64,000 nucleotides of DNA from Blattabacterium sp. DPU (GTDB lineage Bacteria; Bacteroidota; Bacteroidia; Flavobacteriales; Blattabacteriaceae). Of the stretch, positions 1 through 64,000 are shown one piece after another. Made by a program: the position numbers and the translations under genes. The first letter of the stretch is position 1, and every line of letters begins with the position of its first letter. The stretch is from positions 1 to 64,000 of the forward strand of contig NZ_CP049785.1 in assembly GCF_011290385.1 (NCBI RefSeq). The letters are read 5' to 3'. Under the pieces are notes generated by a model. The model searched no databases. It saw nothing but the letters and a program-made list of their open reading frames with translations, and was not told where the DNA came from.

Positions 1-598
1 TTTCTTCTTTTTTTTCTAAAAAATTTTTAGTAGTAACTGGAAGAAATTTTTCTAAAATTATTTCTTGAAATAAGGATTTTTTCAAATAATTGTATATTAA
101 ATAAATTGTAGAAAATTTTTTTTGAAAAAAATCAGAAATTAACTCTGATACTAAAAATTGTATTTTTTGATTCGATAAATTATTTTCAATACAATTTTTC
201 AGGTACATACTATATTTTTGATTTAAAAAATCAAATCCTTTTTTTCCAATAGATAAAAATTTACATTCATTATGCAAAACCTTTTTTTTTTGAAAAAAAT
301 GATTAATTTTTTCAAAAATTAAAGAATTAAAAGAACCACATAACCCACGATCAGAAGTAAATACGATAAATAATTTTATTTTTCCTTTCTCTGAAAAATA
401 TTGATTTTTTTGTATATTTTCTTTATTTTTGGTCTCTAAAAGAATCTTTTCTATATAATCCAAATAAATTTTCGCTTTCATAAGAGAATCTTTTATTTTT
501 CGTAATTTCACTACAGAAATCATTTTCATTGCTTCTGTCGTTTTTATAACTGATTCTATAGATAATATTCTTTTTTTTATTTCTTTTGGATTAGACAT
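1..598 (-). CDS. atpG: ATP synthase F1 subunit gamma (partial, runs off the window)
   Basis: Central-stalk gamma subunit of F1F0 ATP synthase, which rotates inside the alpha3beta3 head. The frame opens with ATG at 596-598 (MSNPKEIKKRILSIE) and stays open to base 1. About 199 codons are visible of the usual 285 or so, so the C-terminal helix lies outside. The N-terminal helix with TTEAMKMISVVKLRK and the Rossmann-like core segment FTSDRGLCGSFN are diagnostic for the family. It is the last visible gene of the atpB-E-F-H-A-G run, 9 bp after the atpA stop, so it should be cotranscribed. The atpD and atpC genes are not seen, as is usual in Bacteroidota, where they sit elsewhere. Confidence 0.95.
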   Translation of the reverse strand, partial: MSNPKEIKKRILSIESVIKTTEAMKMISVVKLRKIKDSLMKAKIYLDYIEKILLETKNKENIQKNQYFSEKGKIKLFIVFTSDRGLCGSFNSLIFEKINHFFQKKKVLHNECKFLSIGKKGFDFLNQKYSMYLKNCIENNLSNQKIQFLVSELISDFFQKKFSTIYLIYNYLKKSLFQEIILEKFLPVTTKNFLEKKEE

Positions 599-607
599 AA
601 TGAAAAC

Positions 608-2188
608 TTAAGAAATGTATTTATTACTTAATTCTATTGCTACTGCTTCCAAAACAGAAGATATTTTTTCATTAAAGATTCCATTTTTTAAAGAATTTAA
701 AATATTTTCATGTTTTTCTTTTAAATAAAAAAGATATTCTGTTTCAAAATCTAAAATATTTTCAATAGGGACTTTTTTAAGCAAATTTCTAGTTCCTACA
801 TAAATAATAGCTATTTGATCTGCTATATCATAGGGGGTATGAGGAGGTTGTTTTAATATTTCTATATTAATTTTTCCTTTTTTTATAATATTCATAGTAG
901 AAGAATCTAGTTCAGAACCAAATTTTGAGAAAGATTCTAATTCTCTGAATTGAGCTTGATCTAATTTTAAAGTAGCAGATATTTTTCTCATAGATTGAAT
1001 TTGTGCAGATCCTCCAACACGAGAAACGGATATACTTTCATTAATTGCAGGTCTAACTCCAGAATGAAATAAATCTTTTTCTAAAAAAATCTGTCCATCT
1101 GTAATAGAAATAACATTAGTAGGAATATAAGAAGATATATCACCCGATTGGGTTTCAATAATAGGCAATGCTGTTAAAGATCCTCCCCCTTTTATTTTTT
1201 TTCTAATAGAAAATGGGATATCATTCATATTTTCAGCCATTTTCTTATCTTTTATGATTTTAGCCGCTCGTTCTAACAGACGAGAATGTAAATAAAAAAC
1301 ATCTCCTGGATAGGCTTCTCTTCCAGGGGGACGTCGTAACAAAAGTGATATTTCTCTATAAGAAACCGCTTGTTTTGAAAGATCATCATATACAACTAAA
1401 GCAGAACGACCTGTATCCCGAAAATATTCTCCTATGGCTGTTCCAGAAAAAGGAGCAAAAACTTGCATAGAAGCTGGATCAGAAGAATTTGCAGAAATTA
1501 TAATTGTATAAGGCATGGCTCCTTTTTCTTGTAAAATTCTTGAAATTTTCGCTATAGTAGAACCTTTCTGACTAATAGCTACATAAATGCAATAAACTGG
1601 TTGATGACTTTCAAAAAATCTTTTTTGATTGATAATCGTATCAATAGCTATAGTCGTTTTTCCAGTTTGTCTATCTCCGATAATCAATTCTCTTTGTCCT
1701 TTTCCTATAGGAATCATAGAATCTATAAATTTTATACCAGTTTGAAGAGGTTCTTTCACGGGTTCTCTATAAATAACACCTGGAGCCTTCCTTTCTAAAG
1801 GCATTTCAAATAATTCTCCTTCTATGGGGCCTTTTCCATCTATAGGATTTCCTAACATATCTATAACACGACCCAACATATTTTCTCCCACTTTTATGGA
1901 CAAAGTTTTTCCTGTTCTTTTGACTATATCTCCTTCTTTCAAATTTTTTGATGGACTTAGTAAAACGATACTTACATGATCTTCTTCAAGATTCAAAACC
2001 ATGCCTTTTATTCCATCACGGAATTCTACTAATTCTCCATAGAAAGCAGAATTAAGTCCTAAAGATCTGATGACTCCATCTCCTATTTGAACAATTACAC
2101 CAGATTCGGAGTATTTTGATTCCAATTGAAAATTGGATAATTCTTCTTTAAGAATTGATGATATTTCAGAATATTTTAAATCTGACAT
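608..2188 (-). CDS. atpA: ATP synthase F1 subunit alpha
   Basis: Non-catalytic nucleotide-binding subunit of the F1 head, 526 aa, full length for the family. The beta-barrel domain (about residues 25-95) is followed by the nucleotide-binding domain with Walker A GDRQTGKT at about 171-178. The VYDDLSKQA segment follows, then the conserved [20 protein letters not shown] block near 290. The C-terminal helical domain is intact. It lies between atpH (21-bp gap) and atpG (9-bp gap) in the atp operon. No missing key residue was noticed. Confidence 0.98.
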
Positions 2189-2209
2189 ATGAAAATAAAA
2201 GCTTTTATA

Positions 2210-2752
2210 TTATTGAAATATTTTTTTAATGCGTGATAACTGTTCTTTAATGCTAAAATTCCATTCTTTATATCCTATACAAAAGATAAAACCTCCAACA
2301 ATAGATTTATCTATTTTGTTAATAATATGAAACTTTTTTTTATTAGATATTATTTTATAAGCAATTTTTTCTTGCATATCCTTACTCAAAGGAAAAGCAG
2401 AAATAATAATAGATTTTATGACCCCTTTTTGATCTTCTTCGTATATTTTTTGGTATTCTAAAAGAATTTCTTTAAAAAAAGATTCTCTTTTTTTTACAAT
2501 TAATAATTTCAAAAATTGAAAAAATAAAACATCAAAATTATAAAATATTTTTTTGAAAATTTTTATTTTTATTTCACAATTTAATAAAGGAGTTTCTATA
2601 ATTTTACATATATATGTATTTTTTTTCAAAAAAAGAGATATTTTTTTTATTTTATGATAAAAAAAGTCATTTTCATCCTTACTCATATTCATAATAGAAT
2701 ATTCGAAAAAAAATCTAGCATAATGTTGAATTATCTTTTTGTTTGCAAACAT
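2210..2752 (-). CDS. atpH: ATP synthase F1 subunit delta
   Basis: Peripheral-stalk subunit (delta, OSCP family) that joins F1 to the b subunits; 180 aa, typical length. The sequence is divergent and lysine- and phenylalanine-rich, as expected for this fast-evolving subunit in an A+T-rich symbiont. The N-terminal six-helix domain and the C-terminal stretch DKSIVGGFIFCIGYKEWNFS match the usual D.SLIGG pattern. Its position between atpF (11-bp gap) and atpA (21-bp gap) confirms the assignment. Confidence 0.93.
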   Translation of the reverse strand: MFANKKIIQHYARFFFEYSIMNMSKDENDFFYHKIKKISLFLKKNTYICKIIETPLLNCEIKIKIFKKIFYNFDVLFFQFLKLLIVKKRESFFKEILLEYQKIYEEDQKGVIKSIIISAFPLSKDMQEKIAYKIISNKKKFHIINKIDKSIVGGFIFCIGYKEWNFSIKEQLSRIKKIFQ

Positions 2753-2763
2753 TTTTATTAAAA

Positions 2764-3252
2764 TTAGTATAATTTATCTACTAATTCTTTTATAAATTTA
2801 TTTTGTTTATCGGTTTTATCTAACTCTTTTTTTAATATTTTTTCGGCAATTTGAATAGAAATATTTCCTATTTTATTTTTTAATTTAAAAATTGCGACTT
2901 TTTTTTCTATTTGAATATTTTTATTGGTTTCTTCTATAATTTTTCTTTTTTCTATCATTCCTTCTTCTTTAGCTTTTGATTTTATTTTTTCTTTGATTTG
3001 AATAGCTTCTTTCAATATCATGTCTCTTTTAACACGAGTTTCTTTTAGAATTTTATTTTTTTGGTCTTCTATATGTTTTAATTCTTTTCTTACTTGATTA
3101 GCTTTAGTAATAGATATTTTAATTTTTTCTTCTCTTTTATCAATAAAATCCATTATTGGCTTCCAAGCAAATTTTGAAAGAAAAAACATGAGCATAATAA
3201 ATATTATTGTGTGCCAAACAATTAATCCAATAGAAGGAGTAACTAAATCCAT
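2764..3252 (-). CDS. atpF: ATP synthase F0 subunit b
   Basis: Membrane-anchored peripheral stalk of F0F1, 162 aa. One N-terminal transmembrane helix (about residues 8-28) carries the typical SIGLIVWHTIIFI start. It is followed by FAWKPIMDFIDKREEKI and a long charged coiled coil that dimerises and reaches F1. It sits between atpE (6-bp gap) and atpH in the operon. Normal length and organisation. Confidence 0.96.
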   Translation of the reverse strand: MDLVTPSIGLIVWHTIIFIMLMFFLSKFAWKPIMDFIDKREEKIKISITKANQVRKELKHIEDQKNKILKETRVKRDMILKEAIQIKEKIKSKAKEEGMIEKRKIIEETNKNIQIEKKVAIFKLKNKIGNISIQIAEKILKKELDKTDKQNKFIKELVDKLY

Positions 3253-3258
3253 TTTTTT

Positions 3259-3486
3259 TTATTTAAAAACAGCTAATAATGTAGTTACTATTCCAAATAA
3301 CGCTGCTCCTTCAATAAGTGCAGCAGCTATAATCATAGCATTTTGTATTTTATTTGAAGCTTCAGGTTGTCTAGCAATAGCATCCATGGCGGAGCTTCCA
3401 ATCTTTCCAATTCCTAATCCAGCTCCTATTACAGCAAGACCAGATCCTAAAGCGGCTAAACCTGAGTAAGTTAAATCTATATCCAT
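3259..3486 (-). CDS. atpE: ATP synthase F0 subunit c (proton-type)
   Basis: Proteolipid ring subunit of F0, 75 aa, two transmembrane helices. The first helix has the GAGLGIGKIG packing motif, and the polar loop ARQPEA contacts gamma and epsilon. The second helix holds the ion-carrying glutamate in AALIEGAALFG. Residues after that Glu are G and A rather than the S/T seen in Na+-binding rings, and the first helix lacks the Na+-site Gln. Coupling is therefore inferred to be to H+. It lies between atpB and atpF. Confidence 0.97.
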   Translation of the reverse strand: MDIDLTYSGLAALGSGLAVIGAGLGIGKIGSSAMDAIARQPEASNKIQNAMIIAAALIEGAALFGIVTTLLAVFK

Positions 3487-3500
3487 ATTATTAATATTTT

Positions 3501-4577
3501 TTAATGCGTTTCATCATAATTTTTAACAGACATTCCTATAAATAAGGAAGATAAAGTGATAAAAATAAAAGCTTGTAAAAAGGCTACCATAATTTCTAAC
3601 ATAGAAATAAAAAAACCGAAAATTATGGAAAAACCAGCTATGAAAAAATTTTGAAAAATAAAAATGAGACAAATGAAACTTAAAATAATTATATGTCCCG
3701 CAGTAATATTAGCAAATAATCGAATACACAAAGTTAATGGACGAATAAAAATTCCAATAAATTCAATAGGAGCTAATAATAATCTAATTCCTATTGGAAC
3801 TCCGGGCATACAAAAAATATGTTTCCAATAGCTCATATTTGTATTTATGTTACTGATTATAAAAGTCATAGCAGATAACCCCAATGTTACGTTTATGTTT
3901 CCTGTTACATTTGGAAATCCTGGAATAAGACCTATTAAATTGTTAATCAATATAAAAAAAAAGGATGTTAATAAAAAAGGAAAAAAAATTTTATATTTTT
4001 TATTCCCAATATTAGGAATTGCAATTTCATCTCGTATAAACAAAATCAAAAATTCTAAAAGAATACCGAATCTCCATTGAATTTGATGATTTTTATAATT
4101 GCGTTTCATTCGTACAAAAAGATACGATAACAAACAAGAGGATATAAAAATAGATACTACATTTTTTGTAATGGAAAAATCCCAAGGTTTTTTATTTTTT
4201 GGAATTCCTTTTGAATCCATATGTAATAACCCCATATGATTGGTTTCATATATTTTTTCTCCAAACATCTTATAATATCCATATTTTCCTTTTACCACAT
4301 GATTGTATGAAAATTTGTATGATGAAAAAATTTCTAATCCATTATTCCATAAAATTACTGGTAAATAAAAAATAATTCCATGATTATGAGTTCCTGCTAT
4401 ATGCCATTCATGAGAATCATTTACATGATTGAAAATAGTATGAGCTACATCTATTTTTTCTTTTCTATTTTTATTATCATTTTCCATGTTCTGATTCAGA
4501 TTATTTCCATCAGACTGAATAAACAAAAATAAAAACAAAAAAAAGAATAATGGATATATTATTTTTTTTGAAATCAT
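3501..4577 (-). CDS. atpB: ATP synthase F0 subunit a
   Basis: Stator channel subunit through which protons reach the c ring; 358 aa. It has the long N-terminal extension typical of Bacteroidota: a signal-like hydrophobic start, then an exported region with HVNDSHEWHIAGTHNHG. The membrane domain follows, including the essential-arginine helix in FIRPLTLCIRLFANITAGH and the C-terminal helix with the VAFLQAFIF pattern. First gene of the atp operon. A TAAATTTG box lies 25 bp upstream of the ATG, in the divergent spacer shared with the PLP-enzyme gene. Confidence 0.96.
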   Translation of the reverse strand: MISKKIIYPLFFFLFLFLFIQSDGNNLNQNMENDNKNRKEKIDVAHTIFNHVNDSHEWHIAGTHNHGIIFYLPVILWNNGLEIFSSYKFSYNHVVKGKYGYYKMFGEKIYETNHMGLLHMDSKGIPKNKKPWDFSITKNVVSIFISSCLLSYLFVRMKRNYKNHQIQWRFGILLEFLILFIRDEIAIPNIGNKKYKIFFPFLLTSFFFILINNLIGLIPGFPNVTGNINVTLGLSAMTFIISNINTNMSYWKHIFCMPGVPIGIRLLLAPIEFIGIFIRPLTLCIRLFANITAGHIIILSFICLIFIFQNFFIAGFSIIFGFFISMLEIMVAFLQAFIFITLSSLFIGMSVKNYDETH

Positions 4578-4601
4578 TTACTAAAATCGAAAAATAGGAA
4601 A

Positions 4602-4609
4602 CAAATTTA
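4602..4609 (-). promoter_or_regulatory. Candidate Bacteroidota -7 box for the atp operon
   Basis: The minus strand reads TAAATTTG, a perfect match to the Bacteroidota primary-sigma -7 consensus TAnnTTTG, 25 bp upstream of the atpB ATG. I see no well-spaced -33 TTTG. By composition such an 8-mer is expected by chance roughly once per kilobase per strand, so support comes mainly from its position at an operon head. Confidence 0.4.
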
Positions 4610-4675
4610 TATTTTTTTAAAAAAATATTGTTTTTATGTAAAAAAATTTTTACAAAAATTGTATTTCATTTTGAT

Positions 4676-4683
4676 TACATTTG
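4676..4683 (+). promoter_or_regulatory. Candidate -7 box for the cystathionine-family PLP enzyme
   Basis: TACATTTG matches TAnnTTTG. Transcription would start near 4688-4690, which leaves a 20-nt leader before ATG 4710 or makes ATG 4689 leaderless. It argues against the upstream TTG at 4659 as the start. Confidence 0.3.
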
Positions 4684-4709
4684 CAACAATGAAATCTTAT
4701 TATATAACG

Positions 4710-5864
4710 ATGAAGGAAGAAACAAAGCTTATTCAAAACATTTTATCTGATCCTCTTACGGGGGCAATATCCACACCAATATATCAAACTTCAACTTACG
4801 TACAGGAAGCTCCTGGTGTTCATAAAGGATTTGATTATACAAGAACCAATAATCCTACAAGAAAAATATTAGAAGATTTAATAACCAATCTAGAATACGG
4901 TTATGCTAGTTTAGCATTTTCTTCCGGATTAGCATCTATAGACAGTGTACTAAAACTACTAGAATGTGGAGATGAAATAGTAGCTGTAGATGATATTTAT
5001 GGAGGAACATTTCGTTTACTAAATTTATACAAAAAATTAGGCATTAATACTAAATTTGTAGATACAACAAATGCAGAAAAAACTATTTCATCTATTTCTG
5101 ATAAAACAAAATTAGTCTGGTTAGAATCTCCCACCAATCCTACATTAAAAATATCTGATATAGAATATATTAGTAAAAAATCTAAACAAATTAATCCAAA
5201 TATTTTAGTAGTTGTAGATAATACTTTTGCTTCTCCCGCTATTCAAAATCCTTTAAAATTAGGATCAGATATAGTTGTACATAGTGCTACAAAATATTTA
5301 GCAGGACATTCAGATGTATTAGCTGGATTAATTACTGTAAAAAATACAGATTTATATGAAAAATTAAAATATATTCAAAATGCAACGGGAGGAGTTTTAT
5401 CTCCTATTGATTGTTGGTTAACTATTAGAGGGAGCCAAACGTTGTATTTACGTATAAAAAAACAATCTCAAAATGCTTTTCAAATTGCTTCTTTTTTAAA
5501 TAACAAAAAAAATTCTGAAATAGATAGAGTTTATTACCCTGGATTATCTTATCATAAAAATCATTTTATTGCAGTTAAACAACAACGATATTTTGGAGGA
5601 ATTGTTTCTTTCAGTTTAAAGAAAAATACAATAGAATCAGCAAAAAAAGTTGTAACCCATACTAAAATATTTAAATTAGCAGAAAGTTTGGGGGGGACAA
5701 AGAGTTTAATCTGTCATCCCGCAACTATGACTCACAAATCCACTCCTTTAGATATTAGAGTCAATGCGGGAATACAAGACTCTCTTATTCGATTATCTCT
5801 TGGAATAGAAAATATTGAAGATCTTATAGAAGATCTTGATCAGGCTTTAAAATCTTTACATTAA
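4710..5864 (+). CDS. Cystathionine gamma-synthase/gamma-lyase family PLP enzyme
   Basis: Trans-sulfuration enzyme of the Cys/Met-metabolism PLP family, about 384 aa from the ATG at 4710. It has the family N-terminus (TKLIQ...DPLTGAISTPIYQTSTYVQ), YTRTNNPTR, the SSGLASID loop, the VVDNTFASP cofactor-aspartate motif and SATKYLAGHSDVLAG carrying the PLP lysine. The C-terminus has SLGGTKSLICHPATMTH and RLSLGIENIEDLI. Start 4710 is preferred because it puts the family N-terminus at the front and follows the -7 box; ATG 4689 is the alternative. Sequence alone does not separate gamma-synthase (MetB), gamma-lyase and beta-lyase (MetC). Its stop overlaps the convergent cysS stop by 4 bp. Confidence 0.9.
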   Translation: MKEETKLIQNILSDPLTGAISTPIYQTSTYVQEAPGVHKGFDYTRTNNPTRKILEDLITNLEYGYASLAFSSGLASIDSVLKLLECGDEIVAVDDIYGGTFRLLNLYKKLGINTKFVDTTNAEKTISSISDKTKLVWLESPTNPTLKISDIEYISKKSKQINPNILVVVDNTFASPAIQNPLKLGSDIVVHSATKYLAGHSDVLAGLITVKNTDLYEKLKYIQNATGGVLSPIDCWLTIRGSQTLYLRIKKQSQNAFQIASFLNNKKNSEIDRVYYPGLSYHKNHFIAVKQQRYFGGIVSFSLKKNTIESAKKVVTHTKIFKLAESLGGTKSLICHPATMTHKSTPLDIRVNAGIQDSLIRLSLGIENIEDLIEDLDQALKSLH

Positions 5865-7354
5865 AAAATTTTGTTATCATGAATCAAAATTCCTATATGA
5901 AATAATTCTTGTCGAATCCTATCTGATACAATCCAATTTTTTTGTTTTCGTATTTCTGTACGAAATTTAATCAATCTCTTAATAAGTATTTTTAACTTCT
6001 TTGAGTTTTCTTCATGATAATTGGTTTCTTGAATTCCTAAAATATCGAAAACAAAATAAACCATATATTTTTTTAATAGATTAATGTGAGATATATTTAT
6101 GTTCTGAAGAGAATTATTAATAATAAAACCAGTGGCTTGAAATAAATGAGTAATTAATAAAGGGGTATTAAAATCATCGCTAATAGCTTGATAACAAATA
6201 TTTATCCAATGATGTACATTAAAATTATTTATTAATGTTTTTTCTGACGTTTTAGGTTCAAAATTTCTTAATATTTTTATAGCTTTTATTATTCTATGAT
6301 ATCCTTTTTCAGCATCCATGAGTCCTTTATCAGAAAAATCCATAATATTTCTATAATGAGATTGTAAAATGTAAAATCTAAAAATACTAGGATAAAAGTT
6401 TTTTTCACAAATTTTATCTTGAATAAGATCCTTTAATTCTAAAAAATTTCCTGTGGATTTACTCATTTTCTTTCCATTTAAAGTTAGCATATTAATATGC
6501 ATCCAATAATGTGCCAAACAACTTTTGTTATAAATTCCTATAGCTTGTGCTAACTCACATTCATGATGAGGAAATTTTAAATCTATTCCTCCACCATGGA
6601 TATCAAAAGTTTCTCCTAAATATTTTGTACTCATAGTAGTGCATTCTATATGCCAACCAGGAAATCCTTTTCCCCATGGAGAGCTCCAATTCATAATATG
6701 ATTAGAAGGAGCTTTTTTCCAAAGAGAAAAATCTTGAAATCCCCGTTTTTCCTCTAAAAACTTTAATTTTTTATGAAAAAGTTTATCCATTTTATTTTTG
6801 CTAATCACACCATAAGCATATGGATATAATTTTATATATTCTTTTAAATCAAAATATACAGATCCATTTATTTCATATGCTAATTTTTTTTTAATTAACT
6901 CTTGAATCAGATCTATTTGTTCTATAATATGACCTGTTGCTGTTGGTTCTATACTTGGAGGCAATACATTTAAAATATTTAATAAATTGTGAAAAGAAAG
7001 AGTATATTTATGAACAATTTCCATGGGTTCAAGTCCTTCTATCCGAGATTTTTTATAAATTTTATCTTCTGCATTGTAGTATTCATTTTCTAGATGGCCA
7101 ACATCAGTAATATTTCTCACATAACGAACTTTATATCCTAAATGTTTTAAATAACGGAAAATAACATCAAATGATATAAAGGTTCTACAGTTTCCTAAAT
7201 GTAAGTGGTTATAAACCGTAGGTCCACATACATAAATTCCAACATGGTCCTTATGAATAGGTTTAAAAAATTCTTTTTTCTCTGTTAAAGAATTGTATAT
7301 TTTTAGATGACTTCGATTATATTGTTGATAATTTTTTTCCTCCATTCTTATCAT
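5861..7354 (-). CDS. cysS: Cysteinyl-tRNA synthetase
   Basis: Class I aminoacyl-tRNA synthetase that charges tRNA-Cys; 497 aa. The catalytic domain has the zinc cysteine in YVCGPTVYN, the HIGH-like HLHLGN, further zinc ligands in WHIECTTMS and FPHHECELAQ, and the KMSKS loop GKKMSKSTGN. A helical anticodon-binding domain follows. It begins immediately after the folE stop, so the two are probably cotranscribed. The start could be M1 or M4 (MIRMEEK). No missing motif. Confidence 0.97.
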   Translation of the reverse strand: MIRMEEKNYQQYNRSHLKIYNSLTEKKEFFKPIHKDHVGIYVCGPTVYNHLHLGNCRTFISFDVIFRYLKHLGYKVRYVRNITDVGHLENEYYNAEDKIYKKSRIEGLEPMEIVHKYTLSFHNLLNILNVLPPSIEPTATGHIIEQIDLIQELIKKKLAYEINGSVYFDLKEYIKLYPYAYGVISKNKMDKLFHKKLKFLEEKRGFQDFSLWKKAPSNHIMNWSSPWGKGFPGWHIECTTMSTKYLGETFDIHGGGIDLKFPHHECELAQAIGIYNKSCLAHYWMHINMLTLNGKKMSKSTGNFLELKDLIQDKICEKNFYPSIFRFYILQSHYRNIMDFSDKGLMDAEKGYHRIIKAIKILRNFEPKTSEKTLINNFNVHHWINICYQAISDDFNTPLLITHLFQATGFIINNSLQNINISHINLLKKYMVYFVFDILGIQETNYHEENSKKLKILIKRLIKFRTEIRKQKNWIVSDRIRQELFHIGILIHDNKIF

Positions 7355-8047
7355 TTAAGAAATTCCAATATAGTGCAAAAATTCTCTTCTAATTTCTGAA
7401 TCTTTTTTAAAAGATCCTATTAATTCAGTTGTTACAGTAGTACTATCTATATCCTTAATACCACGAGAATTTACGCACAAATGTTTTGCTTCTATAACAC
7501 AAGCAACATCTTGTGTTTCTAACATCTTTTGTAAAGATTGAACAATTTGTATTGTCAAACGTTCTTGAACTTGTGGTCTTTTTGCGTAAAAATTTACAAT
7601 TCTATTAATTTTGGAAAGCCCCACTACTTTTCCATTAGAAATATAACCCACATGAGCTTTTCCTACAATAGGAAGAAAATGATGTTCACAAGTGGAATAA
7701 ACTGTTATATTTTTTTCTATTAGCATTTGGTTATATTTATATTTATTTTCAAAAATGGAAAAATTGGGAATATTTTGGGGATTCATCCCACTGAATATTT
7801 CTTCTATAAACATTTTTGCTACCCTTTTAGGAGTTTTACGTAAACTATCATCATTCATATCTAACCCTAAAATTTTCATAATCTGAAAAAAATGTTTTTC
7901 TATTTTTTCAATCTTTTCTTCCTCACTCATAAAACAAACTTTTTTATGCAAAATACAATCTGTATTTATTGAATGATTTAAAATATAATTGGATTTTTGA
8001 TCCAATTTCTCTTCTTTTAAAATTTTTTTATGTTTTCCTTTCATCAT
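7355..8047 (-). CDS. folE: GTP cyclohydrolase I
   Basis: Converts GTP to 7,8-dihydroneopterin triphosphate, the first step of folate/pterin synthesis; 230 aa. The first 40 residues are a poorly conserved extension. The core begins at the EEEKIEKIEKHF region and contains the zinc site STCEHHFLP and the distal HLCV. Also present are the GTP-binding GLSKINRIVNFYAKRPQVQE block and a C-terminus around SRGIKDIDSTTVT. All zinc ligands (Cys, His, Cys) are present. Probably the first gene of a folE-cysS unit, with a TAACTTTG box 24 bp upstream. Confidence 0.97.
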   Translation of the reverse strand: MMKGKHKKILKEEKLDQKSNYILNHSINTDCILHKKVCFMSEEEKIEKIEKHFFQIMKILGLDMNDDSLRKTPKRVAKMFIEEIFSGMNPQNIPNFSIFENKYKYNQMLIEKNITVYSTCEHHFLPIVGKAHVGYISNGKVVGLSKINRIVNFYAKRPQVQERLTIQIVQSLQKMLETQDVACVIEAKHLCVNSRGIKDIDSTTVTTELIGSFKKDSEIRREFLHYIGIS

Positions 8048-8071
8048 AAAATAAACTTAATCCATGAAAAA

Positions 8072-8079
8072 CAAAGTTA
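8072..8079 (-). promoter_or_regulatory. Candidate -7 box for folE-cysS
   Basis: TAACTTTG on the minus strand, 24 bp upstream of the folE ATG, is an exact TAnnTTTG match in a spacer of about 90 bp. No convincing -33 element at the usual spacing. Confidence 0.4.
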
Positions 8080-8134
8080 CGAAAACGATACTGTATGATA
8101 TTTTTTATTTGAAATGGGATGAACAACAAAATTT

Positions 8135-8913
8135 TTATCTGATTTCATCAGGTATTTTACATATAGGAACAGGAATCATCTTATGCCGATTTTTTTGATG
8201 CAAAATTTGATATTTTTGAAAAATTTCATATTCTGTTTCAGAAAAGGTATAATCTTTTTTTTTCATAATTTTCATAGCCCATTCTAATTCTTCATAAGTA
8301 GCTCCTAATTGTTCTTCATCTGATCGATGATCTTCCCAAAGTCCATCCGTTGGTTTCGCTTTTTGTATTTCATCAATTATATTCAATTTTTTAGCTAACA
8401 AACGGACTTCACTTTTAGTCAAATCAGCTATAGGATGTAAATCTACACCTCCATCTCCATATTTTGTAAAAAAACCGACTCCAAAATCTTCTACTTTATT
8501 TCCAGTTCCAACAACAAGATAATTCTTTACATTAGCATAATAATATAAAGTTAACATACGAATACGAGATTTTACATTAGCTAATGCTAAAGATAGTTTT
8601 GAATTTTTAGTATCATTAGTTATATGACAAAAAGTTTTGAATAAAATAGACAAATCTTTTTCAAGATAAAGAACGTTTGAAAATTTTTGGGTCAAAAACT
8701 TTGCATGTTTTATAGGTAAAAAATTTTTTTTTTTTCTAAAATAGGCATTTCCAATAAAATAGTTGGAAATTTTGTCATAGCCACTAAAAAAGATGTTACT
8801 GAAGAATCAATTCCTCCAGATATTCCAATAATAAATCCATTGGATTTAGACTTTTGAATATATCCTTTCAACCAGGATACAATATATCTAATTACTTTTT
8901 CTGTTTTAATCAT
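8135..8913 (-). CDS. nadE: NH3-dependent NAD+ synthetase, frame broken at an A12 run
   Basis: Adenylates nicotinate adenine dinucleotide and amidates it to NAD+. Two frames together make one normal enzyme of about 259 aa without a glutaminase domain. The first frame (ATG at 8911-8913) carries the PP-loop motif ISGGIDSS. It runs into a run of 12 A on the coding strand (8724-8735) and stops at 8710. The second frame carries the rest: VGTGNKVEDFGVGFFTKYGDG, then DLHPIADLTKSEVRLLA, KPTDGLWEDHRSDEEQLG and the C-terminus. It is open from just after the A run, reading NFLPIKHAKFLTQKFSN. One extra A (13) or two fewer restores the frame. Both parts look under selection, so slippage rescue or a sequencing error is as plausible as inactivation. 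Confidence 0.88.
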
Positions 8914-8944
8914 TTTATTTTTATATTAAAAAATATAATATAAT

Positions 8945-9580
8945 ATGTCTTTTATTTTAAATTTGGAAACTTCTACAAAAAATTGTTCCGTTAGTATTGC
9001 TAAAAATGGAATATGTTTGACTTCTGTAGAGGAATGCTCGGATGAATATTCCCATTCAGAAAAATTGCATACATTTATACGATATGCTATAAACATATCT
9101 GGAATTCATATTAAAGACTTAAAATCTATCTGTGTTAGCAAAGGGCCAGGATCTTATACCTCTTTAAGAATAGGAGCCTCTACGGCTAGAGGATTATGTT
9201 ATGCATTAGATATTCCCTTGTTGTCTGTAGATACATTGACAGCAATGATTTATAAAATCAATATAAAAAAAGGATTTTTGATTCCTATGATTCATGCTAA
9301 ATCTGATTTTTTTTATACTTCATTATTTAATGAATCAAAAAAAAAACTGAATCCTATTATAATAAAAAAATTAGATGACGATTTTTTCAAATATTTTTTA
9401 AAAGATAAAAAAGCCTATTTTATAGGTAATTTACCTATTAAAAATAGAAAATTTTTTCTAGAAAAAAATGAATTTTTGTACAAGATACCATCTGCAATAG
9501 ATATGTCTTATATTTCTTACAAAAAATTTTGTGAAAAAAAATTTAATGATATCGAAAAATTTGTTCCTTTTTATTTATAA
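8945..9580 (+). CDS. tsaB: tRNA t6A37 biosynthesis protein TsaB
   Basis: Partner of TsaD in making N6-threonylcarbamoyladenosine at A37 of ANN-decoding tRNAs; 211 aa. It has the ASKHA-fold start FILNLETSTKNCSVSIAK, the EYSHSEKLH segment and the signature KGPGSYTSLRIGASTARGLC, then VDTLTAM. The shorter C-terminal half is divergent, as usual in TsaB. TsaD itself is at 53652. Divergent from nadE with only 31 bp between them. Confidence 0.95.
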   Translation: MSFILNLETSTKNCSVSIAKNGICLTSVEECSDEYSHSEKLHTFIRYAINISGIHIKDLKSICVSKGPGSYTSLRIGASTARGLCYALDIPLLSVDTLTAMIYKINIKKGFLIPMIHAKSDFFYTSLFNESKKKLNPIIIKKLDDDFFKYFLKDKKAYFIGNLPIKNRKFFLEKNEFLYKIPSAIDMSYISYKKFCEKKFNDIEKFVPFYL

Positions 9581-9692
9581 CACGATTTTTTTTATTTCAA
9601 AAATATGAAAGCATCTCTCTAAAAATAAAATTTTTATCATAACAATGAATAAGTTTTCAAATAAAGGAAAATAAAAGTATTTTATCAAAATC

Positions 9693-11435
9693 ATGATCCA
9701 AATCAGATTTCAAAATTTTTTGGATATATTTACTCCGATTATATTTAGTTATATAATTTTATCCTTAGGATGTAAATCTTTTCAATTTTTCAATACAGAA
9801 ATTCTTATAGGAATTGTATTAATAATAAGTATTTTACATTTTTTCATTCTTTTTGATAAAAACCTTGAAAAAGGTTACAGATCCATGATTTTTTTATCCT
9901 TTTTTATATTAGCACTTTCTCTTATTTTTTTCATGATTTTATTTTTTTATTATAAAAAAATTACTTCAGATATAAAAATATCTATACTTATTAGTTTAAT
10001 TCTATATGTATTAATTCGTGTTACTTATTTTATGCGAATAGTATATGTTAAAATTCATAATCCTGTTTTTATATTTATTACAAGTTTTGTTTTGTTATCT
10101 TTTTTGGGATCTATTTTATTAATGCTTCCTGCATCTACAGTAAAAAAAATATCATTTATAGATGCTTTATTTACTTCTACTAGTGCTGTATGTGTTACAG
10201 GATTAGTTGTATTAGACACTGCAAAAGATTTTACATATTTAGGAAAAATTTTTATACTTATATTAATAGAATTAGGAGGATTAGGTATTTTAACTATAAC
10301 TTCTTGTTTTAGTTATTTTTTCAGAGATGGATTTTCTTTTAAAGAAGCTATTTTTGTTAGTAATTTTTTAAATACAAAAACAACAAATAATGTTCTTAGT
10401 TTAGCTGTTAAAGTAGTAATGTTTACTTTAACAGTAGAATTTATAGGCACTTTATTAATTTATTTTTCCATTAAAGAAAAAAATACAATAGAATCTGATA
10501 ATATTTTATTTTTTTCGATTTTTCATTCTATATCCGCTTTTTGCAACAGTGGATTTTCTACTTTGAGTGAAGGATTATATTCACAATCGGTAAGATTTAA
10601 TTATTTATTTCAATTAATCATTGCTTTTTTACTTATATTAGGAGGTATAGGTTTTAATATTTTATTCAATTTTTTTACATATATATGGTTGACTATTAAA
10701 AAATATTTTTTTAAAATTTTTAAAAATAAAGATTTTCGATGTCCTGCACATATAGTAACTTTAAATACAAAAATTGTAATATTGACTACTTTTTTTTTAC
10801 TTTTTTTTGGAACTATTTTTTATTATATCAGTGAATATCATTATTCTCTTTCTGAACATACGTCTTTTTATGGAAAATGGGTAGCTTCATTTTTTTCTTC
10901 AGCTACTTCTAGAACAGCCGGATTTCATGTGTTAAATATGAATTTATTAACTCCCGTTACTATTTTTGTTACTATTCTTTTGATGTGGATAGGAGCTTCT
11001 CCAGCATCTACTGGTGGAGGAATCAAAACAAGTACTTTTGCATTAGCATTAATGAATATTATTTCTTTATCTAGAGGAAATAATAGGTTAGAAATACAAA
11101 GAAAAGAAATATCTTCAGAATCGATTCGATTATCTTTCTCAATTATTATGTTATCTATGATGGTAATATATATAAGTATTCTAATCATAATTTTTATGGA
11201 TCCAAAAAAAGATATTTTACCCATTTCTTTTGAAGTATTTTCTGCTTTTTCTACAGCAGGATTATCTTTAGGTATTACATCTCATTTATCAATCGGAAGT
11301 AAATTGGTTTTAATATTTTTGATGTTATTAGGAAGAATAGGAGTTTTTAATGTTATGATTGCTTTATTAAGAAAAAATAAAATTGGTTTTCATCATTATT
11401 ACAGATTTCCTAAAGGAAATATTCTTATTAATTAA
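9693..11435 (+). CDS. trkH: TrkH/KtrB-family potassium uptake channel subunit
   Basis: Membrane pore subunit for K+ uptake, 580 aa, with an N-terminal multi-helix extension ahead of the core. The four M-P-M repeats show the filter-type loops SAVCVTGLVVLD, FCNSGFSTL, TSRTAGFHVL and FSTAGLSLG, each with the essential glycine. SPASTGGGIKTSTFALA is also typical. It is followed after 1 bp by its regulatory partner TrkA, so the two form one unit. The preceding 112-bp spacer holds no gene that I can see. Confidence 0.95.
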   Translation: MIQIRFQNFLDIFTPIIFSYIILSLGCKSFQFFNTEILIGIVLIISILHFFILFDKNLEKGYRSMIFLSFFILALSLIFFMILFFYYKKITSDIKISILISLILYVLIRVTYFMRIVYVKIHNPVFIFITSFVLLSFLGSILLMLPASTVKKISFIDALFTSTSAVCVTGLVVLDTAKDFTYLGKIFILILIELGGLGILTITSCFSYFFRDGFSFKEAIFVSNFLNTKTTNNVLSLAVKVVMFTLTVEFIGTLLIYFSIKEKNTIESDNILFFSIFHSISAFCNSGFSTLSEGLYSQSVRFNYLFQLIIAFLLILGGIGFNILFNFFTYIWLTIKKYFFKIFKNKDFRCPAHIVTLNTKIVILTTFFLLFFGTIFYYISEYHYSLSEHTSFYGKWVASFFSSATSRTAGFHVLNMNLLTPVTIFVTILLMWIGASPASTGGGIKTSTFALALMNIISLSRGNNRLEIQRKEISSESIRLSFSIIMLSMMVIYISILIIIFMDPKKDILPISFEVFSAFSTAGLSLGITSHLSIGSKLVLIFLMLLGRIGVFNVMIALLRKNKIGFHHYYRFPKGNILIN

Positions 11436-11436
11436 T

Positions 11437-12138
11437 ATGAAAATTATAATTATTGGATTAGGAAATTTTGGAAGATCTTTAGCTCTTAATCTGACAGATA
11501 ATGGACATGAAGTTTTTGGTGTTGATCATAAAATGGAAAAAGTGGACTTATTGAAAGATCATATAGCGAATGTAGTATGTATGGACGCTAATAATGAAGC
11601 CGCTTATAAAGTGTTGCCTATACAACAAGCAGATTTAGGAATCGTAGCTATTGGAGAAAATGAAGGGGCATCAATAGTAACTACAGCCATCCTAAAAAAA
11701 TATAAGCATTTAAGAATTGTAAGTAGATCTTTATCCAAGATACATGATACAATCCTAGAAGCCATGGGAATTAATGACGTAATTCATCCAGAACAAGATG
11801 CTGCATTTAGATTAACAAAACAAATATCGTTTAATTATGCTTTAGATTATTTTAGAGTTGATAATAAGCATTCTATCGCAGAAGTTTTTTCTCCATATTC
11901 TTTCAGTGGAAAATCTGTTAAAAGTTTAAAATTGATACAAAAATATTCTGTTTCTTTAATTACCGTAATACGTGATATCAAGAATCCAATATCTTCCAAG
12001 GGGACATCTACAAGAAAAGTTATAGGATTAGTTACAGGAGATACTGTTTTACAAAAGGGAGATATATTAACTCTTTTTGGTTCTAACAAATCTATTATGA
12101 ATTTTGTAAAAGATTTTGTAAAAAATAAAAAAGAATAG
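11437..12138 (+). CDS. trkA: TrkA/KtrA-type RCK regulator of K+ uptake
   Basis: Cytosolic NAD(P)/nucleotide-binding RCK subunit that gates the TrkH pore; 233 aa. The Rossmann motif GLGNFGRSLALNL is at residues 7-19, and an acidic residue for ribose binding follows in VFGVDHK. The C-terminal half is a TrkA_C domain (SIAEVFSPYSFSGKSVKSL ... GDILTLFG). An upstream in-frame start exists at 11383, but it would place an extra 18 residues inside trkH; ATG 11437 starts the Rossmann fold correctly and follows the trkH stop by 1 bp. In other bacteria TrkA_C domains of this kind can bind c-di-AMP. Confidence 0.94.
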   Translation: MKIIIIGLGNFGRSLALNLTDNGHEVFGVDHKMEKVDLLKDHIANVVCMDANNEAAYKVLPIQQADLGIVAIGENEGASIVTTAILKKYKHLRIVSRSLSKIHDTILEAMGINDVIHPEQDAAFRLTKQISFNYALDYFRVDNKHSIAEVFSPYSFSGKSVKSLKLIQKYSVSLITVIRDIKNPISSKGTSTRKVIGLVTGDTVLQKGDILTLFGSNKSIMNFVKDFVKNKKE

Positions 12139-12179
12139 AATAAAAATTTTTTGAAAGTATGTACTATTGCATGAATAAT

Positions 12180-13400
12180 TCACATATAAGGATATTTATA
12201 ATTTTTACTTTCTTGAAAAAAAGGATTTCCTTCAGAAGAATTTGATTTTCTATTATTAAAATTTATAAATAAAATATAAGTAAAAAAACCTCCTATTATT
12301 AATAAAGAGCCTATAATTTCAAATAAACAAAATTTTATTCCAGTATCTGGAGCTATTAAATGATATATGTCTATGTAATGTCCTACGAGTAGGATTAAGG
12401 AAACCAAAAACACTATTTTATAATTTGATTTATTTTTACTACTAATTAGAACAAAGAAAGGAATTAAAAAATTAGGAATAAGCATCCAAAAATGTATGGA
12501 ATTATAGATTTCTTCTCTTTTTATAAAAAAAGTAATTTCTTCTGGTATATTTCCATACCAATAAAGTAAAAATTGCGAGAACCAAAAATATGTCCATAAT
12601 AAACTACTAGAAAATAAATATTTACTCAAATCATGTAAATGATTTTTGTTAAAAAAAGGAAAATATCCTTTCTTATTCATATAAATAGCGATTATTGTGA
12701 TCGTACTAATCCCTGTTATAATAAAACTACTCAAGACATACCAACTAAATAAAGTACTGAACCAGTGTGGATTTAAAGACATAATCCAATCCCATATCAT
12801 AAATATAGAAATAAAAGAAAAAAATATAATAAAAAGAATAGATCTAAAATATAATTTTTTATAATCATTTAAAGAATGTGATGTATATAATACACAAGAT
12901 ATTTTTTTAATACTTGAATAAAAAAAACTACACCCTAATACATAAATTAGACTTCTTACTAAAAAAAATGGAATATTCAAAAATAATTTTTTATTCTCAA
13001 TAATTTTATCATATAAATTGGGATTCATCCAATGAAATATATGAATCATATTCATTGTATTTAATAAAAAAACAATAAAAATCATAAATCCTCCATATGG
13101 AATAAAAGAAGAAATTTTCTCCATAATAGGATGAATGATAACGGACCATCCTGATTTTGAAACATTTTGTATACTTAAAAAAAATAATGATCCTAGAGAT
13201 ATAGAAGTAAAATAAAAAATGGAAATATATAATATGGGCCAAGGATTATGATCTTCTATTATAGAATCTTTTTTTTCTATTTCTGTAAAAACTGTAAAAT
13301 TTTTTTTATTCCCCATCAAAATTTGATCTAAAGAAATAAAAATAAAACCTATGATTATTACCATAAAAATGATAATTTTTTTATTTAAAAATGCATACAT
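12180..13400 (-). CDS. actF: Alternative complex III membrane subunit ActF
   Basis: Quinol:electron-acceptor oxidoreductase membrane subunit, 406 aa, with about ten hydrophobic helices. It belongs to the ActF family (related to ActC, no cofactor motifs). Landmarks are the HNPWPILYIS region after the first helix, WIMSLNPHWFSTLFSWYV in the middle and the LPxW-like SSSLLWTYFWFSQFLLYWYG helix pair. Last gene of the act operon, 6 bp after actE. No coxA/coxB-type oxidase genes follow here, so the terminal oxidase must be encoded elsewhere. Confidence 0.92.
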   Translation of the reverse strand: MYAFLNKKIIIFMVIIIGFIFISLDQILMGNKKNFTVFTEIEKKDSIIEDHNPWPILYISIFYFTSISLGSLFFLSIQNVSKSGWSVIIHPIMEKISSFIPYGGFMIFIVFLLNTMNMIHIFHWMNPNLYDKIIENKKLFLNIPFFLVRSLIYVLGCSFFYSSIKKISCVLYTSHSLNDYKKLYFRSILFIIFFSFISIFMIWDWIMSLNPHWFSTLFSWYVLSSFIITGISTITIIAIYMNKKGYFPFFNKNHLHDLSKYLFSSSLLWTYFWFSQFLLYWYGNIPEEITFFIKREEIYNSIHFWMLIPNFLIPFFVLISSKNKSNYKIVFLVSLILLVGHYIDIYHLIAPDTGIKFCLFEIIGSLLIIGGFFTYILFINFNNRKSNSSEGNPFFQESKNYKYPYM

Positions 13401-13406
13401 CTTTAT

Positions 13407-14027
13407 TTATTTTTTAGATTTTAGAAACATAACATATTCTGATACTCTCCATCTATCTATTTCATTTAATTGCGAAGCATAAGAATTCATATTATTTTTT
13501 CCATATGTAATGACATAATAAATACTTCCAATAGTGATATCTCTATCTTTGTAATTAGGAATTCCAAAGATTTTTTCGTTTTTTACTAATTCTCCTTCTC
13601 CATCTCCATTTCTACCATGACAGATAGAACAATTTATTTGAAATAATTTTTCTCCTTTTTTGATTGTAATTTCCTTTTTTTCGTAATGTATATTATGTAA
13701 TGGATTTTGAATTATATTTTTATAGTAATTTAATTTTTTATTTTGAATATCCATAAAACTATAAAATGAATCATTCCTAGAAACTGTCCCTTCTACCGGA
13801 AATAAAGAAGAAGTTTTTCCTTTTGAAAACAAAGGAATTTTAATTTGTTTAGCTTTTTTATTATTGTAATTGAAATAAGGATCTGAATAAGGCTCATATG
13901 CTTCTGAATAATACATATCTGGCATATATACTGCGTTAGGTTTAGTTTTATCAAACCAACAAGAATTTATTAAAAATATGAATAAAAACGTATTTAAAAT
14001 AATAAAGATTTTATAAAAATATTTCAT
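13407..14027 (-). CDS. actE: Alternative complex III monohaem cytochrome c subunit ActE
   Basis: Electron-carrier subunit of ACIII, 206 aa. It has a lipoprotein-type signal (hydrophobic helix then LINSC at about residues 19-23), suggesting lipid anchoring on the periplasmic side. PNAVYMPDMYYSEAYEPY is characteristic of ActE. The single haem site CSICHGRNGDGEG and a C-terminal RWRVSEYVMFLK complete a class I cytochrome c domain. Haem attachment would depend on CcsBA (40148-43309). Confidence 0.94.
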   Translation of the reverse strand: MKYFYKIFIILNTFLFIFLINSCWFDKTKPNAVYMPDMYYSEAYEPYSDPYFNYNNKKAKQIKIPLFSKGKTSSLFPVEGTVSRNDSFYSFMDIQNKKLNYYKNIIQNPLHNIHYEKKEITIKKGEKLFQINCSICHGRNGDGEGELVKNEKIFGIPNYKDRDITIGSIYYVITYGKNNMNSYASQLNEIDRWRVSEYVMFLKSKK

Positions 14028-14052
14028 ACTAACTTTTTTAGTTTATTTATAT

Positions 14053-14565
14053 CTAATATTTTTTGATCATAATCTCTATTGCTCCATTTTTTTTTAATAA
14101 ATCTATCAATTTTTCAGCATTTTTTTTAGTATGAATTTCGATTAAAAACATGTTATCTGTAGTTCTGGGATCCGGATTTTTGGGAATACGTCCCGGAAAT
14201 AATCGACATTGAATTAGATAAGTAATACACATAAAATGTGCGGAAAAATAAATGGAAAATTCAAATATAACAGGAATGAAAGAAGGAAGGTTTTTAATCC
14301 AAGAAAAAGATGGTTTTCCTCCAATATTTTGAGGCCAATCCCAAATCATAGTATACCAAGTCAATGCACAAGCAATACATAATCCTAATAATCCATATAT
14401 AAAAGAGAAAAAAGATAAATTTGTTTTTTTTAATTTTAACACTTGAGTTAAATTATGAATGGGAAAAGGAGAATAAACCTCATATATCTCATAGTTATGA
14501 GAGTGTATAATTTTGATACTTTTTATCAAATAAGTATCATTATTATATAATGCATGTATGTTCAT
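14053..14565 (-). CDS. actD: Alternative complex III subunit ActD (DUF3341)
   Basis: Small ACIII membrane subunit, 170 aa, two transmembrane helices with a cytoplasmic N-terminal domain. Recognised by YEVYSPFPIHNL, the conserved WPQNIGGKPSFSW between the helices, and the PEFTVL-like FIPVIFEFSIYFSAH helix. It ends with the FLIEI domain seen in DUF3341 proteins. It lies between actC (4-bp gap) and actE. Confidence 0.95.
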   Translation of the reverse strand: MNIHALYNNDTYLIKSIKIIHSHNYEIYEVYSPFPIHNLTQVLKLKKTNLSFFSFIYGLLGLCIACALTWYTMIWDWPQNIGGKPSFSWIKNLPSFIPVIFEFSIYFSAHFMCITYLIQCRLFPGRIPKNPDPRTTDNMFLIEIHTKKNAEKLIDLLKKNGAIEIMIKKY

Positions 14566-14569
14566 TTCA

Positions 14570-15940
14570 TTATTTTTTATTATAATCCGTTTTTAATATT
14601 GTTTTTAATTCTGATTGTGAAATAACAGGAAAAGTGCGGATATATAACAGATAAAGAATAAAAAATAAACCTATAGTTCCTATAAAAATTCCAACATCTA
14701 CAAATGAAGGAATAAAACCAGTCCAAGAAGAAGGAAGATAATCATGACTAAGATTTAAAACAATAATATCAAATCTTTCAAACCACATTCCAATATTTAT
14801 GATTATAGCTATAACATAAGACCAAAAAAAACTTCTTCTTACAGATTTTATCCATAAAAATTGAGGTATAATAATATTACAAATAATTAAAGACCAAAAA
14901 GCCCACCAAAATGGTCCTTTAGCCGCTTCCACAGAAAAATAAATAAATTTTTCAAAAGCATTTCCTGAATACCAAGCAAGAATAAATTCTGAAATATATG
15001 CTAATAAAACAATTCCTCCTGTTAATAAAATAATCATATTCATATATTCGATATGATTTCTAGTAATATAACTTTCTAAAGAAAGAACTTTTCTTGCTAC
15101 TCCTAATAAAGTTTGAACCATAGCGAACCCTGAAAATATAGCTCCTGCTACAAAATAAGGAGGGAATATTGTGCTATGCCAACCCTTAATGACAGAAGTG
15201 GAAAAATCAAAGGAAACTATGGTGTGTACAGAAAATACTAATGGAGTACATAATCCAGCTAAAATTAAGGATAGTTCTTCAAATCTTTGCCAATCTTTTG
15301 ATGTTCCTCCCCATCCGAAACTAAGAATACTATATATTTTCTTTTGAAAAGGATCTGAAATACGATCTCGTATCATAGCAAAATCAGGAATTAATCCCAT
15401 AAACCAAAATACTGTAGAAACGGAAAAATAAGTACTAATAGCAAATACATCCCATAATAAAGGAGAATTAAAATTAGGCCATAAAGTTCCAAATTGATTA
15501 GGAATAGGTAAAACCCAATGAGCATTCCATGGTCTTCCCATATGAATAATAGGAAATAATCCAGCTTGGATTACTGCAAAAATAGTCATTGCTTCTGCAG
15601 AACGATTAATGGATAAACGCCATTTTTGACGAAATAATAATAAAACAGCTGAAATCAAAGTACCAGCATGACCTATTCCTACCCACCAAACAAAATTTGT
15701 AATATCCCAAGCCCAATTAATTGTTCTATTTAAACCCCATACACCTATACCAGTGCCAATTGTATAAAAAATACATCCTAATCCCCATAAAAAAGCTAAA
15801 ATAGAAATAAAAAAAGAGATCCACCATAAATTTCCTGCTTTATTTTTTATAGGATTAAATATATCATCGGTAATATTTTTAAGAGTTTTTTTTCCTAATA
15901 TTAAGGGTTTTCTTGTAGAAGATTCATAATGATTAAACAT
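14570..15940 (-). CDS. actC: Alternative complex III quinol-binding membrane subunit ActC (NrfD-like)
   Basis: Main quinol-oxidising membrane subunit of ACIII, 456 aa, NrfD/PsrC family, about ten transmembrane helices. Landmarks: GIGVWGLNRTINWAWDITNF, WWVGIGHAGTLISAVLLLFR, NRSAEAMTIFAV, HMGRPWNAHW, and SVHTIVSFDFSTSVIKGWHS. Quinol-site Asp/His residues in the WDITNFVWWVGIGH segment are present. It follows actB after 8 bp. Full length for the family. Confidence 0.97.
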   Translation of the reverse strand: MFNHYESSTRKPLILGKKTLKNITDDIFNPIKNKAGNLWWISFFISILAFLWGLGCIFYTIGTGIGVWGLNRTINWAWDITNFVWWVGIGHAGTLISAVLLLFRQKWRLSINRSAEAMTIFAVIQAGLFPIIHMGRPWNAHWVLPIPNQFGTLWPNFNSPLLWDVFAISTYFSVSTVFWFMGLIPDFAMIRDRISDPFQKKIYSILSFGWGGTSKDWQRFEELSLILAGLCTPLVFSVHTIVSFDFSTSVIKGWHSTIFPPYFVAGAIFSGFAMVQTLLGVARKVLSLESYITRNHIEYMNMIILLTGGIVLLAYISEFILAWYSGNAFEKFIYFSVEAAKGPFWWAFWSLIICNIIIPQFLWIKSVRRSFFWSYVIAIIINIGMWFERFDIIVLNLSHDYLPSSWTGFIPSFVDVGIFIGTIGLFFILYLLYIRTFPVISQSELKTILKTDYNKK

Positions 15941-15948
15941 AATTTTTT

Positions 15949-18930
15949 CTATTCTATTTCATTTTTTTTATTTCTAATTTTCAATTGATAAAATACATTA
16001 GGTCTTACGCCTAGAAAATCTAATAGTTTATAAGATCTAGTATTTTTTATTTTTTTAGAAATAAGACTATTCGGATCATTTACATCTCCAAAAGTAATAG
16101 CTTTGGTAGGACAAGAAATACTGCAAGCTGTTTCAAATTCTTCGTCTTTAACTTTTCTATTTTCTTTTTTTGCAATTCCTATAGCATGTTGTGTTTTTTG
16201 TATACATAAAGAACATTTTTCCATTACTCCTCTTGTTCTGACAACTACATCTGGATTGAGTACCATTTTTCCTAGAGTATTGTTCATGTTAAAATCAAAT
16301 TTTTGATTATTAGCATAATTAAACCAATTAAATCGTCTTACTTTATAAGGGCAATTATTAGCACAATAACGAGTTCCTACACAACGATTGTAGGCCATCA
16401 TATTTTGACCTTGTTCTCCATGAGAAGTTGCTCCAACTGGACATACTGTTTCACAAGGAGCATGCTCACAATGTTGACACATAATAGGTTGAAAAGATAC
16501 TTTTGGATTTTGAAAAATATCTTTTTCATCATTCTTTTCTTTATTTTGATTATCATCATTATATGGAGAATAATATCTATCTATACGTAACCAATGCATA
16601 TCTCTAGATTTTTTTATTTCCTCTTTTCCAACAATAGGAACATTATTTTCAGAATGACATGCAATTATACAAGCTCCACATCCAATACAAGCGTTTAAAT
16701 CAATAGATAAATTAAAATGATGTCCATTTTTTTTTTCTTTATTTTGATTTTTACGATTATTTCGATTCCAAATCGAAATTTCTTCTGGAGAAAACATTCC
16801 TTTATGAGTTAAAACTTTTTCTTCTTCATTCCAAATTTCCTTTGGATTATTTAATAATATATCTAAATTTGTTTCTTTTACTAAATTTCTTCCTACCGTA
16901 GTGTGATGTAATTGTACACAAGCAAATTTATGTATTTTATCTACTTTTTTTATTTGTATATTATTTTGTATGATTAAAAAATTTTCATAGATTCTATAAG
17001 CATTTTTTCCGTTAATTATTTCAGACAATTTTCCTTTTTTTTGACCATATCCAAAAGATAAACCTAAAGATCCTACAGCTTGTCCAGGTTGAATAAAAAC
17101 AGGAATATTATGAATAATAATTTCATCATTTCTAATGAGATCTACACAATTTCCATTTAAAGATCCATCTACAGAATTCCAATTTTTTAATTTCATTTTG
17201 TTAGCATCAAAATATGATATAGTTAAATAATTATTCCATGTAGTACGCGTAATGGGATCTGGTAATTCTTGTAACCAAGGATTATTATATTGATGTCCAT
17301 CTCCCATGCTTATTTTAGTATACAATCTAAGTTCGAAATTTTTTTCTAATTTTTTATAGTCTATTATTTTATTTCCATATTCTTGTATTTTTTCATTATT
17401 TATTGATAAATTATTTGAAATAGGTTTATCACTTTCAATTTTAACTACTCCATGAAATAAAGCTTCATTAAAAGACAAAACATTTGATTTAGGAATAATG
17501 TTTTTTTCCCAAGTTTTTTTCAAATATTCGTAATAATTTTTTTCTTTTATTCCACTCCAAATGATTAAAGAATCTTGAAATTGTCTGGTATTAAAAATAT
17601 GTTGAATAGTAGGTTGAATTAATGTATAAACATTAGTAATAGGATTAGTATCCCCCCAACTTTCTAACCAATGAGGAATAGGAGCTAATATATCCATTAT
17701 TTCACTGGTCTCATTTTTATTAACAGAAAAATAGACTGTTAAAGGTATTTTTTGTATAATTTTTTTTATTTTTTCCGAAATAGATAATGGAAGACTATAA
17801 ATAGGATTCACATTGTGAATGAATAAAGCTCCAATATTTTCTAAATTTTTCAAAAAATTTTTGAATTCATAATCATTACTTTCTTTTGAAAAAAGATATT
17901 TTTCTTTTTGTAAAGCGTTACTATTAATTTTTTTATTAATCAGAAAAGATAATTCATAAGATTCTTGGTCTCCATCCGCAATAATAACACTTTTTGATCC
18001 CATTTTATTGATTAAATAAGCTATTTTTTCCGCATTTTTATCCTTAGGTTTTTTTCCTAAAAAAATTTTTTGAAAAATTTCAATCAACATTTTTTTTATA
18101 TCAGAAGGTTTTTTAGCTAAACGGATGTCTGCATTAGCTCCAGTGATTGTCATATTACTTTCTATTTGAATATGTTGCATCATATTTTTTTTAGGAGTTC
18201 TGTTAAAAACATAAGATTTAGACATATTTTCTGGACTCCAATCTCCTAAAAAATCAGCATCAAACGAAATTATTAATTCTGATTTTTTTAAATCAAAAAG
18301 AGGAAATCCACGAACTCCAAATATTTCTTTTGAAGCATCCAAAGCTTTAGAATATGAGATAGAATCATAAGTAATCCATTTAGTATGAGGATATTGATTT
18401 TTAAAATCTAAAATCAATTTTTTTGTAGAAAAACTGGGATAAGAAGAGGAAATAAAAATTATATCTTTTTTCGTTTTAGATAAAAATTTTAAATGTTGGA
18501 TAATATAATCATCTATTTCTTTCCAAGAACTTTTTTTTCCTTTCAAAAAAGGATTTTTTAATCTTTCTTCATCATAAAGAGATAACAAAGAAGATTGTAT
18601 TCTTGCAGAAATTGTGTTAAAATATTCAGAAGAAGAATTGGGCTCTATTTTTATAGGACGTCCTTCTCTTGTTTTTACTAAAACACTTCCTATATCGAAA
18701 GAATCAATCATAGTAGATGCATAATAATTAGGAACTCCTGGAGTTATATTTTCTGGTTTAACTACATAAGGAATAGATTTGATAACTGGACCTTTACAAG
18801 CAGCTAAAGTGACTGAAGCCGTACTAAACCCTACCCATTTAATAAAATCACGTCTAGATGTTTTTTCTTTAAAAAGATCTTTAATCGGATTGCAATTTTC
18901 AAATATTTTTTTCTTTTGATTTGATTTCAT
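15949..18930 (-). CDS. actB: Alternative complex III Fe-S subunit ActB (molybdopterin-type fold plus ferredoxin domain)
   Basis: Large periplasmic electron-transfer subunit of ACIII, 993 aa. The N-terminus has a twin-arginine signal, TSRRDFIKWVGF, ending near LAAC, so Tat export is expected. The long middle part has the molybdopterin-oxidoreductase fold; in this family it binds no Mo cofactor. The C-terminal domain carries four clusters: CIGCGACIIAC, CQHCEHAPCETVC, CVGTRYCANNC and a final CSLC...CSISC. It lies between actA (26-bp gap) and actC. TatA is encoded at 46520; TatC is not in the window. Confidence 0.96.
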   Translation of the reverse strand: MKSNQKKKIFENCNPIKDLFKEKTSRRDFIKWVGFSTASVTLAACKGPVIKSIPYVVKPENITPGVPNYYASTMIDSFDIGSVLVKTREGRPIKIEPNSSSEYFNTISARIQSSLLSLYDEERLKNPFLKGKKSSWKEIDDYIIQHLKFLSKTKKDIIFISSSYPSFSTKKLILDFKNQYPHTKWITYDSISYSKALDASKEIFGVRGFPLFDLKKSELIISFDADFLGDWSPENMSKSYVFNRTPKKNMMQHIQIESNMTITGANADIRLAKKPSDIKKMLIEIFQKIFLGKKPKDKNAEKIAYLINKMGSKSVIIADGDQESYELSFLINKKINSNALQKEKYLFSKESNDYEFKNFLKNLENIGALFIHNVNPIYSLPLSISEKIKKIIQKIPLTVYFSVNKNETSEIMDILAPIPHWLESWGDTNPITNVYTLIQPTIQHIFNTRQFQDSLIIWSGIKEKNYYEYLKKTWEKNIIPKSNVLSFNEALFHGVVKIESDKPISNNLSINNEKIQEYGNKIIDYKKLEKNFELRLYTKISMGDGHQYNNPWLQELPDPITRTTWNNYLTISYFDANKMKLKNWNSVDGSLNGNCVDLIRNDEIIIHNIPVFIQPGQAVGSLGLSFGYGQKKGKLSEIINGKNAYRIYENFLIIQNNIQIKKVDKIHKFACVQLHHTTVGRNLVKETNLDILLNNPKEIWNEEEKVLTHKGMFSPEEISIWNRNNRKNQNKEKKNGHHFNLSIDLNACIGCGACIIACHSENNVPIVGKEEIKKSRDMHWLRIDRYYSPYNDDNQNKEKNDEKDIFQNPKVSFQPIMCQHCEHAPCETVCPVGATSHGEQGQNMMAYNRCVGTRYCANNCPYKVRRFNWFNYANNQKFDFNMNNTLGKMVLNPDVVVRTRGVMEKCSLCIQKTQHAIGIAKKENRKVKDEEFETACSISCPTKAITFGDVNDPNSLISKKIKNTRSYKLLDFLGVRPNVFYQLKIRNKKNEIE

Positions 18931-18956
18931 AATAATTTTATTAATCGTCTTTCATT

Positions 18957-20246
18957 TCAATAATGACATTTAGCACATTCTGTTCCTCCAACCATATCAA
19001 CTGTTATTTTTTTATTTTTTTTTGTAAAATATTCTTTATAATATTTATTATCAGTATCTATTTCTACATTTTTATGACAGGAAATGCACCATTCCATAGT
19101 AAAATCATTCGACATTTCTACTGTATCCATTTTTTGAACTTCTCCATGACAAGCATTACAAACTAAATTGACTTTTTTTAATTGTTTAATTTTTTTTTCT
19201 CCCGTTATAATATGTTGAGAATGATCAAAATATACAAAATCTGGCATGTTATGAATGCGTATCCATTGAATGGGATGAGGTTTTCTCGAATATTTTCTTG
19301 TTTCTGGATCCCATCCTACAGCATGATATATTTTTTGTATTTCTTGATTATATTCATTTCTTGTTTTTCCTTTTTCTATATAGTTACCATTATATTCATG
19401 AATAGTAATATGACAATTCATACAAATATTAGCTGATGGGATTCCAGAAACCTTACCATATTTTGCCGAAGAATGACAATATTGACAATCAATTCCATTA
19501 ATTTCAGAATGAATTTTATGAGAAAAATAAATAGGTTGTTTAGGTTTATATCCTTTATTTACATCTATTTTCATTAAATAATTCCAAATTTCATATATTC
19601 CAAATAATAAAAAAAATCCTGTAAAACAAGAAAATAAATACCACTTATTTCTATTATTCTCTAATATTTTTTTGTATAAAATATTTATTAGATAATTTTT
19701 AAAAATAGAAATTTTTGTTTCTCCTTTATTTTCATCGATTAATCTAATCAGAATTTGAACTTTATATAAAATCCAAAATACAATCAAAAACAAAATACAA
19801 AAACAAAAAGCAATTAATTTTATTAAAAATTTATTTTCCTCTTTTTTATCATCATTTATTTCGTTATGAATTTCATGATCCTCTTTTTTATTAATATCTG
19901 GATTTTGTATAAAAGATAATATATCATCTATTTGTTGTTCTGATAACTGAGGAAATGAATTCATTTCTATATTTCCATATTCTTTATAAATTTTTATTGC
20001 TTCTTTATCTCCACTATCTCTCAATGATTTATTATTTTTAATCCATTGATGTAACCATTTACGATTTCTTTTTTCAGTTACTCCATGTAAAGCGGGGCCT
20101 ATCATTTTTTTTTCTAAATCTATAGAATGACATGCCGTACAATTTTTTTTAAAAAGTTCAGTTCCATTTTTGATGTCTCCTTTTATACTATTATCAGCTT
20201 TTAAAAAAAAAGAAATAATGAAAATAAAAAATAAAATTCTTCTCAT
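18957..20246 (-). CDS. actA: Alternative complex III multihaem cytochrome c subunit ActA
   Basis: Periplasmic multihaem cytochrome c of ACIII. There are six CxxCH sites: CTACH in an N-terminal class I cytochrome domain, then, after a transmembrane helix, CQYCH, CMNCH, CNACH, CISCH and CAKCH in the pentahaem domain. The N-terminal cytochrome fused ahead of the pentahaem module is the Bacteroidota arrangement. Start 20246 (MRRILFFIF) gives a clean signal peptide of 429 aa total; an in-frame ATG at 20303 would add 19 hydrophobic residues. First gene of the act operon. A near-match TATAATTTG lies just upstream of 20246 on the coding strand. Confidence 0.94.
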   Translation of the reverse strand: MRRILFFIFIISFFLKADNSIKGDIKNGTELFKKNCTACHSIDLEKKMIGPALHGVTEKRNRKWLHQWIKNNKSLRDSGDKEAIKIYKEYGNIEMNSFPQLSEQQIDDILSFIQNPDINKKEDHEIHNEINDDKKEENKFLIKLIAFCFCILFLIVFWILYKVQILIRLIDENKGETKISIFKNYLINILYKKILENNRNKWYLFSCFTGFFLLFGIYEIWNYLMKIDVNKGYKPKQPIYFSHKIHSEINGIDCQYCHSSAKYGKVSGIPSANICMNCHITIHEYNGNYIEKGKTRNEYNQEIQKIYHAVGWDPETRKYSRKPHPIQWIRIHNMPDFVYFDHSQHIITGEKKIKQLKKVNLVCNACHGEVQKMDTVEMSNDFTMEWCISCHKNVEIDTDNKYYKEYFTKKNKKITVDMVGGTECAKCHY

Positions 20247-20349
20247 ACTACAAATTATAATGAATCCATGTAACAAAAATAGAATAAAAGAAAAAAATTC
20301 CATTTTTTGGAAAAAAAAATTCGTAAATTTATTTTGTGAGTCTTTTCTT

Positions 20350-20357
20350 TAACTTTG
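20350..20357 (+). promoter_or_regulatory. Candidate -7 box upstream of the M16 peptidase pair
   Basis: TAACTTTG, exact TAnnTTTG. It ends only 4 bp before the ATG at 20362, so a transcript would be nearly leaderless. A TTTG at 20333-20336 is too close for a standard -33. Confidence 0.3.
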
Positions 20358-20361
20358 TTTC

Positions 20362-21735
20362 ATGAATAAAATTTATTTTTTTTTATTAATGTTATCTACT
20401 ATGATATTTAATCATTTAATATCCAAAGATTTTAATAGTTCTAGAAATGATTCTAGAGAATTATATAAAATTAAATTTTTCGAAGAAAAACTTTCTAATG
20501 GATTACATGTTCTTTTACATCAAGATACAACAAACCCTTTAGTTTCTATTTCTGTTTTGTATCACGTAGGAAGTAAAAATGAAATTCCTGGTCGTTCTGG
20601 ATTTGCTCACTTTTTCGAACATCTTATGTTTGAAGGATCCAAGAATATCAAAAAAGGGGAATATTTCAAATATATAGCTTCTAATGGAGGTAAAAATAAT
20701 GCATATACCAATCATGACGAAACTTGCTATTATGAAATTTTACCATCTGATCGTCTTCCATTAGCCTTATGGCTAGAGTCGGAGAGGATGCTTCATGCTA
20801 AAGTTGATGAAGAAAGTATCAATATACAAAGAGAAGTCGTAAAAGAAGAAAAAAAAATGCGTGTGGAAAATCAACCATATGCAAAAGCTATTTCGGAAAT
20901 TATTCCTTCTTTATTATTCAAAAAACATCCATACAAATATCCTATTATAGGATTGGATCAAGATTTAGATGCAGCTACAGAAAAAGATTATAAAGAATTT
21001 TACAAAACTTACTATGTACCGAACAATGCCGTTTTAGTCGTATCAGGTGATTTTAATATACATGAAGCGAGAAAACTAATTAAAAAATATTTTGGATCGA
21101 TTCCTAAGGGAAAAATAAACTTCACAATGAAAAAAATAGAAGAAGATCCGATGGAAAAAGAAATATTTTATACTTATGTTGATAAAAATGTTAAAGTACC
21201 TGGAGTATTCTTATCATATAGAGCTCCTAAACTGACAAATAAAGATTCTTATGTTTTGAAAATTATTGATCACGTATTATCTTCTGGAGAAAGTTCTCGT
21301 ATCATGAAAAATATTGTGAATACAAAACAAATGGCTTCTTATGCTGGTTCATTTTTAGATACAATGGAAGACTATGGCATTTTCGTTATATATGGATTAA
21401 TCAATCCTGGAATTACATTAGATCAATTAACAAAAATAATTGATGAAGAAATCGATCTTTTAAAAAAAAAAGGAATAACACAATATGAATTGGAAAAACA
21501 AAAAAACTATTTTGAAAAAAAATTTATTTCCGAAAATTATTCCATGAGTGGGATTACTGCGAATTTATCTCATTATTATTTATATTATCATAACGCTAAT
21601 TTAATTAATACTGATATAGATAAATATAAAAAAATAACTATAGAAGATATAAAAAAAGTAGCTAATAAATATTTAAATAAAAACAATAGAGTTCGTTTAT
21701 ATAATGTTCCAGATAAAAATAACACAGATCAATAA
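20362..21735 (+). CDS. M16 family zinc metallopeptidase (catalytic type)
   Basis: Pitrilysin/insulinase-family peptidase, 457 aa, exported (hydrophobic signal in the first 20 residues). The inverted zinc motif HFFEH is intact in GFAHFFEHLMFEGSKN. The distal glutamate lies in the expected INIQREVVKEEKK helix. The second half is the M16_C domain (PGVFLSYRAPKL...). It overlaps the next M16 gene, which lacks the zinc motif, so the two probably form a catalytic/non-catalytic heterodimer as described for other bacterial M16B pairs. Substrate unknown; a periplasmic peptide-degrading role is inferred. Confidence 0.93.
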   Translation: MNKIYFFLLMLSTMIFNHLISKDFNSSRNDSRELYKIKFFEEKLSNGLHVLLHQDTTNPLVSISVLYHVGSKNEIPGRSGFAHFFEHLMFEGSKNIKKGEYFKYIASNGGKNNAYTNHDETCYYEILPSDRLPLALWLESERMLHAKVDEESINIQREVVKEEKKMRVENQPYAKAISEIIPSLLFKKHPYKYPIIGLDQDLDAATEKDYKEFYKTYYVPNNAVLVVSGDFNIHEARKLIKKYFGSIPKGKINFTMKKIEEDPMEKEIFYTYVDKNVKVPGVFLSYRAPKLTNKDSYVLKIIDHVLSSGESSRIMKNIVNTKQMASYAGSFLDTMEDYGIFVIYGLINPGITLDQLTKIIDEEIDLLKKKGITQYELEKQKNYFEKKFISENYSMSGITANLSHYYLYYHNANLINTDIDKYKKITIEDIKKVANKYLNKNNRVRLYNVPDKNNTDQ

Positions 21736-23161
21736 ATTTTTTGTAAAAATTATCTTATTTATAATAATTTTTTTTCATACAACAATTATGTTTGCTCATA
21801 CATTTAATCGTAATACACCACCAGTATCTTTAAAAAGAAAGACTACTATAAATATTGAAAAACCTAAGTTTTTTCAAATGAAAAATGGGTTAAAAGTTCT
21901 AATTGTAGAAAATCATAAACTTCCTTTAGTTAGAATAGGTATAGAATTAGATTGTAAACCTTTTTTGGAAAAAGATAAAGCTGGAATAAAAAAGATTTTT
22001 GGTCAAATGCTTCGTTCGGGAACAAAAAATCATACTAAAGAAGAATTAGAAGATATTATTGATTATATGGGATGTAGTTTATATACTTCTTTTTCTGAAA
22101 TTTCTATTTTTACTATGAAAAAATATTTAGATAAATCTGTATCCATAATGGGTGATATTTTGATGAATAGTAAATTCGATAATTCTAAAGAATTAGATAA
22201 AATTATAAAACAAAGAATAACAGATATTAGTATTTCTGAAAAGGACCCAAATACCATTTTACAGAAAGTACGAAATATTTTATATTTTGGAAAAAATCAT
22301 CCTTATGGGGAATATGAAACTTATGATACAATTAAAAATATTACTCTTCATGATTTAAAAATATTGTACGAAAAATATTATATACCAAATATATCCTATC
22401 TTTCTTTTGTTGGAGATATATCTAAACAAGAAGCCGAAAAGTTATGTGATCTTTATTTTTCTAAATGGAAAAAAAAATCATATATAGATGTTCCTGTATT
22501 TAAAGAATATACGATTCCATCTAAAATAGAAATAGATATGGTAGATATTCCTTCTTTAACTCAATCTACTATTTGTTTTGGGGGGCCAATTTGTTTAAAA
22601 AAAAGTGATCCTGAATATTTTTCAGCTATATTAGCAAATGGAATTTTGGGAGGAGGGCCTCAAAGTCGTTTATTTATAAATATAAGAGAAAAAATGGCTT
22701 ATACATATGGAGTTTATTCAATGTTGAAATCTGATAGAAATATTGGTTATTTTTCAGTTTACACTCAAGTAAGAAATGAAGTTACAGAAAATGCTATAAG
22801 AGATATTATCAAAGAAATTGTAGAAATAACGGAAAAAAAAATTTCTTTAGAAGAATTAAAGATCAAAAAGAAAGAAATGAGTGGTCAATTTATTCTTGAT
22901 TTTGAAGATCCTAATAGAATTAGTGATCTTTTTATATGTGAATTAAAAAATAATCTTCCAAGTGGATTTTACAAAAATTATTTAAATAAAATAGAATCTG
23001 TTACAATAGATAATATTTTACAATCATGTAAAAAGTTTTTTTGTCAAAAAAATGGAAGAATTATAATTATTGGAAAAGCTAAAGATATATTGCCTAATAT
23101 CAAGAAATTAGGTTATCCTATTCGTCATTTTAATAAAAATGGATCTTTAATCAATCAATAA
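21704..23161 (+). CDS. M16 family peptidase homologue, non-catalytic partner
   Basis: 485-aa M16-family protein with an N-terminal signal (KFFVKIILFIIIFFHTTIMFA). At the place of the HxxEH zinc motif it reads KAGIKKIFGQMLRSGT, so the metal ligands are absent. The C-terminal domain retains LGGGPQSRLFINIREKMAYTYG, the R/Y substrate-binding motif of non-catalytic M16B subunits. The start at 21704 overlaps the upstream gene by 32 bp; ATG 21788 is a shorter alternative but would cut the signal peptide. Translationally linked to the catalytic partner. Confidence 0.9.
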   Translation: MFQIKITQINKFFVKIILFIIIFFHTTIMFAHTFNRNTPPVSLKRKTTINIEKPKFFQMKNGLKVLIVENHKLPLVRIGIELDCKPFLEKDKAGIKKIFGQMLRSGTKNHTKEELEDIIDYMGCSLYTSFSEISIFTMKKYLDKSVSIMGDILMNSKFDNSKELDKIIKQRITDISISEKDPNTILQKVRNILYFGKNHPYGEYETYDTIKNITLHDLKILYEKYYIPNISYLSFVGDISKQEAEKLCDLYFSKWKKKSYIDVPVFKEYTIPSKIEIDMVDIPSLTQSTICFGGPICLKKSDPEYFSAILANGILGGGPQSRLFINIREKMAYTYGVYSMLKSDRNIGYFSVYTQVRNEVTENAIRDIIKEIVEITEKKISLEELKIKKKEMSGQFILDFEDPNRISDLFICELKNNLPSGFYKNYLNKIESVTIDNILQSCKKFFCQKNGRIIIIGKAKDILPNIKKLGYPIRHFNKNGSLINQ

Positions 23162-23170
23162 AAAAGAAAA

Positions 23171-23485
23171 ATGAGTAAAGATTATTCTTTAGAAAATCGT
23201 ATTATTTCTATATTAAAAAATATATATGATCCAGAAATTTCAGTAGATATTTATGAATTGGGTCTTATTTATGATATTCAAATTTCAGAAAAAAATAAAG
23301 TTAAAATAGTAATGACTTTAACTACACCAAACTGTCCAGTAGTAGAAAGTTTACCTTTGGAAGTAAAGAATAAGGTAGAATCTATACAAGAAATAAAAGA
23401 AGTAGATGTTATTTTAACATTTGATCCTCCTTGGAGTAGAGAATTTATGAGTGAGGAAGCTCGTTTAGAACTAGGATTATTATAA
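23171..23485 (+). CDS. MIP18/DUF59 family protein (SufT-like Fe-S assembly factor)
   Basis: 104-aa single-domain DUF59 protein. It has the signature DPEISVDIYELGLIYDIQI near residue 20, the MTLTTPNCPVVESLP loop with the conserved Cys, and DVILTFDPPWS near the C-terminus. Family members assist Fe-S cluster maturation (SufT, PaaD-like). That role fits a cell with many Fe-S proteins such as ActB, but no suf genes are in the window. It sits 9 bp after the M16 pair in the same direction. Confidence 0.9.
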   Translation: MSKDYSLENRIISILKNIYDPEISVDIYELGLIYDIQISEKNKVKIVMTLTTPNCPVVESLPLEVKNKVESIQEIKEVDVILTFDPPWSREFMSEEARLELGLL

Positions 23486-23495
23486 TTTATTGAAT

Positions 23496-24431
23496 ATGAG
23501 TATTTTCAGTCTATTATTTTATGTTATGTTGGCTCTTTTAATTTTATCTTTTTTTTCTAGTTTTATTTTTATAGTAAACCAAGAGACAACAGCAATTCTT
23601 GAAAGAATGGGAAAATTTCGTAGTATTTGTTATGCGGGATTAAATTTTAAAATTCCTATTATAGATAATATAGTAGGAAAACTTACATTAAAAATTCAAC
23701 AATTAGATGTATTAGTGGATACAAAAACAAAAGATAACGTTTTTGTTAAAGTAAAAGTATCGGTTCAGTTTAAGGTAATAAAAAATAAAGTATATGAAGC
23801 TTTTTATAAATTGGACAATTCTCATGCTCAGATCACTTCTTATATATTTGATGTTGTTAGAGCTGAAGTCCCAAAAATGCGTTTAGATGATGTTTTTGAA
23901 CGTAAAGATCTCATAGCTCTCGCCGTTAAAGGAGAATTAGAAGAATCTATGTTAGATTATGGATATTCTATAATCAAAGCATTAGTTACAGATCTTGATC
24001 CAGATGAACAAGTAAAACAAGCAATGAATCAGATAAATACAGCTGAAAGAGAAAAAGTAGCTGCAGAATATAAAGCAGAAGCTGAAAGAATAAAAATTGT
24101 AGCTAAAGCTAAGGCAGAGGCTGAAAGTAAAAAATTACAAGGAAAAGGGACAGCAGATCAACGTAGAGAGATAGCTAGAGGAATTTTAGAATCGGTGGAA
24201 GTATTAAATAATGTGGGAATCAATTCACAAGAAGCTTCTGCCTTAATTGTGGTAACACAACATTATGATACTCTTCAATCTATGGGAGAAAGTGGAAATA
24301 CTAATTTAATTTTATTACCTAATTCTCCAGGGTCAGCCAGTGAAATGTTAAATAACATGATAACTTCATTTAATATTTCTAACCAAATAGGAGAAACTCT
24401 TAAAAAAAAGAGCAATAGTAAAAAAAAATAA
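23496..24431 (+). CDS. SPFH/band 7 (stomatin-like) membrane protein
   Basis: 311-aa stomatin/QmcA-type protein with one N-terminal transmembrane helix. The SPFH domain starts at FIVNQETTAILERMGKFRSI, followed by the coiled-coil region ALVTDLDPDEQVKQAMNQIN / AEREKVAAEYKAEAERIK. It probably scaffolds membrane microdomains or a membrane protease; the substrate is unknown. ATG 23496 is preferred over the in-frame TTG at 23490. No NfeD partner is adjacent. Confidence 0.92.
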   Translation: MSIFSLLFYVMLALLILSFFSSFIFIVNQETTAILERMGKFRSICYAGLNFKIPIIDNIVGKLTLKIQQLDVLVDTKTKDNVFVKVKVSVQFKVIKNKVYEAFYKLDNSHAQITSYIFDVVRAEVPKMRLDDVFERKDLIALAVKGELEESMLDYGYSIIKALVTDLDPDEQVKQAMNQINTAEREKVAAEYKAEAERIKIVAKAKAEAESKKLQGKGTADQRREIARGILESVEVLNNVGINSQEASALIVVTQHYDTLQSMGESGNTNLILLPNSPGSASEMLNNMITSFNISNQIGETLKKKSNSKKK

Positions 24432-24443
24432 ATTTTAATTTTC

Positions 24444-24794
24444 ATGGAAATTATAGGAATAGTCAAAAAATTATTTAATGTTCAAAAATTCGATAGCGGG
24501 TTTCAGAAAAGAGAAATAGTTATTACTACTGAAGAACCGTATCCACAAAATGTGTTAATTGAATTTATTCAAGATAAAGTAGATTTATTAGAAAATATAA
24601 AACCTAAAGATAAAATAAAAATATTCATTAATATTAGGGGTAGAGAATGGACCAATTCCGAAGGAATTGTTAAATATTTTAATTCTATACAAGGTTGGAA
24701 AATAGAGGATCCTACAGGAACTTCAAATAGAACTTCTAGCAAAAATAGATCTTCTTCTTTATCCTCTGATGATTTTGATGATTTACCTTTTTAA
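24444..24794 (+). CDS. DUF3127 protein with an SSB-like acidic tail
   Basis: 116 aa. The N-terminal 75 residues are a DUF3127 domain (EIIGIVKKLFNVQKFDSGFQ, then KREIVITTEEPYPQNVLIEF and INIRGREWTNSEG), an OB-fold-like family common in Bacteroidota. A serine-rich linker follows, and the protein ends DDFDDLPF. That tip closely resembles the acidic C-terminus by which single-stranded DNA-binding proteins recruit replication and repair partners. A ssDNA-binding role is inferred from tail plus fold, not proven. Convergent with nth, 5 bp apart. Confidence 0.9.
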   Translation: MEIIGIVKKLFNVQKFDSGFQKREIVITTEEPYPQNVLIEFIQDKVDLLENIKPKDKIKIFINIRGREWTNSEGIVKYFNSIQGWKIEDPTGTSNRTSSKNRSSSLSSDDFDDLPF

Positions 24795-24799
24795 AAAAT

Positions 24800-25437
24800 T
24801 TATATTAAATTATTATTTAATAATTCTTGATATATTATATCTTTTTTGAAATTCCATTTTTTATATGGAGAATATGCTTTAGCATAAGAAATAATTTGAA
24901 AATGTAATTTTTTCCAATCTTTTTTTTTAAAAAAACGTTTTGCATCTTGTTCAGTTTGTTTTACATTTTTTCCATTACTCAGTTTCCAACGTAACATCAT
25001 TCTGTGAATATGAGTGTCTACAGGAAATACAAATGCATCGGATACATGAGACAAAAAAACAGATGCGGTCTTGTGTCCTACCCCAGGAAGAGATTTTAAT
25101 TCCAAAATATTTTTTGGAATAATTCCATTATACTTGTTTATTAATATAACAGATAAATCATAAATATTTTTAGATTTTCTATTATAAAGTCCTATAGTTT
25201 TTATAATATTTTTTATTTTTTCAATGGAAAGATGAATTGTATCCATGGGTGTATTTATCTTTTTAAATAGAAATTTTGTTATTTCATTTACTTTTTTTTC
25301 TTCACTTCTAGCAGTTAATATTATGGCAATTAATAAAGTATATTCGTTGGTATAATATAAAGTACTAGTTGGATTCGGGTATAAGAAATCCAATGTTTTT
25401 TCAATAATTTTTTTTTTTTTTCTGAAAAATAATTCAT
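24800..25437 (-). CDS. nth: Endonuclease III, frame broken at an A14 run and lacking Fe-S cysteines
   Basis: DNA glycosylase/AP lyase for oxidised pyrimidines. The core is clear: LLIAIILTARSEEKKVN, then IKTIGLYNRKSKNI, then the helix-hairpin-helix LPGVGHKTASVFL with the catalytic Lys and the PVDTHIHRM aspartate. The natural start is ATG 25435-25437, which overlaps the clpC TGA as ATGA, giving MNYFSEKKKK. The frame then breaks at 14 A (25408-25421); one extra A joins it to IEKTLDFLYPNPTS, the expected family N-terminus. Otherwise translation would have to start at TTG 25391-25393 (197 aa). The C-terminus has none of the four [4Fe-4S] cysteines of typical Nth. Function is uncertain. Confidence 0.88.
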
Positions 25438-27542
25438 TTTTTATTATGGATTAACACTTCGACATCGTCTTTATATACATTCATTTTTAGTGAAATTTTG
25501 TCTCCTTTTTTTAATTTTTCACTAATTATGTATTCCGATATAGGATTTTTTATAAATTTTTCTATTACTCTTTTTAAAGGACGAGCTCCATACTCTTGAT
25601 CAAATCCTTTTTTTTGAATAAAATCTATTACTTCCTGAAGTAATACTAATTCATAACCTAAATTGGACACATGAATAATTATTTTTTTCAATTCTATTGA
25701 AGTTATTTTCGATATGTTTTCTTTTGTCAGAGAATTAAAAATAATAACATCATCTATTCTATTTAAAAATTCAGGAGAAAAAGTTCGTTTTAATGCTTGT
25801 TCCAATACATTATTAATATAATTATTAGATTTTCTTGCTCGAGTATGAAATCCTATTCCTTGACCAAATTCTTTTAATTGTTGTGTTCCTGTATTTGAAG
25901 TAAAAATAATTACAGTATTTTTAAAATTTATTTTTCTTCCAATACTATCTGTCACACATCCATAATCTAACATTTGTAACAAAAGATTAAATACTTCATG
26001 ATGTGCTTTTTCTATTTCATCTAATAATATAACAGAATAAGGTCTACGACGTATAATTTCTGTTAATTGACCTCCTTCCTCGTATCCCACATAACCTGGG
26101 GGTGCCCCGATTAATCTTGATACAGAAAATTTTTCCATATATTCACTCATATCTATACGAATTAATGATTCTTCAGAATCAAATAATTCTTTAGCAAAAA
26201 TTTTTGCTAAATAAGTTTTACCTACTCCTGTTTGTCCTAAAAAAATGAAAGAGCCTATAGGAGAATTAGGGTCTTTCAATCCAGTTCTATTTCTTTGAAC
26301 AGCTCTTACTATTTTTTCTACTGCTTCATCTTGTCCTATTATTTTTTCTTTTAATACATCTATCATTTTACTCAATTTTTTCATTTCAGCTTGAGCTATT
26401 TTATTTACTGGAATTCCACTCATCATAGATACTACTTCTTCAACATTTTCTTCGGATACAATTTCTTTATTTTTTTTAGAAGATTCTTCCCACTCTTTTT
26501 GTGCTTTTATTAATTGTTTTTCTATACGTTTTTCTGAATCACGTAATCGTGCTGCTTCTTCATATTTTTGACTCTTAACAACTTTAGATTTCTCTTTTCG
26601 AATACTTTCTAATTCTTTTTCTAAAAGAACTATTTTTTGGGGAACTTTTATGTTTTTAATATGAACGCGAGATCCCGATTCATCTAAAGCATCGATTGCT
26701 TTATCTGGTAAAAATCGATCAATAATATATCGTACAGTAAGATGTACACAAGCTTTTATTGCTTTTTCTGTATAAAGAACATTATGATGACTTTCATATT
26801 TTCCTTTTATATTCTTTAGAATTTCTATGGTTTCTTCCTCAGAAGAAGGTTGTACAATGATTTTTTGAAATCTTCTTTCTAATGCTCCATCTTTTTCTAT
26901 ATATTGTCTATATTCATTTAATGTAGTAGCTCCAATACATTGAATATTTCCTCTGGCTAAAGCTGGTTTAAATATATTAGAAGCATCTAATGAACCTGTA
27001 GTTCCACCAGCTCCAATCATAGTATGAATTTCATCTATAAATAGAATTAATCCTGCATTTTTTTCTGATTCGTTTATAATAGCTTTCATTCTTTCTTCAA
27101 ATTGACCTCTATATTTAGTTCCCGCAACTAAACTTGCTAAATCTAATACAACTACTCTTTTATTGAACAATACTCTAGATACTTTTTTTTGTACAATACG
27201 TAAAGCTAATCCTTCAGCAATAGCAGACTTTCCTACTCCAGGTTCTCCTATTAGAAGAGGATTATTTTTTTTTCTTCTACTCAATATTTGAGATACACGT
27301 TCTACTTCTTGATCTCTACCTACCACTGGATCTAATTTACCCTTCATAGCTATAGAATTCAAATCTCTTCCAAAATTATCCAAAATAGGAGTTTTACTTC
27401 TTATTGAAGATCCTCCATAATAGCCCGAACCTGTTCCTCCAGAACCATAAGAAGTAGAACTATCATTTTCAATATCTTCATCGGAATAAGCAGAAGAGAA
27501 AAATATTTTTTTCCTACTGTTTGACGAATAATGATAAATCAT
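25434..27542 (-). CDS. clpC: ClpC-type AAA+ unfoldase lacking the N-terminal domain
   Basis: Hsp100 unfoldase, 702 aa, partner of ClpP (49770). AAA-1 has Walker A GEPGVGKSAIAEG and LILFIDEIHTM. A short middle domain contains the UVR-like EEAARLRDSEKRIEKQL. AAA-2 has GQTGVGKTYLAK and VILLDEIEKAH, and the IGF tripeptide in GQGIGFH is the expected ClpP-docking loop. Bacteroidota ClpC normally starts with a double Clp_N domain of about 150 residues. Here the protein begins in the glycine/serine linker (SSTSYGSGGTGSGYYGGSS) just before TPILDNFGRDL. The only upstream space is 66 bp to dnaX, so the domain is deleted, not frameshifted. Adaptor and substrate choice are probably altered. Confidence 0.95.
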   Translation of the reverse strand: MIYHYSSNSRKKIFFSSAYSDEDIENDSSTSYGSGGTGSGYYGGSSIRSKTPILDNFGRDLNSIAMKGKLDPVVGRDQEVERVSQILSRRKKNNPLLIGEPGVGKSAIAEGLALRIVQKKVSRVLFNKRVVVLDLASLVAGTKYRGQFEERMKAIINESEKNAGLILFIDEIHTMIGAGGTTGSLDASNIFKPALARGNIQCIGATTLNEYRQYIEKDGALERRFQKIIVQPSSEEETIEILKNIKGKYESHHNVLYTEKAIKACVHLTVRYIIDRFLPDKAIDALDESGSRVHIKNIKVPQKIVLLEKELESIRKEKSKVVKSQKYEEAARLRDSEKRIEKQLIKAQKEWEESSKKNKEIVSEENVEEVVSMMSGIPVNKIAQAEMKKLSKMIDVLKEKIIGQDEAVEKIVRAVQRNRTGLKDPNSPIGSFIFLGQTGVGKTYLAKIFAKELFDSEESLIRIDMSEYMEKFSVSRLIGAPPGYVGYEEGGQLTEIIRRRPYSVILLDEIEKAHHEVFNLLLQMLDYGCVTDSIGRKINFKNTVIIFTSNTGTQQLKEFGQGIGFHTRARKSNNYINNVLEQALKRTFSPEFLNRIDDVIIFNSLTKENISKITSIELKKIIIHVSNLGYELVLLQEVIDFIQKKGFDQEYGARPLKRVIEKFIKNPISEYIISEKLKKGDKISLKMNVYKDDVEVLIHNKK

Positions 27543-27608
27543 AAATTAAATCATTAAAAATGTTTTATAAATTAAAAAATAGAAAATAACACTACAAAAA
27601 AAATAATT

Positions 27609-28002
27609 TTAATTTTTTTTTGTTGAAATTTTATAAGGAGATATTCTTAAATCTAATCGTTCTATTAGTGTTTCTATTAATTTATTTTTTTGATATAAAA
27701 GATTATATTGTTTTATCGTAATTGAATTTTTTTTAATCATTTCAAATTCTATATGTATATTTTCAAACTTTTCTTTTAAATATTTTAAAAAATGTATTTT
27801 AATTGATAAAAAGTTATGGGTTCCTAATTTATATGGAGAAATAAAAAACATTTTATTTTTTTCTATTTGGAATTGTATTTCATTATTTAAAAAATATAAA
27901 TAAGTAGGATTTATTTTTCCATAAAATTTATCAACAAATTTTATCCAATTTTTTTGTAAAAATTCAATTTTTTCATTTTTATCATAATCATAAAATGTTT
28001 TA
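27609..28002 (-). CDS. dnaX: DnaX C-terminal (tau-like) segment in a shifted frame
   Basis: Open frame of about 132 codons that continues dnaX directly after the A11 run but in a different frame. It begins NKTFYDYDKNEKIEFLQKNW, passes through FVDKFYGKINPTYLYFL and LSIKIHFLKYLKEKFENIHI, and ends ERLDLRISPYKISTKKN. This matches the usual C-terminal pattern of Bacteroidota DnaX (a tryptophan-containing helix, a small alpha/beta domain, a final short helix). It has no start of its own; an internal ATG at 27849-27851 would give only 80 aa. It is expressed only if slippage removes one A, adds two A, or a +1 ribosomal shift occurs. Confidence 0.72.
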
Positions 28003-29091
28003 TTTTTTTTTTTCTTCTATGAAAGAAGAATTTTTATGACTATCAAATAAATATGCCAATTGTATTATATAAATTTCAATTATTAATCGATAATTTCGAT
28101 GAAATTTTTCATATTCTTTTTTTAATCGAAGACAAATTCCCAAAGCATTTATTAAAAATAAATAAGATATTTTTTTTGATTGTGCAATGTAAGAGTATAT
28201 TATTTCTTTTTTAAATTTTAAAATAGGAATTGTTTCATAATTTTTATATAAAAATAAATTTCTGAAATGCTTGATTAAGCCTATAATAAAATCACAATGA
28301 TAAATTTTTTCTCGAAAAATTTGATCCAATAAAATAAATATATTATATATTTTTTTATCTAAAAGATAATCTACCATTTTAAAATAGTACTTAATATCAA
28401 CTATTCCTAATTTTTGAATTATAAATTCTTTAGATATCTTTTTTTCACTATATAAAATTAATTTATCAAATAAAGAAATAGCTTTGCTCATAGATCCTTT
28501 TACATGTTTTGATAAAACCAGCAATGCTTCATTTTCTACCTCTATATTTTCTTTTTCAGCGATCATTTTTAAATGTACAAAAATTTCTTTTGTAGAAATA
28601 CTTTTGAATTCATAAACTTGACAATGTAATAGAAGCCATTTAGGAATTTTTTTTTCTTCTGTCCCACAAAAAATAAATAATATATGCGGATGTTTCTCTT
28701 CTATAAACTTTGTAAATACATGTAAAAAATATTGAGAAAACATATGTACATTATTAATAATAAATATATTATATTTTCCCATTTTTGGAAAAAAACGAGA
28801 TTGATTTATAACTTCATAAATATGTTCTAATGAAATATTAAAAAGTCCATTAATTTCAAATCTATTTGAAGAAAAATCTTTAAATTCTGATGAATAATTT
28901 AATTCATTTGCTAAAATCCTAGCACATGTATTTTTTCCAACTCCTTCTGGACCAAAAAAAAATAAAATTTGAGATAAACGATTTTCTTGTATTGCTTTTT
29001 TTAAAATTATAATTATATCTTCTTGTCCTATTATTTCATTCCATTTTAAGGGTTTATATTTTTCAGATAAGACATAAAAAACTTTTTTCAT
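28000..29091 (-). CDS. dnaX: DNA polymerase III gamma/tau subunit, degenerate ATPase motifs
   Basis: Clamp-loader subunit that loads the sliding clamp. The zero frame gives 363 aa: the DnaX start YVLSEKYKPLKWNEIIGQED, Walker A GPEGVGKNTCARILA, then lid and collar domains. It stops at TAA 28000-28002, directly after 11 A (28003-28013). Several active-site elements are lost. The Walker B box reads IINNVHM instead of IIDEVHM, the four zinc cysteines are absent, and the SRC motif with the arginine finger is LHC. HolB (delta prime) was considered, but the KY.P..W.EIIGQ start and TCARILA identify DnaX. Between sucC (9 bp) and clpC. Confidence 0.87.
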   Translation of the reverse strand: MKKVFYVLSEKYKPLKWNEIIGQEDIIIILKKAIQENRLSQILFFFGPEGVGKNTCARILANELNYSSEFKDFSSNRFEINGLFNISLEHIYEVINQSRFFPKMGKYNIFIINNVHMFSQYFLHVFTKFIEEKHPHILFIFCGTEEKKIPKWLLLHCQVYEFKSISTKEIFVHLKMIAEKENIEVENEALLVLSKHVKGSMSKAISLFDKLILYSEKKISKEFIIQKLGIVDIKYYFKMVDYLLDKKIYNIFILLDQIFREKIYHCDFIIGLIKHFRNLFLYKNYETIPILKFKKEIIYSYIAQSKKISYLFLINALGICLRLKKEYEKFHRNYRLIIEIYIIQLAYLFDSHKNSSFIEEKKK

Positions 29092-29100
29092 AAAAAAATT

Positions 29101-30303
29101 TTATTTCGAATGCAAAATTTTTTGAATTTTATCAGCTGCTTCTTTTAAAGAATCAGTAGAATAAATAGGTAATAAACTTTTTTCAATTAATTCTTTTGCT
29201 TTTTTTTCATTTGTTCCTTGTAAACGAACGATCACAGGAATTTCAATATCTTTATGAATTTTAGAATAAGAATTTATAATACCTTCTGCAACTGTGTCAC
29301 AACGTACAATTCCTCCAAATATATTTATTAATATTGTTTCAACAGATTTATCTTTTAATATTAAATAAAAAGCTTTTTCTACACGTTCTATATCAGCAGA
29401 ACCTCCTATATCTAGAAAATTAGCAGGAACTCCTCCACAAGATTGAATCATATCCATAGTAGCCATAGCTAATCCCGCTCCATTCACCATACATCCTACA
29501 TTTCCTTTCAATTTTAAAAAATTTAATTTAGCTTCAATAGCTTTTTTTTCTATTCTATCAATATCATCTCTTTCATGTATAAAATCATATTTTTTATGTC
29601 TAAATAAAGCATTATTATCCAAAATAATTTTTACATCTACTGGTATAAATTTTAGATCAAACGTTTTTATCAAAGGATTAATTTCCAATAATAAAATATC
29701 AAAAGTTATATAAGCTTTATAAAGAGAAAATAAAAAAATACTAAAATTACTTAAAGACTCATGATTGTCAATTCCTAAATTGAATCCAATTTTTCTTGTT
29801 TGAAATAATTGAAGGCCCAACATAGGATCTATTATTTCTGTATATATTTTATTTGGATTTTTTTTTGAAAGATCTTCTATATTTATTCCTCCTTCTCTAG
29901 AATAGAGAATCATATTTTTTTCTATATCACGATTTAATAATATGGATAAATAATATTCTGTTGGAGTACTATATTCAGAAAAATACACATCTTCAGATAT
30001 CAAAATTTTTCGAACTAATTTTCCTTTTTTGGAAGTTTGTGGTGTTATTAAAAATCTACCTAAAATATTTTTTGATTTTTCATAAACTTCATCCAAATTT
30101 TTTGCAATTTGAATACCACCAGCTTTTCCTCTTCCTCCAGCATGTATCTGAGCTTTAATAACTAAAGAATTTTTTTTAGTTTTTTTTAAAATAATTTGGG
30201 CTGCTTTGACTGCTTCTTCAGGAGAAGAAACAAGTATTCCTTCAGGAACTTGAATTGAAAAAGAATTTAATATTTCTCTACCTTGGTATTCATGTAAATT
30301 CAT
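29101..30303 (-). CDS. sucC: Succinyl-CoA ligase (ADP/GDP-forming) subunit beta
   Basis: TCA-cycle enzyme subunit, 400 aa. It has the ATP-grasp start MNLHEYQGREIL, the nucleotide-site segment KAQIHAGGRGKAGGIQIAKN, LLEINPL, and the C-terminal ligase region with GGIVRCDTVAEGII plus VRLQGTNEKKAKELI. Normal length. It heads the sucC-dnaX-clpC-nth cluster on this strand. The alpha subunit gene sucD is not in the window, an unusual separation from the E. coli view but common in Bacteroidota. Confidence 0.97.
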   Translation of the reverse strand: MNLHEYQGREILNSFSIQVPEGILVSSPEEAVKAAQIILKKTKKNSLVIKAQIHAGGRGKAGGIQIAKNLDEVYEKSKNILGRFLITPQTSKKGKLVRKILISEDVYFSEYSTPTEYYLSILLNRDIEKNMILYSREGGINIEDLSKKNPNKIYTEIIDPMLGLQLFQTRKIGFNLGIDNHESLSNFSIFLFSLYKAYITFDILLLEINPLIKTFDLKFIPVDVKIILDNNALFRHKKYDFIHERDDIDRIEKKAIEAKLNFLKLKGNVGCMVNGAGLAMATMDMIQSCGGVPANFLDIGGSADIERVEKAFYLILKDKSVETILINIFGGIVRCDTVAEGIINSYSKIHKDIEIPVIVRLQGTNEKKAKELIEKSLLPIYSTDSLKEAADKIQKILHSK

Positions 30304-30360
30304 TAAAAATAATTTTATAAATTAAATAGAAAAAAAGAAGAATTTTAAATTTACGAAAAA

Positions 30361-31038
30361 ATGATTCAGGCTAAAAATATTTACAAATTTTTTGGAAAAG
30401 AAAAAATTTTAAAAGGAGTAAATATTATGGTTAAAAAAGGAAGTATGGTGTGTCTTTTAGGGGAATCCGGAGCAGGAAAAAGTACTTTACTACATATATT
30501 AGGAACTTTAGAAAAACCTACAATAAATAGAAAAATAAAAACTACTATAAAAATCAATAAAAAAGAAATATTATTTCTTACGGATAAAGAACTTTCGATA
30601 TTAAGGAATGAAGAAATAGGTTTTATATTTCAAACCCCTCAACTTCTTCCTGAATTCACTGTATTGGAAAATATTTGTTTACCAGGATTTATCAAATCAA
30701 AAAATGAAAAATATGTGAAAAAAAAAGCTAAATATTTATTAAAAAAATTAAATTTATATAAATATGAAAATTCTAAAATAGAAGAGTTGTCTGGTGGACA
30801 AAAACAAAAATTGTCCGTAGCAAGAGCTTTAATCAATGATCCCAAAATTATTCTTGCAGATGAGCCTTCTGGAAATTTAGATATAAAAAATGCAGAAAAA
30901 TTACATAATTTTTTTTGTTTTCTTAATTATCAATTAAAACAAACTTTTTTAATTGTTACTCATAACCTACATTTAGCAAATATGGCTGATGAAAAACTCA
31001 AAATAGAAAATGGAATAGTGTCTAAAATTGATCAATAA
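30361..31038 (+). CDS. lolD: LolD-like ABC transporter ATPase
   Basis: 225-aa single nucleotide-binding domain of the MacB/LolD/FtsE family. Walker A is GESGAGKST, the Q-loop is GFIFQTPQLLPEFTVLEN, the signature is LSGGQKQKLSVARAL, Walker B is IILADEPSGNLD, and the H-loop is IVTHNLHLA. LolD powers release of outer-membrane lipoproteins from the inner membrane with LolC/E; those are not adjacent, so the exact partner is inferred. First gene of a three-gene plus-strand unit, divergent from sucC. Confidence 0.85.
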   Translation: MIQAKNIYKFFGKEKILKGVNIMVKKGSMVCLLGESGAGKSTLLHILGTLEKPTINRKIKTTIKINKKEILFLTDKELSILRNEEIGFIFQTPQLLPEFTVLENICLPGFIKSKNEKYVKKKAKYLLKKLNLYKYENSKIEELSGGQKQKLSVARALINDPKIILADEPSGNLDIKNAEKLHNFFCFLNYQLKQTFLIVTHNLHLANMADEKLKIENGIVSKIDQ

Positions 31039-31046
31039 ATAAATTT

Positions 31047-31724
31047 ATGCTTTTAAAAAATCAACTTTCTATTAAACATATTATAAAAAAATCCGTAAGC
31101 GGAAACGAAAATACTCTTTTTCTAATGATTCACGGATACGGTAGTAATGAAAAAGATCTTTTTTATTTAGAAAAAGATATTCCAAAAAATTTTTTTATAA
31201 TTAGTATTCAAGGTTTATATTCTATTGGAATAGACAAATATTCTTGGTATGATATAGACTTTAATGATGAAAAAAAATTTATTAATATAATACAGGCCAA
31301 AAAAACTATTGAAAAAATCTCATTTTTTATACATGAAGCTATAAAAGAATATCAATTGAAAGAAAATCCGATATGGATATGTGGTTTTAGTCAAGGAGCC
31401 ATTTTAAGTTATGCAATAGCATTAAAAAATTCTGATAAAATCAAAAAAATAATCGCTTTAAGTGGATATTTAGAAAATCGTCTTTTACCCAATAAAATGA
31501 ATGATTGCACTGATTTAGAATTTTTTATATCTCATGGAAGATATGATACTATAATTCCTGTAAATTGGTCAAAAGAAGGATTAAAATTTTTAAAACAAAA
31601 AAAAATATTTTCCTTCTTTTATAAAGAATATGAATCTGGGCATACTTTAAATAATTTAAATTATCAAGACCTAATCAATTGGATTAAAAAATCATTAATA
31701 AATAAGAATTTGAATCATGAGTAA
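31047..31724 (+). CDS. Alpha/beta hydrolase (phospholipase/carboxylesterase family)
   Basis: 225-aa serine hydrolase. It has the oxyanion segment MIHGYGSNEKDL, the nucleophile elbow GFSQGAILSYAIAL, the acid in HGRYDTIIPV and the catalytic His in YESGHTLNN, so the Ser-Asp-His triad is complete. It resembles the YpfH/EstB-type cytosolic carboxylesterases. The natural substrate cannot be told from sequence. It starts 8 bp after lolD and overlaps the next gene by 8 bp, suggesting cotranscription. Confidence 0.88.
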   Translation: MLLKNQLSIKHIIKKSVSGNENTLFLMIHGYGSNEKDLFYLEKDIPKNFFIISIQGLYSIGIDKYSWYDIDFNDEKKFINIIQAKKTIEKISFFIHEAIKEYQLKENPIWICGFSQGAILSYAIALKNSDKIKKIIALSGYLENRLLPNKMNDCTDLEFFISHGRYDTIIPVNWSKEGLKFLKQKKIFSFFYKEYESGHTLNNLNYQDLINWIKKSLINKNLNHE

Positions 31725-32277
31725 ATATTCAAAAATGACATTTTTTTTATTTATTTTATCAGGATCTATTTTCTTTTTTTTTAACAAAAGTTATTTATAT
31801 GGATATATTTTACTTTTATTTAGTTTTATTCCCATTTTTTTTATTTTTAGGAATGAATTTTTATTATTAGCCTTTCTTAAAATACGAAAAAAAGATATGA
31901 AAGGATTAAAAAAATATTTAGGATATATTAAGAATCCTCAATTACAATTGACTAAAAATCAAATAGCTTATTATTATTTTTTAAATGGAATTTTATATTC
32001 AGAAAATAATATTTCAAAATCAGAAAATTATATGCAAAAAGCTTTAAATTTAGGATTAAAATTCAAACAAAATATAGCTATAGCAAAACTAAATTTGGCT
32101 ATAGCATCCTTATCAAAAGGAAATAAAAAAAGAGCTGAATTTTTATTATCAGAAGCAAAAAAAATGGATATTTCTGGGTTATTACATGATCAAATTCAAA
32201 TCATAAAAATACAAATGAAAAAAATGAATATAGGAAATATAAATAGACCTAATCCTTACATTAGAAAAAAATTTTAA
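31717..32277 (+). CDS. Membrane-anchored TPR-like protein of unknown function
   Basis: 186 aa. Two hydrophobic helices occupy about residues 5-50. A soluble part with tetratricopeptide-like helical repeats follows (QIAYYYFLNGILYSENNISK, then AENYMQKALNLGLK-type helices, then AKLNLAIASLSKGNKKRAEF). I do not recognise a named family. Similar short two-helix TPR proteins are common in Flavobacteriia, where they are annotated as hypothetical. It overlaps the preceding esterase gene by 8 bp. A scaffold role at the inner membrane is only a guess. Confidence 0.75.
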   Translation: MSKYSKMTFFLFILSGSIFFFFNKSYLYGYILLLFSFIPIFFIFRNEFLLLAFLKIRKKDMKGLKKYLGYIKNPQLQLTKNQIAYYYFLNGILYSENNISKSENYMQKALNLGLKFKQNIAIAKLNLAIASLSKGNKKRAEFLLSEAKKMDISGLLHDQIQIIKIQMKKMNIGNINRPNPYIRKKF

Positions 32278-32495
32278 AAAATTTTTATTTTTTCTTTTTT
32301 ATGAGGAATTTTAATTTTTCCAATTTTTCCAAAAATAGGTTCGATTGAATAAACATATCTTATTTCAGATTGAATAATATTAGGATAAAGATTTAAATAA
32401 TCGGAAGATATGAAAGGAGAAATGATAAGTATTTTATTATTGTTTTTCGCGACTTATTCTAAATTAGGAACGAAAAAAAGTACCTATAATGACAT
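32274..32495 (-). pseudogene. Remnant of an unidentified protein gene in the sucB downstream spacer
   Basis: The 342-bp spacer 32278-32619 has no intact gene. On the minus strand a 59-codon frame (32274-32453) encodes protein-like sequence (ILIISPFISSDYLNLYPNII ... SIEPIFGKIGKIKIPHKK) ending in TAA. Upstream the same frame continues FVPNLE but is cut by TAA at 32454-32456 and TAG at 32484-32486, with a possible original ATG at 32493-32495. The composition (Pro, Gly, Asp, Tyr, varied codons) is unlike random A+T-rich spacer, so I read it as an eroded gene end. The family is not recognised. The rest of the spacer holds the sucB terminator and otherwise nothing I can identify. Confidence 0.45.
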
Positions 32496-32593
32496 GTATT
32501 TTTGAAAAAAAATATAAATGTATAAAGTTAATAATTTTTCTTTTTTAACTATACCCCTTTATTTTTTGCTACTCACGATAAAATAATAAAAAA

Positions 32594-32613
32594 ATGAGAA
32601 AAATTTTTCTCAT
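32594..32613 (-). terminator. Rho-independent terminator after sucB
   Basis: A perfect 20-nt palindrome, ATGAGAAAAATTTTTCTCAT, lies 6 bp past the sucB stop. On the minus strand it is followed by a T-rich run (TTTTTTTATTATTTTA). It would end the sucA-sucB transcript. The A5/T5 centre is a weak stem core, but position and T run support the call. Confidence 0.65.
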
Positions 32614-32619
32614 GTATTT

Positions 32620-33846
32620 TTATAATTCTAATTTTTTAGAAATATTTTCTTCGCTTTCTCCCATTAAAAATTTTATAGGATTTTCTATAGATTCCTTAAC
32701 AGAAACTAAAAATCCTACAGATTCTTTTCCATCAATTATTCTATGATCATAAGACAAAGCTAAATACATTATAGGGCGAATTTCAATTGATCCATTAACT
32801 ACAATTGGTCTTTCTATAATTTTATGCATTCCTAATATAGCACTTTGAGGAGGATTTATAATAGGAGTAGATAACATAGATCCAAATATTCCTCCATTAG
32901 TAATAGTAAAAGTTCCTCCTGTCATTTCATCTACAGATATTGTTCCATTATGAACACGTGTAGATAATTTATTTATTTCTTGTTCTATGCCCCGAAATGA
33001 TAAATGTTCAGCATTTCTAATTACGGGAACCATTAATCCTTTAGGTCCAGATATAGCAATACTAATATCATAATATTCAAAATTAACTTTTTCTTCTCCA
33101 CTAATCATAGCATTAACATCTGGATAAAGTTGTAAAGCTCTAACACAAGACATCGTGAAAAAAGACATAAAACCCAAATTTACTCCATGTTTTTTTCTAA
33201 AAATATCTTTATATTTTTTTCTGATAAGAAAAACTTCCAGCATGTCTACTTCATTAAATGTAGTCAGAGAAGCCATTTGATTTTTAGCATAGACTAGCCT
33301 TTCTGAAAGTTTTCTTCTTAGAGAAGAAAGAGGACTTCTTGTTTCGGGTCTATACATTGTAACCGGTATATTAGAATCAAAAGAAATTTCATTTTTTTCT
33401 TTTTCTAAATAGAAAATACAATCTTTTTTTGTAATTCTGCCATGTTTTCCAGTTCCTTGAATAGATTCTATAGAAATATTTTTTTCTTGTAAAATTTTTT
33501 TTGAAGCGGGAGAAGGAATTTTAAGATCTCTAGAAAAGACTTCTTCTATATTATTTTTTTGTTTTCCTTGAACATCTATTATTTTTTCTTGATGCTTTTT
33601 TGTATTTCTTTTAGAAGTATCAATAATACATAAAACATCTCCTACTCGAACTCTTTCTCCTTTTTTCACCATTAAAGTGATTATTCCATTTTCTTCTGCA
33701 GAAATCTCTAAAGTAGCTTTATCTGAATCTATTTCTGCTATTATTTGACCTGTACTAACATAATCTCCATTTTTCACTAGCCATGTGGATACTTCTACCT
33801 CTGTAATCGATTCTCCTGGAGAAGGTACTTTGACCTGTATTATCAT
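32620..33846 (-). CDS. sucB: Dihydrolipoyl succinyltransferase, E2 of 2-oxoglutarate dehydrogenase
   Basis: E2 core enzyme, 408 aa. The lipoyl domain has the lipoylated Lys in [11 protein letters not shown] (about residue 43). The peripheral-subunit-binding domain is [20 protein letters not shown] ... [10 protein letters not shown]. The acyltransferase domain contains [25 protein letters not shown] (split here as [11 protein letters not shown] and [10 protein letters not shown]) and the catalytic SYDHRIIDG. It follows sucA after 19 bp. The E3 (lpd) gene is not in the window. A terminator hairpin follows the stop. Confidence 0.97.
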
Positions 33847-33865
33847 AATAAAATATATTTAAATT

Positions 33866-36601
33866 TCAAATAAAAGCTTTTTCTAATATTTTATTTTGAA
33901 TTTTCACAAAATCAGGATAAGATCCTGTAGACGGACTAGAACTTTCATATGGAGCTATTAAATTGAATGACATAAAATTTCCTAATTTTCTTAAAATAAA
34001 ACTCCATAATCCCATGTTTTCTGGTTCTTCTTGAACCCAAAAAATTTCTTTTTTATTTTTATATTTTTTTATAAGTTCTTCTATTTTTTTGATTTGTAAT
34101 GGATAGACTTGTTCTATACGAATTAATGCCGTTTTTTCATCTTGAATAGATTCTCTTTTATTGAGTAATTCATAATATATCTTACCAGAACAAAAAATTA
34201 ATTTGGTAACTTTTTTTATATCTCTTATATAAGGATCATCCAATATTTCCTGAAATATTCCTGTAGCAAGATCTTTAATTGTAGATAAACATTTTGCACT
34301 TCTAAGTAAACTTTTAGGAGTAAATATTATAAGTGGTTTACGATATTTTAATTTCATTTGTCTTCTTATAAGATGATAAAAATTAGCTGGAGTAGTACAG
34401 TTTACTACAAATAAGTTGTTATTAGCACAAAGTTGCAAATAACGTTCAATACGAGCGGAAGAATGTTCCGGTCCTTGTCCCTCATATCCATGAGGTAATA
34501 ATAATACAATCCCATTTCTAATTTTCCATTTATTCTCTCCAGAAGAAATATATTGATCTATTATAATTTGTCCTCCGTTAACAAAATCCCCAAATTGAGC
34601 CTCCCATAAAGTTAAAACATGAGGAGAATACATTGCATATCCAAAATCAAAACCCAAAACACCATATTCTGAAAGAGGAGAATTAAATATTTGTATTTTT
34701 CCTTGTTCTATACAAATTTGATTAAGAAGAATAATTTCTTCCTCTTCTTCTGTTTTAACAATAGCATGACGCTGAGAAAATGTTCCTCTTGCTACATCTT
34801 CTCCCGATAAACGAATATGAATTCCTTCATATAAAAGTGTTCCATAAGCTAATAGTTCAGCCATACTCCAATCCACTAATTTTTTTTTAACCATTTCTAA
34901 TCTTTGTCTAAAAAGAAACTCCGTTTTTTTAAAAAATTTTTTCTTTTTTGGAAGAGAAAAAATTTGATTTGATATTTTCATGATTTTTTCTATAGGAAAC
35001 CGTGTATCTACTTTTTTAAAAATTTCTTCATTATTCAATACTATAGGAAAATCTTTCCATTCTTCTTCTAAAAAAGAATTCAATATGTTCCATTTAATAT
35101 TACTCGCTTCATGATATTTTATATTAAGAATATTAAAATATTCTTTTTCCATATTTTTGATTTCATTATCATTAATAATTTTTTCTTTTTTCAATTTTTC
35201 TTTATATAAATTGTAAGAATTAGGATGTTTGGAAATAGTTTTATATAAAGAAGGTTGAGTAAATCTAGGTTCGTCTCCTTCATTATGTCCATATTTTCTA
35301 TATCCTAATAAGTCTATAAAAATATCTTCATGATAACGCATCCTAAAATCTACAGCAAAATAAATAGCTCTAACAACAGATTCAACATCATCTGCATTAA
35401 CATGTAATACTGGAGACATCAGGGTTTTTGCTATATCAGTGCAATATATACTGGAACGACCTTCAATAGAATTTGTGGTAAATCCTATTTGATTATTAAT
35501 TACAATATGAATCGTTCCTCCAGTTTTATATCCTTTTAATTTAGACAATTGAAGAACTTCATATACAATTCCTTGACCAGATAAAGCTGCATCTCCATGA
35601 ATCAAAATAGGTATAATTTTTTCTGAATTACTATTTCGATTATAAAGAATATCTATTTTAGCACGTGTAATTCCTTCTACAATAGCATTTACAGATTCTA
35701 AGTGAGAAGGATTAGGAACTAAACTCATTTTAACATATTTACCTTTACGAGTTTTTCTAAGACTAGAAAAACCTAGATGATATTTTACATCACCAGAAAA
35801 AATTTTTTCTTTATATTCTTTTCCTTGAAATTCACTAAATATATGAGAATAATTTTTTTTAAAAAAATTAGAAAGTATATTTAAGCGCCCTCTATGTGAC
35901 ATACCAATTATAAAATCTTCAGTGAGATATTTATCAGAAGTATATTCTATCATTTCTTCTAATGCAGGTAACGTGGACTCATTTCCTTCTATAGAAAATC
36001 TTTTTTGACCTACAAATTTTGTATGAATAAAATTTTCAAAGGTAATTGCTTCATTTAGTTTTTTTAGAAAAAATTTTTTATCTTCTGTGGAAAATTGCAA
36101 TTTTTCTTTGCTAAACCATTTTTCAATCCATTGAATTTTTTCAGGATTAGAAATATATATATATTCTATTCCAATAGATCCGAAATAAATGTTTTTCAGA
36201 TGATTAATTATATTTTTTAATGTAGTTTTTCCAATTCCTATTAATTTTCCAGCTTCAAAAGTTGTATTTAGTTCTTTTTCAGATAATCCAAAATTTTTTA
36301 AATTTAAAGATGGTATATGCTTCCTCCTCTTTTGTATGGGATTTGTATTTGTGAAAAAATGACCTCTTTTTCTATAATCTTGAATTAAATTATATACTGA
36401 AAATTCTTTTTGAATGTCAGGAGATTCTGATTTTATAACATTTTTTTTAGAACCTTTATAATTTTCTTTTCCAAAATCAAATCCATGAAAAAATGCACTC
36501 CAACTTGATTCTATTGAATTAGGATTTTCTTTATACTTTTTATATAAAAATTCTATATCTTTAAAATGAATGGTATTTAGAAAAGAATATCTATCATTCA
36601 T
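33866..36601 (-). CDS. sucA: 2-oxoglutarate dehydrogenase E1 component
   Basis: Thiamine-diphosphate-dependent E1, 911 aa. The N-terminus (FLNTIHFKDIEFLYKKYKEN ... SWSAFFHGF) is the usual E2-binding start. The core has GMSHRGRLNILSNF, the ThDP/Mg motif HGDAALSGQGIVYEVLQL ... NNQIGFTT, and YGHNEGDEPRFTQP. The C-terminal part has LPHGYEGQGPEHSSARIER. Complete family length. First gene of the sucA-sucB pair, with a TAAATTTG box 17 bp before the ATG. Confidence 0.98.
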   Translation of the reverse strand: MNDRYSFLNTIHFKDIEFLYKKYKENPNSIESSWSAFFHGFDFGKENYKGSKKNVIKSESPDIQKEFSVYNLIQDYRKRGHFFTNTNPIQKRRKHIPSLNLKNFGLSEKELNTTFEAGKLIGIGKTTLKNIINHLKNIYFGSIGIEYIYISNPEKIQWIEKWFSKEKLQFSTEDKKFFLKKLNEAITFENFIHTKFVGQKRFSIEGNESTLPALEEMIEYTSDKYLTEDFIIGMSHRGRLNILSNFFKKNYSHIFSEFQGKEYKEKIFSGDVKYHLGFSSLRKTRKGKYVKMSLVPNPSHLESVNAIVEGITRAKIDILYNRNSNSEKIIPILIHGDAALSGQGIVYEVLQLSKLKGYKTGGTIHIVINNQIGFTTNSIEGRSSIYCTDIAKTLMSPVLHVNADDVESVVRAIYFAVDFRMRYHEDIFIDLLGYRKYGHNEGDEPRFTQPSLYKTISKHPNSYNLYKEKLKKEKIINDNEIKNMEKEYFNILNIKYHEASNIKWNILNSFLEEEWKDFPIVLNNEEIFKKVDTRFPIEKIMKISNQIFSLPKKKKFFKKTEFLFRQRLEMVKKKLVDWSMAELLAYGTLLYEGIHIRLSGEDVARGTFSQRHAIVKTEEEEEIILLNQICIEQGKIQIFNSPLSEYGVLGFDFGYAMYSPHVLTLWEAQFGDFVNGGQIIIDQYISSGENKWKIRNGIVLLLPHGYEGQGPEHSSARIERYLQLCANNNLFVVNCTTPANFYHLIRRQMKLKYRKPLIIFTPKSLLRSAKCLSTIKDLATGIFQEILDDPYIRDIKKVTKLIFCSGKIYYELLNKRESIQDEKTALIRIEQVYPLQIKKIEELIKKYKNKKEIFWVQEEPENMGLWSFILRKLGNFMSFNLIAPYESSSPSTGSYPDFVKIQNKILEKAFI

Positions 36602-36617
36602 ACACTATTTTTTACTT

Positions 36618-36625
36618 CAAATTTA
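36618..36625 (-). promoter_or_regulatory. Candidate -7 box for sucA-sucB
   Basis: TAAATTTG on the minus strand, 17 bp upstream of the sucA ATG in the 53-bp spacer after alaS. Exact TAnnTTTG match; no -33 TTTG at standard spacing. Confidence 0.4.
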
Positions 36626-36654
36626 AACATTTTAAATCTCTATTTAAATCTATA

Positions 36655-39333
36655 TCAAAGTTTATCATTATTTTTAAAATAATTTTTTAATCTTATTGTA
36701 TTTTTTAAAATTAAATTTAATCCATTTTTTCGATTTCCCATAGCTGTGGAAAAAGAAGAATTTCCCCAATATTTTCCATGTATATGAGTAGCCATTTCAC
36801 ATATTATTTTATGAGCATGAATATTCCTACTTTTAATAACAGAATCAGAAATAGATATAAAAACAATTACTTTTTCATCTTTTATAAATCCTACAATCAT
36901 AAATAAATTATGAATTTCATGTCTTAAATCTAAAACTATTTTTTTCATAATATTTATTTCTTCTTCTTGACAAGGATCAATTTCGCATATATATTTTACA
37001 GAAGATAATTGTATAGCTTTTAAAGAATACTCCTTTTTTAAAATTTTTATCTTTTGTAAATAAATTTTTGATATTTCTTGTTTTAATTTTTCATTATGAT
37101 TTTGTAAAAATAAAAAACTTTTTATAGGAGATTCTGGATTTTTCATTATTTTTTTTAAGGATTCATATTGATATCGAATAGATTTTAAATGTTGAATTGC
37201 TTGATTGGAAGTAATTGCCTTAATCCTACGTATTCCATGCGATACAGAAGATTCTGATAATATCTCAAAAACTTGAATTAATCCGGTATGTTTAACATGT
37301 GTTCCAATACATAATTCAGAAGATTCTCCAAAAGTCACAATTCGAACTTTTTGTTTGTATTTATTTTCAAATATTTCATTAAAATTAAAAAAACAAATAT
37401 TTTTTTTAGCCTCTTGTAGAGAATTAAATATTTTTTCTTCTAATAAAAGATCAGATAAAATTAGTTCTTGAACTAAATTTTCTATATGAAATAATTCTTG
37501 AGAAGTTATTTTTTTATAATGAGAAAAATCAAATCTTAAATAATTGTCTCCAACATAAGATCCTTTTTGTTGAATATGAATACCCAGAACTTTTTTTAAA
37601 GCAAAATGTAATAAATGAGTTGAGGTATGATTTTTTTCTATTTTTTTTCTTCTATTTTTATCAACTATAGCTTTAAAAGAAGAAAAAATATCTAAAGGTA
37701 ATTTTTGAACATAATGTATAATAATAGAATTTTCTTTTTTAGTGTCAAAAACATCAATTTTTTCCATTTTATTTCTTATAATACCCGTATCTCCTAATTG
37801 TCCCCCTCCTTCAGGATAAAAAGGCGTTTTAGAAAAAACTAATTCATAATAATGTATTTTTTTAAATTTATTTTCTACTTTTCTATATTTCAATATAAAA
37901 AAATTACATTCTGTAAAATTATATCCTATAAAATCCTCTTTTTCATACAAATTTTTATGCACTTCAATCCAATCTTTTTTTATAATTGAATTATTTTCTT
38001 TTTTGGATCTTTCCTGTTGTTCTAATAATTTTTTTTGAAATGATTCTTCATCAATGTACAAATTATTTTTTTCAACTAATATTTTAGATAATTTTATGGG
38101 AAATCCATAACTATCGTACAGTTGAAAAATTTTTTTTCCATCAATAATTTTTTCATTTTTTCCTTTATATTCGTGGATTATATGTTTAATTTTTTTACTT
38201 CCCTTTTCAATAACATTAAAAAATGAGAATTCTTCTTCTTTAAGAATATTCTGTATATGTTTTTTTTTCTTTTCCAATTCTGGATAAGAAGTATTCATTT
38301 CTTTCACTAAGGAATCTACAAATTGATAAATAAAAGGTTCTTTTTTATGTAAAAAACGAGTAGCAAAAATAACGGCTCTTCTGAGTACTTTTCTGATAAC
38401 ATAACCTGCTCCATGATTAGATGGTAATTGTCCATCTAAAATAGAAAAAACAATAGCTCTCAAATGATCTACTATTATTCTAATAGCCACATTTTGATGA
38501 AAATCATTTTGATTATAACCGTTACCTAAACAATTTTTTATATCTAGAATAATAGGATAAAAAATATCAGTTTCATAACTAGAAATTTTTTCTTGCAAAA
38601 CCATGCATAATCTTTCCAATCCCATTCCTGTATCTATATGCTTTGTAGGAAGCATTTTCAATGTTCTATCTGATTGTCGTATAAATTCTATAAAAACGAG
38701 ATTCCAAATCTCTATTACTTTAGGATGTTTTTTATTAATAAGATATTTACCAGGTAATATTTTTTTTTCTTTTTCATTCCGTAAATCTATATGAATTTCT
38801 GAACAAGGACCACAAGGCCCTGTTAATCCCATTTCCCAAAAGTTTTCTTTTTTTCCAAAAAATAAAATATTATTTTCACTAATTAAAGTTTTCCAACAAT
38901 TAAAAGTTTCCTTATCCATAGATAATTCATCTTTTTCATCACCCATAAAAACAGATACATAAATATTTTGATTGGAAATGTTATACTTTTCAATTAATAA
39001 TTCCCAAGCCCATTCTATTGTTTCTTTTCTTGAATAATCTCCAAAAGACCAATTTCCTAACATCTCAAACATAGTGTGATGATAATTATCATATCCTACA
39101 TTTTCTAAATCATTGTGTTTTCCTGTTATTCTAAGGCATTTTTGAATATTTGCTATTCTTGTATATTTTGGTTTTATATGTCCTAAAAAATAATCTTTAA
39201 AAGGATTCATTCCGGCATTAACAAAAAAAAGAGAGGGATCATTTTTTAAATAAATGGGAAAAGAAGGAATGATTTTATGTTTTTTTTTTTGAAAAAAACT
39301 GAGAAAAGTATCTTTTATCAATTTATATTTCAT
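36655..39333 (-). CDS. alaS: Alanyl-tRNA synthetase
   Basis: Class II synthetase for tRNA-Ala, 892 aa. The aminoacylation domain starts FLSFFQKKKHKIIPSFPI and includes FVNAGMNPFKDYFLG, then TMFEMLGNWSFGDY. The editing domain has the zinc/water-binding HTSTHLLHFALKKVLG and CIGTHVKHTG. A C-terminal coiled coil and DHHA1-like domain end with GKYWGNSSFSTAMG. Note an in-frame A11 run in FFQKKKH (near 39280-39291) that keeps the frame, unlike those in nadE, nth and dnaX. Confidence 0.98.
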   Translation of the reverse strand: MKYKLIKDTFLSFFQKKKHKIIPSFPIYLKNDPSLFFVNAGMNPFKDYFLGHIKPKYTRIANIQKCLRITGKHNDLENVGYDNYHHTMFEMLGNWSFGDYSRKETIEWAWELLIEKYNISNQNIYVSVFMGDEKDELSMDKETFNCWKTLISENNILFFGKKENFWEMGLTGPCGPCSEIHIDLRNEKEKKILPGKYLINKKHPKVIEIWNLVFIEFIRQSDRTLKMLPTKHIDTGMGLERLCMVLQEKISSYETDIFYPIILDIKNCLGNGYNQNDFHQNVAIRIIVDHLRAIVFSILDGQLPSNHGAGYVIRKVLRRAVIFATRFLHKKEPFIYQFVDSLVKEMNTSYPELEKKKKHIQNILKEEEFSFFNVIEKGSKKIKHIIHEYKGKNEKIIDGKKIFQLYDSYGFPIKLSKILVEKNNLYIDEESFQKKLLEQQERSKKENNSIIKKDWIEVHKNLYEKEDFIGYNFTECNFFILKYRKVENKFKKIHYYELVFSKTPFYPEGGGQLGDTGIIRNKMEKIDVFDTKKENSIIIHYVQKLPLDIFSSFKAIVDKNRRKKIEKNHTSTHLLHFALKKVLGIHIQQKGSYVGDNYLRFDFSHYKKITSQELFHIENLVQELILSDLLLEEKIFNSLQEAKKNICFFNFNEIFENKYKQKVRIVTFGESSELCIGTHVKHTGLIQVFEILSESSVSHGIRRIKAITSNQAIQHLKSIRYQYESLKKIMKNPESPIKSFLFLQNHNEKLKQEISKIYLQKIKILKKEYSLKAIQLSSVKYICEIDPCQEEEINIMKKIVLDLRHEIHNLFMIVGFIKDEKVIVFISISDSVIKSRNIHAHKIICEMATHIHGKYWGNSSFSTAMGNRKNGLNLILKNTIRLKNYFKNNDKL

Positions 39334-39343
39334 TATTATTTAT

Positions 39344-40144
39344 TTAGTTTGATGAACTATCCTTTTTATACTTATATTTGGGAGATTGTTCTATAGAATC
39401 CATAATTTTTTCCATGATATGATCTGTTGTATCTTTTTTTAGATCCAATTGAATTGGTTTTTTAAATTTCATTTTTTGTAAAACTCCTTTTTTTTTGATA
39501 CGGATTCCTTTTTTATCATAAGCTTTTTGAAATCCGTCAATTACTATGGGAACAACAATAGGATTATACTTTCTTATTACGTGAACTATTCCTCTTCGTC
39601 CAGGAGCAAAAGCTTGGGTTGTTCCTTGAGGAAAAGTAATTAACCATCCATCATTAATAGCTATCCCCATACGAGTAATATCAGATAAAACTGAAGGATT
39701 TATTTGTTCTTTTCCTTTCATCCAAGGTCTTTTTACAGTAATACCTCCCGAATAAGTAAATAATTTAGTTAAAATACCCTGATTCATAGTTTCTTTAGCT
39801 GCTACATAATATAAATTAACTTTAGGATTTAAAAGATAAATAGGATTTCTAATACTATTTACAAAACCATTTTTTACACTGTAAAATACGTGAAACATGG
39901 CAAAAACATCAGCAAAATATGTTTGATGATTGGATACAAAAAGAACTTTTTTATCAGGTAAATTTTTTACATATTCAGTTCCTTCCAAATGTAATTGATT
40001 GAATCCGTTATAACGATTATAAGAAATACATCCAAAAGTAAAAATTAAAAAACGTTTTATAAAATGCAAATTACCAAATGCATCCCTAAATAAAGTACTT
40101 TTTTTTTTTAAATGTTTTTTGAAAAAAAACGAATGAAAATTCAC
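39344..40144 (-). CDS. Lysophospholipid acyltransferase (PlsC family)
   Basis: 266-aa glycerolipid acyltransferase, probably 1-acyl-glycerol-3-phosphate acylation in phospholipid synthesis. Motif I reads VSNHQTYFADVFAMF: His and Asp are separated by five residues instead of the usual four (HX4D). The second motif is FPQGTTQAFAPGRRGIVHV, with Gln in place of the usual Glu in FPEGT. VPIVIDGFQKAY corresponds to motif IV. It is 10 bp upstream of alaS and follows ccsBA by 3 bp. Family membership is clear; the substrate is inferred. Confidence 0.85.
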   Translation of the reverse strand: MNFHSFFFKKHLKKKSTLFRDAFGNLHFIKRFLIFTFGCISYNRYNGFNQLHLEGTEYVKNLPDKKVLFVSNHQTYFADVFAMFHVFYSVKNGFVNSIRNPIYLLNPKVNLYYVAAKETMNQGILTKLFTYSGGITVKRPWMKGKEQINPSVLSDITRMGIAINDGWLITFPQGTTQAFAPGRRGIVHVIRKYNPIVVPIVIDGFQKAYDKKGIRIKKKGVLQKMKFKKPIQLDLKKDTTDHIMEKIMDSIEQSPKYKYKKDSSSN

Positions 40145-40147
40145 TGT

Positions 40148-43100
40148 TTATTTATATATTTTTGTTTTTTTGAATGAAAAATATGATAAAATAGTGATAA
40201 TCAATATAATTATCAAACTATAATATATCCAATCAGGAATAGAAACAGAATCTCCTTTTGCATAAGAATGTAATCCTGATAAATAGTAATTTACTCCAAA
40301 ATAAGTCATTAAAATAGAACTTACGGATAATACACTGGATAGATTAAAAATAAAAATGCTTCTTAAATATGGAATTAAACGAAGATGCAATACAAAAGCA
40401 TAAATCATTATACTAATCAAAGCCCAAGTTTCTTTAGGATCCCAACTCCAATAACGTCCCCAACTATTATTAGCCCAAACAGAACCTAAAACAGTTCCTA
40501 TAGTGAGTAAAAAAAGTCCTATGATCAAACATATTTCATTAATAATAGTTAATTTTTCAATATGGATATGAATTATTTTACTATAATTATGAAAACATAT
40601 TTTTAATATAAAAAAAAGTAATACTAAAAATCCTAAAAATCCTCCTGTTAAAAAAAAACCATAACTGGATGTTATTATCGCTACATGTATAATTAGCCAA
40701 TGAGATTTTAAAACAGGTACTAAATTAGTTATTTCTGGATCCATAGTATTTCCATGTGCTATCATTAGTAAAATGGATGCAATTAAAGTTGTGATTCCTG
40801 ATACAAATTGATTTTTATAAAATATTAAACCAATTCCAATTAACCCCCAACTTATGAAAATGGCAGATTCATATCCATTAGTCCATGGGGCATGTCCAGA
40901 AATATACCATCTAGAAATTAACCCTAAAAAATTTAGGATAAATAAAATAAATAAAAAGACAACAAATATTTTAGAAAAAAAATATGTGTTTTTTTTTTCT
41001 AAAAAAATTCTTAAAAAAGAATGAATAATAATTATTATTCCAAAAAAAGCATATAGAAAAGATAATATATAAAATATATTCAATTTATTATAAATAATTT
41101 CTACAGAAATTTTATTTTCTGAAGGTAAAATAGATTTTGCATATTTTAATTGATATGATCGTATTTTTTGAATTTCATTATCCGCAATACTCCAATTTTT
41201 TTCATTTTGGGATAATGATAAAGATTTAATATAATTATTGAACATGGATAAACCTAAAAGATTCAATTTATTTGAATCTAAAATCCAACTAGACCAAGTA
41301 TGATTAGGATCATGAGGAATAGGAAAAATCCGTATATATTTTCCTCTGAAAATTTCGTGTATTATTCCTACACGTTCACTTAGATTCAATACCGCTTTGT
41401 CATATTCATTTCTTTGAATAGGATTTTTATAAAAAGCTTGTTCATAATCTTCTTGTAAAAGAAATTTGAGTCTTGAAGTTTTTGAATCTATAAGATATAA
41501 ATCTATAAGAGAAACATAATATTGTTGATTTGCTTTTACTTTACTTAAAAATTTAGATCCTCCTTTTTTATCAACTTTTATAAAAGGAATTTTAGTCCAA
41601 AAAATATTATCTTGATGTATAGATAGAAACCATTGGTTTGCATCCAAATTTTCTATGTAATTTTTTTTGTATATTTTTTTAAGTAAGTCAATAGCAATTG
41701 TATTTATTGGTTTAATCCTCCCTTTAGGATCTTGTACTAATAAACGTCCAAAATTATCACTGTGTTTTTTAGGAATATGAATAGCTTCTAAGATATTTTC
41801 TAAAGGAATTTTTTGGGATTCATGTATTTTAGAAAATACCAAATTATTATGTACCCCGAAAAACAATATAAATAATATTAAATAATTTTTACGTGACAAA
41901 TATTTTAATTTCTCTTTCAGATAACTAAATCTAGTACCTTTACAAAAAAAAGTCAAAAACATCCCTATACTCATAAAAATATAACCTATATAAGAAAAGT
42001 ATGTTCCCAAATAATCATTATTTACAGAAAAAAAAGTTCCTTTTCCATCTGGATGGTATCCAGATTGAAAAAATCTAAATCCTTTATAATTTAAAACATT
42101 ATTCATGTAAACTAAATAATTTTTTCTATTATTTTTGTTTTTATCTATTAATGTTACATAACTCATGAAAGTAGACGGAAATCCGGAACCGGGATAATTT
42201 TCTACTTTGAATTTTTTCAATTTTATAAAAAAAGGAAGATTCCAAAAAATAGATCCATATCCAATGGATATTTTACAATCTTTAAAAAATAAAGAAGGAC
42301 TCATATTTGTTGTATTCTTTCCTCCTAAAAAAGTGACTAATTGAGATTCATTATTATAAAATATTTTTGCCGTAATAGCACTTAATTCATTATTTTTCTC
42401 ATGATCATGCTCATGATCATGGTCACATGATTGGATATATTTTAGTTTACCTCTGGTAACTCCTTCAGGAATAACCCATTGCATTATTTTATGATGTTTA
42501 TCTATTTCTATTTGATATAGATTCTTTATTTTCAATAAATTATCATTTTTTTTCAATAAAAAGCTGGTTTTTCTATTTATCATGTTTATGCTTTTCCCTG
42601 AAAAAGATGATCTTATATAAAGTTTATTTTTTTTTTCAAAAATTGAAATTCCAAAAGGAATTTTTTTGTTAAAAGAAAATAAAATACCATTTATACTTGT
42701 GATATCTCCATTTTTTATAAAATTATCTGTTCTTCCTTTTTGATTTGTTGAAACTATTTTTATAATTTTTTCTTTGGAATTATCTTTTGATAAAATCACT
42801 TTTGCACATGGTATATAATTTATGACTTTGACTATAAAATAATTTCCATGAAAAAAAAATTTTTTTTGATATGTTTTGTTAAAAGAAGAAAAAATATAAG
42901 GATTATAAAAAAACCTAGTGGAACCCCCTTTATTAATTTTTAACTTAATATAATTTTTTTTAGAAAGAATTTTTCCATTGATTTCTCCTTCTCTAATAGA
43001 CATTGTCCCTTCAAAACCATAATATCGAGAAAAAATTCCCCCAATAAAAATTAATACAAATGATAGATGAAAAATGAATAAAGGTAATTTATTGTAATTC

Positions 43101-43309
43101 CATAACTTATATTTCCATATATTTCCTATTAAATTTATTATGATAAATAACATAATAATTTCAAACCAAGTGGATTCATAAATAAATATTTTTGCTACAT
43201 CTGTAGAATATTTATTTTCTACAAAAGTAGCTATAGCCATAGATATGGCTAATAATAAAAATAAAAAAGAAGTAATTTTTGTGGAAAAAAAAATTTTTTT
43301 TATTTGCAT
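40148..43309 (-). CDS. ccsBA: Fused CcsBA (ResB-CcsA) cytochrome c haem-export/ligation protein
   Basis: System II cytochrome c maturation protein, 1053 aa, which exports haem and attaches it to apocytochromes such as ActA and ActE. The N-terminal ResB/CcsB part has transmembrane helices near residues 10-90 and a large periplasmic region; a further helix sits near 445. The C-terminal CcsA part has HAPWTNGYESAIFISWG, HVAIITSSYGFFL and the tryptophan-rich haem-handling motif WGRYWSWDPKETWALIS. An odd Asp/His repeat, CDHDHEHDHEK, lies at about residues 295-305 in the periplasmic domain. The start lies inside the first copy of the 202-bp duplication. Confidence 0.95.
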   Translation of the reverse strand: MQIKKIFFSTKITSFLFLLLAISMAIATFVENKYSTDVAKIFIYESTWFEIIMLFIIINLIGNIWKYKLWNYNKLPLFIFHLSFVLIFIGGIFSRYYGFEGTMSIREGEINGKILSKKNYIKLKINKGGSTRFFYNPYIFSSFNKTYQKKFFFHGNYFIVKVINYIPCAKVILSKDNSKEKIIKIVSTNQKGRTDNFIKNGDITSINGILFSFNKKIPFGISIFEKKNKLYIRSSFSGKSINMINRKTSFLLKKNDNLLKIKNLYQIEIDKHHKIMQWVIPEGVTRGKLKYIQSCDHDHEHDHEKNNELSAITAKIFYNNESQLVTFLGGKNTTNMSPSLFFKDCKISIGYGSIFWNLPFFIKLKKFKVENYPGSGFPSTFMSYVTLIDKNKNNRKNYLVYMNNVLNYKGFRFFQSGYHPDGKGTFFSVNNDYLGTYFSYIGYIFMSIGMFLTFFCKGTRFSYLKEKLKYLSRKNYLILFILFFGVHNNLVFSKIHESQKIPLENILEAIHIPKKHSDNFGRLLVQDPKGRIKPINTIAIDLLKKIYKKNYIENLDANQWFLSIHQDNIFWTKIPFIKVDKKGGSKFLSKVKANQQYYVSLIDLYLIDSKTSRLKFLLQEDYEQAFYKNPIQRNEYDKAVLNLSERVGIIHEIFRGKYIRIFPIPHDPNHTWSSWILDSNKLNLLGLSMFNNYIKSLSLSQNEKNWSIADNEIQKIRSYQLKYAKSILPSENKISVEIIYNKLNIFYILSFLYAFFGIIIIIHSFLRIFLEKKNTYFFSKIFVVFLFILFILNFLGLISRWYISGHAPWTNGYESAIFISWGLIGIGLIFYKNQFVSGITTLIASILLMIAHGNTMDPEITNLVPVLKSHWLIIHVAIITSSYGFFLTGGFLGFLVLLFFILKICFHNYSKIIHIHIEKLTIINEICLIIGLFLLTIGTVLGSVWANNSWGRYWSWDPKETWALISIMIYAFVLHLRLIPYLRSIFIFNLSSVLSVSSILMTYFGVNYYLSGLHSYAKGDSVSIPDWIYYSLIIILIITILSYFSFKKTKIYK

Positions 43310-43699
43310 TTACTTATTTGTATTTTTTGCTATTCATGTATAATTAATTTATCATAAGCCAGACATACATATTTAGGTAAAAGCTTTTCAATTTCTTCAT
43401 GAAATCCAAATGTATGACTAATATGTGTTAAATAAGTTTTTTGGGGTTTTATTTTTTGTATGATATTCAAAGTTTCAGAAAGCATGAAAAAAAAATTTTT
43501 TTTATTTGCATTTACTTATTTGTATTTTTTGCTATTCATGTATAATTAATTTATCATAAGCCAGACATACATATTTAGGTAAAAGCTTTTCAATTTCTTC
43601 ATGAAATCCAAATGTATGACTAATATGTGTTAAATAAGTTTTTTGGGGTTTTATTTTTTGTATGATATTCAAAGTTTCAGAAAGCATGAAAAAAAAATT
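43285..43699. repeat. Perfect 202-bp tandem duplication between ccsBA and the MBL hydrolase
   Basis: Bases 43285-43486 and 43487-43688 are identical by eye over all 202 positions. A third A9TT begins at 43689, so the units are joined at A9-T tracts. Each unit contains the first 25 bp of ccsBA, the ccsBA/MBL spacer and the last 156 bp of the MBL gene. ccsBA uses the first copy for its start and the MBL gene uses the second copy for its end, so both genes stay intact. It is either a very recent slippage/recombination event or an unresolved assembly overlap. Confidence 0.9.
43330..43485 (-). pseudogene. Duplicated C-terminal fragment of the MBL-fold hydrolase
   Basis: The first copy of the 202-bp repeat contains the last 51 codons of the neighbouring MBL gene, starting at an internal ATG ([12 protein letters not shown] ...) and ending with the same stop (DKLIIHE). 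It has no metal motif and no upstream gene body, so it is a non-functional duplicate. The second copy of the repeat likewise holds a ccsBA start fragment that runs into a stop after 14 codons. Confidence 0.8.
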
Positions 43700-44302
43700 A
43701 TTTTCTGATACTTTTCTCAGTATGTTTAATACTAAAATGGATACTCCTTTTAATTGTTGTATTGTTCTACTAGGAATACTGCTAGCATCCGTAATATATG
43801 CAAAGTTTTCTATACGAAACCCTAAAATAGGAAGAGGGCCATGCCATATGGATAAAGGAAAAATTTTGAAATTTTCTACTAAAAAAAATTTAGCATTTTC
43901 GTCTAATTCATGTACAGAAAAACTTGAAATATTTGATTTTTTATTTTCAGAAAAAATATAAAAAAATCTTTTTTTTATATTTTTTATAACTCTGTGTAAT
44001 CCATAAATAGGAATAGGTTGATTCATATTAAAATTAATTGGTCTTATATCATCTAATCCTCCTATATGGTCTTGATGTTCATGCGTCATAAAAATAGCAT
44101 TCAATTTTTCATTATGACTTCTTAGCATTTGATAACGAAAATCCGGGCCACAATCTATCAAAAATTTTTTTTGATTTTTTTCAATTAAAATAGAACTTCT
44201 AAGTCTTTTGTCTTTAGAATTTTTCGATAAACATACCGGATGTTTAGATCCAATGATAGGAATTCCTTGAGAAGTTCCAGTTCCCAAAAAAGTAATTTTC
44301 AT
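43532..44302 (-). CDS. MBL-fold metallohydrolase (PhnP-like)
   Basis: 256-aa metallo-beta-lactamase-fold hydrolase. It has the [14 protein letters not shown] start, a DCGPDFR loop and the HxHxDH zinc motif in [11 protein letters not shown]. The downstream ligand His in [12 protein letters not shown], Asp in YITDASSIP and His in THISHTFG are also present. The start [13 protein letters not shown] and the CxxC-less N-terminus resemble the PhnP/cyclic phosphodiesterase-like branch common in Bacteroidota; the true substrate is not known. The ATG overlaps the recA TGA (ATGA), so it is translationally coupled to recA. Confidence 0.88.
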
Positions 44303-45285
44303 ATATTCTTGTATATATTTTTTTGTATTTCATTTATAATATTTTCTTTATTTTTTAGAAATTCTTTTACAGAATCTCTTCCCTGGCCTAATTTAATATC
44401 TCTATAGCTAAACCAAGACGCATTCTTTTTAATAATTCCTAAATCAACACCTATATCCAAAATTTCCCCAATCTTTGAAATACCTTCTCCATACATGAGA
44501 TCAAATTCAGCGATTCTAAAAGGAGAAGATAATTTATTTTTTACTACTTTTACTTTTGTTCTATTTCCTAATATTTTTTCCCCGTTTTTTATTTGATTTC
44601 CTTTTCGAATATCTAATCGTATTGAGGAATAAAACTTTAAAGCATTTCCTCCTGTTGTCACTTCTGGATTCCCATAAACTCCTATTTTTTCTCTTAATTG
44701 ATTAATAAATATTAGTATACTTTTAGATTTACCTATACTAGAAGTTAGCTTTCTCAAAGCTTGAGACATTAATCTTGCTTGTAATCCGATTTTAGAATCC
44801 CCCATCTCTCCTTCTATTTCACTTTTAGGGGTTAAAGCAGCTACAGAATCAACAACTATTATATCAATAATTCCAGATCTAATTAAATTATCTACTATTT
44901 CAAGAGCTTGTTCTCCATTATCCGGTTGAGATATTATTAACTCTTTTATATTAACTCCTATCTTCTTAGCATAAATACGATCAAAAGCATGTTCTGCATC
45001 AATAAAACTAGCAAAACCTCCTAATTTCTGAGATTGATTTATGGCATGTAAAGCCAAAGTCGTCTTTCCAGAAGATTCGGGGCCAAATATTTCAATAATC
45101 CGACCTTTTGGAAACCCTTTAATTCCTAAAGCAATATCTAAACTTAAAGATCCAGAAGATAGAATTTCTAAATTCTCTATATGAGAATCTCCCATTTGCA
45201 TAACAGTTCCTTTTCCATATATTTTATCCATTTTTTCCAAAACAAGTTGTAAGGATTTTTTTTTTTGTTCAATCTTTTCGTTCAT
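44299..45285 (-). CDS. recA: Recombinase A
   Basis: Homologous recombination ATPase, 328 aa. Walker [24 protein letters not shown], Walker [11 protein letters not shown], and the L2 loop region [26 protein letters not shown] are all intact. Slightly shorter than E. coli RecA because the acidic C-terminal tail is missing, which is common. An in-frame A11 run sits near the N-terminus (EQKKKS, about 45256-45266) without breaking the frame. It has 36 bp of spacer after the MltD-like gene and is coupled to the MBL gene. Confidence 0.98.
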
Positions 45286-45321
45286 AATTTTGAAAATAAA
45301 TTTTACCCAATTTAATTTTAC

Positions 45322-46452
45322 TCATAATACACGATCTGTAAAATTAATTTCTATATTTTTTAAAAAAAATCCCTCTTTATTTTTGAATAAAAAAATCTTA
45401 TTTTTTGGAATTCTTAATTTATTACCTGGAGGAATAAGGTCTACAAGATATTTTGGATTGAGAAAAATCAAATCTTGATAAGCAATATTTGCTTTGTGAG
45501 CAAAAAATTTCAATGAAATTTTTTCTTTTATAGGAATTAATATAGTTTCTTTATATTTATATTTGTAAGGATAGGGATAATGTATAGAAATATTATGTTC
45601 TTTATAATAATTCATTACATAATTGATGGCAATAAATTTTGGAATATAATTTTGAGTTTCTTTCGGAAAAAATTCCCATAATTTCCAAAAATCTTTTTTA
45701 TTTTTATGACGTTGTAGTATTTTGTCTACTGTACCAGGTCCTGCATTATAAGCAGCTAAAACTAGTTCCCAATTTCCTATTTTTTTATATAAAAATTTTA
45801 AATATCGGCAAGCTGCTTCTGTAGATCTAATAGGATCATTTCTTTCATCATAAATATTATTAATATTAAGATTATATATTTTTCCAGTTTCAGGCATAAA
45901 TTGCCAAATACCTTGAGCTCCTGCTTTAGAAGTAATAACCGGATTTAAATTCGATTCTATGATCGCTAAATATTTTAATTCTTTTGGAAGACGATAATTA
46001 TCAAGTTTTTCCTCAAACATAGGAAAATAAAAATTTGATAATGAAATGATTTTTCCTATATATTTTCCCATACGAAGATAACTCTCTACAGAAGCATGTA
46101 CAATACTGTTATATTTTAGTATTTTAATTTGAGATTTTTGATTCAAAAAATTCAGTCTTAGTTTTAATTCTTCAGGATTGATATTAATAATAATATTTTT
46201 TTTATTATTATGATTATGAGTATGAGACAATTTTTTTCCAGATCCAGATAAAGATTTCTTCTTTCCTCCTAACATTTTTTTCCATAATTTTTCTATATAT
46301 ATATTATTTAAATCCAATTTTGGATTACAAATGTTTTTATGAAAGTTTATTATATTTTTTTGTTCTAAAAATGGTTTTGATACAGATTGAATAATCAAAC
46401 TTTTTAATATGAACATAAAAAACATAATATTTCTTACCGTTGTCGTTCCCAT
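45322..46452 (-). CDS. mltD: Membrane-bound lytic murein transglycosylase (MltD-like, SLT + LysM)
   Basis: 376-aa peptidoglycan-cleaving enzyme. An N-terminal signal helix (NIMFFMFILKSLIIQS) is followed by a basic low-complexity stretch rich in Lys, Ser and His. The SLT domain has the catalytic Glu in AIIESNLNPV, then SKAGAQGIWQFMPETG, and LAAYNAGPGTVDKIL. A C-terminal LysM-like segment (FFAHKANIAYQDLIFLNPKY ... PPGNKLRIPKN) binds glycan. It indicates a retained murein sacculus. Start could be M1 or M9; M1 keeps positive charge before the signal helix. Confidence 0.9.
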   Translation of the reverse strand: MGTTTVRNIMFFMFILKSLIIQSVSKPFLEQKNIINFHKNICNPKLDLNNIYIEKLWKKMLGGKKKSLSGSGKKLSHTHNHNNKKNIIININPEELKLRLNFLNQKSQIKILKYNSIVHASVESYLRMGKYIGKIISLSNFYFPMFEEKLDNYRLPKELKYLAIIESNLNPVITSKAGAQGIWQFMPETGKIYNLNINNIYDERNDPIRSTEAACRYLKFLYKKIGNWELVLAAYNAGPGTVDKILQRHKNKKDFWKLWEFFPKETQNYIPKFIAINYVMNYYKEHNISIHYPYPYKYKYKETILIPIKEKISLKFFAHKANIAYQDLIFLNPKYLVDLIPPGNKLRIPKNKIFLFKNKEGFFLKNIEINFTDRVL

Positions 46453-46519
46453 TATTTATTAGTTAATTTTAGAAAAAAAAAGGACTAATAAAAACAAACG
46501 TAAAATGAAATGAAAATTT

Positions 46520-46714
46520 TTATTCTTTTTCAGATTCTGAATCTTTTTCTTCAGAAGCTTTTTTAAATTCCTTTAATCCAGTACCCAATCCCCTCATTAA
46601 TTCTGGAATTTTTTTACCTCCAAATAATAAAAGAGCAAGAATAACAATGACCACGATTTCTGTAGTGCCAAAAGTACCAAGTGGTATATAAATATAAATA
46701 AAATCCATATACAT
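46520..46714 (-). CDS. tatA: Sec-independent translocase subunit TatA
   Basis: 64-aa TatA/E-type pore component for folded-protein export. A short N-terminal membrane helix ([16 protein letters not shown]) leads to [20 protein letters not shown], the amphipathic helix with the family FG-x-K-KxPEL pattern, and a charged tail. In this window the only obvious twin-arginine substrate is ActB. TatC is not present here. It precedes the mltD-like gene on the same strand. Confidence 0.93.
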
Positions 46715-46755
46715 GGAATTTTTATCAAATATAAAAAAAATTATGAATTTTTCAT

Positions 46756-47784
46756 TTATTTGAAAATAGAATAATCACCTAAACTTACTTTTTTTGTTTT
46801 TTCTCCAACATAAATAGAATGATTTCCTATTATTGAATGATTCAAGTTTGCATATTGAATTTTTGTATAATTTTGAATTAAAGAATTTTTTATATTACTA
46901 TTTTTTACTTTTGTATATTTTCCTATTGAAACATAAGGACCTACAATACTATTTTCAATATTTGTATTTTCTTCAATTGAACAAGGTTTTATAATCAAAC
47001 TATTTTTTATAATAACTTTTTTATGAATTAATTCTGAATTTTTTGATTCAATGGATAATATTTTTGAATTTGAAGAAATAATTTTTTCTTGATCTCCAAA
47101 ATCCATCCATTCATTCACTTTTTTACTAATGAATTTTTCTCCTTTTCTCCTCATATTTTCTAAAGCAGATGTTAATTGATATTCTTCTTCATTCTTAATA
47201 TTATGATTTAATATGTATTGTAATTCTTTTTTTAAAAGAAAACTATTTTTAAAATAATAAAATCCCACAATTGCAAGATTTGATACATAATTATTGGGTT
47301 TTTCTATAAAATGAGTAATCATTTCTGAAGAATTACATTTTACAATACCAAATAAATGAGGATTTTTAACTTTTTTTGTCCATATAATGTTATCTATTTT
47401 ATGAGTAATTTCTTTATCAAAAGAATTATGATAAAATAAAGAATCAGAAAAGGCAACAATAATAGGTTCTCCTGTTAAAGAATTTTCAGCTTTTAACAAT
47501 GCGTCAGCAGTTCCAAGAGGAATAATTTGATTATATATTACAGGATGAACATTCATGTCATGGGATAATTTTACTAATTGTTTTTCAATATTATTTTTAT
47601 TTACAAAATTTCCTATAATAAAGACTATTTCTTGTATGGAAAAAATTTGAATAAGTTTTTGTAAACTTTCTAACAATCTTCTCAAGATTGTTTTTCCTGC
47701 AACATACATCAATGGTTTAGGTGTATTTAAAGTATGTGGAAAAAGACGTGATCCTTTTCCTGCCATAGGGATTATAATTTTCAT
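46756..47784 (-). CDS. Sugar-phosphate nucleotidyltransferase with left-handed beta-helix tail
   Basis: 342-aa NDP-sugar pyrophosphorylase. The nucleotide-binding start is [20 protein letters not shown] followed by PLMYVAGK. Also present are a TADALL loop, the metal-binding AFSDSLF and the [10 protein letters not shown] segment. The last 90 residues are hexapeptide-like repeats ([20 protein letters not shown] ...), so it resembles glucose-1-P thymidylyltransferase and mannose-1-P guanylyltransferase types. The exact sugar and nucleotide are not resolved. It follows the dUTPase homologue by 11 bp, in the flippase-dut-nucleotidyltransferase order seen in flavobacteria. Confidence 0.87.
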
Positions 47785-47795
47785 ATCATTTTTTT

Positions 47796-48179
47796 TTATA
47801 TTCCAGTACTTCCAAAACTATTACTTCCTCTTACACTTGAATTGAGAATAGAAGATTTTTCCCATTTTATTTTAACATTTTTAACTATGTCTAATATTCC
47901 TAATTTTTCATTAGGTTGAATTATTATTTTTTTTAAAAAAACGTTTATGACAATTATACTAATTTCTTTGTATGAAGTATATTTTTTATTTTTTGTGATG
48001 TGAATGATACAAATTGGTTCTATTAATTTTTTTTTTAAAAAAAATATATTATTTTCCGATTTTTTAATAAAAATTCCGGTTGAAATCAATTTTCTTTCCA
48101 AAAAATTAAAGGAAATCGATTTTTTTATATTAGCGATTAAAGAAAAAGGAAATTGATATATTCTTTTATACATATACAA
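47796..48179 (-). CDS. dut: Degenerate dUTPase homologue
   Basis: 127 aa, about 17 residues shorter than trimeric dUTPases. The last motif, RGSNSFGSTG, matches dUTPase motif 5 (RGxGGFGSTG). LISTGIFI and PNEKLGILDIVKNVKIKWE match the scaffold around motifs 2 and 4. The catalytic parts are not recognisable: no AGxDL (motif 1), no PRSGLA (motif 2), no GxIDxDYRG (motif 3). The frame is intact despite that. Hydrolysis of dUTP is therefore doubtful; it could be a decaying gene or have kept only a structural role. Its flippase/nucleotidyltransferase neighbours fit dut synteny in Flavobacteriia. Confidence 0.8.
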   Translation of the reverse strand: MYMYKRIYQFPFSLIANIKKSISFNFLERKLISTGIFIKKSENNIFFLKKKLIEPICIIHITKNKKYTSYKEISIIVINVFLKKIIIQPNEKLGILDIVKNVKIKWEKSSILNSSVRGSNSFGSTGI

Positions 48180-48193
48180 AACTTACTTTTAAG

Positions 48194-49648
48194 TTATTTC
48201 ATTAAATTAATAAATCTTTTTTTTTCCAATAAAAAAATAATTATTAAATATGATATTTGAAAAAATATGCCTAATCTCATTTCTTTTTTTGTCATAAAAA
48301 CGATAAAAAGTGCAAATAAAAAATGTATGATAATATTTCTTATTTTTTTATTACAAAATTTAATAAAATTTTTTTTCCCCCAAATGTATAAAACTATAAG
48401 CATAACTCCATAAGAGGTAAAAGTCCCCCAAGCAGGAATCATAAAACTATTATCATAAATAAAAATAGCATTAAATAAAAAAGTGATCAATAACCCAATT
48501 AAAGATATATAAGTTCCAATAATAGGTTTATCTATAATTTTATAAAAAATGGATAAATTTGTATAAACTCCCAAAAATAGATTTCCCATCATTATTATAG
48601 GAATAATAGGAATGGCTAGATGATATTTTTTATCCATTAAAAATTTCATAAGCACATGTATATTTCCACATGCTAATACATAAAAAATTAACCCAAATAA
48701 AACAAATATATAAGTGATTTCTTCGTAATAATATATTGCATCGGAATCTTTAGATTTTTTAAAAAAAAAAGGTTCAATTCCTAATCTAAAAATTCTTATA
48801 TAAAGACTCATAAAAGAAGCTATTTTATAACAAGCAGAATAAGATCCATTAATTTCGTCTGAAATCCATCTCTTGATTAAAATTTTATCCAAATTTTCAT
48901 TAATAGAAAAAGCGATAGTCCCTAACATAATAGGAACACTATAATTAACCATGTTTATGGCAAGAATTTTATTAAATTTTTTTATAGTCACTTGTTTTAA
49001 AATAATAGGAAGCACTAAAAATAAATTGCTTAAAGAAGCAATCATGTTTGAAAAAAATATATAACCAATTTTATCAGTGAAAGAACTAATCCATTGAAAA
49101 ATGAAAAAAAAATAAGTTTTTTTACAAAAAAAATTATTAGAACAAAAAAATAAATACATTATTATAAATAATTGGATCAATACATTGACAATATTTATAG
49201 CAGAATATTGTAAAGGTTTATCATTTGCACGAAGCCAAGCCATAGGAAGAATACAAATTGTATCAAAGAATATAATTAAAAAAAACATGAGAAAATATTC
49301 TGGATGATTATGATATCCAGCAATAGAAGATAAATATCTTATTAAACTTATAGAGATTATTAAAAAAAAAGAACTGATTAACAATTGTATTATTACTCCT
49401 GTGGAAAAAACAATTTCTTTATTATAATTTTTTTTATATAAAAACCTAAAATAAGTATTTTCTAATCCAAAAGAAAGAAATCCTATAACTATAAAAGACA
49501 GGGCATACATATCTGTATAAAGCGAAAATTCTTCTCTTTTAAAAAAAAGAGTAAAAAATTTTAAAAAAATATAATTAATGATTCTGGGAAAAATGAATCC
49601 TATAGAGTAGATAATTGTTTGTATTGCTAATTTTCTGTACAAAATCAA
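48194..49648 (-). CDS. MOP-superfamily polysaccharide/lipid flippase
   Basis: 484-aa integral membrane protein with about 12-14 hydrophobic helices, of the Wzx/MurJ-like polysaccharide biosynthesis family. The start (IYSIGFIFPRIINYIFLKFF), an early GLENTYFRFLYKK and the NENLDKILIKRW segment are typical of the Bacteroidota group. It likely flips lipid-linked sugars across the inner membrane, for cell-wall or surface glycan. Which substrate is not evident. First gene of the three-gene unit with the dUTPase homologue and the nucleotidyltransferase. Confidence 0.87.
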   Translation of the reverse strand: MILYRKLAIQTIIYSIGFIFPRIINYIFLKFFTLFFKREEFSLYTDMYALSFIVIGFLSFGLENTYFRFLYKKNYNKEIVFSTGVIIQLLISSFFLIISISLIRYLSSIAGYHNHPEYFLMFFLIIFFDTICILPMAWLRANDKPLQYSAINIVNVLIQLFIIMYLFFCSNNFFCKKTYFFFIFQWISSFTDKIGYIFFSNMIASLSNLFLVLPIILKQVTIKKFNKILAINMVNYSVPIMLGTIAFSINENLDKILIKRWISDEINGSYSACYKIASFMSLYIRIFRLGIEPFFFKKSKDSDAIYYYEEITYIFVLFGLIFYVLACGNIHVLMKFLMDKKYHLAIPIIPIIMMGNLFLGVYTNLSIFYKIIDKPIIGTYISLIGLLITFLFNAIFIYDNSFMIPAWGTFTSYGVMLIVLYIWGKKNFIKFCNKKIRNIIIHFLFALFIVFMTKKEMRLGIFFQISYLIIIFLLEKKRFINLMK

Positions 49649-49704
49649 TACTTTTTAAATTAAAAGTTTCTAATTTCTGTATTTTTTATGCATGTATAAA
49701 CTTT

Positions 49705-49738
49705 TTTGTAAAATTTCATAGAGAAGAAAGTAACTTTG
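49705..49738 (+). promoter_or_regulatory. Candidate promoter of clpP (-33 TTTG and -7 TAACTTTG)
   Basis: TTTG at 49705-49708 and TAACTTTG at 49731-49738 are separated by 22 bp, matching the Bacteroidota -33/-7 layout (TTTG ... TAnnTTTG). The -7 box ends 31 bp before the clpP ATG. This is the only site in the window where both elements have good spacing. Confidence 0.5.
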
Positions 49739-49769
49739 ATTAAATTTTTAATATAAAAATATAAAAAAG

Positions 49770-50441
49770 ATGTACTATCATAGAAAATCAGAAGAGTTTA
49801 TGCAGTATGCCATAAAACATAAGGGAATTAGTAGTTTAAAAATTCATGAATATATTAAGTTTATGACCCCTTATATTGTTGAAGAAAGAAAATTAAATGT
49901 AGCTCAAATGGATGTTTTTTCTCGTTTAATGATGGATCGAGTTATTTTTTTAGGAACTCCAATAGAAGATCAAGTAGCTAACATAGTACAAGCTCAGTTA
50001 TTATTTTTGCAATCTGTAGATTCTATGAAGGATATTCAAATATATATTAATTCTCCAGGAGGAGATGTTTATGCTGGATTAGGGATATATGATACAATGC
50101 AAATTGTAGAACCGGATGTTGCAACTATTTGTACTGGAATGGCTGCATCTATGGCTGCTGTATTACTTTGTTCAGGTGTAAAAAATAAAAGATCTGCATT
50201 AAAACACTCTAGAATTATGATTCATCAACCTATAGGAGGAACACAAGGTCCAGCTTCAGATATTGAGATAACAGTTCGTGAAATTTTAAAGTTAAAAAAA
50301 GAATTGTATGAAATTATATCAAAACATTCAGGTTTACCTATTGAGAAAATAGAAAAAGATTCGGACAGAGATTACTGGATGACATCTGTAGATGCTAAAA
50401 AATACGGAATGATAGATGAAATATTAGAAGGAAAAAAATGA
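49770..50441 (+). CDS. clpP: ATP-dependent Clp protease proteolytic subunit
   Basis: Self-compartmentalised serine peptidase, 223 aa. Landmarks are YINSPGGDVYAGLGIYDTMQ, the catalytic Ser in GMAASMAAVLL and the His in SRIMIHQPIGG. The Asp lies in the EKDSDRDYWM region. It works with an AAA+ partner; the N-domain-less ClpC (25434-27542) still has the ClpP-docking loop. The N-terminal propeptide region is divergent. The TGA stop (50439-50441) overlaps the 3' end of the opposite-strand tRNA-Arg by 3 nt. Confidence 0.98.
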   Translation: MYYHRKSEEFMQYAIKHKGISSLKIHEYIKFMTPYIVEERKLNVAQMDVFSRLMMDRVIFLGTPIEDQVANIVQAQLLFLQSVDSMKDIQIYINSPGGDVYAGLGIYDTMQIVEPDVATICTGMAASMAAVLLCSGVKNKRSALKHSRIMIHQPIGGTQGPASDIEITVREILKLKKELYEIISKHSGLPIEKIEKDSDRDYWMTSVDAKKYGMIDEILEGKK

Positions 50442-50512
50442 TCACGACAGGATTCGAACCTGTAACCTACTGCTTAGAAGGCAGTAGCTCTATCCATTTG
50501 AGCTACGTGATC
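50439..50512 (-). tRNA. tRNA-Arg (anticodon UCU)
   Basis: A full 74-nt cloverleaf: acceptor GATCACG/CGTGATC, D arm GCTC...GAGC, anticodon stem ACTGC/GCAGT with loop CTTCTAA (anticodon TCT), T arm ACAGG TTCGAAT CCTGT, discriminator A. CCA is not encoded. Its 3' end shares 3 nt with the clpP stop on the other strand. Confidence 0.97.
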
Positions 50513-50521
50513 TCATATAAA

Positions 50522-50596
50522 TCGGGGTAGCAGGATTTGAACCTACGATCTCCTGGTCCCAAACCAGGCGCGATAACCAAACTACGCTATACCCCG
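50522..50596 (-). tRNA. tRNA-Pro (anticodon UGG)
   Basis: 75-nt cloverleaf with acceptor CGGGGTA/TACCCCG, anticodon stem CCTGG/CCAGG and loop TTTGGGA (anticodon TGG), T arm GTAGG TTCAAAT CCTGC, discriminator A. CCA is not encoded. 9 bp from tRNA-Arg, same strand, likely one transcript. Confidence 0.97.
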
Positions 50597-50605
50597 TTTT
50601 TTTTG

Positions 50606-50690
50606 CGGAGAGTGTGGGATTCGAACCCACGCGGCATTTACATACCGACAGTTTAGCAAACTGTTCCGTTAACCACTCCGGCAACTCTCC
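50606..50690 (-). tRNA. tRNA-Ser (anticodon GCU)
   Basis: 85-nt class II tRNA with acceptor GGAGAGT/ACTCTCC, anticodon stem ACAGT/ACTGT and loop TTGCTAA (anticodon GCT). It has the long variable arm typical of serine tRNAs (CGGTATGTAAATGCCG), T loop TTCGAAT and discriminator G. CCA is not encoded. First of the three-tRNA cluster on this strand, 42 bp after pgpH. Confidence 0.97.
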
Positions 50691-50732
50691 AAAAAAATAC
50701 AAATCTAAAATAGATCTGTTAAATAATCAAAT

Positions 50733-52748
50733 TTAGGAATTTGGATATACTATTCTAGTATGATAAATATTCTTTAATTTTTTTTTCAAAACTTGTTTTA
50801 CTTTTTCTATTTCTTTTAAAGTAATATCTGCATTGGAAAATTGATTTTCTATTTTTTGTTTTTTTATTATATTTTCTACCAAATTTTCCAGATCATGAGT
50901 AGATGGATTTTTGATGCTTTTTGAAGCCGCTTCTACAGAATCAGCTATCATTACAATAGCGGTTTCTTTGGAAAAAGGCTTAGGTCCAGAATATTGAAAT
51001 TGTTTTTTATCTATTTTTAGATTTGGATATTTTTCTTTTTGTTTTTCATAAAAATAATAAACAATACTATTTCCATGATGAGTACGTATAAAATCAGTAA
51101 CAGGATCAGGTAAATGATATTTTTTGGCAAGTTCAATTCCAATTGACACATGTTCTAAAATAATTTTAGCACTTTCTTTTGGACTTAATTTTTCGTGAGG
51201 ATTTATTATATTATGTTGATTTTCAGTAAAAAATATAGAATTTTTAATTTTTCCTATATCATGATAAATTGCCCCTATTTTTACTAACAAAGAATTAGCT
51301 CCAATTGCAACGGCTGCTTCTTCTGCAATATTTGCTACAGTTAAAACATGTTGTAAAGTTCCTGGTGCTTTTTTAGATAATAATCTTAATATAGGAGTAT
51401 TGGTATCAGATAGTTCTAATAAAGAAATATCAGAAGTTAAATTTAACAATTTTTCAAAAAGAAATGTTAAAGGGTGAACAAATAAAGTTAAAATTCCACT
51501 AAAAAAAAATAAAGAAAAAGTATATAAAGAAATTTTATTCAAAGATCCTTCACGTATTAAAGTGAGTAAACTAAAAGTAATAATATAAGTAACGGTTATT
51601 TTTGCAGCAGCAATAAAAAGATTTTCCATTTTGTAAATATTTTTTTTTGTCAACATGACTAAAAAACCTGCAATAAATTGAATAAAAATGAATTCAAAAT
51701 TGTTTGGAGTAATTAAAGACAACAATAAAATTGTTATCAAATGAATAAAAATACTTAAATTGAAACTGAAAAAAGCACGTATACTTATGGGTAGTATACA
51801 AAAAGGAATTATGTATAATATTTTAGAATGATATTTTAAAATTAAAATAGTAATTAATGATATTAATAACATATTTATAATCAAAAAATTAATTTTTCTA
51901 TTATTTTGAAAAACTTTGTATTCGAAGTGAAAAATATATACGATAAATAAAGTAAATATCATACTTATCATTAAAAAGTATCCTATAATAAGACAATAAT
52001 ATTTTTTTTTATTCCATATTTTATCTTCATATTCTTTTTTAAAATAGGACAAAATTTTAAATTTTGTATTATTAATAATTTCATGATTTCTGATAATATT
52101 ATCTCCTTTTGCAAAAGAATATTTAATGATTTTTATAGATTGTATTTTACTTGTTAAAAAAAGATTGGTATAATATTGACTGTAAAATAAATTGGGAACA
52201 ATAATTTTTGTTAAAATTTTAACACAAAAACTTTTTTTTCTAAAATTATTTCTAATAATATTAGAAACCTTATTATGATTGAAAACATTTTTATATAAAA
52301 TAGGAATCCATTTATTCCCTTTTTTAAAAAAAATTATGTGATTTTTATTTTTTTTCGTAAAATTATTATAGTTTTCTATATATCCATATTTGTATATAGT
52401 ATTAACTATTCTCTTTACAATTTTGTAATAATGCTTGTTTTTTCGTAAAAATGAAATTTTTTTTATCTTTTTTTTTATATTTTTTGCTATTTTTTCATTT
52501 TTAATACAAAATGTTTCTTGATTATTTTTTAAATTTTGAATTTCCAAATTAATATCTTGACTTGTTTTAGGAACTAAAAAATTGAATGGAGAAAATAAAT
52601 CTCCATAAGACCAAATTTTTCCTTCTGAAAATTCATATTTTAAAATATCTTTTTTTGGGAAAGAAAATGTCAATAATAAGATTGCAATAATTAAAGCTAA
52701 AATTTTATATGCAATATTTCTATTATAAAACTTGAAGTAATTAGCCAT
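50733..52748 (-). CDS. pgpH: 7TM-HD membrane phosphodiesterase (PgpH-like)
   Basis: 671 aa, probably a cyclic-di-AMP phosphodiesterase. It has an N-terminal helix, an extracytoplasmic 7TMR-HDED region to about residue 260, seven transmembrane helices and a cytoplasmic HD domain. The HD domain shows PGTLQHVLTVANIAEEAA, the metal pair in IYHDIGKIKN, ILEHVSIGIELAKKYHLP, and RTHHGNSIVYYFY, so metal ligands are present. The Bacteroidota homologues are of the PgpH type. A c-di-AMP cyclase is not in this window. Followed by the tRNA cluster. Confidence 0.92.
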   Translation of the reverse strand: MANYFKFYNRNIAYKILALIIAILLLTFSFPKKDILKYEFSEGKIWSYGDLFSPFNFLVPKTSQDINLEIQNLKNNQETFCIKNEKIAKNIKKKIKKISFLRKNKHYYKIVKRIVNTIYKYGYIENYNNFTKKNKNHIIFFKKGNKWIPILYKNVFNHNKVSNIIRNNFRKKSFCVKILTKIIVPNLFYSQYYTNLFLTSKIQSIKIIKYSFAKGDNIIRNHEIINNTKFKILSYFKKEYEDKIWNKKKYYCLIIGYFLMISMIFTLFIVYIFHFEYKVFQNNRKINFLIINMLLISLITILILKYHSKILYIIPFCILPISIRAFFSFNLSIFIHLITILLLSLITPNNFEFIFIQFIAGFLVMLTKKNIYKMENLFIAAAKITVTYIITFSLLTLIREGSLNKISLYTFSLFFFSGILTLFVHPLTFLFEKLLNLTSDISLLELSDTNTPILRLLSKKAPGTLQHVLTVANIAEEAAVAIGANSLLVKIGAIYHDIGKIKNSIFFTENQHNIINPHEKLSPKESAKIILEHVSIGIELAKKYHLPDPVTDFIRTHHGNSIVYYFYEKQKEKYPNLKIDKKQFQYSGPKPFSKETAIVMIADSVEAASKSIKNPSTHDLENLVENIIKKQKIENQFSNADITLKEIEKVKQVLKKKLKNIYHTRIVYPNS

Positions 52749-52838
52749 TACCTAAAAAATTGAATATCATGCAATTTTTTCGTAAGGATGAATTTTTTTC
52801 TTTTTTAAAAAAAAAATATCATATTGAAATGATGAAAA

Positions 52839-52864
52839 ATTATAATAATAATTATTATTATAAT
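52839..52864 (-). terminator. Rho-independent terminator after the lrp gene
   Basis: A perfect 26-nt palindrome of A/T only (ATTATAATAATAATTATT ATTATAAT) starts at the last base of the lrp stop codon and is followed on the minus strand by TTTTTCATCATTT. It can form a long A-U hairpin with a T run, separating lrp from pgpH. Weak base pairs keep confidence moderate. Confidence 0.5.
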
Positions 52865-53388
52865 CATATTTTTTTTTTATTATAAGATGATGTTTGATTT
52901 TTTTGTAATATATTGGATAATAATCTATTTTCATCATTTATGCTTTCTTCTAAACAAATAGTCGATTCGGTTCTAAGTACTCCTTTTATTTCTCCTATTT
53001 TAGAAATCACATCTCTTGCATCTGAAGGATCTCTTGCGATAATTCTACAAAATAGATTATACTTACCTGAAGTAATATATAATTGTACTACATTCGGTAT
53101 TTTTTTTAATTCTTCTTTTACTAATTTAGATTCACGAGAATCCGACAGGATTCCTACAAAAGCGATTAAATGGAAGCCTAAAGATTCATATCCTATAATT
53201 AAAGTACTTCCCTTGATAATTCCTGCATCTTCCAATTTTTTAACTCGAACATGAACTGTTCCAACAGATAATGGTTTTATTTCTTTACTAATTTGTTTGC
53301 TTATTTCAGTATAAGGCGTCCTCGCATTTATGTTTAATTTTCTGACAATAGTATTGTCTATTTCGTCTGTATTGTATCTTAGAATCAT
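52864..53388 (-). CDS. Lrp/AsnC family transcriptional regulator
   Basis: 174 aa. The N-terminal winged helix-turn-helix (NARTPYTEISKQI ... GTVHVRVKKLEDAGIIKGS) is followed by a RAM/AsnC ligand-binding domain (FHLIAFVGILSDSRESK ... VVQLYITSGKYNLFCRIIARD). It is the only recognisable DNA-binding regulator in the window, notable in such a reduced genome. A GGTATT-AAA-AATACC palindrome lies 37 bp upstream of the start and may be its own operator. Effector unknown; amino acids are usual for the family. Confidence 0.95.
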   Translation of the reverse strand: MILRYNTDEIDNTIVRKLNINARTPYTEISKQISKEIKPLSVGTVHVRVKKLEDAGIIKGSTLIIGYESLGFHLIAFVGILSDSRESKLVKEELKKIPNVVQLYITSGKYNLFCRIIARDPSDARDVISKIGEIKGVLRTESTICLEESINDENRLLSNILQKNQTSSYNKKKI

Positions 53389-53424
53389 TGTTTTATATTT
53401 TTATTTTTATTTTTTTCAAATAAA

Positions 53425-53439
53425 GGTATTAAAAATACC
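53425..53439. promoter_or_regulatory. Candidate operator palindrome upstream of lrp
   Basis: GGTATT AAA AATACC is a perfect 6-3-6 inverted repeat in the 263-bp lrp/tsaD spacer, 37 bp before the lrp ATG. Its G/C ends stand out in an A/T background. Autoregulation by Lrp is an inference. The rest of the spacer has no gene and only a weak TCTTG-TTTTT-CAAGA hairpin at 53472-53486. Confidence 0.4.
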
Positions 53440-53651
53440 AAGATACAAAACTTTCTTTTGAAGAAATAGATTCTTGTTTTTCAAGATATTTTATGGTTTT
53501 TTATGTGAAAATTTTTGATTTTATTTTCAATCAATTATACAATAAAATTATAACTTTATATAATATCATGTTTTTATTGATTTAATATCATTTATTAAAA
53601 ATAAAGACTTTAGTATTTTAAGTTTATATATAAAAACTTAACCTAATTTTT

Positions 53652-54683
53652 ATGAAAAAAAAACCAATAATTATTGGAATAGAAACATCATGTGATGATA
53701 CAGGAGTTTCTATTATTCAAGATAAAAATGTGTTATCTAACATTATTATTCCTCAAAAAATTCATAAAAAATATGGAGGAGTGGTCCCAGAATTAGCTTC
53801 AAGATTACATGATAAAAATATTACAAAAGCAGTTCAAAAAGCTATTGTTTCAGCAAAAATTAATAAAAATCAAATTGATGCTATATCTTTTACTTTAGGT
53901 CCAGGATTAATTGGTTCTTTATTAGTTGGGGCTTCTTTTGCTAAATCATTTTCCATGGGATTAGGAATTCCATTATTAACTGTAAATCATATACAAGCTC
54001 ATATCCTTTCTCATTTTATAAAAAATGCAAATATCAATAATTCTTACCCAAAATTTCCGTTTTTAGGTTTAGTTATGAGTGGAGGCCATACTCAAATTAT
54101 TGAGGTAAATGATTTTTTTAAAATGAAAATATTAGGTTCTACTCTAGATGATTCTGTAGGAGAAACTTTAGATAAAATAGCTATAATATTGGGATTTCAT
54201 TATCCTGGTGGACCTATGATTGAGTTTTTTTCTAAAAATGGAAATAACGAAAAATTCATTTTCTCAAAACCTATAGTGAATGGACTGAATTTCAGTTTTA
54301 GTGGATTTAAAAGCGATGTTTTACAATTTATAAAAAAAAAATTAAAAAAAAATACATTTTTTGTAAAACAAAATCTGTCTGATATTTGTGCTTCCATACA
54401 AAAAATTACAGCAGAAATTCTTTTAGAAAAAGTGCAAAAAGCTATTTTAAAAACTGATATTTTTAGAATAGTTTTAGCTGGAGGAGTTTCCGCTAATTCT
54501 GAAATTAGAAGAATATTTATATCTTTTGCAAAAAAAAATAAAAAATATGAAATTTTTATTCCTAAAAAAAAATATACTACCGATAATGGAGCCATGATAG
54601 CCATTACAGGATTACTAAAATATGAAAGAAATTTATTTGATTCTATTCATGTATCCTCATATTCAAAATTTAAAACATTTTAA
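53652..54683 (+). CDS. tsaD: tRNA N6-threonylcarbamoyladenosine transferase TsaD
   Basis: Catalytic subunit that places threonylcarbamoyl on A37 of tRNA, 343 aa. ASKHA start IIGIETSCDDTGVSII, the metal-binding HIQAHILSHF, the MSGGHTQII phosphate loop, DDSVGETLDKIA, and the C-terminal LAGGVSANSEIRRIF plus TTDNGAMIA are all present. Works with TsaB (8945-9580); TsaE/TsaC are not in this window. The 28-bp convergent gap to gcvP contains an AACTA-TTA-TAGTT inverted repeat (54695-54707). Confidence 0.97.
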   Translation: MKKKPIIIGIETSCDDTGVSIIQDKNVLSNIIIPQKIHKKYGGVVPELASRLHDKNITKAVQKAIVSAKINKNQIDAISFTLGPGLIGSLLVGASFAKSFSMGLGIPLLTVNHIQAHILSHFIKNANINNSYPKFPFLGLVMSGGHTQIIEVNDFFKMKILGSTLDDSVGETLDKIAIILGFHYPGGPMIEFFSKNGNNEKFIFSKPIVNGLNFSFSGFKSDVLQFIKKKLKKNTFFVKQNLSDICASIQKITAEILLEKVQKAILKTDIFRIVLAGGVSANSEIRRIFISFAKKNKKYEIFIPKKKYTTDNGAMIAITGLLKYERNLFDSIHVSSYSKFKTF

Positions 54684-54710
54684 ATTTTATGTTTAACTAT
54701 TATAGTTCAT

Positions 54711-57593
54711 TTAGTTACATGTGCATATTAAATTTCTATCTCCATATCCATCATCTACACGACTTACTGATGGCCAGAATTTTCTATCTTTAATCCAATG
54801 CAATGGATAAGCGGCTTTTTCTCTACTATAAGGATATTTCCATTTGTCTTTAGTCAAAATATCTATACTATGTGGAGCATTTTTTAATACATTATTTTCT
54901 TTAGAAAATTTTCCATCCTCAATTTCTATAATTTCTTGTCTTATATTAATAAGAGTATCAATAAAACGATCTAATTCTTCTTTAGATTCACTTTCTGTTG
55001 GTTCTATCATCATACATCCTTCTACAGGAAAAGATATAGTAGGGGCATGATACCCATAATCCATCATTCTTTTTGCTATATCTATAACTCCTATATTCGT
55101 AGATTTAAATACTCTACAATCTATAATTAATTCGTGCGCCACAGTATTATTTTTTCCTACATATAATATATTATAAAATTTTTTTAATCTATCTTTGATA
55201 TAATTTGCATTTAACACAGATATTTCTGTACATTTTCTAAGACCATCTGGACCCAACAAACGAATATAAGCATAAGAAATTGTCAAAATTAAAGAAGAAC
55301 CATATGGAGAAGAAGAAATCGTAAATACTTTTTTATTGTTATTTTTTCTTTTTTGAAAAGGATGGGTAGGGATAAAAGGGTTCAAATGTGAAGCAACACA
55401 AATAGGCCCCATTCCAGGGCCTCCTCCTCCATGAGGTATGGCAAAAGTTTTATGAAGATTAAGATGACAAACATCTATTCCTAAATATGCGGGTTTAATT
55501 ATTCCTATTTGAGCGTTCATATTTGCTCCATCCATATAAACTTGTCCTCCATGATCATGAATAATATTCACAATTTCTTTAATATTATTTTCATATACAC
55601 CATAAGTAGAAGGATAAGTAATCATTAATACAGATATTAAATTTTTATTTTCTTTTACTTTTTTTAATAAATCTATTCTATTAATAGATCCATCACTTGT
55701 TGTCTCTACTAATATGACTTTCATTCCGGCCATATTTGCTGAAGCGGGATTTGTTCCATGAGAAGAAGAAGGAATTAATGCTATATTTCTTTGATATTCT
55801 TGTAATGAATGGTGATAATGTTTTATGACCATAAGTCCAGCATACTCTCCTTGAGCTCCTGAATTAGGTTGTAAAGAAATGCCAGAAAATCCAGTAATTT
55901 CTTTTAAATATTTTTGTAAATTTTTAATTACAAAATGATATCCCATCGCTTGTTTTTCAGGAACAAAAGGATGTATATTTTTCCATTCATGTTGACTTAA
56001 TGAAAATAATTCTGCAGCAGCATTTAATTTCATAGTACATGATCCTAACGGAATCATAGAATGAATCAAGGAAATGTCTTTTTTTTCTAATCTTTTGATA
56101 TAACGCATTAATTCATTTTCTGAATAAAATTTATGAAAAATTTTATTTTTTAGAAAATTAGAAGTTCTTTTTAAAAAATTAGGAAATTGATATTTATCAA
56201 TATTTTTTGTATTTGTTTGCTTATACGTTATTTTATTTTGATCATAAGCCTCACAAAATATTGATAAAATATGATTTACATCTTCTTGACAAGTTGTTTC
56301 ATCTAAAGTAATAGTTAAATGATTCTTGTCTACATATCTAAAATTAGTTTTTTTATGTTCTGCTACTTTTCTTATTTTACTTATGTTATCTGTTTTAATT
56401 CTGATCGTATCAAAATAAAAAGTGTTTACTTGAAAAAGATGATTTATATTGTGTACTAATAAAAATTCTAATTTTTTAGTATATTTATGAATGCAATCAG
56501 CTATTTCTATTAATCCTTTTTTTCCATGATATAAAGCATACATAGAAGCCATTATTGCAGGAAGTACTTGTGCCGTACAAATGTTTGAAGTAGCTTTTTC
56601 TCTTTTTATATGTTGTTCTCTTGTTTGTAAAGACATCCGGAAAGCTTTTTTCTTTTCTTTATCTATAGATATTCCAATAATTCTTCCAGGAAGAAAACGT
56701 TTATACTGTTTATGAGTAGAAAAAAAAGCAGCATGAGGACCACCATATCCCATAGGAATTCCAAAAGATTGACTAGATCCTATAACTACATCAGCTCCCC
56801 ATTCTCCAGGAGGTTTTAACAAAGATAAAGATAAAAGGTCTGTAGAAACTATTACTGATATATTGTGATATTTTGAATATTCAATGATTTCACTATAATT
56901 ATATATCTCTCCTAAACTGGAAGGATAAGATATTATTAATCCAAATATTTTTTTATTATTATATTTTTTTTTTAAATTTTTATGACTATCATTTATAATG
57001 GGAATTCCCAATCCAAAACATCTTGTTTTTAAAACGTCCAAAGTTTGTGGATGTATTTCGTCAGAAATAAAAAAATAATAGTTATTATCTATTTGTTTTT
57101 TTTTGATTTTTTCATTAAAAATCATAAACATAGCATCAGCTGCTGCTGTAGATTCGTCCAACATAGAAGCATTACTAATTTCCATTCCAGTTAAATCTGA
57201 AACCATTGTTTGAAAATTAATTAAAGCTTCTAAACGACCTTGAGATATTTCGGATTGATAAGGAGTATATGGTGTATACCAACTAGGATTTTCCAAAATA
57301 TTTCTTTGAATAACACTTGGAGTTATAGTATTTTTATATCCTAATCCTATGTAAGAACGATAAATTTTATTTTTTTTACTGATTTTATAAATATGATTCA
57401 AATATTGATATTCAGAAATAGAATTAGGAAGATTTAACCTTTTTTTTAAACGTATTTTTTCAGGAATAGTTTTTTTAATAAAATCATTAATCGAAAAACA
57501 TTGTAATTCTTTTAACATTTTGTTAATCTCATCATAAGATGGTCCTATATGTCTAAGATAGAATTTTTTTCCTCTGACGTTATCCACTTTCAT
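54711..57593 (-). CDS. gcvP: Glycine dehydrogenase (decarboxylating), P protein
   Basis: Homodimeric P protein of the glycine cleavage system, 960 aa, both halves fused. The N-terminal half shows RHIGPSYDEINKML and YTPYQSEISQGRLEALINFQ. The C-terminal half shows SMIPLGSCTMKLNAAAE, FSGISLQPNSGAQGEYAGL and the PLP lysine in CHLNLHKTFAIPHGGGGPG. GcvT and GcvH are not in the window. Function: releases CO2 from glycine and passes the aminomethyl group to lipoyl-GcvH, feeding one-carbon units. TAAATTTG sits 35 bp before the ATG. Confidence 0.98.
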   Translation of the reverse strand: MKVDNVRGKKFYLRHIGPSYDEINKMLKELQCFSINDFIKKTIPEKIRLKKRLNLPNSISEYQYLNHIYKISKKNKIYRSYIGLGYKNTITPSVIQRNILENPSWYTPYTPYQSEISQGRLEALINFQTMVSDLTGMEISNASMLDESTAAADAMFMIFNEKIKKKQIDNNYYFFISDEIHPQTLDVLKTRCFGLGIPIINDSHKNLKKKYNNKKIFGLIISYPSSLGEIYNYSEIIEYSKYHNISVIVSTDLLSLSLLKPPGEWGADVVIGSSQSFGIPMGYGGPHAAFFSTHKQYKRFLPGRIIGISIDKEKKKAFRMSLQTREQHIKREKATSNICTAQVLPAIMASMYALYHGKKGLIEIADCIHKYTKKLEFLLVHNINHLFQVNTFYFDTIRIKTDNISKIRKVAEHKKTNFRYVDKNHLTITLDETTCQEDVNHILSIFCEAYDQNKITYKQTNTKNIDKYQFPNFLKRTSNFLKNKIFHKFYSENELMRYIKRLEKKDISLIHSMIPLGSCTMKLNAAAELFSLSQHEWKNIHPFVPEKQAMGYHFVIKNLQKYLKEITGFSGISLQPNSGAQGEYAGLMVIKHYHHSLQEYQRNIALIPSSSHGTNPASANMAGMKVILVETTSDGSINRIDLLKKVKENKNLISVLMITYPSTYGVYENNIKEIVNIIHDHGGQVYMDGANMNAQIGIIKPAYLGIDVCHLNLHKTFAIPHGGGGPGMGPICVASHLNPFIPTHPFQKRKNNNKKVFTISSSPYGSSLILTISYAYIRLLGPDGLRKCTEISVLNANYIKDRLKKFYNILYVGKNNTVAHELIIDCRVFKSTNIGVIDIAKRMMDYGYHAPTISFPVEGCMMIEPTESESKEELDRFIDTLINIRQEIIEIEDGKFSKENNVLKNAPHSIDILTKDKWKYPYSREKAAYPLHWIKDRKFWPSVSRVDDGYGDRNLICTCN

Positions 57594-57627
57594 AAAAATA
57601 GAAATTGTGTTTATATTTAAAAGATTA

Positions 57628-57635
57628 CAAATTTA
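57628..57635 (-). promoter_or_regulatory. Candidate -7 box for gcvP
   Basis: TAAATTTG on the minus strand, 35 bp upstream of the gcvP ATG, in the 86-bp divergent spacer shared with mdh. No -33 TTTG at standard spacing. Confidence 0.35.
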
Positions 57636-57679
57636 GCTAAATAAGCATATCATTAACATATTAAAAAATAAAAAATAAA

Positions 57680-58603
57680 ATGAAAGTAACTATTATTGGA
57701 GCAGGAAATGTAGGATCTTCTTGTGCTAGTTTATTAGCTCAAAAGGATATAGTACAAAAAATTGTTTTATTAGATATTAGAAATAAACTTTCAAAAGGAA
57801 AAAGTCTAGATATATCCCAAATGCTTCCTATGATAAAATCAAATACTGAAGTACTTGGAGTATGTAATGATTATTCCAAATCGGAAAATTCTGAAATTAT
57901 TATTATTACTTGTGGAATTCCTAGAAAACCTGGAATGAGTAGAGATGATCTTGTTAATACAAATGCAGAAATTATTCGTACTGTAACTAAAAAATCTATT
58001 TTTTTTTCTCCAAAAGCTAAATTTATTATTGTATCTAATCCATTAGATGTTATGGCATATGTAAGTTATATAACAGCAAAAATAGATTCTTCTCGTATTA
58101 TAGGTATGGCTGGAATATTAGATTCTACCAGATATCGTTTTTTTTTATCAAAAAGATTAAATGTTTCTCCTATTGATATACAATCTTTGTTATTAGGAGG
58201 ACATGGTGATACAATGGTCCCTTTATATAGATATACATCTATATCAGGAATTCCTATTAAAGAGTTTTTATCAGAAGAAGAAAATAATGAAATTATTGAA
58301 AAAACAAAGAAAGGAGGAGAAGAAATAGTAAACTTATTAGGAACATCTGCTTGGATGGCTCCTAGTGCTTCTGTTATAAAAATGGTGGAAGCCATTTTAA
58401 AAAATTCTAAACGTATTTTTCCATGTTCTGCTTTTTTAAAAGGACAATATGGATTAGAAAATATATATTTAGGAGTTCCAGTTATTTTGGGAAAATATGG
58501 AATAGAAAAAATTATAGAATTACAATTAAATAAAACAGAAAAAAATCTGTTAAAAAAATCTGCAGATCATGTGAAAAATATGATTAGTAAATTAATTCAC
58601 TAA
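57680..58603 (+). CDS. mdh: Malate dehydrogenase
   Basis: NAD-dependent L-malate/oxaloacetate interconversion in the TCA cycle, 307 aa, LDH-like MDH type. Rossmann start VTIIGAGNVGSSCASLLA, the substrate-binding loop ITCGIPRKPGMSRDDL, SNPLDVMAY, and the active-site His in LLGGHGDTMVPLYRY with Arg in the loop and in STRYRFF. Full length. Convergent with thiN, 6 bp apart. Confidence 0.97.
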   Translation: MKVTIIGAGNVGSSCASLLAQKDIVQKIVLLDIRNKLSKGKSLDISQMLPMIKSNTEVLGVCNDYSKSENSEIIIITCGIPRKPGMSRDDLVNTNAEIIRTVTKKSIFFSPKAKFIIVSNPLDVMAYVSYITAKIDSSRIIGMAGILDSTRYRFFLSKRLNVSPIDIQSLLLGGHGDTMVPLYRYTSISGIPIKEFLSEEENNEIIEKTKKGGEEIVNLLGTSAWMAPSASVIKMVEAILKNSKRIFPCSAFLKGQYGLENIYLGVPVILGKYGIEKIIELQLNKTEKNLLKKSADHVKNMISKLIH

Positions 58604-58609
58604 ATATTT

Positions 58610-59248
58610 CTATTTTTCTATGAATATTAATAGTTCTCCTTTTTCGTAATTTATTTCTATTTTTCGACTACAATTATATGCTTCATTCCTTATTCCTATA
58701 TTTTTTCCTATTTTTAATAAACCTTTTTTTATGGAATATTTTAGTCCATAAGTGTATAATCCTTCTACTTTAGGAAATGGAAATAAAGACACTTTTTTAT
58801 TTTTTTTCTGATAAAAAGAAGTTTTTTTATCAGAAAAAAAATAATAATGATATTTATCATGAAATATAATAGATAATTTACTTTTATATTTTAAGGCTGT
58901 TGATAAATTTCCTAAAAAATGATCTTGTTCCATACCACTTGCTCCCCAAACATTTATGTTAAAAAATCCTTGTTTATAAATGATATTTAGAGCTTTATCA
59001 AAATCTGTATATTTTTGATTATAAGCTTTTAATAAATGTGTTTCCAAAGGGATATCTTTTTTTAAAATAGAATCAAAATCTCCAATAACATAATCTACTG
59101 AAATTCCAAATACATTTAAATAATAAAAAGCTCCATCTACCGCAAATATTTTTTCATAAAAGGAAAATTTATTTTCTAAAATAGGGGGAATTTCTCCATT
59201 TAAAAATAATCCAACTTCAGGAGTTTTAAACCTATGATTCATTCTCAT
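58610..59248 (-). CDS. thiN: Thiamine pyrophosphokinase
   Basis: Makes thiamine diphosphate from thiamine, 212 aa. The catalytic domain has IFAVDGAFYYLNVFGISVDY and VIGDFDSI, the acidic metal-binding core, then YTDFDKALNII and the Gx3GxxDHxLGN-like GASGMEQDHFLGNLSTAL. A short beta-domain completes it. Its ATG overlaps the lptB TGA (ATGA), so the two are coupled. Its product is the cofactor of SucA. Confidence 0.92.
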   Translation of the reverse strand: MRMNHRFKTPEVGLFLNGEIPPILENKFSFYEKIFAVDGAFYYLNVFGISVDYVIGDFDSILKKDIPLETHLLKAYNQKYTDFDKALNIIYKQGFFNINVWGASGMEQDHFLGNLSTALKYKSKLSIIFHDKYHYYFFSDKKTSFYQKKNKKVSLFPFPKVEGLYTYGLKYSIKKGLLKIGKNIGIRNEAYNCSRKIEINYEKGELLIFIEK

Positions 59249-59964
59249 TTTTTTAATCTGTTTCCTAAATAAACTTTTCTTACTATAGAGTCTTTCATAA
59301 TCTCTTTAGTCTCTCCACACTTGATAATTTCTCCATTAAACATTAAATAAATACGATCTGCTATTGTGAATATTTCTTGCACATTATGATCTGTAATTAA
59401 TATACCTATATTTTTTTTTTTTAGGGAAAAAATTATTTTTTGTAGTTCTTCTATAGCAATTGGATCTATTCCAGAAAAAGGTTCATCTAAAAGAATAAAT
59501 TTAGGATTGATAGCTAAACATCTAGCTATTTCGGTCCGTCTTCGTTCTCCTCCAGAAATAAGATCTCCTCTATTTTTTCTGATTTTTTTCAATTTGAATT
59601 CTTCAATTAGTTTTTCTGTAATTTGTATTCTTTCTTTATTAGACATGTTTTTCATTTCTAATATGCATAAAATATTATCTTCTACAGATAATTTTCTAAA
59701 TATAGATGGTTCTTGAGATAAATATCCAATTCCTTTTTTAGAACGTTGATACATTGGATTTGATGTAATATCTTGATCAAAAAGAAATATTTTCCCTTTA
59801 TCTGGTTTAATAAATCCTACAATCATATAAAAAGAAGTGGTTTTTCCTGCTCCATTAGGTCCTATTAGGCCTACTATCTCTCCTGGATTCAATTGAATTG
59901 AAACATTTTTGACTACATATTGATTTTTATATTTTTTATATATATTTTGAGCTATTAAAGTCAT
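59245..59964 (-). CDS. lptB: LPS-export ABC transporter ATPase LptB
   Basis: Energises extraction of lipopolysaccharide from the inner membrane, 239 aa. Walker A GPNGAGKTTSFYM, the Q-loop YLSQEPSIFRKLSVEDN with the LptB-type wording, signature ISGGERRRTEIARCLA, Walker B FILLDEPFSGIDP, and H-loop LITDHNV. The LptF/G and LptA/C partners are elsewhere. It implies that some lipid-A-type molecule is still exported. Coupled to thiN downstream. Confidence 0.94.
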   Translation of the reverse strand: MTLIAQNIYKKYKNQYVVKNVSIQLNPGEIVGLIGPNGAGKTTSFYMIVGFIKPDKGKIFLFDQDITSNPMYQRSKKGIGYLSQEPSIFRKLSVEDNILCILEMKNMSNKERIQITEKLIEEFKLKKIRKNRGDLISGGERRRTEIARCLAINPKFILLDEPFSGIDPIAIEELQKIIFSLKKKNIGILITDHNVQEIFTIADRIYLMFNGEIIKCGETKEIMKDSIVRKVYLGNRLKK

Positions 59965-60032
59965 AATCTCAATGATAGAATATTGAATATAGTTTATATT
60001 TAAAATAAAAAAAATATGAATATTTGTACATT

Positions 60033-61286
60033 ATGGTAAGTTTTATTAAAAAATATTTTTTTCTCATATTTATATGTAGTAATTTTTTACATTCTTCTGA
60101 TTTAAAAAAAATGAGTGGAATAGCTATGATTATTGGAAATGATGTCATATTAGATTCTGATCTTAAAAATAGTAATAATAATAAATTACATTGTAACACT
60201 GATGTTATAGATGATTTTATCATTCAAAAATTAATGCTTTATTATGCAAAAAAAGATAAAAGCATACAAATTAGTGATCAAGAGTTAGAATTAAAAACTC
60301 AAGTCTTTTTATCAGATATGAGAAAAAAATATATCAATCAAGAAGAATTTTTAATACAATTTGAAAATAAAAATTTTTTAAAAGAATTAACTGAAAAAAT
60401 TAAAAATAAACAGTATATAGAAAAATTTTATAACAAAATAACGGAAGGAATAGAAACCTCTCCTGAAGAGGTAAAATACTTTTTTACGAAAAAACAGTAT
60501 AAAATTCCTTTTTTTCCCAAAAAAATATGCATTTCTTATATAATCTTTCATCCTAAATTAAGTATAATTAACAAAAAAAAAATAATTTATTTTCTAAATA
60601 AAATTAAAAAAGAAATACATTCTGACATTGATTTTTCCACTAAAGCTATTTTATTTTCTGAAGATAATTTATCAGCGTTACAAGGGGGTCTTGTAAAAGG
60701 AATGAAAATAAATAATCTTTCAAAAAAATTTGTAGATTATGTTCTTTCTTTAAAAGAAGGAGAAATATCTGAACCATTCGAAACAGATTTAGGATTTCAT
60801 TTGATCAAATTGGATAAAAAAAGAAAAGATGATATTGATTTTAGACATATTTTAATAAAACCTAAATACTCAAAATATGAATTACATAAAACAAAATCAT
60901 TTGCAGAACTATTTAGAAAACGTATTCTTAATAAGAAAATCGATTTAGAAAAAATATCTGATTTATTGAATCAAAATAATACAATTGATGTAATAGTACG
61001 GAATCAAGTTTGGTTAGAGGAAAATCAATTATCAAAAAAAATGAAAAAAATATTCCTTTTTTTAAAAAAAGGAAAAATCACTAATCCTTATAAGGAAATA
61101 ATAAATGGAAAAGAAGCATTTGTTATGATCAAATTATTAGATAAAATTCCATCTAAACCCGTTTCTTTTGAAAAAGATTATACGATTTTAAAAAACTTTG
61201 TAATAAATATCAAAAAAAAAGAAAAAATAAAAAATTGGGCAAAAGAAATATTGAAAAAAACTTATTACTTAAAAATAAACTGTTAG
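60033..61286 (+). CDS. surA: SurA-like periplasmic peptidyl-prolyl isomerase/chaperone
   Basis: 417 aa from the ATG at 60033 (the upstream TTG at 60024 is unlikely). Signal peptide MVSFIKKYFFLIFICSNFLH. A SurA N-terminal chaperone region follows, then a first parvulin domain with ALQGGLVKGMKINNLSKKFV and GEISEPFETDLGFHLIKL. A second parvulin-like region beginning DIDFRHILIKP is divergent. It probably assists folding of outer-membrane proteins. The stop overlaps the convergent ABC transporter by 4 bp. Confidence 0.86.
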   Translation: MVSFIKKYFFLIFICSNFLHSSDLKKMSGIAMIIGNDVILDSDLKNSNNNKLHCNTDVIDDFIIQKLMLYYAKKDKSIQISDQELELKTQVFLSDMRKKYINQEEFLIQFENKNFLKELTEKIKNKQYIEKFYNKITEGIETSPEEVKYFFTKKQYKIPFFPKKICISYIIFHPKLSIINKKKIIYFLNKIKKEIHSDIDFSTKAILFSEDNLSALQGGLVKGMKINNLSKKFVDYVLSLKEGEISEPFETDLGFHLIKLDKKRKDDIDFRHILIKPKYSKYELHKTKSFAELFRKRILNKKIDLEKISDLLNQNNTIDVIVRNQVWLEENQLSKKMKKIFLFLKKGKITNPYKEIINGKEAFVMIKLLDKIPSKPVSFEKDYTILKNFVINIKKKEKIKNWAKEILKKTYYLKINC

Positions 61287-63022
61287 TTTTTTTTATTGAA
61301 AGATTCTTTATATAATCCGGCATAATATCCATTCAATTGAATTAATTCCTGATGTGTCCCTTTTTCGACTATATATCCTTTATCAATAGCTAATATATTA
61401 TCCGCATTTTCTAATGTAGAAAGACGATGAGTAATAATAATGGAAGTTTTATGTTTTGTCAAAAGATCTGTAGCATGATAAATTATTTTTTCTAATTCTT
61501 TATTTAAAGATGCTGTTGCTTCATCTAATATAAGTACAGAATAAGGATGCATTTGAACTCTTAAAAAAGAAATTAATTGTTTTTCTCCAATAGAGAGTAA
61601 GTTTCCTCTTTCTTTTACTATGAATTTGTATCCATTAGGCAATGATGTAATAAAATTATGTATTCCTATTTTTTTTGCCATTTTTTCTATTTTATTTATA
61701 CTAATGGATGGATCGCCTAAAGTAATATTATTAATAATAGAATCATTAAACAGAAAAGTATCTTGTGTAACTACTCTTATATGAGATCTTAAATTTTTAA
61801 GTTCTATATCTTGAATAGAATGTCCATCAATCCAAATATTTCCTGTATTGATCTCATATAATCTAGAAATTAAATGAGTTATCGTCGATTTTCCAGAACC
61901 TGTTGATCCTACTATAGCAACTTTTTCTCCTGGTTTAATTTCAAAAGAAACTCCATTTAATACTTTTTCATCATCTATATAAGAAAAATGAACATTATTA
62001 AATACAATATGCCCTTTTAATTTTTCAAAACGCAAGTTTCCTCTATTAATAATAAATTCTGAAGAATTTAATATAGAAAATACTCGTTCTATTCCAGCTA
62101 TGCCTCTTTGTATGATATTGAATCTATCTGCTATTTGTCTCATAGGACGAAAAAGAAGATAAATGAAAAAAATAAAAGCAATAATTTGTCCGGGTTTTAC
62201 TTTTGCATAAAAACCTCCATAAAATATGACAATACTTATTGTTACCGCAGAAATTATTTCTACTATAGGAAAAAAAATAGAAAAATAAAAAATGGTTTTA
62301 AAATGAGCATTCATTAATTTATGATTAATAGATTTAAATTTTAAATATTCCTCTTTTTCTTTATGGAAAAGTTGAATAATAGACATTCCTATAATATTTT
62401 CTTGTAAAAAACTATTCAATCGTGAAGCTTGAATACGTTCTTCATGAAACGTTTTTTTTAAGGTTTTTTGAAAAAAACGAGTAATGATATATATAAAAGG
62501 AATAGTTATAAAAACTAAAAAAGATAATTTTCTATGGACCGTATACATCATAATAATAATCATTATTATTCTCAAAACATCTCCAGAAACAAGTAAAATT
62601 CCATCATTAAATATTACAGTTATAGTTTCTATATCTGATACAGAATAAGATACTAATTTTCCTATTGGAGTTTTATTAAAAAAGGAATTTTTAAAATGTA
62701 ATAATTTTTCAAACAAAAGAATTCTTATTCTTTCAATTACATTTTGAGCTAATACATTAGAAAGATATAACAAAATAAAATGAAATATACTTTCTAAAAA
62801 AAGAAGTATAATAATTAACATTAATATATTTTTTAATCCTAAAAAATCCTTGTAAAGAATGTGAATATCAATAGCTTTTTGTATTAATTTAGGACGATAA
62901 GCAGATATAAAAGAAATTAGTATAGAAGTAGTAATTGTTGATATTAATATGAGTTTATAATTTAAACTAATTATAATTAATTGTTTTAAGGAGGATTTTT
63001 TTTTATTCAAATTTTTTTTCAT
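61283..63022 (-). CDS. ABC exporter, fused membrane and ATPase domains (MsbA-like)
   Basis: About 579 aa from ATG 63020-63022, which overlaps the truA TGA (ATGA). An in-frame ATG at 63091 would overlap truA by 73 bp and is less likely. Six transmembrane helices are followed by one nucleotide-binding domain. Walker A is GSTGSGKST, the Q-loop is VVTQDTFLFNDS, the signature is altered to LSIGEKQ, Walker B is SVLILDEATAS and the H-loop is IITHRL. The D-loop reads SLNKE instead of the usual SVD pattern. It is an MsbA/heterodimeric-exporter type flippase; the substrate (lipid A core, lipid or peptide) is not determined. Confidence 0.87.
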   Translation of the reverse strand: MKKNLNKKKSSLKQLIIISLNYKLILISTITTSILISFISAYRPKLIQKAIDIHILYKDFLGLKNILMLIIILLFLESIFHFILLYLSNVLAQNVIERIRILLFEKLLHFKNSFFNKTPIGKLVSYSVSDIETITVIFNDGILLVSGDVLRIIMIIIMMYTVHRKLSFLVFITIPFIYIITRFFQKTLKKTFHEERIQASRLNSFLQENIIGMSIIQLFHKEKEEYLKFKSINHKLMNAHFKTIFYFSIFFPIVEIISAVTISIVIFYGGFYAKVKPGQIIAFIFFIYLLFRPMRQIADRFNIIQRGIAGIERVFSILNSSEFIINRGNLRFEKLKGHIVFNNVHFSYIDDEKVLNGVSFEIKPGEKVAIVGSTGSGKSTITHLISRLYEINTGNIWIDGHSIQDIELKNLRSHIRVVTQDTFLFNDSIINNITLGDPSISINKIEKMAKKIGIHNFITSLPNGYKFIVKERGNLLSIGEKQLISFLRVQMHPYSVLILDEATASLNKELEKIIYHATDLLTKHKTSIIITHRLSTLENADNILAIDKGYIVEKGTHQELIQLNGYYAGLYKESFNKKN

Positions 63023-63777
63023 AAAAAAATATCTTCTGGATATAGAATCTGAGTAAGAAATAGGCCACATGCTGGAACTATAAATTTGCAAAAATTAGAA
63101 TTTTGTGATTCTATAATTTTTATAAATTCGTTAATACTTATTTTATTTCTTCCTACATCAATCAGTGTTCCTATAATACTCCTAACCATAGATCTTAAAA
63201 ACCGATTAGCTTCAATAGTAAAACATAAAACATTGTTATACTCATACCAATGAGCATGATATATTTGACATATATTATTTTCTTTTACACTTTGATTTTT
63301 ATTAGTTCTTTTTTTTTTACAAAAAGAACTAAAATCTTGATATTCCATAATTTTTTTTGAAGCTTCATTCATTTTTTGAATATTTAGAGGGTAAAAACAG
63401 TACCAAGAAAAATCTTGATTAAATGGATTTTTTTCGCGTGTTAAATAATATTTATATGTTCTTTTTATAGCATTAAATCTTGCATGAAAATTTTTTTTCA
63501 CTGGAAAAATATTGAAAACTTTAATAGAATTAGGTAAAAAAACATTTAATCTGTTTACAAAATCATTTTTTATTTTTTTTTCATAATCAAAATGGGCAAA
63601 CATTTGTTTAGCATGAACACCTTTATCCGTTCTACTAGCCCCTACAATATTTATAGATGTTTTCAATAATTTTGACAAACAATATTCTAATTTTTCTTCT
63701 ACTGTATTTACTTTTTTCTGAATTTGCCATCCAAAAAAATGTTTACCATTATAAGATAATTCAATAAAAAATCTCAA
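63019..63777 (-). CDS. truA: tRNA pseudouridine(38-40) synthase
   Basis: Isomerises uridines 38-40 in the tRNA anticodon arm, 252 aa. The start reads FIELSYNGKHFFGWQIQ, the catalytic Asp is in GASRTDKGVHAKQMFAHF, and RTYKYYL and RFLRSMVRSIIGTLIDVG are also typical. The start codon is TTG (63775-63777), which overlaps the TGA of the upstream aminotransferase as TTGA, the same coupled layout as the ATGA pairs elsewhere in the window. No earlier ATG is in frame. Confidence 0.95.
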   Translation of the reverse strand: MRFFIELSYNGKHFFGWQIQKKVNTVEEKLEYCLSKLLKTSINIVGASRTDKGVHAKQMFAHFDYEKKIKNDFVNRLNVFLPNSIKVFNIFPVKKNFHARFNAIKRTYKYYLTREKNPFNQDFSWYCFYPLNIQKMNEASKKIMEYQDFSSFCKKKRTNKNQSVKENNICQIYHAHWYEYNNVLCFTIEANRFLRSMVRSIIGTLIDVGRNKISINEFIKIIESQNSNFCKFIVPACGLFLTQILYPEDIFL

Positions 63778-64000
63778 TTATAAAGTTGATTTAAACTTTC
63801 AATAATAATAGAACATCCCTTTTGGATTTCTTTTTTTGTGATAGTCAATGGAGGAGATATCCGTATAAAATTCCTATGAAATAAAAAACGAAATAATATT
63901 AATCCTTTTTTTAAACAAGTTTTTAAAACTTTTTCTACTGTTTCTTTGTTATTTAGTTCAATAGATAAAAGAAGTCCTTTTCCATGAATATTTTTGATTT
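63774..64000 (-). CDS. Class-III (acetylornithine/ornithine-type) aminotransferase, C-terminal part
   Basis: Only the last 75 or so codons are inside the window. They read NIHGKGLLLSIEL (the RGKGLM.GIEL motif of the class-III fold), a KGLILFRFLFHRNFIRISPP segment, then LTITKKEI and a final helix. This matches the C-terminal domain of acetylornithine/ornithine aminotransferases (ArgD/RocD). Which of them, and the PLP-lysine region, cannot be judged from here. The stop TGA at 63774-63776 overlaps the truA TTG start. Confidence 0.8.
   Translation of the reverse strand, partial: IKNIHGKGLLLSIELNNKETVEKVLKTCLKKGLILFRFLFHRNFIRISPPLTITKKEIQKGCSIIIESLNQLYN

Follow-up and report, generated by a model that had tools for sequence, protein, structure and literature searches.

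The dnaX gene has become a recurrent example of how a homopolymer run can change the reading frame of a bacterial gene. In Thermus thermophilus, an A9 run follows the part of dnaX that encodes the AAA+ domains; the zero frame encodes tau, the ATPase is active, and slippage yields the short and long products at a 1:1 ratio, as established by experiment (PMC1088944). A two-ORF type of dnaX, in which a gamma-sized zero frame is followed by a tail in the -1 frame behind a polyA run, was described by Antonov et al. in 2013, with nine cases at A10 (GeneTack; PMC3711429). Among endosymbionts, dnaX carries a polyA frameshift in both Blochmannia vafer and B. floridanus, where correction by slippage was proposed and other genes are split too (PMC3017870). 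Measurements in Buchnera and Blochmannia indicate that slippage can restore the frame in 12-50% of transcripts (PMC5009743).

The dnaX gene of Blattabacterium sp. DPU resembles each of these systems in part. As in Thermus, an A run follows the AAA+ part, and slippage there would give a short and a long protein; a run of at least nine A, a frame change and two encoded products can all be read from the sequence. Unlike Thermus, the run is A11, the zero frame is the short form and the ATPase is broken. The gamma-sized zero frame and the tail in another frame behind polyA recall the two-ORF type, but the tail is in the +1 frame at A11, and DnaX is catalytically broken. In Blochmannia the shift falls within the part encoding tau only, 3' of an E. 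coli-type site, and is common to two species; in Blattabacterium it falls in the linker that joins head to tail and appears to have arisen separately. With the slippage-rescued genes of Buchnera and Blochmannia (PMC5009743; PMC3017870), it shares a long A run, a frameshift and a conserved downstream frame; transcripts were measured in those systems, and the Blattabacterium gene was analyzed here as sequence.

The split dnaX locus

The window analyzed here is a stretch of 64,000 nucleotides from the 623,008-base genome of Blattabacterium sp. DPU (G000). dnaX lies between sucC and clpC and has the same neighbours in relatives (Table 1). The original prediction placed a split dnaX at 27609-29091, and these coordinates stand, with the minus strand as a small correction. 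Its 363-aa zero frame, ending at a TAA straight after the A11 run, is confirmed by the sequence. The conserved C-terminus in the +1 frame and a joined protein of about 493 aa also hold, although the tail comprises 130-131 codons after the run and not the 132 first counted. Beyond the run, 130 codons are open in the +1 frame and 19 in the -1 frame. A joined product of 493 aa would result if one A were skipped, and the gene is predicted to encode a short and a long protein.

Table 1. Features of the split dnaX gene and of other homopolymer-associated splits, some of them probable or candidate, in the source genome
Feature	Position	Strand	Description
dnaX zero frame	28000..29091	(-)	363 aa from ATG 29091; AAA+ clamp-loader domains I-III, gamma-like; TAA 28000-28002
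A11 run (dnaX sense)	28003..28013	(-)	T11 on + strand; TAA directly 3'
+1 frame, tau-like C-terminal domain	27609..28013	(-)	130 codons past run; stop 27609-27611
Peptide of +1-frame tail			NLLYQKNKLIETLIER
Walker A GPEGVGKNT	28927..28953	(-)	residues 47-55; GKT to GKN; coordinates counted from translation
Walker B IFIINNVHMFS	28735..28767	(-)	residues 109-119; DE to NN
SRC arginine-finger position	28621..28629	(-)	residues 155-157, LHC
nadE	8135-8913	(-)	split at A12 (8724-8735) into 67 + 186 aa; both halves one family
tsaC/sua5	about 527.2 kb		split at A11; both halves PF01300
prmC-like methyltransferase	about 394.9 kb		probable split at A12; second half only matches
dCMP deaminase gene	about 572.3 kb		probable split at A11; second half only matches
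Candidate broken gene (L051)	141.8-144.6 kb, near 143.3 kb		behind ribF; ORFs of 153 + 506 aa meet at A10-A11 runs; no Pfam match

Both sequence and fold identify the head as domains I-III of DnaX. Its best NCBIfam match is PRK14971 (1e-82), Pfam also assigns it to DnaX, and it matches TIGR02397 at 9e-68 with 229 bits, slightly below the cut-off of 250 for that family. An AlphaFold2 model (pLDDT 83.5) aligns in Foldseek with E. coli gamma chains at TM scores up to 0.83 (8vam_D). A match to TIGR01128 raised delta (HolA) as another identity, which was rejected on the NCBIfam and alignment evidence for DnaX. The tail has no match in Pfam or NCBIfam. It aligns with tau tails of other Bacteroidota over 108 columns (hhalign probability 96.1%, E 3e-9) and shares 74% identity with the tail of the relative G018, which is in frame. 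The tail model (27612-27995) is of moderate confidence (pLDDT 69) and has no PDB match with E < 0.001; the modelled fold weakly resembles DciA and DnaA domain I, a similarity that is not significant and may serve as a lead only.

Distribution of the split in Blattabacterium

Across 49 Blattabacterium species, 46 of them with a readable DnaX N-terminus, dnaX is split in four: at A11 in G000, G022 and G052, and at T10 in G053. The gene was searched for and not found in G019 and G021. It is read through in one frame in the remaining 43 species, of which G020 retains only a head fragment and three have a tail match too weak to place. A published table also lists dnaX as absent from Sulcia and Uzinura (PMC3971599), which indicates that loss of dnaX is tolerated in the group.

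Within the clade around G000, an in-frame A10 run is present in G018, G044, G047 and G049, an in-frame A11 run in G015 and G061, and an in-frame A16 run in G062. The A11 splits occupy three separate branches of the tree, in which G022 stands next to the in-frame G018 with 100% support and the deep branches of the clade around G000 are weakly supported. The simplest reading of these sequences is that A10 became A11 by three independent insertions. The linker between domain III and the tail is hypervariable within the genus. Many species have a linker without an A run of at least eight, and the run conservation of Thermus-type slippage is not found in the genus. In G063 (L107) and G060 (L108), tandem repeats of about 10 codons have lengthened the linker.

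An older A-run site in the Flavobacteriales

Outside Blattabacterium, 113 informative Flavobacteriales were counted by hand. The zero frame is about 361-407 aa long in 47 of them and long in the other 66. At the DNA level, nearly all of 38 distinct loci carry A9-A12, mostly A10, immediately behind domain III, and one carries A7. Ten of these loci have the tail in frame 0, 25 in frame -1 and two in frame +1, and one locus is cut by a contig end. Frames other than that of the tail mostly stop within a dozen codons. Conservation of the run but not of the frame is a mark of transcriptional slippage.

The original prediction regarded an analogous switch in dnaX as independently arisen and new for this group. 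Novelty is contradicted by the A9-A12 site of free-living Flavobacteriales and by the two-ORF type, already in print (PMC3711429). Because the order-wide site is older, independent origin of a switch is not the most economical interpretation. The sequences are most simply explained if the older site has mostly eroded in Blattabacterium and a new A run has formed in one clade.

Selection on the tail

The tails of the three A11-split genes are free of stops for 130-156 codons and contain no second indel. Under neutral simulation, a tail would remain stop-free with a chance of 0.004 at a distance of 0.2 (the whole terminal branch) and of 0.5 at 0.02, so that a recent origin of A11 is also possible. 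Judged from these sequences, the open tail frame is more than chance. Estimates of tail dN/dS at the tips are 0.09-0.35 in G022, 0.42-0.64 in G000 and about 1-2.5, with wide intervals, in G052. Amino acid change in the tail, taken relative to that in the head, is elevated at the three split tips, which rank 2, 3 and 5 of 24 (p 0.005). The sequences therefore suggest a tail that has been retained, yet shows signs of weaker constraint in the split species. Like slippage-rescued endosymbiont genes, the locus combines a homopolymer indel with a selected downstream frame, here with partial relaxation of the tail.

Loss of ATPase residues and search for clamp-loader partners

DnaX of the source genome lacks residues of a working ATPase: Walker A reads GKN, Walker B reads NN and the sensor-2 residue is S. 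Across the genus the site is broken as well. All 46 heads from Blattabacterium retain the P-loop Lys, but the Thr/Ser next to it is replaced by N in 41 and by H in one; the Walker B Asp is lost in 45 and the Glu kept in seven; the sensor-2 Arg is lost in 46 of 46. No head has both Walker A and Walker B intact. Six free-living relatives keep all these residues, as does the related symbiont G064 (L257; 345 kb), a member of the same family that presents the reverse of Blattabacterium, with intact ATPase motifs and no tau tail.

The partner subunits were also sought. Profile searches with PF13177 for delta' returned DnaX alone above the cut-off, and a second, active DnaX or a delta' elsewhere in the genome was rejected on this result. 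PF06144, used for delta, gave nothing above the cut-off in 41 genomes, and the strong matches to TIGR01128 are DnaX itself; a very diverged delta could escape these searches. A beta clamp was identified in 41 of the 49 Blattabacterium species. These sequences suggest that Blattabacterium DnaX is probably a non-hydrolysing structural protein, and a genus-wide loss of its ATPase was not reported in the literature searched. With the motor residues and the delta partners missing, it is probably meaningless here to distinguish gamma from tau as clamp-loading forms.

Other homopolymer splits in the genome

Among 98 scored A/T runs of at least 10 in the source genome, 77 lie inside intact frames. Eight were marked as candidate splits, a count to be read as a lower bound because the scoring rule is coarse and took nadE as intact. 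nadE has longer frames in most relatives and apparently shorter ones in four other species. The frame of prmC, 162 aa in G000, reaches about 300 aa in most relatives. Similar splits at A10-A12 in nadE and tsaC, and probably in prmC and the dCMP deaminase gene, mean that dnaX does not stand alone. Across six genomes, the region that corresponds by synteny to the window holds one other polyA split, in nadE of G000. Splits of dnaX in other species occur at 3/46, vs about 1/320 for other genes of the same region (p 0.007), a background drawn from that one region; the excess could mean that there is something special about dnaX, although the apparently shorter nadE frames in four other species weaken the contrast. 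Two further features were observed in the window: a gene relic at 32283-32544 on the minus strand, which corresponds to a gene of 375-379 aa in G018 and G022, and a T14 run at 25408-25421, between genes at 24800-25393 and 25434-27542.

Origin of the split and alternative explanations

The account that fits these observations best, and that is probably though by no means certainly correct, is that the dnaX split is a homopolymer indel that the symbiont tolerates because transcriptional slippage corrects it in part; the affected DnaX would be a pseudo-ATPase, and there would be no dedicated switch. A one-base insertion would have turned an in-frame A10 into A11 within the low-complexity, Lys/Glu-rich linker that joins domain III to the tau C-terminal domain. 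By analogy with other endosymbionts, slippage at A11 would then produce a mixture of A10, A11 and A12 transcripts. A11 transcripts would presumably form the majority and yield the 363-aa gamma-like protein, and a polymerase slipping to A10 (or A13) would allow a minority of the 493-aa tau-like protein, perhaps in an amount that makes the indel tolerable. As originally predicted, slippage within the run is still the most plausible route to the long form, with two predicted products and a conserved tail.

The original prediction went further, to a possible gamma/tau switch analogous to that of Thermus. In a working switch, the ratio of short to long DnaX would be controlled through slippage at A11. 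In favour of it are the A9-A12 runs found across the order behind domain III, where the tail occupies frame 0, -1 or +1 and nearly every other frame soon stops, and the recurrence of A11 in three separate lineages that need the same correction and have open tails. However, the run is absent or in frame in most Blattabacterium, where dnaX mostly has one open frame, and the split reflects separate changes from A10 to A11. Unrelated genes of G000 are split alike, no species of the genus has an intact ATPase site, the profile searches returned neither delta nor delta', and the tail evolves faster in split species. On the sequences compared, it is unlikely that gamma and tau are switched here in their clamp-loading roles. 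Against a tolerated indel, the ancestral slippage site of the order, which lies at a similar place, leaves room for a function that was kept or regained.

It is also improbable that the gene is an early pseudogene, with the tail no longer made and the 363-aa DnaX on its way to being lost. Such decay would agree with the missing dnaX of G019 and G021, the fragment in G020, the raised tail dN of G000 and G052 and the tailless DnaX of G064. It does not account for the 130 codons that each of the three A11 species keeps free of stops and of further indels, nor for the low tail dN/dS of G022. A sequencing or assembly error that hides a true A10 is more improbable still: long homopolymers are error-prone and related species have A10, but most of the long runs scored in this assembly lie within intact frames, and A11 is out of frame in two other assemblies as well. 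Ribosomal frameshifting as the source of the long form is very improbable. A-rich sequence can shift ribosomes, as at the E. coli A_AAA_AAG (PMC3711429), but the tail is reached by loss of one A and would require +1 or -2, so that the known -1 shift enters the wrong frame and meets a stop after 19 codons; an E. coli-type site with slippery heptamer and 3' stem-loop was rejected for the same frame and because a search 3' of A11 saw no stimulatory RNA structure (z 0.0).

Implications for symbiont and free-living Flavobacteriales

Read as a tolerated indel, dnaX of Blattabacterium would join the endosymbiont genes that persist through slippage. Two wider results carry more weight. One is the order-wide A-run site in dnaX of free-living Flavobacteriales, behind which the tail may lie in any of three frames. 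The other is a symbiont genus in which the sole AAA+ subunit identified for the clamp loader has lost its catalytic residues. A tentative proposal, for now more a possibility than an expectation, is that the genus replicates with a non-hydrolysing clamp loader: DnaX would be a conserved pseudo-ATPase scaffold, with delta and delta' gone, beta mostly kept and the tau tail dialled down by A-run indels. Whether such a loader suffices to replicate a chromosome, and what role tau has once the motor work of gamma is gone, can now be tested.
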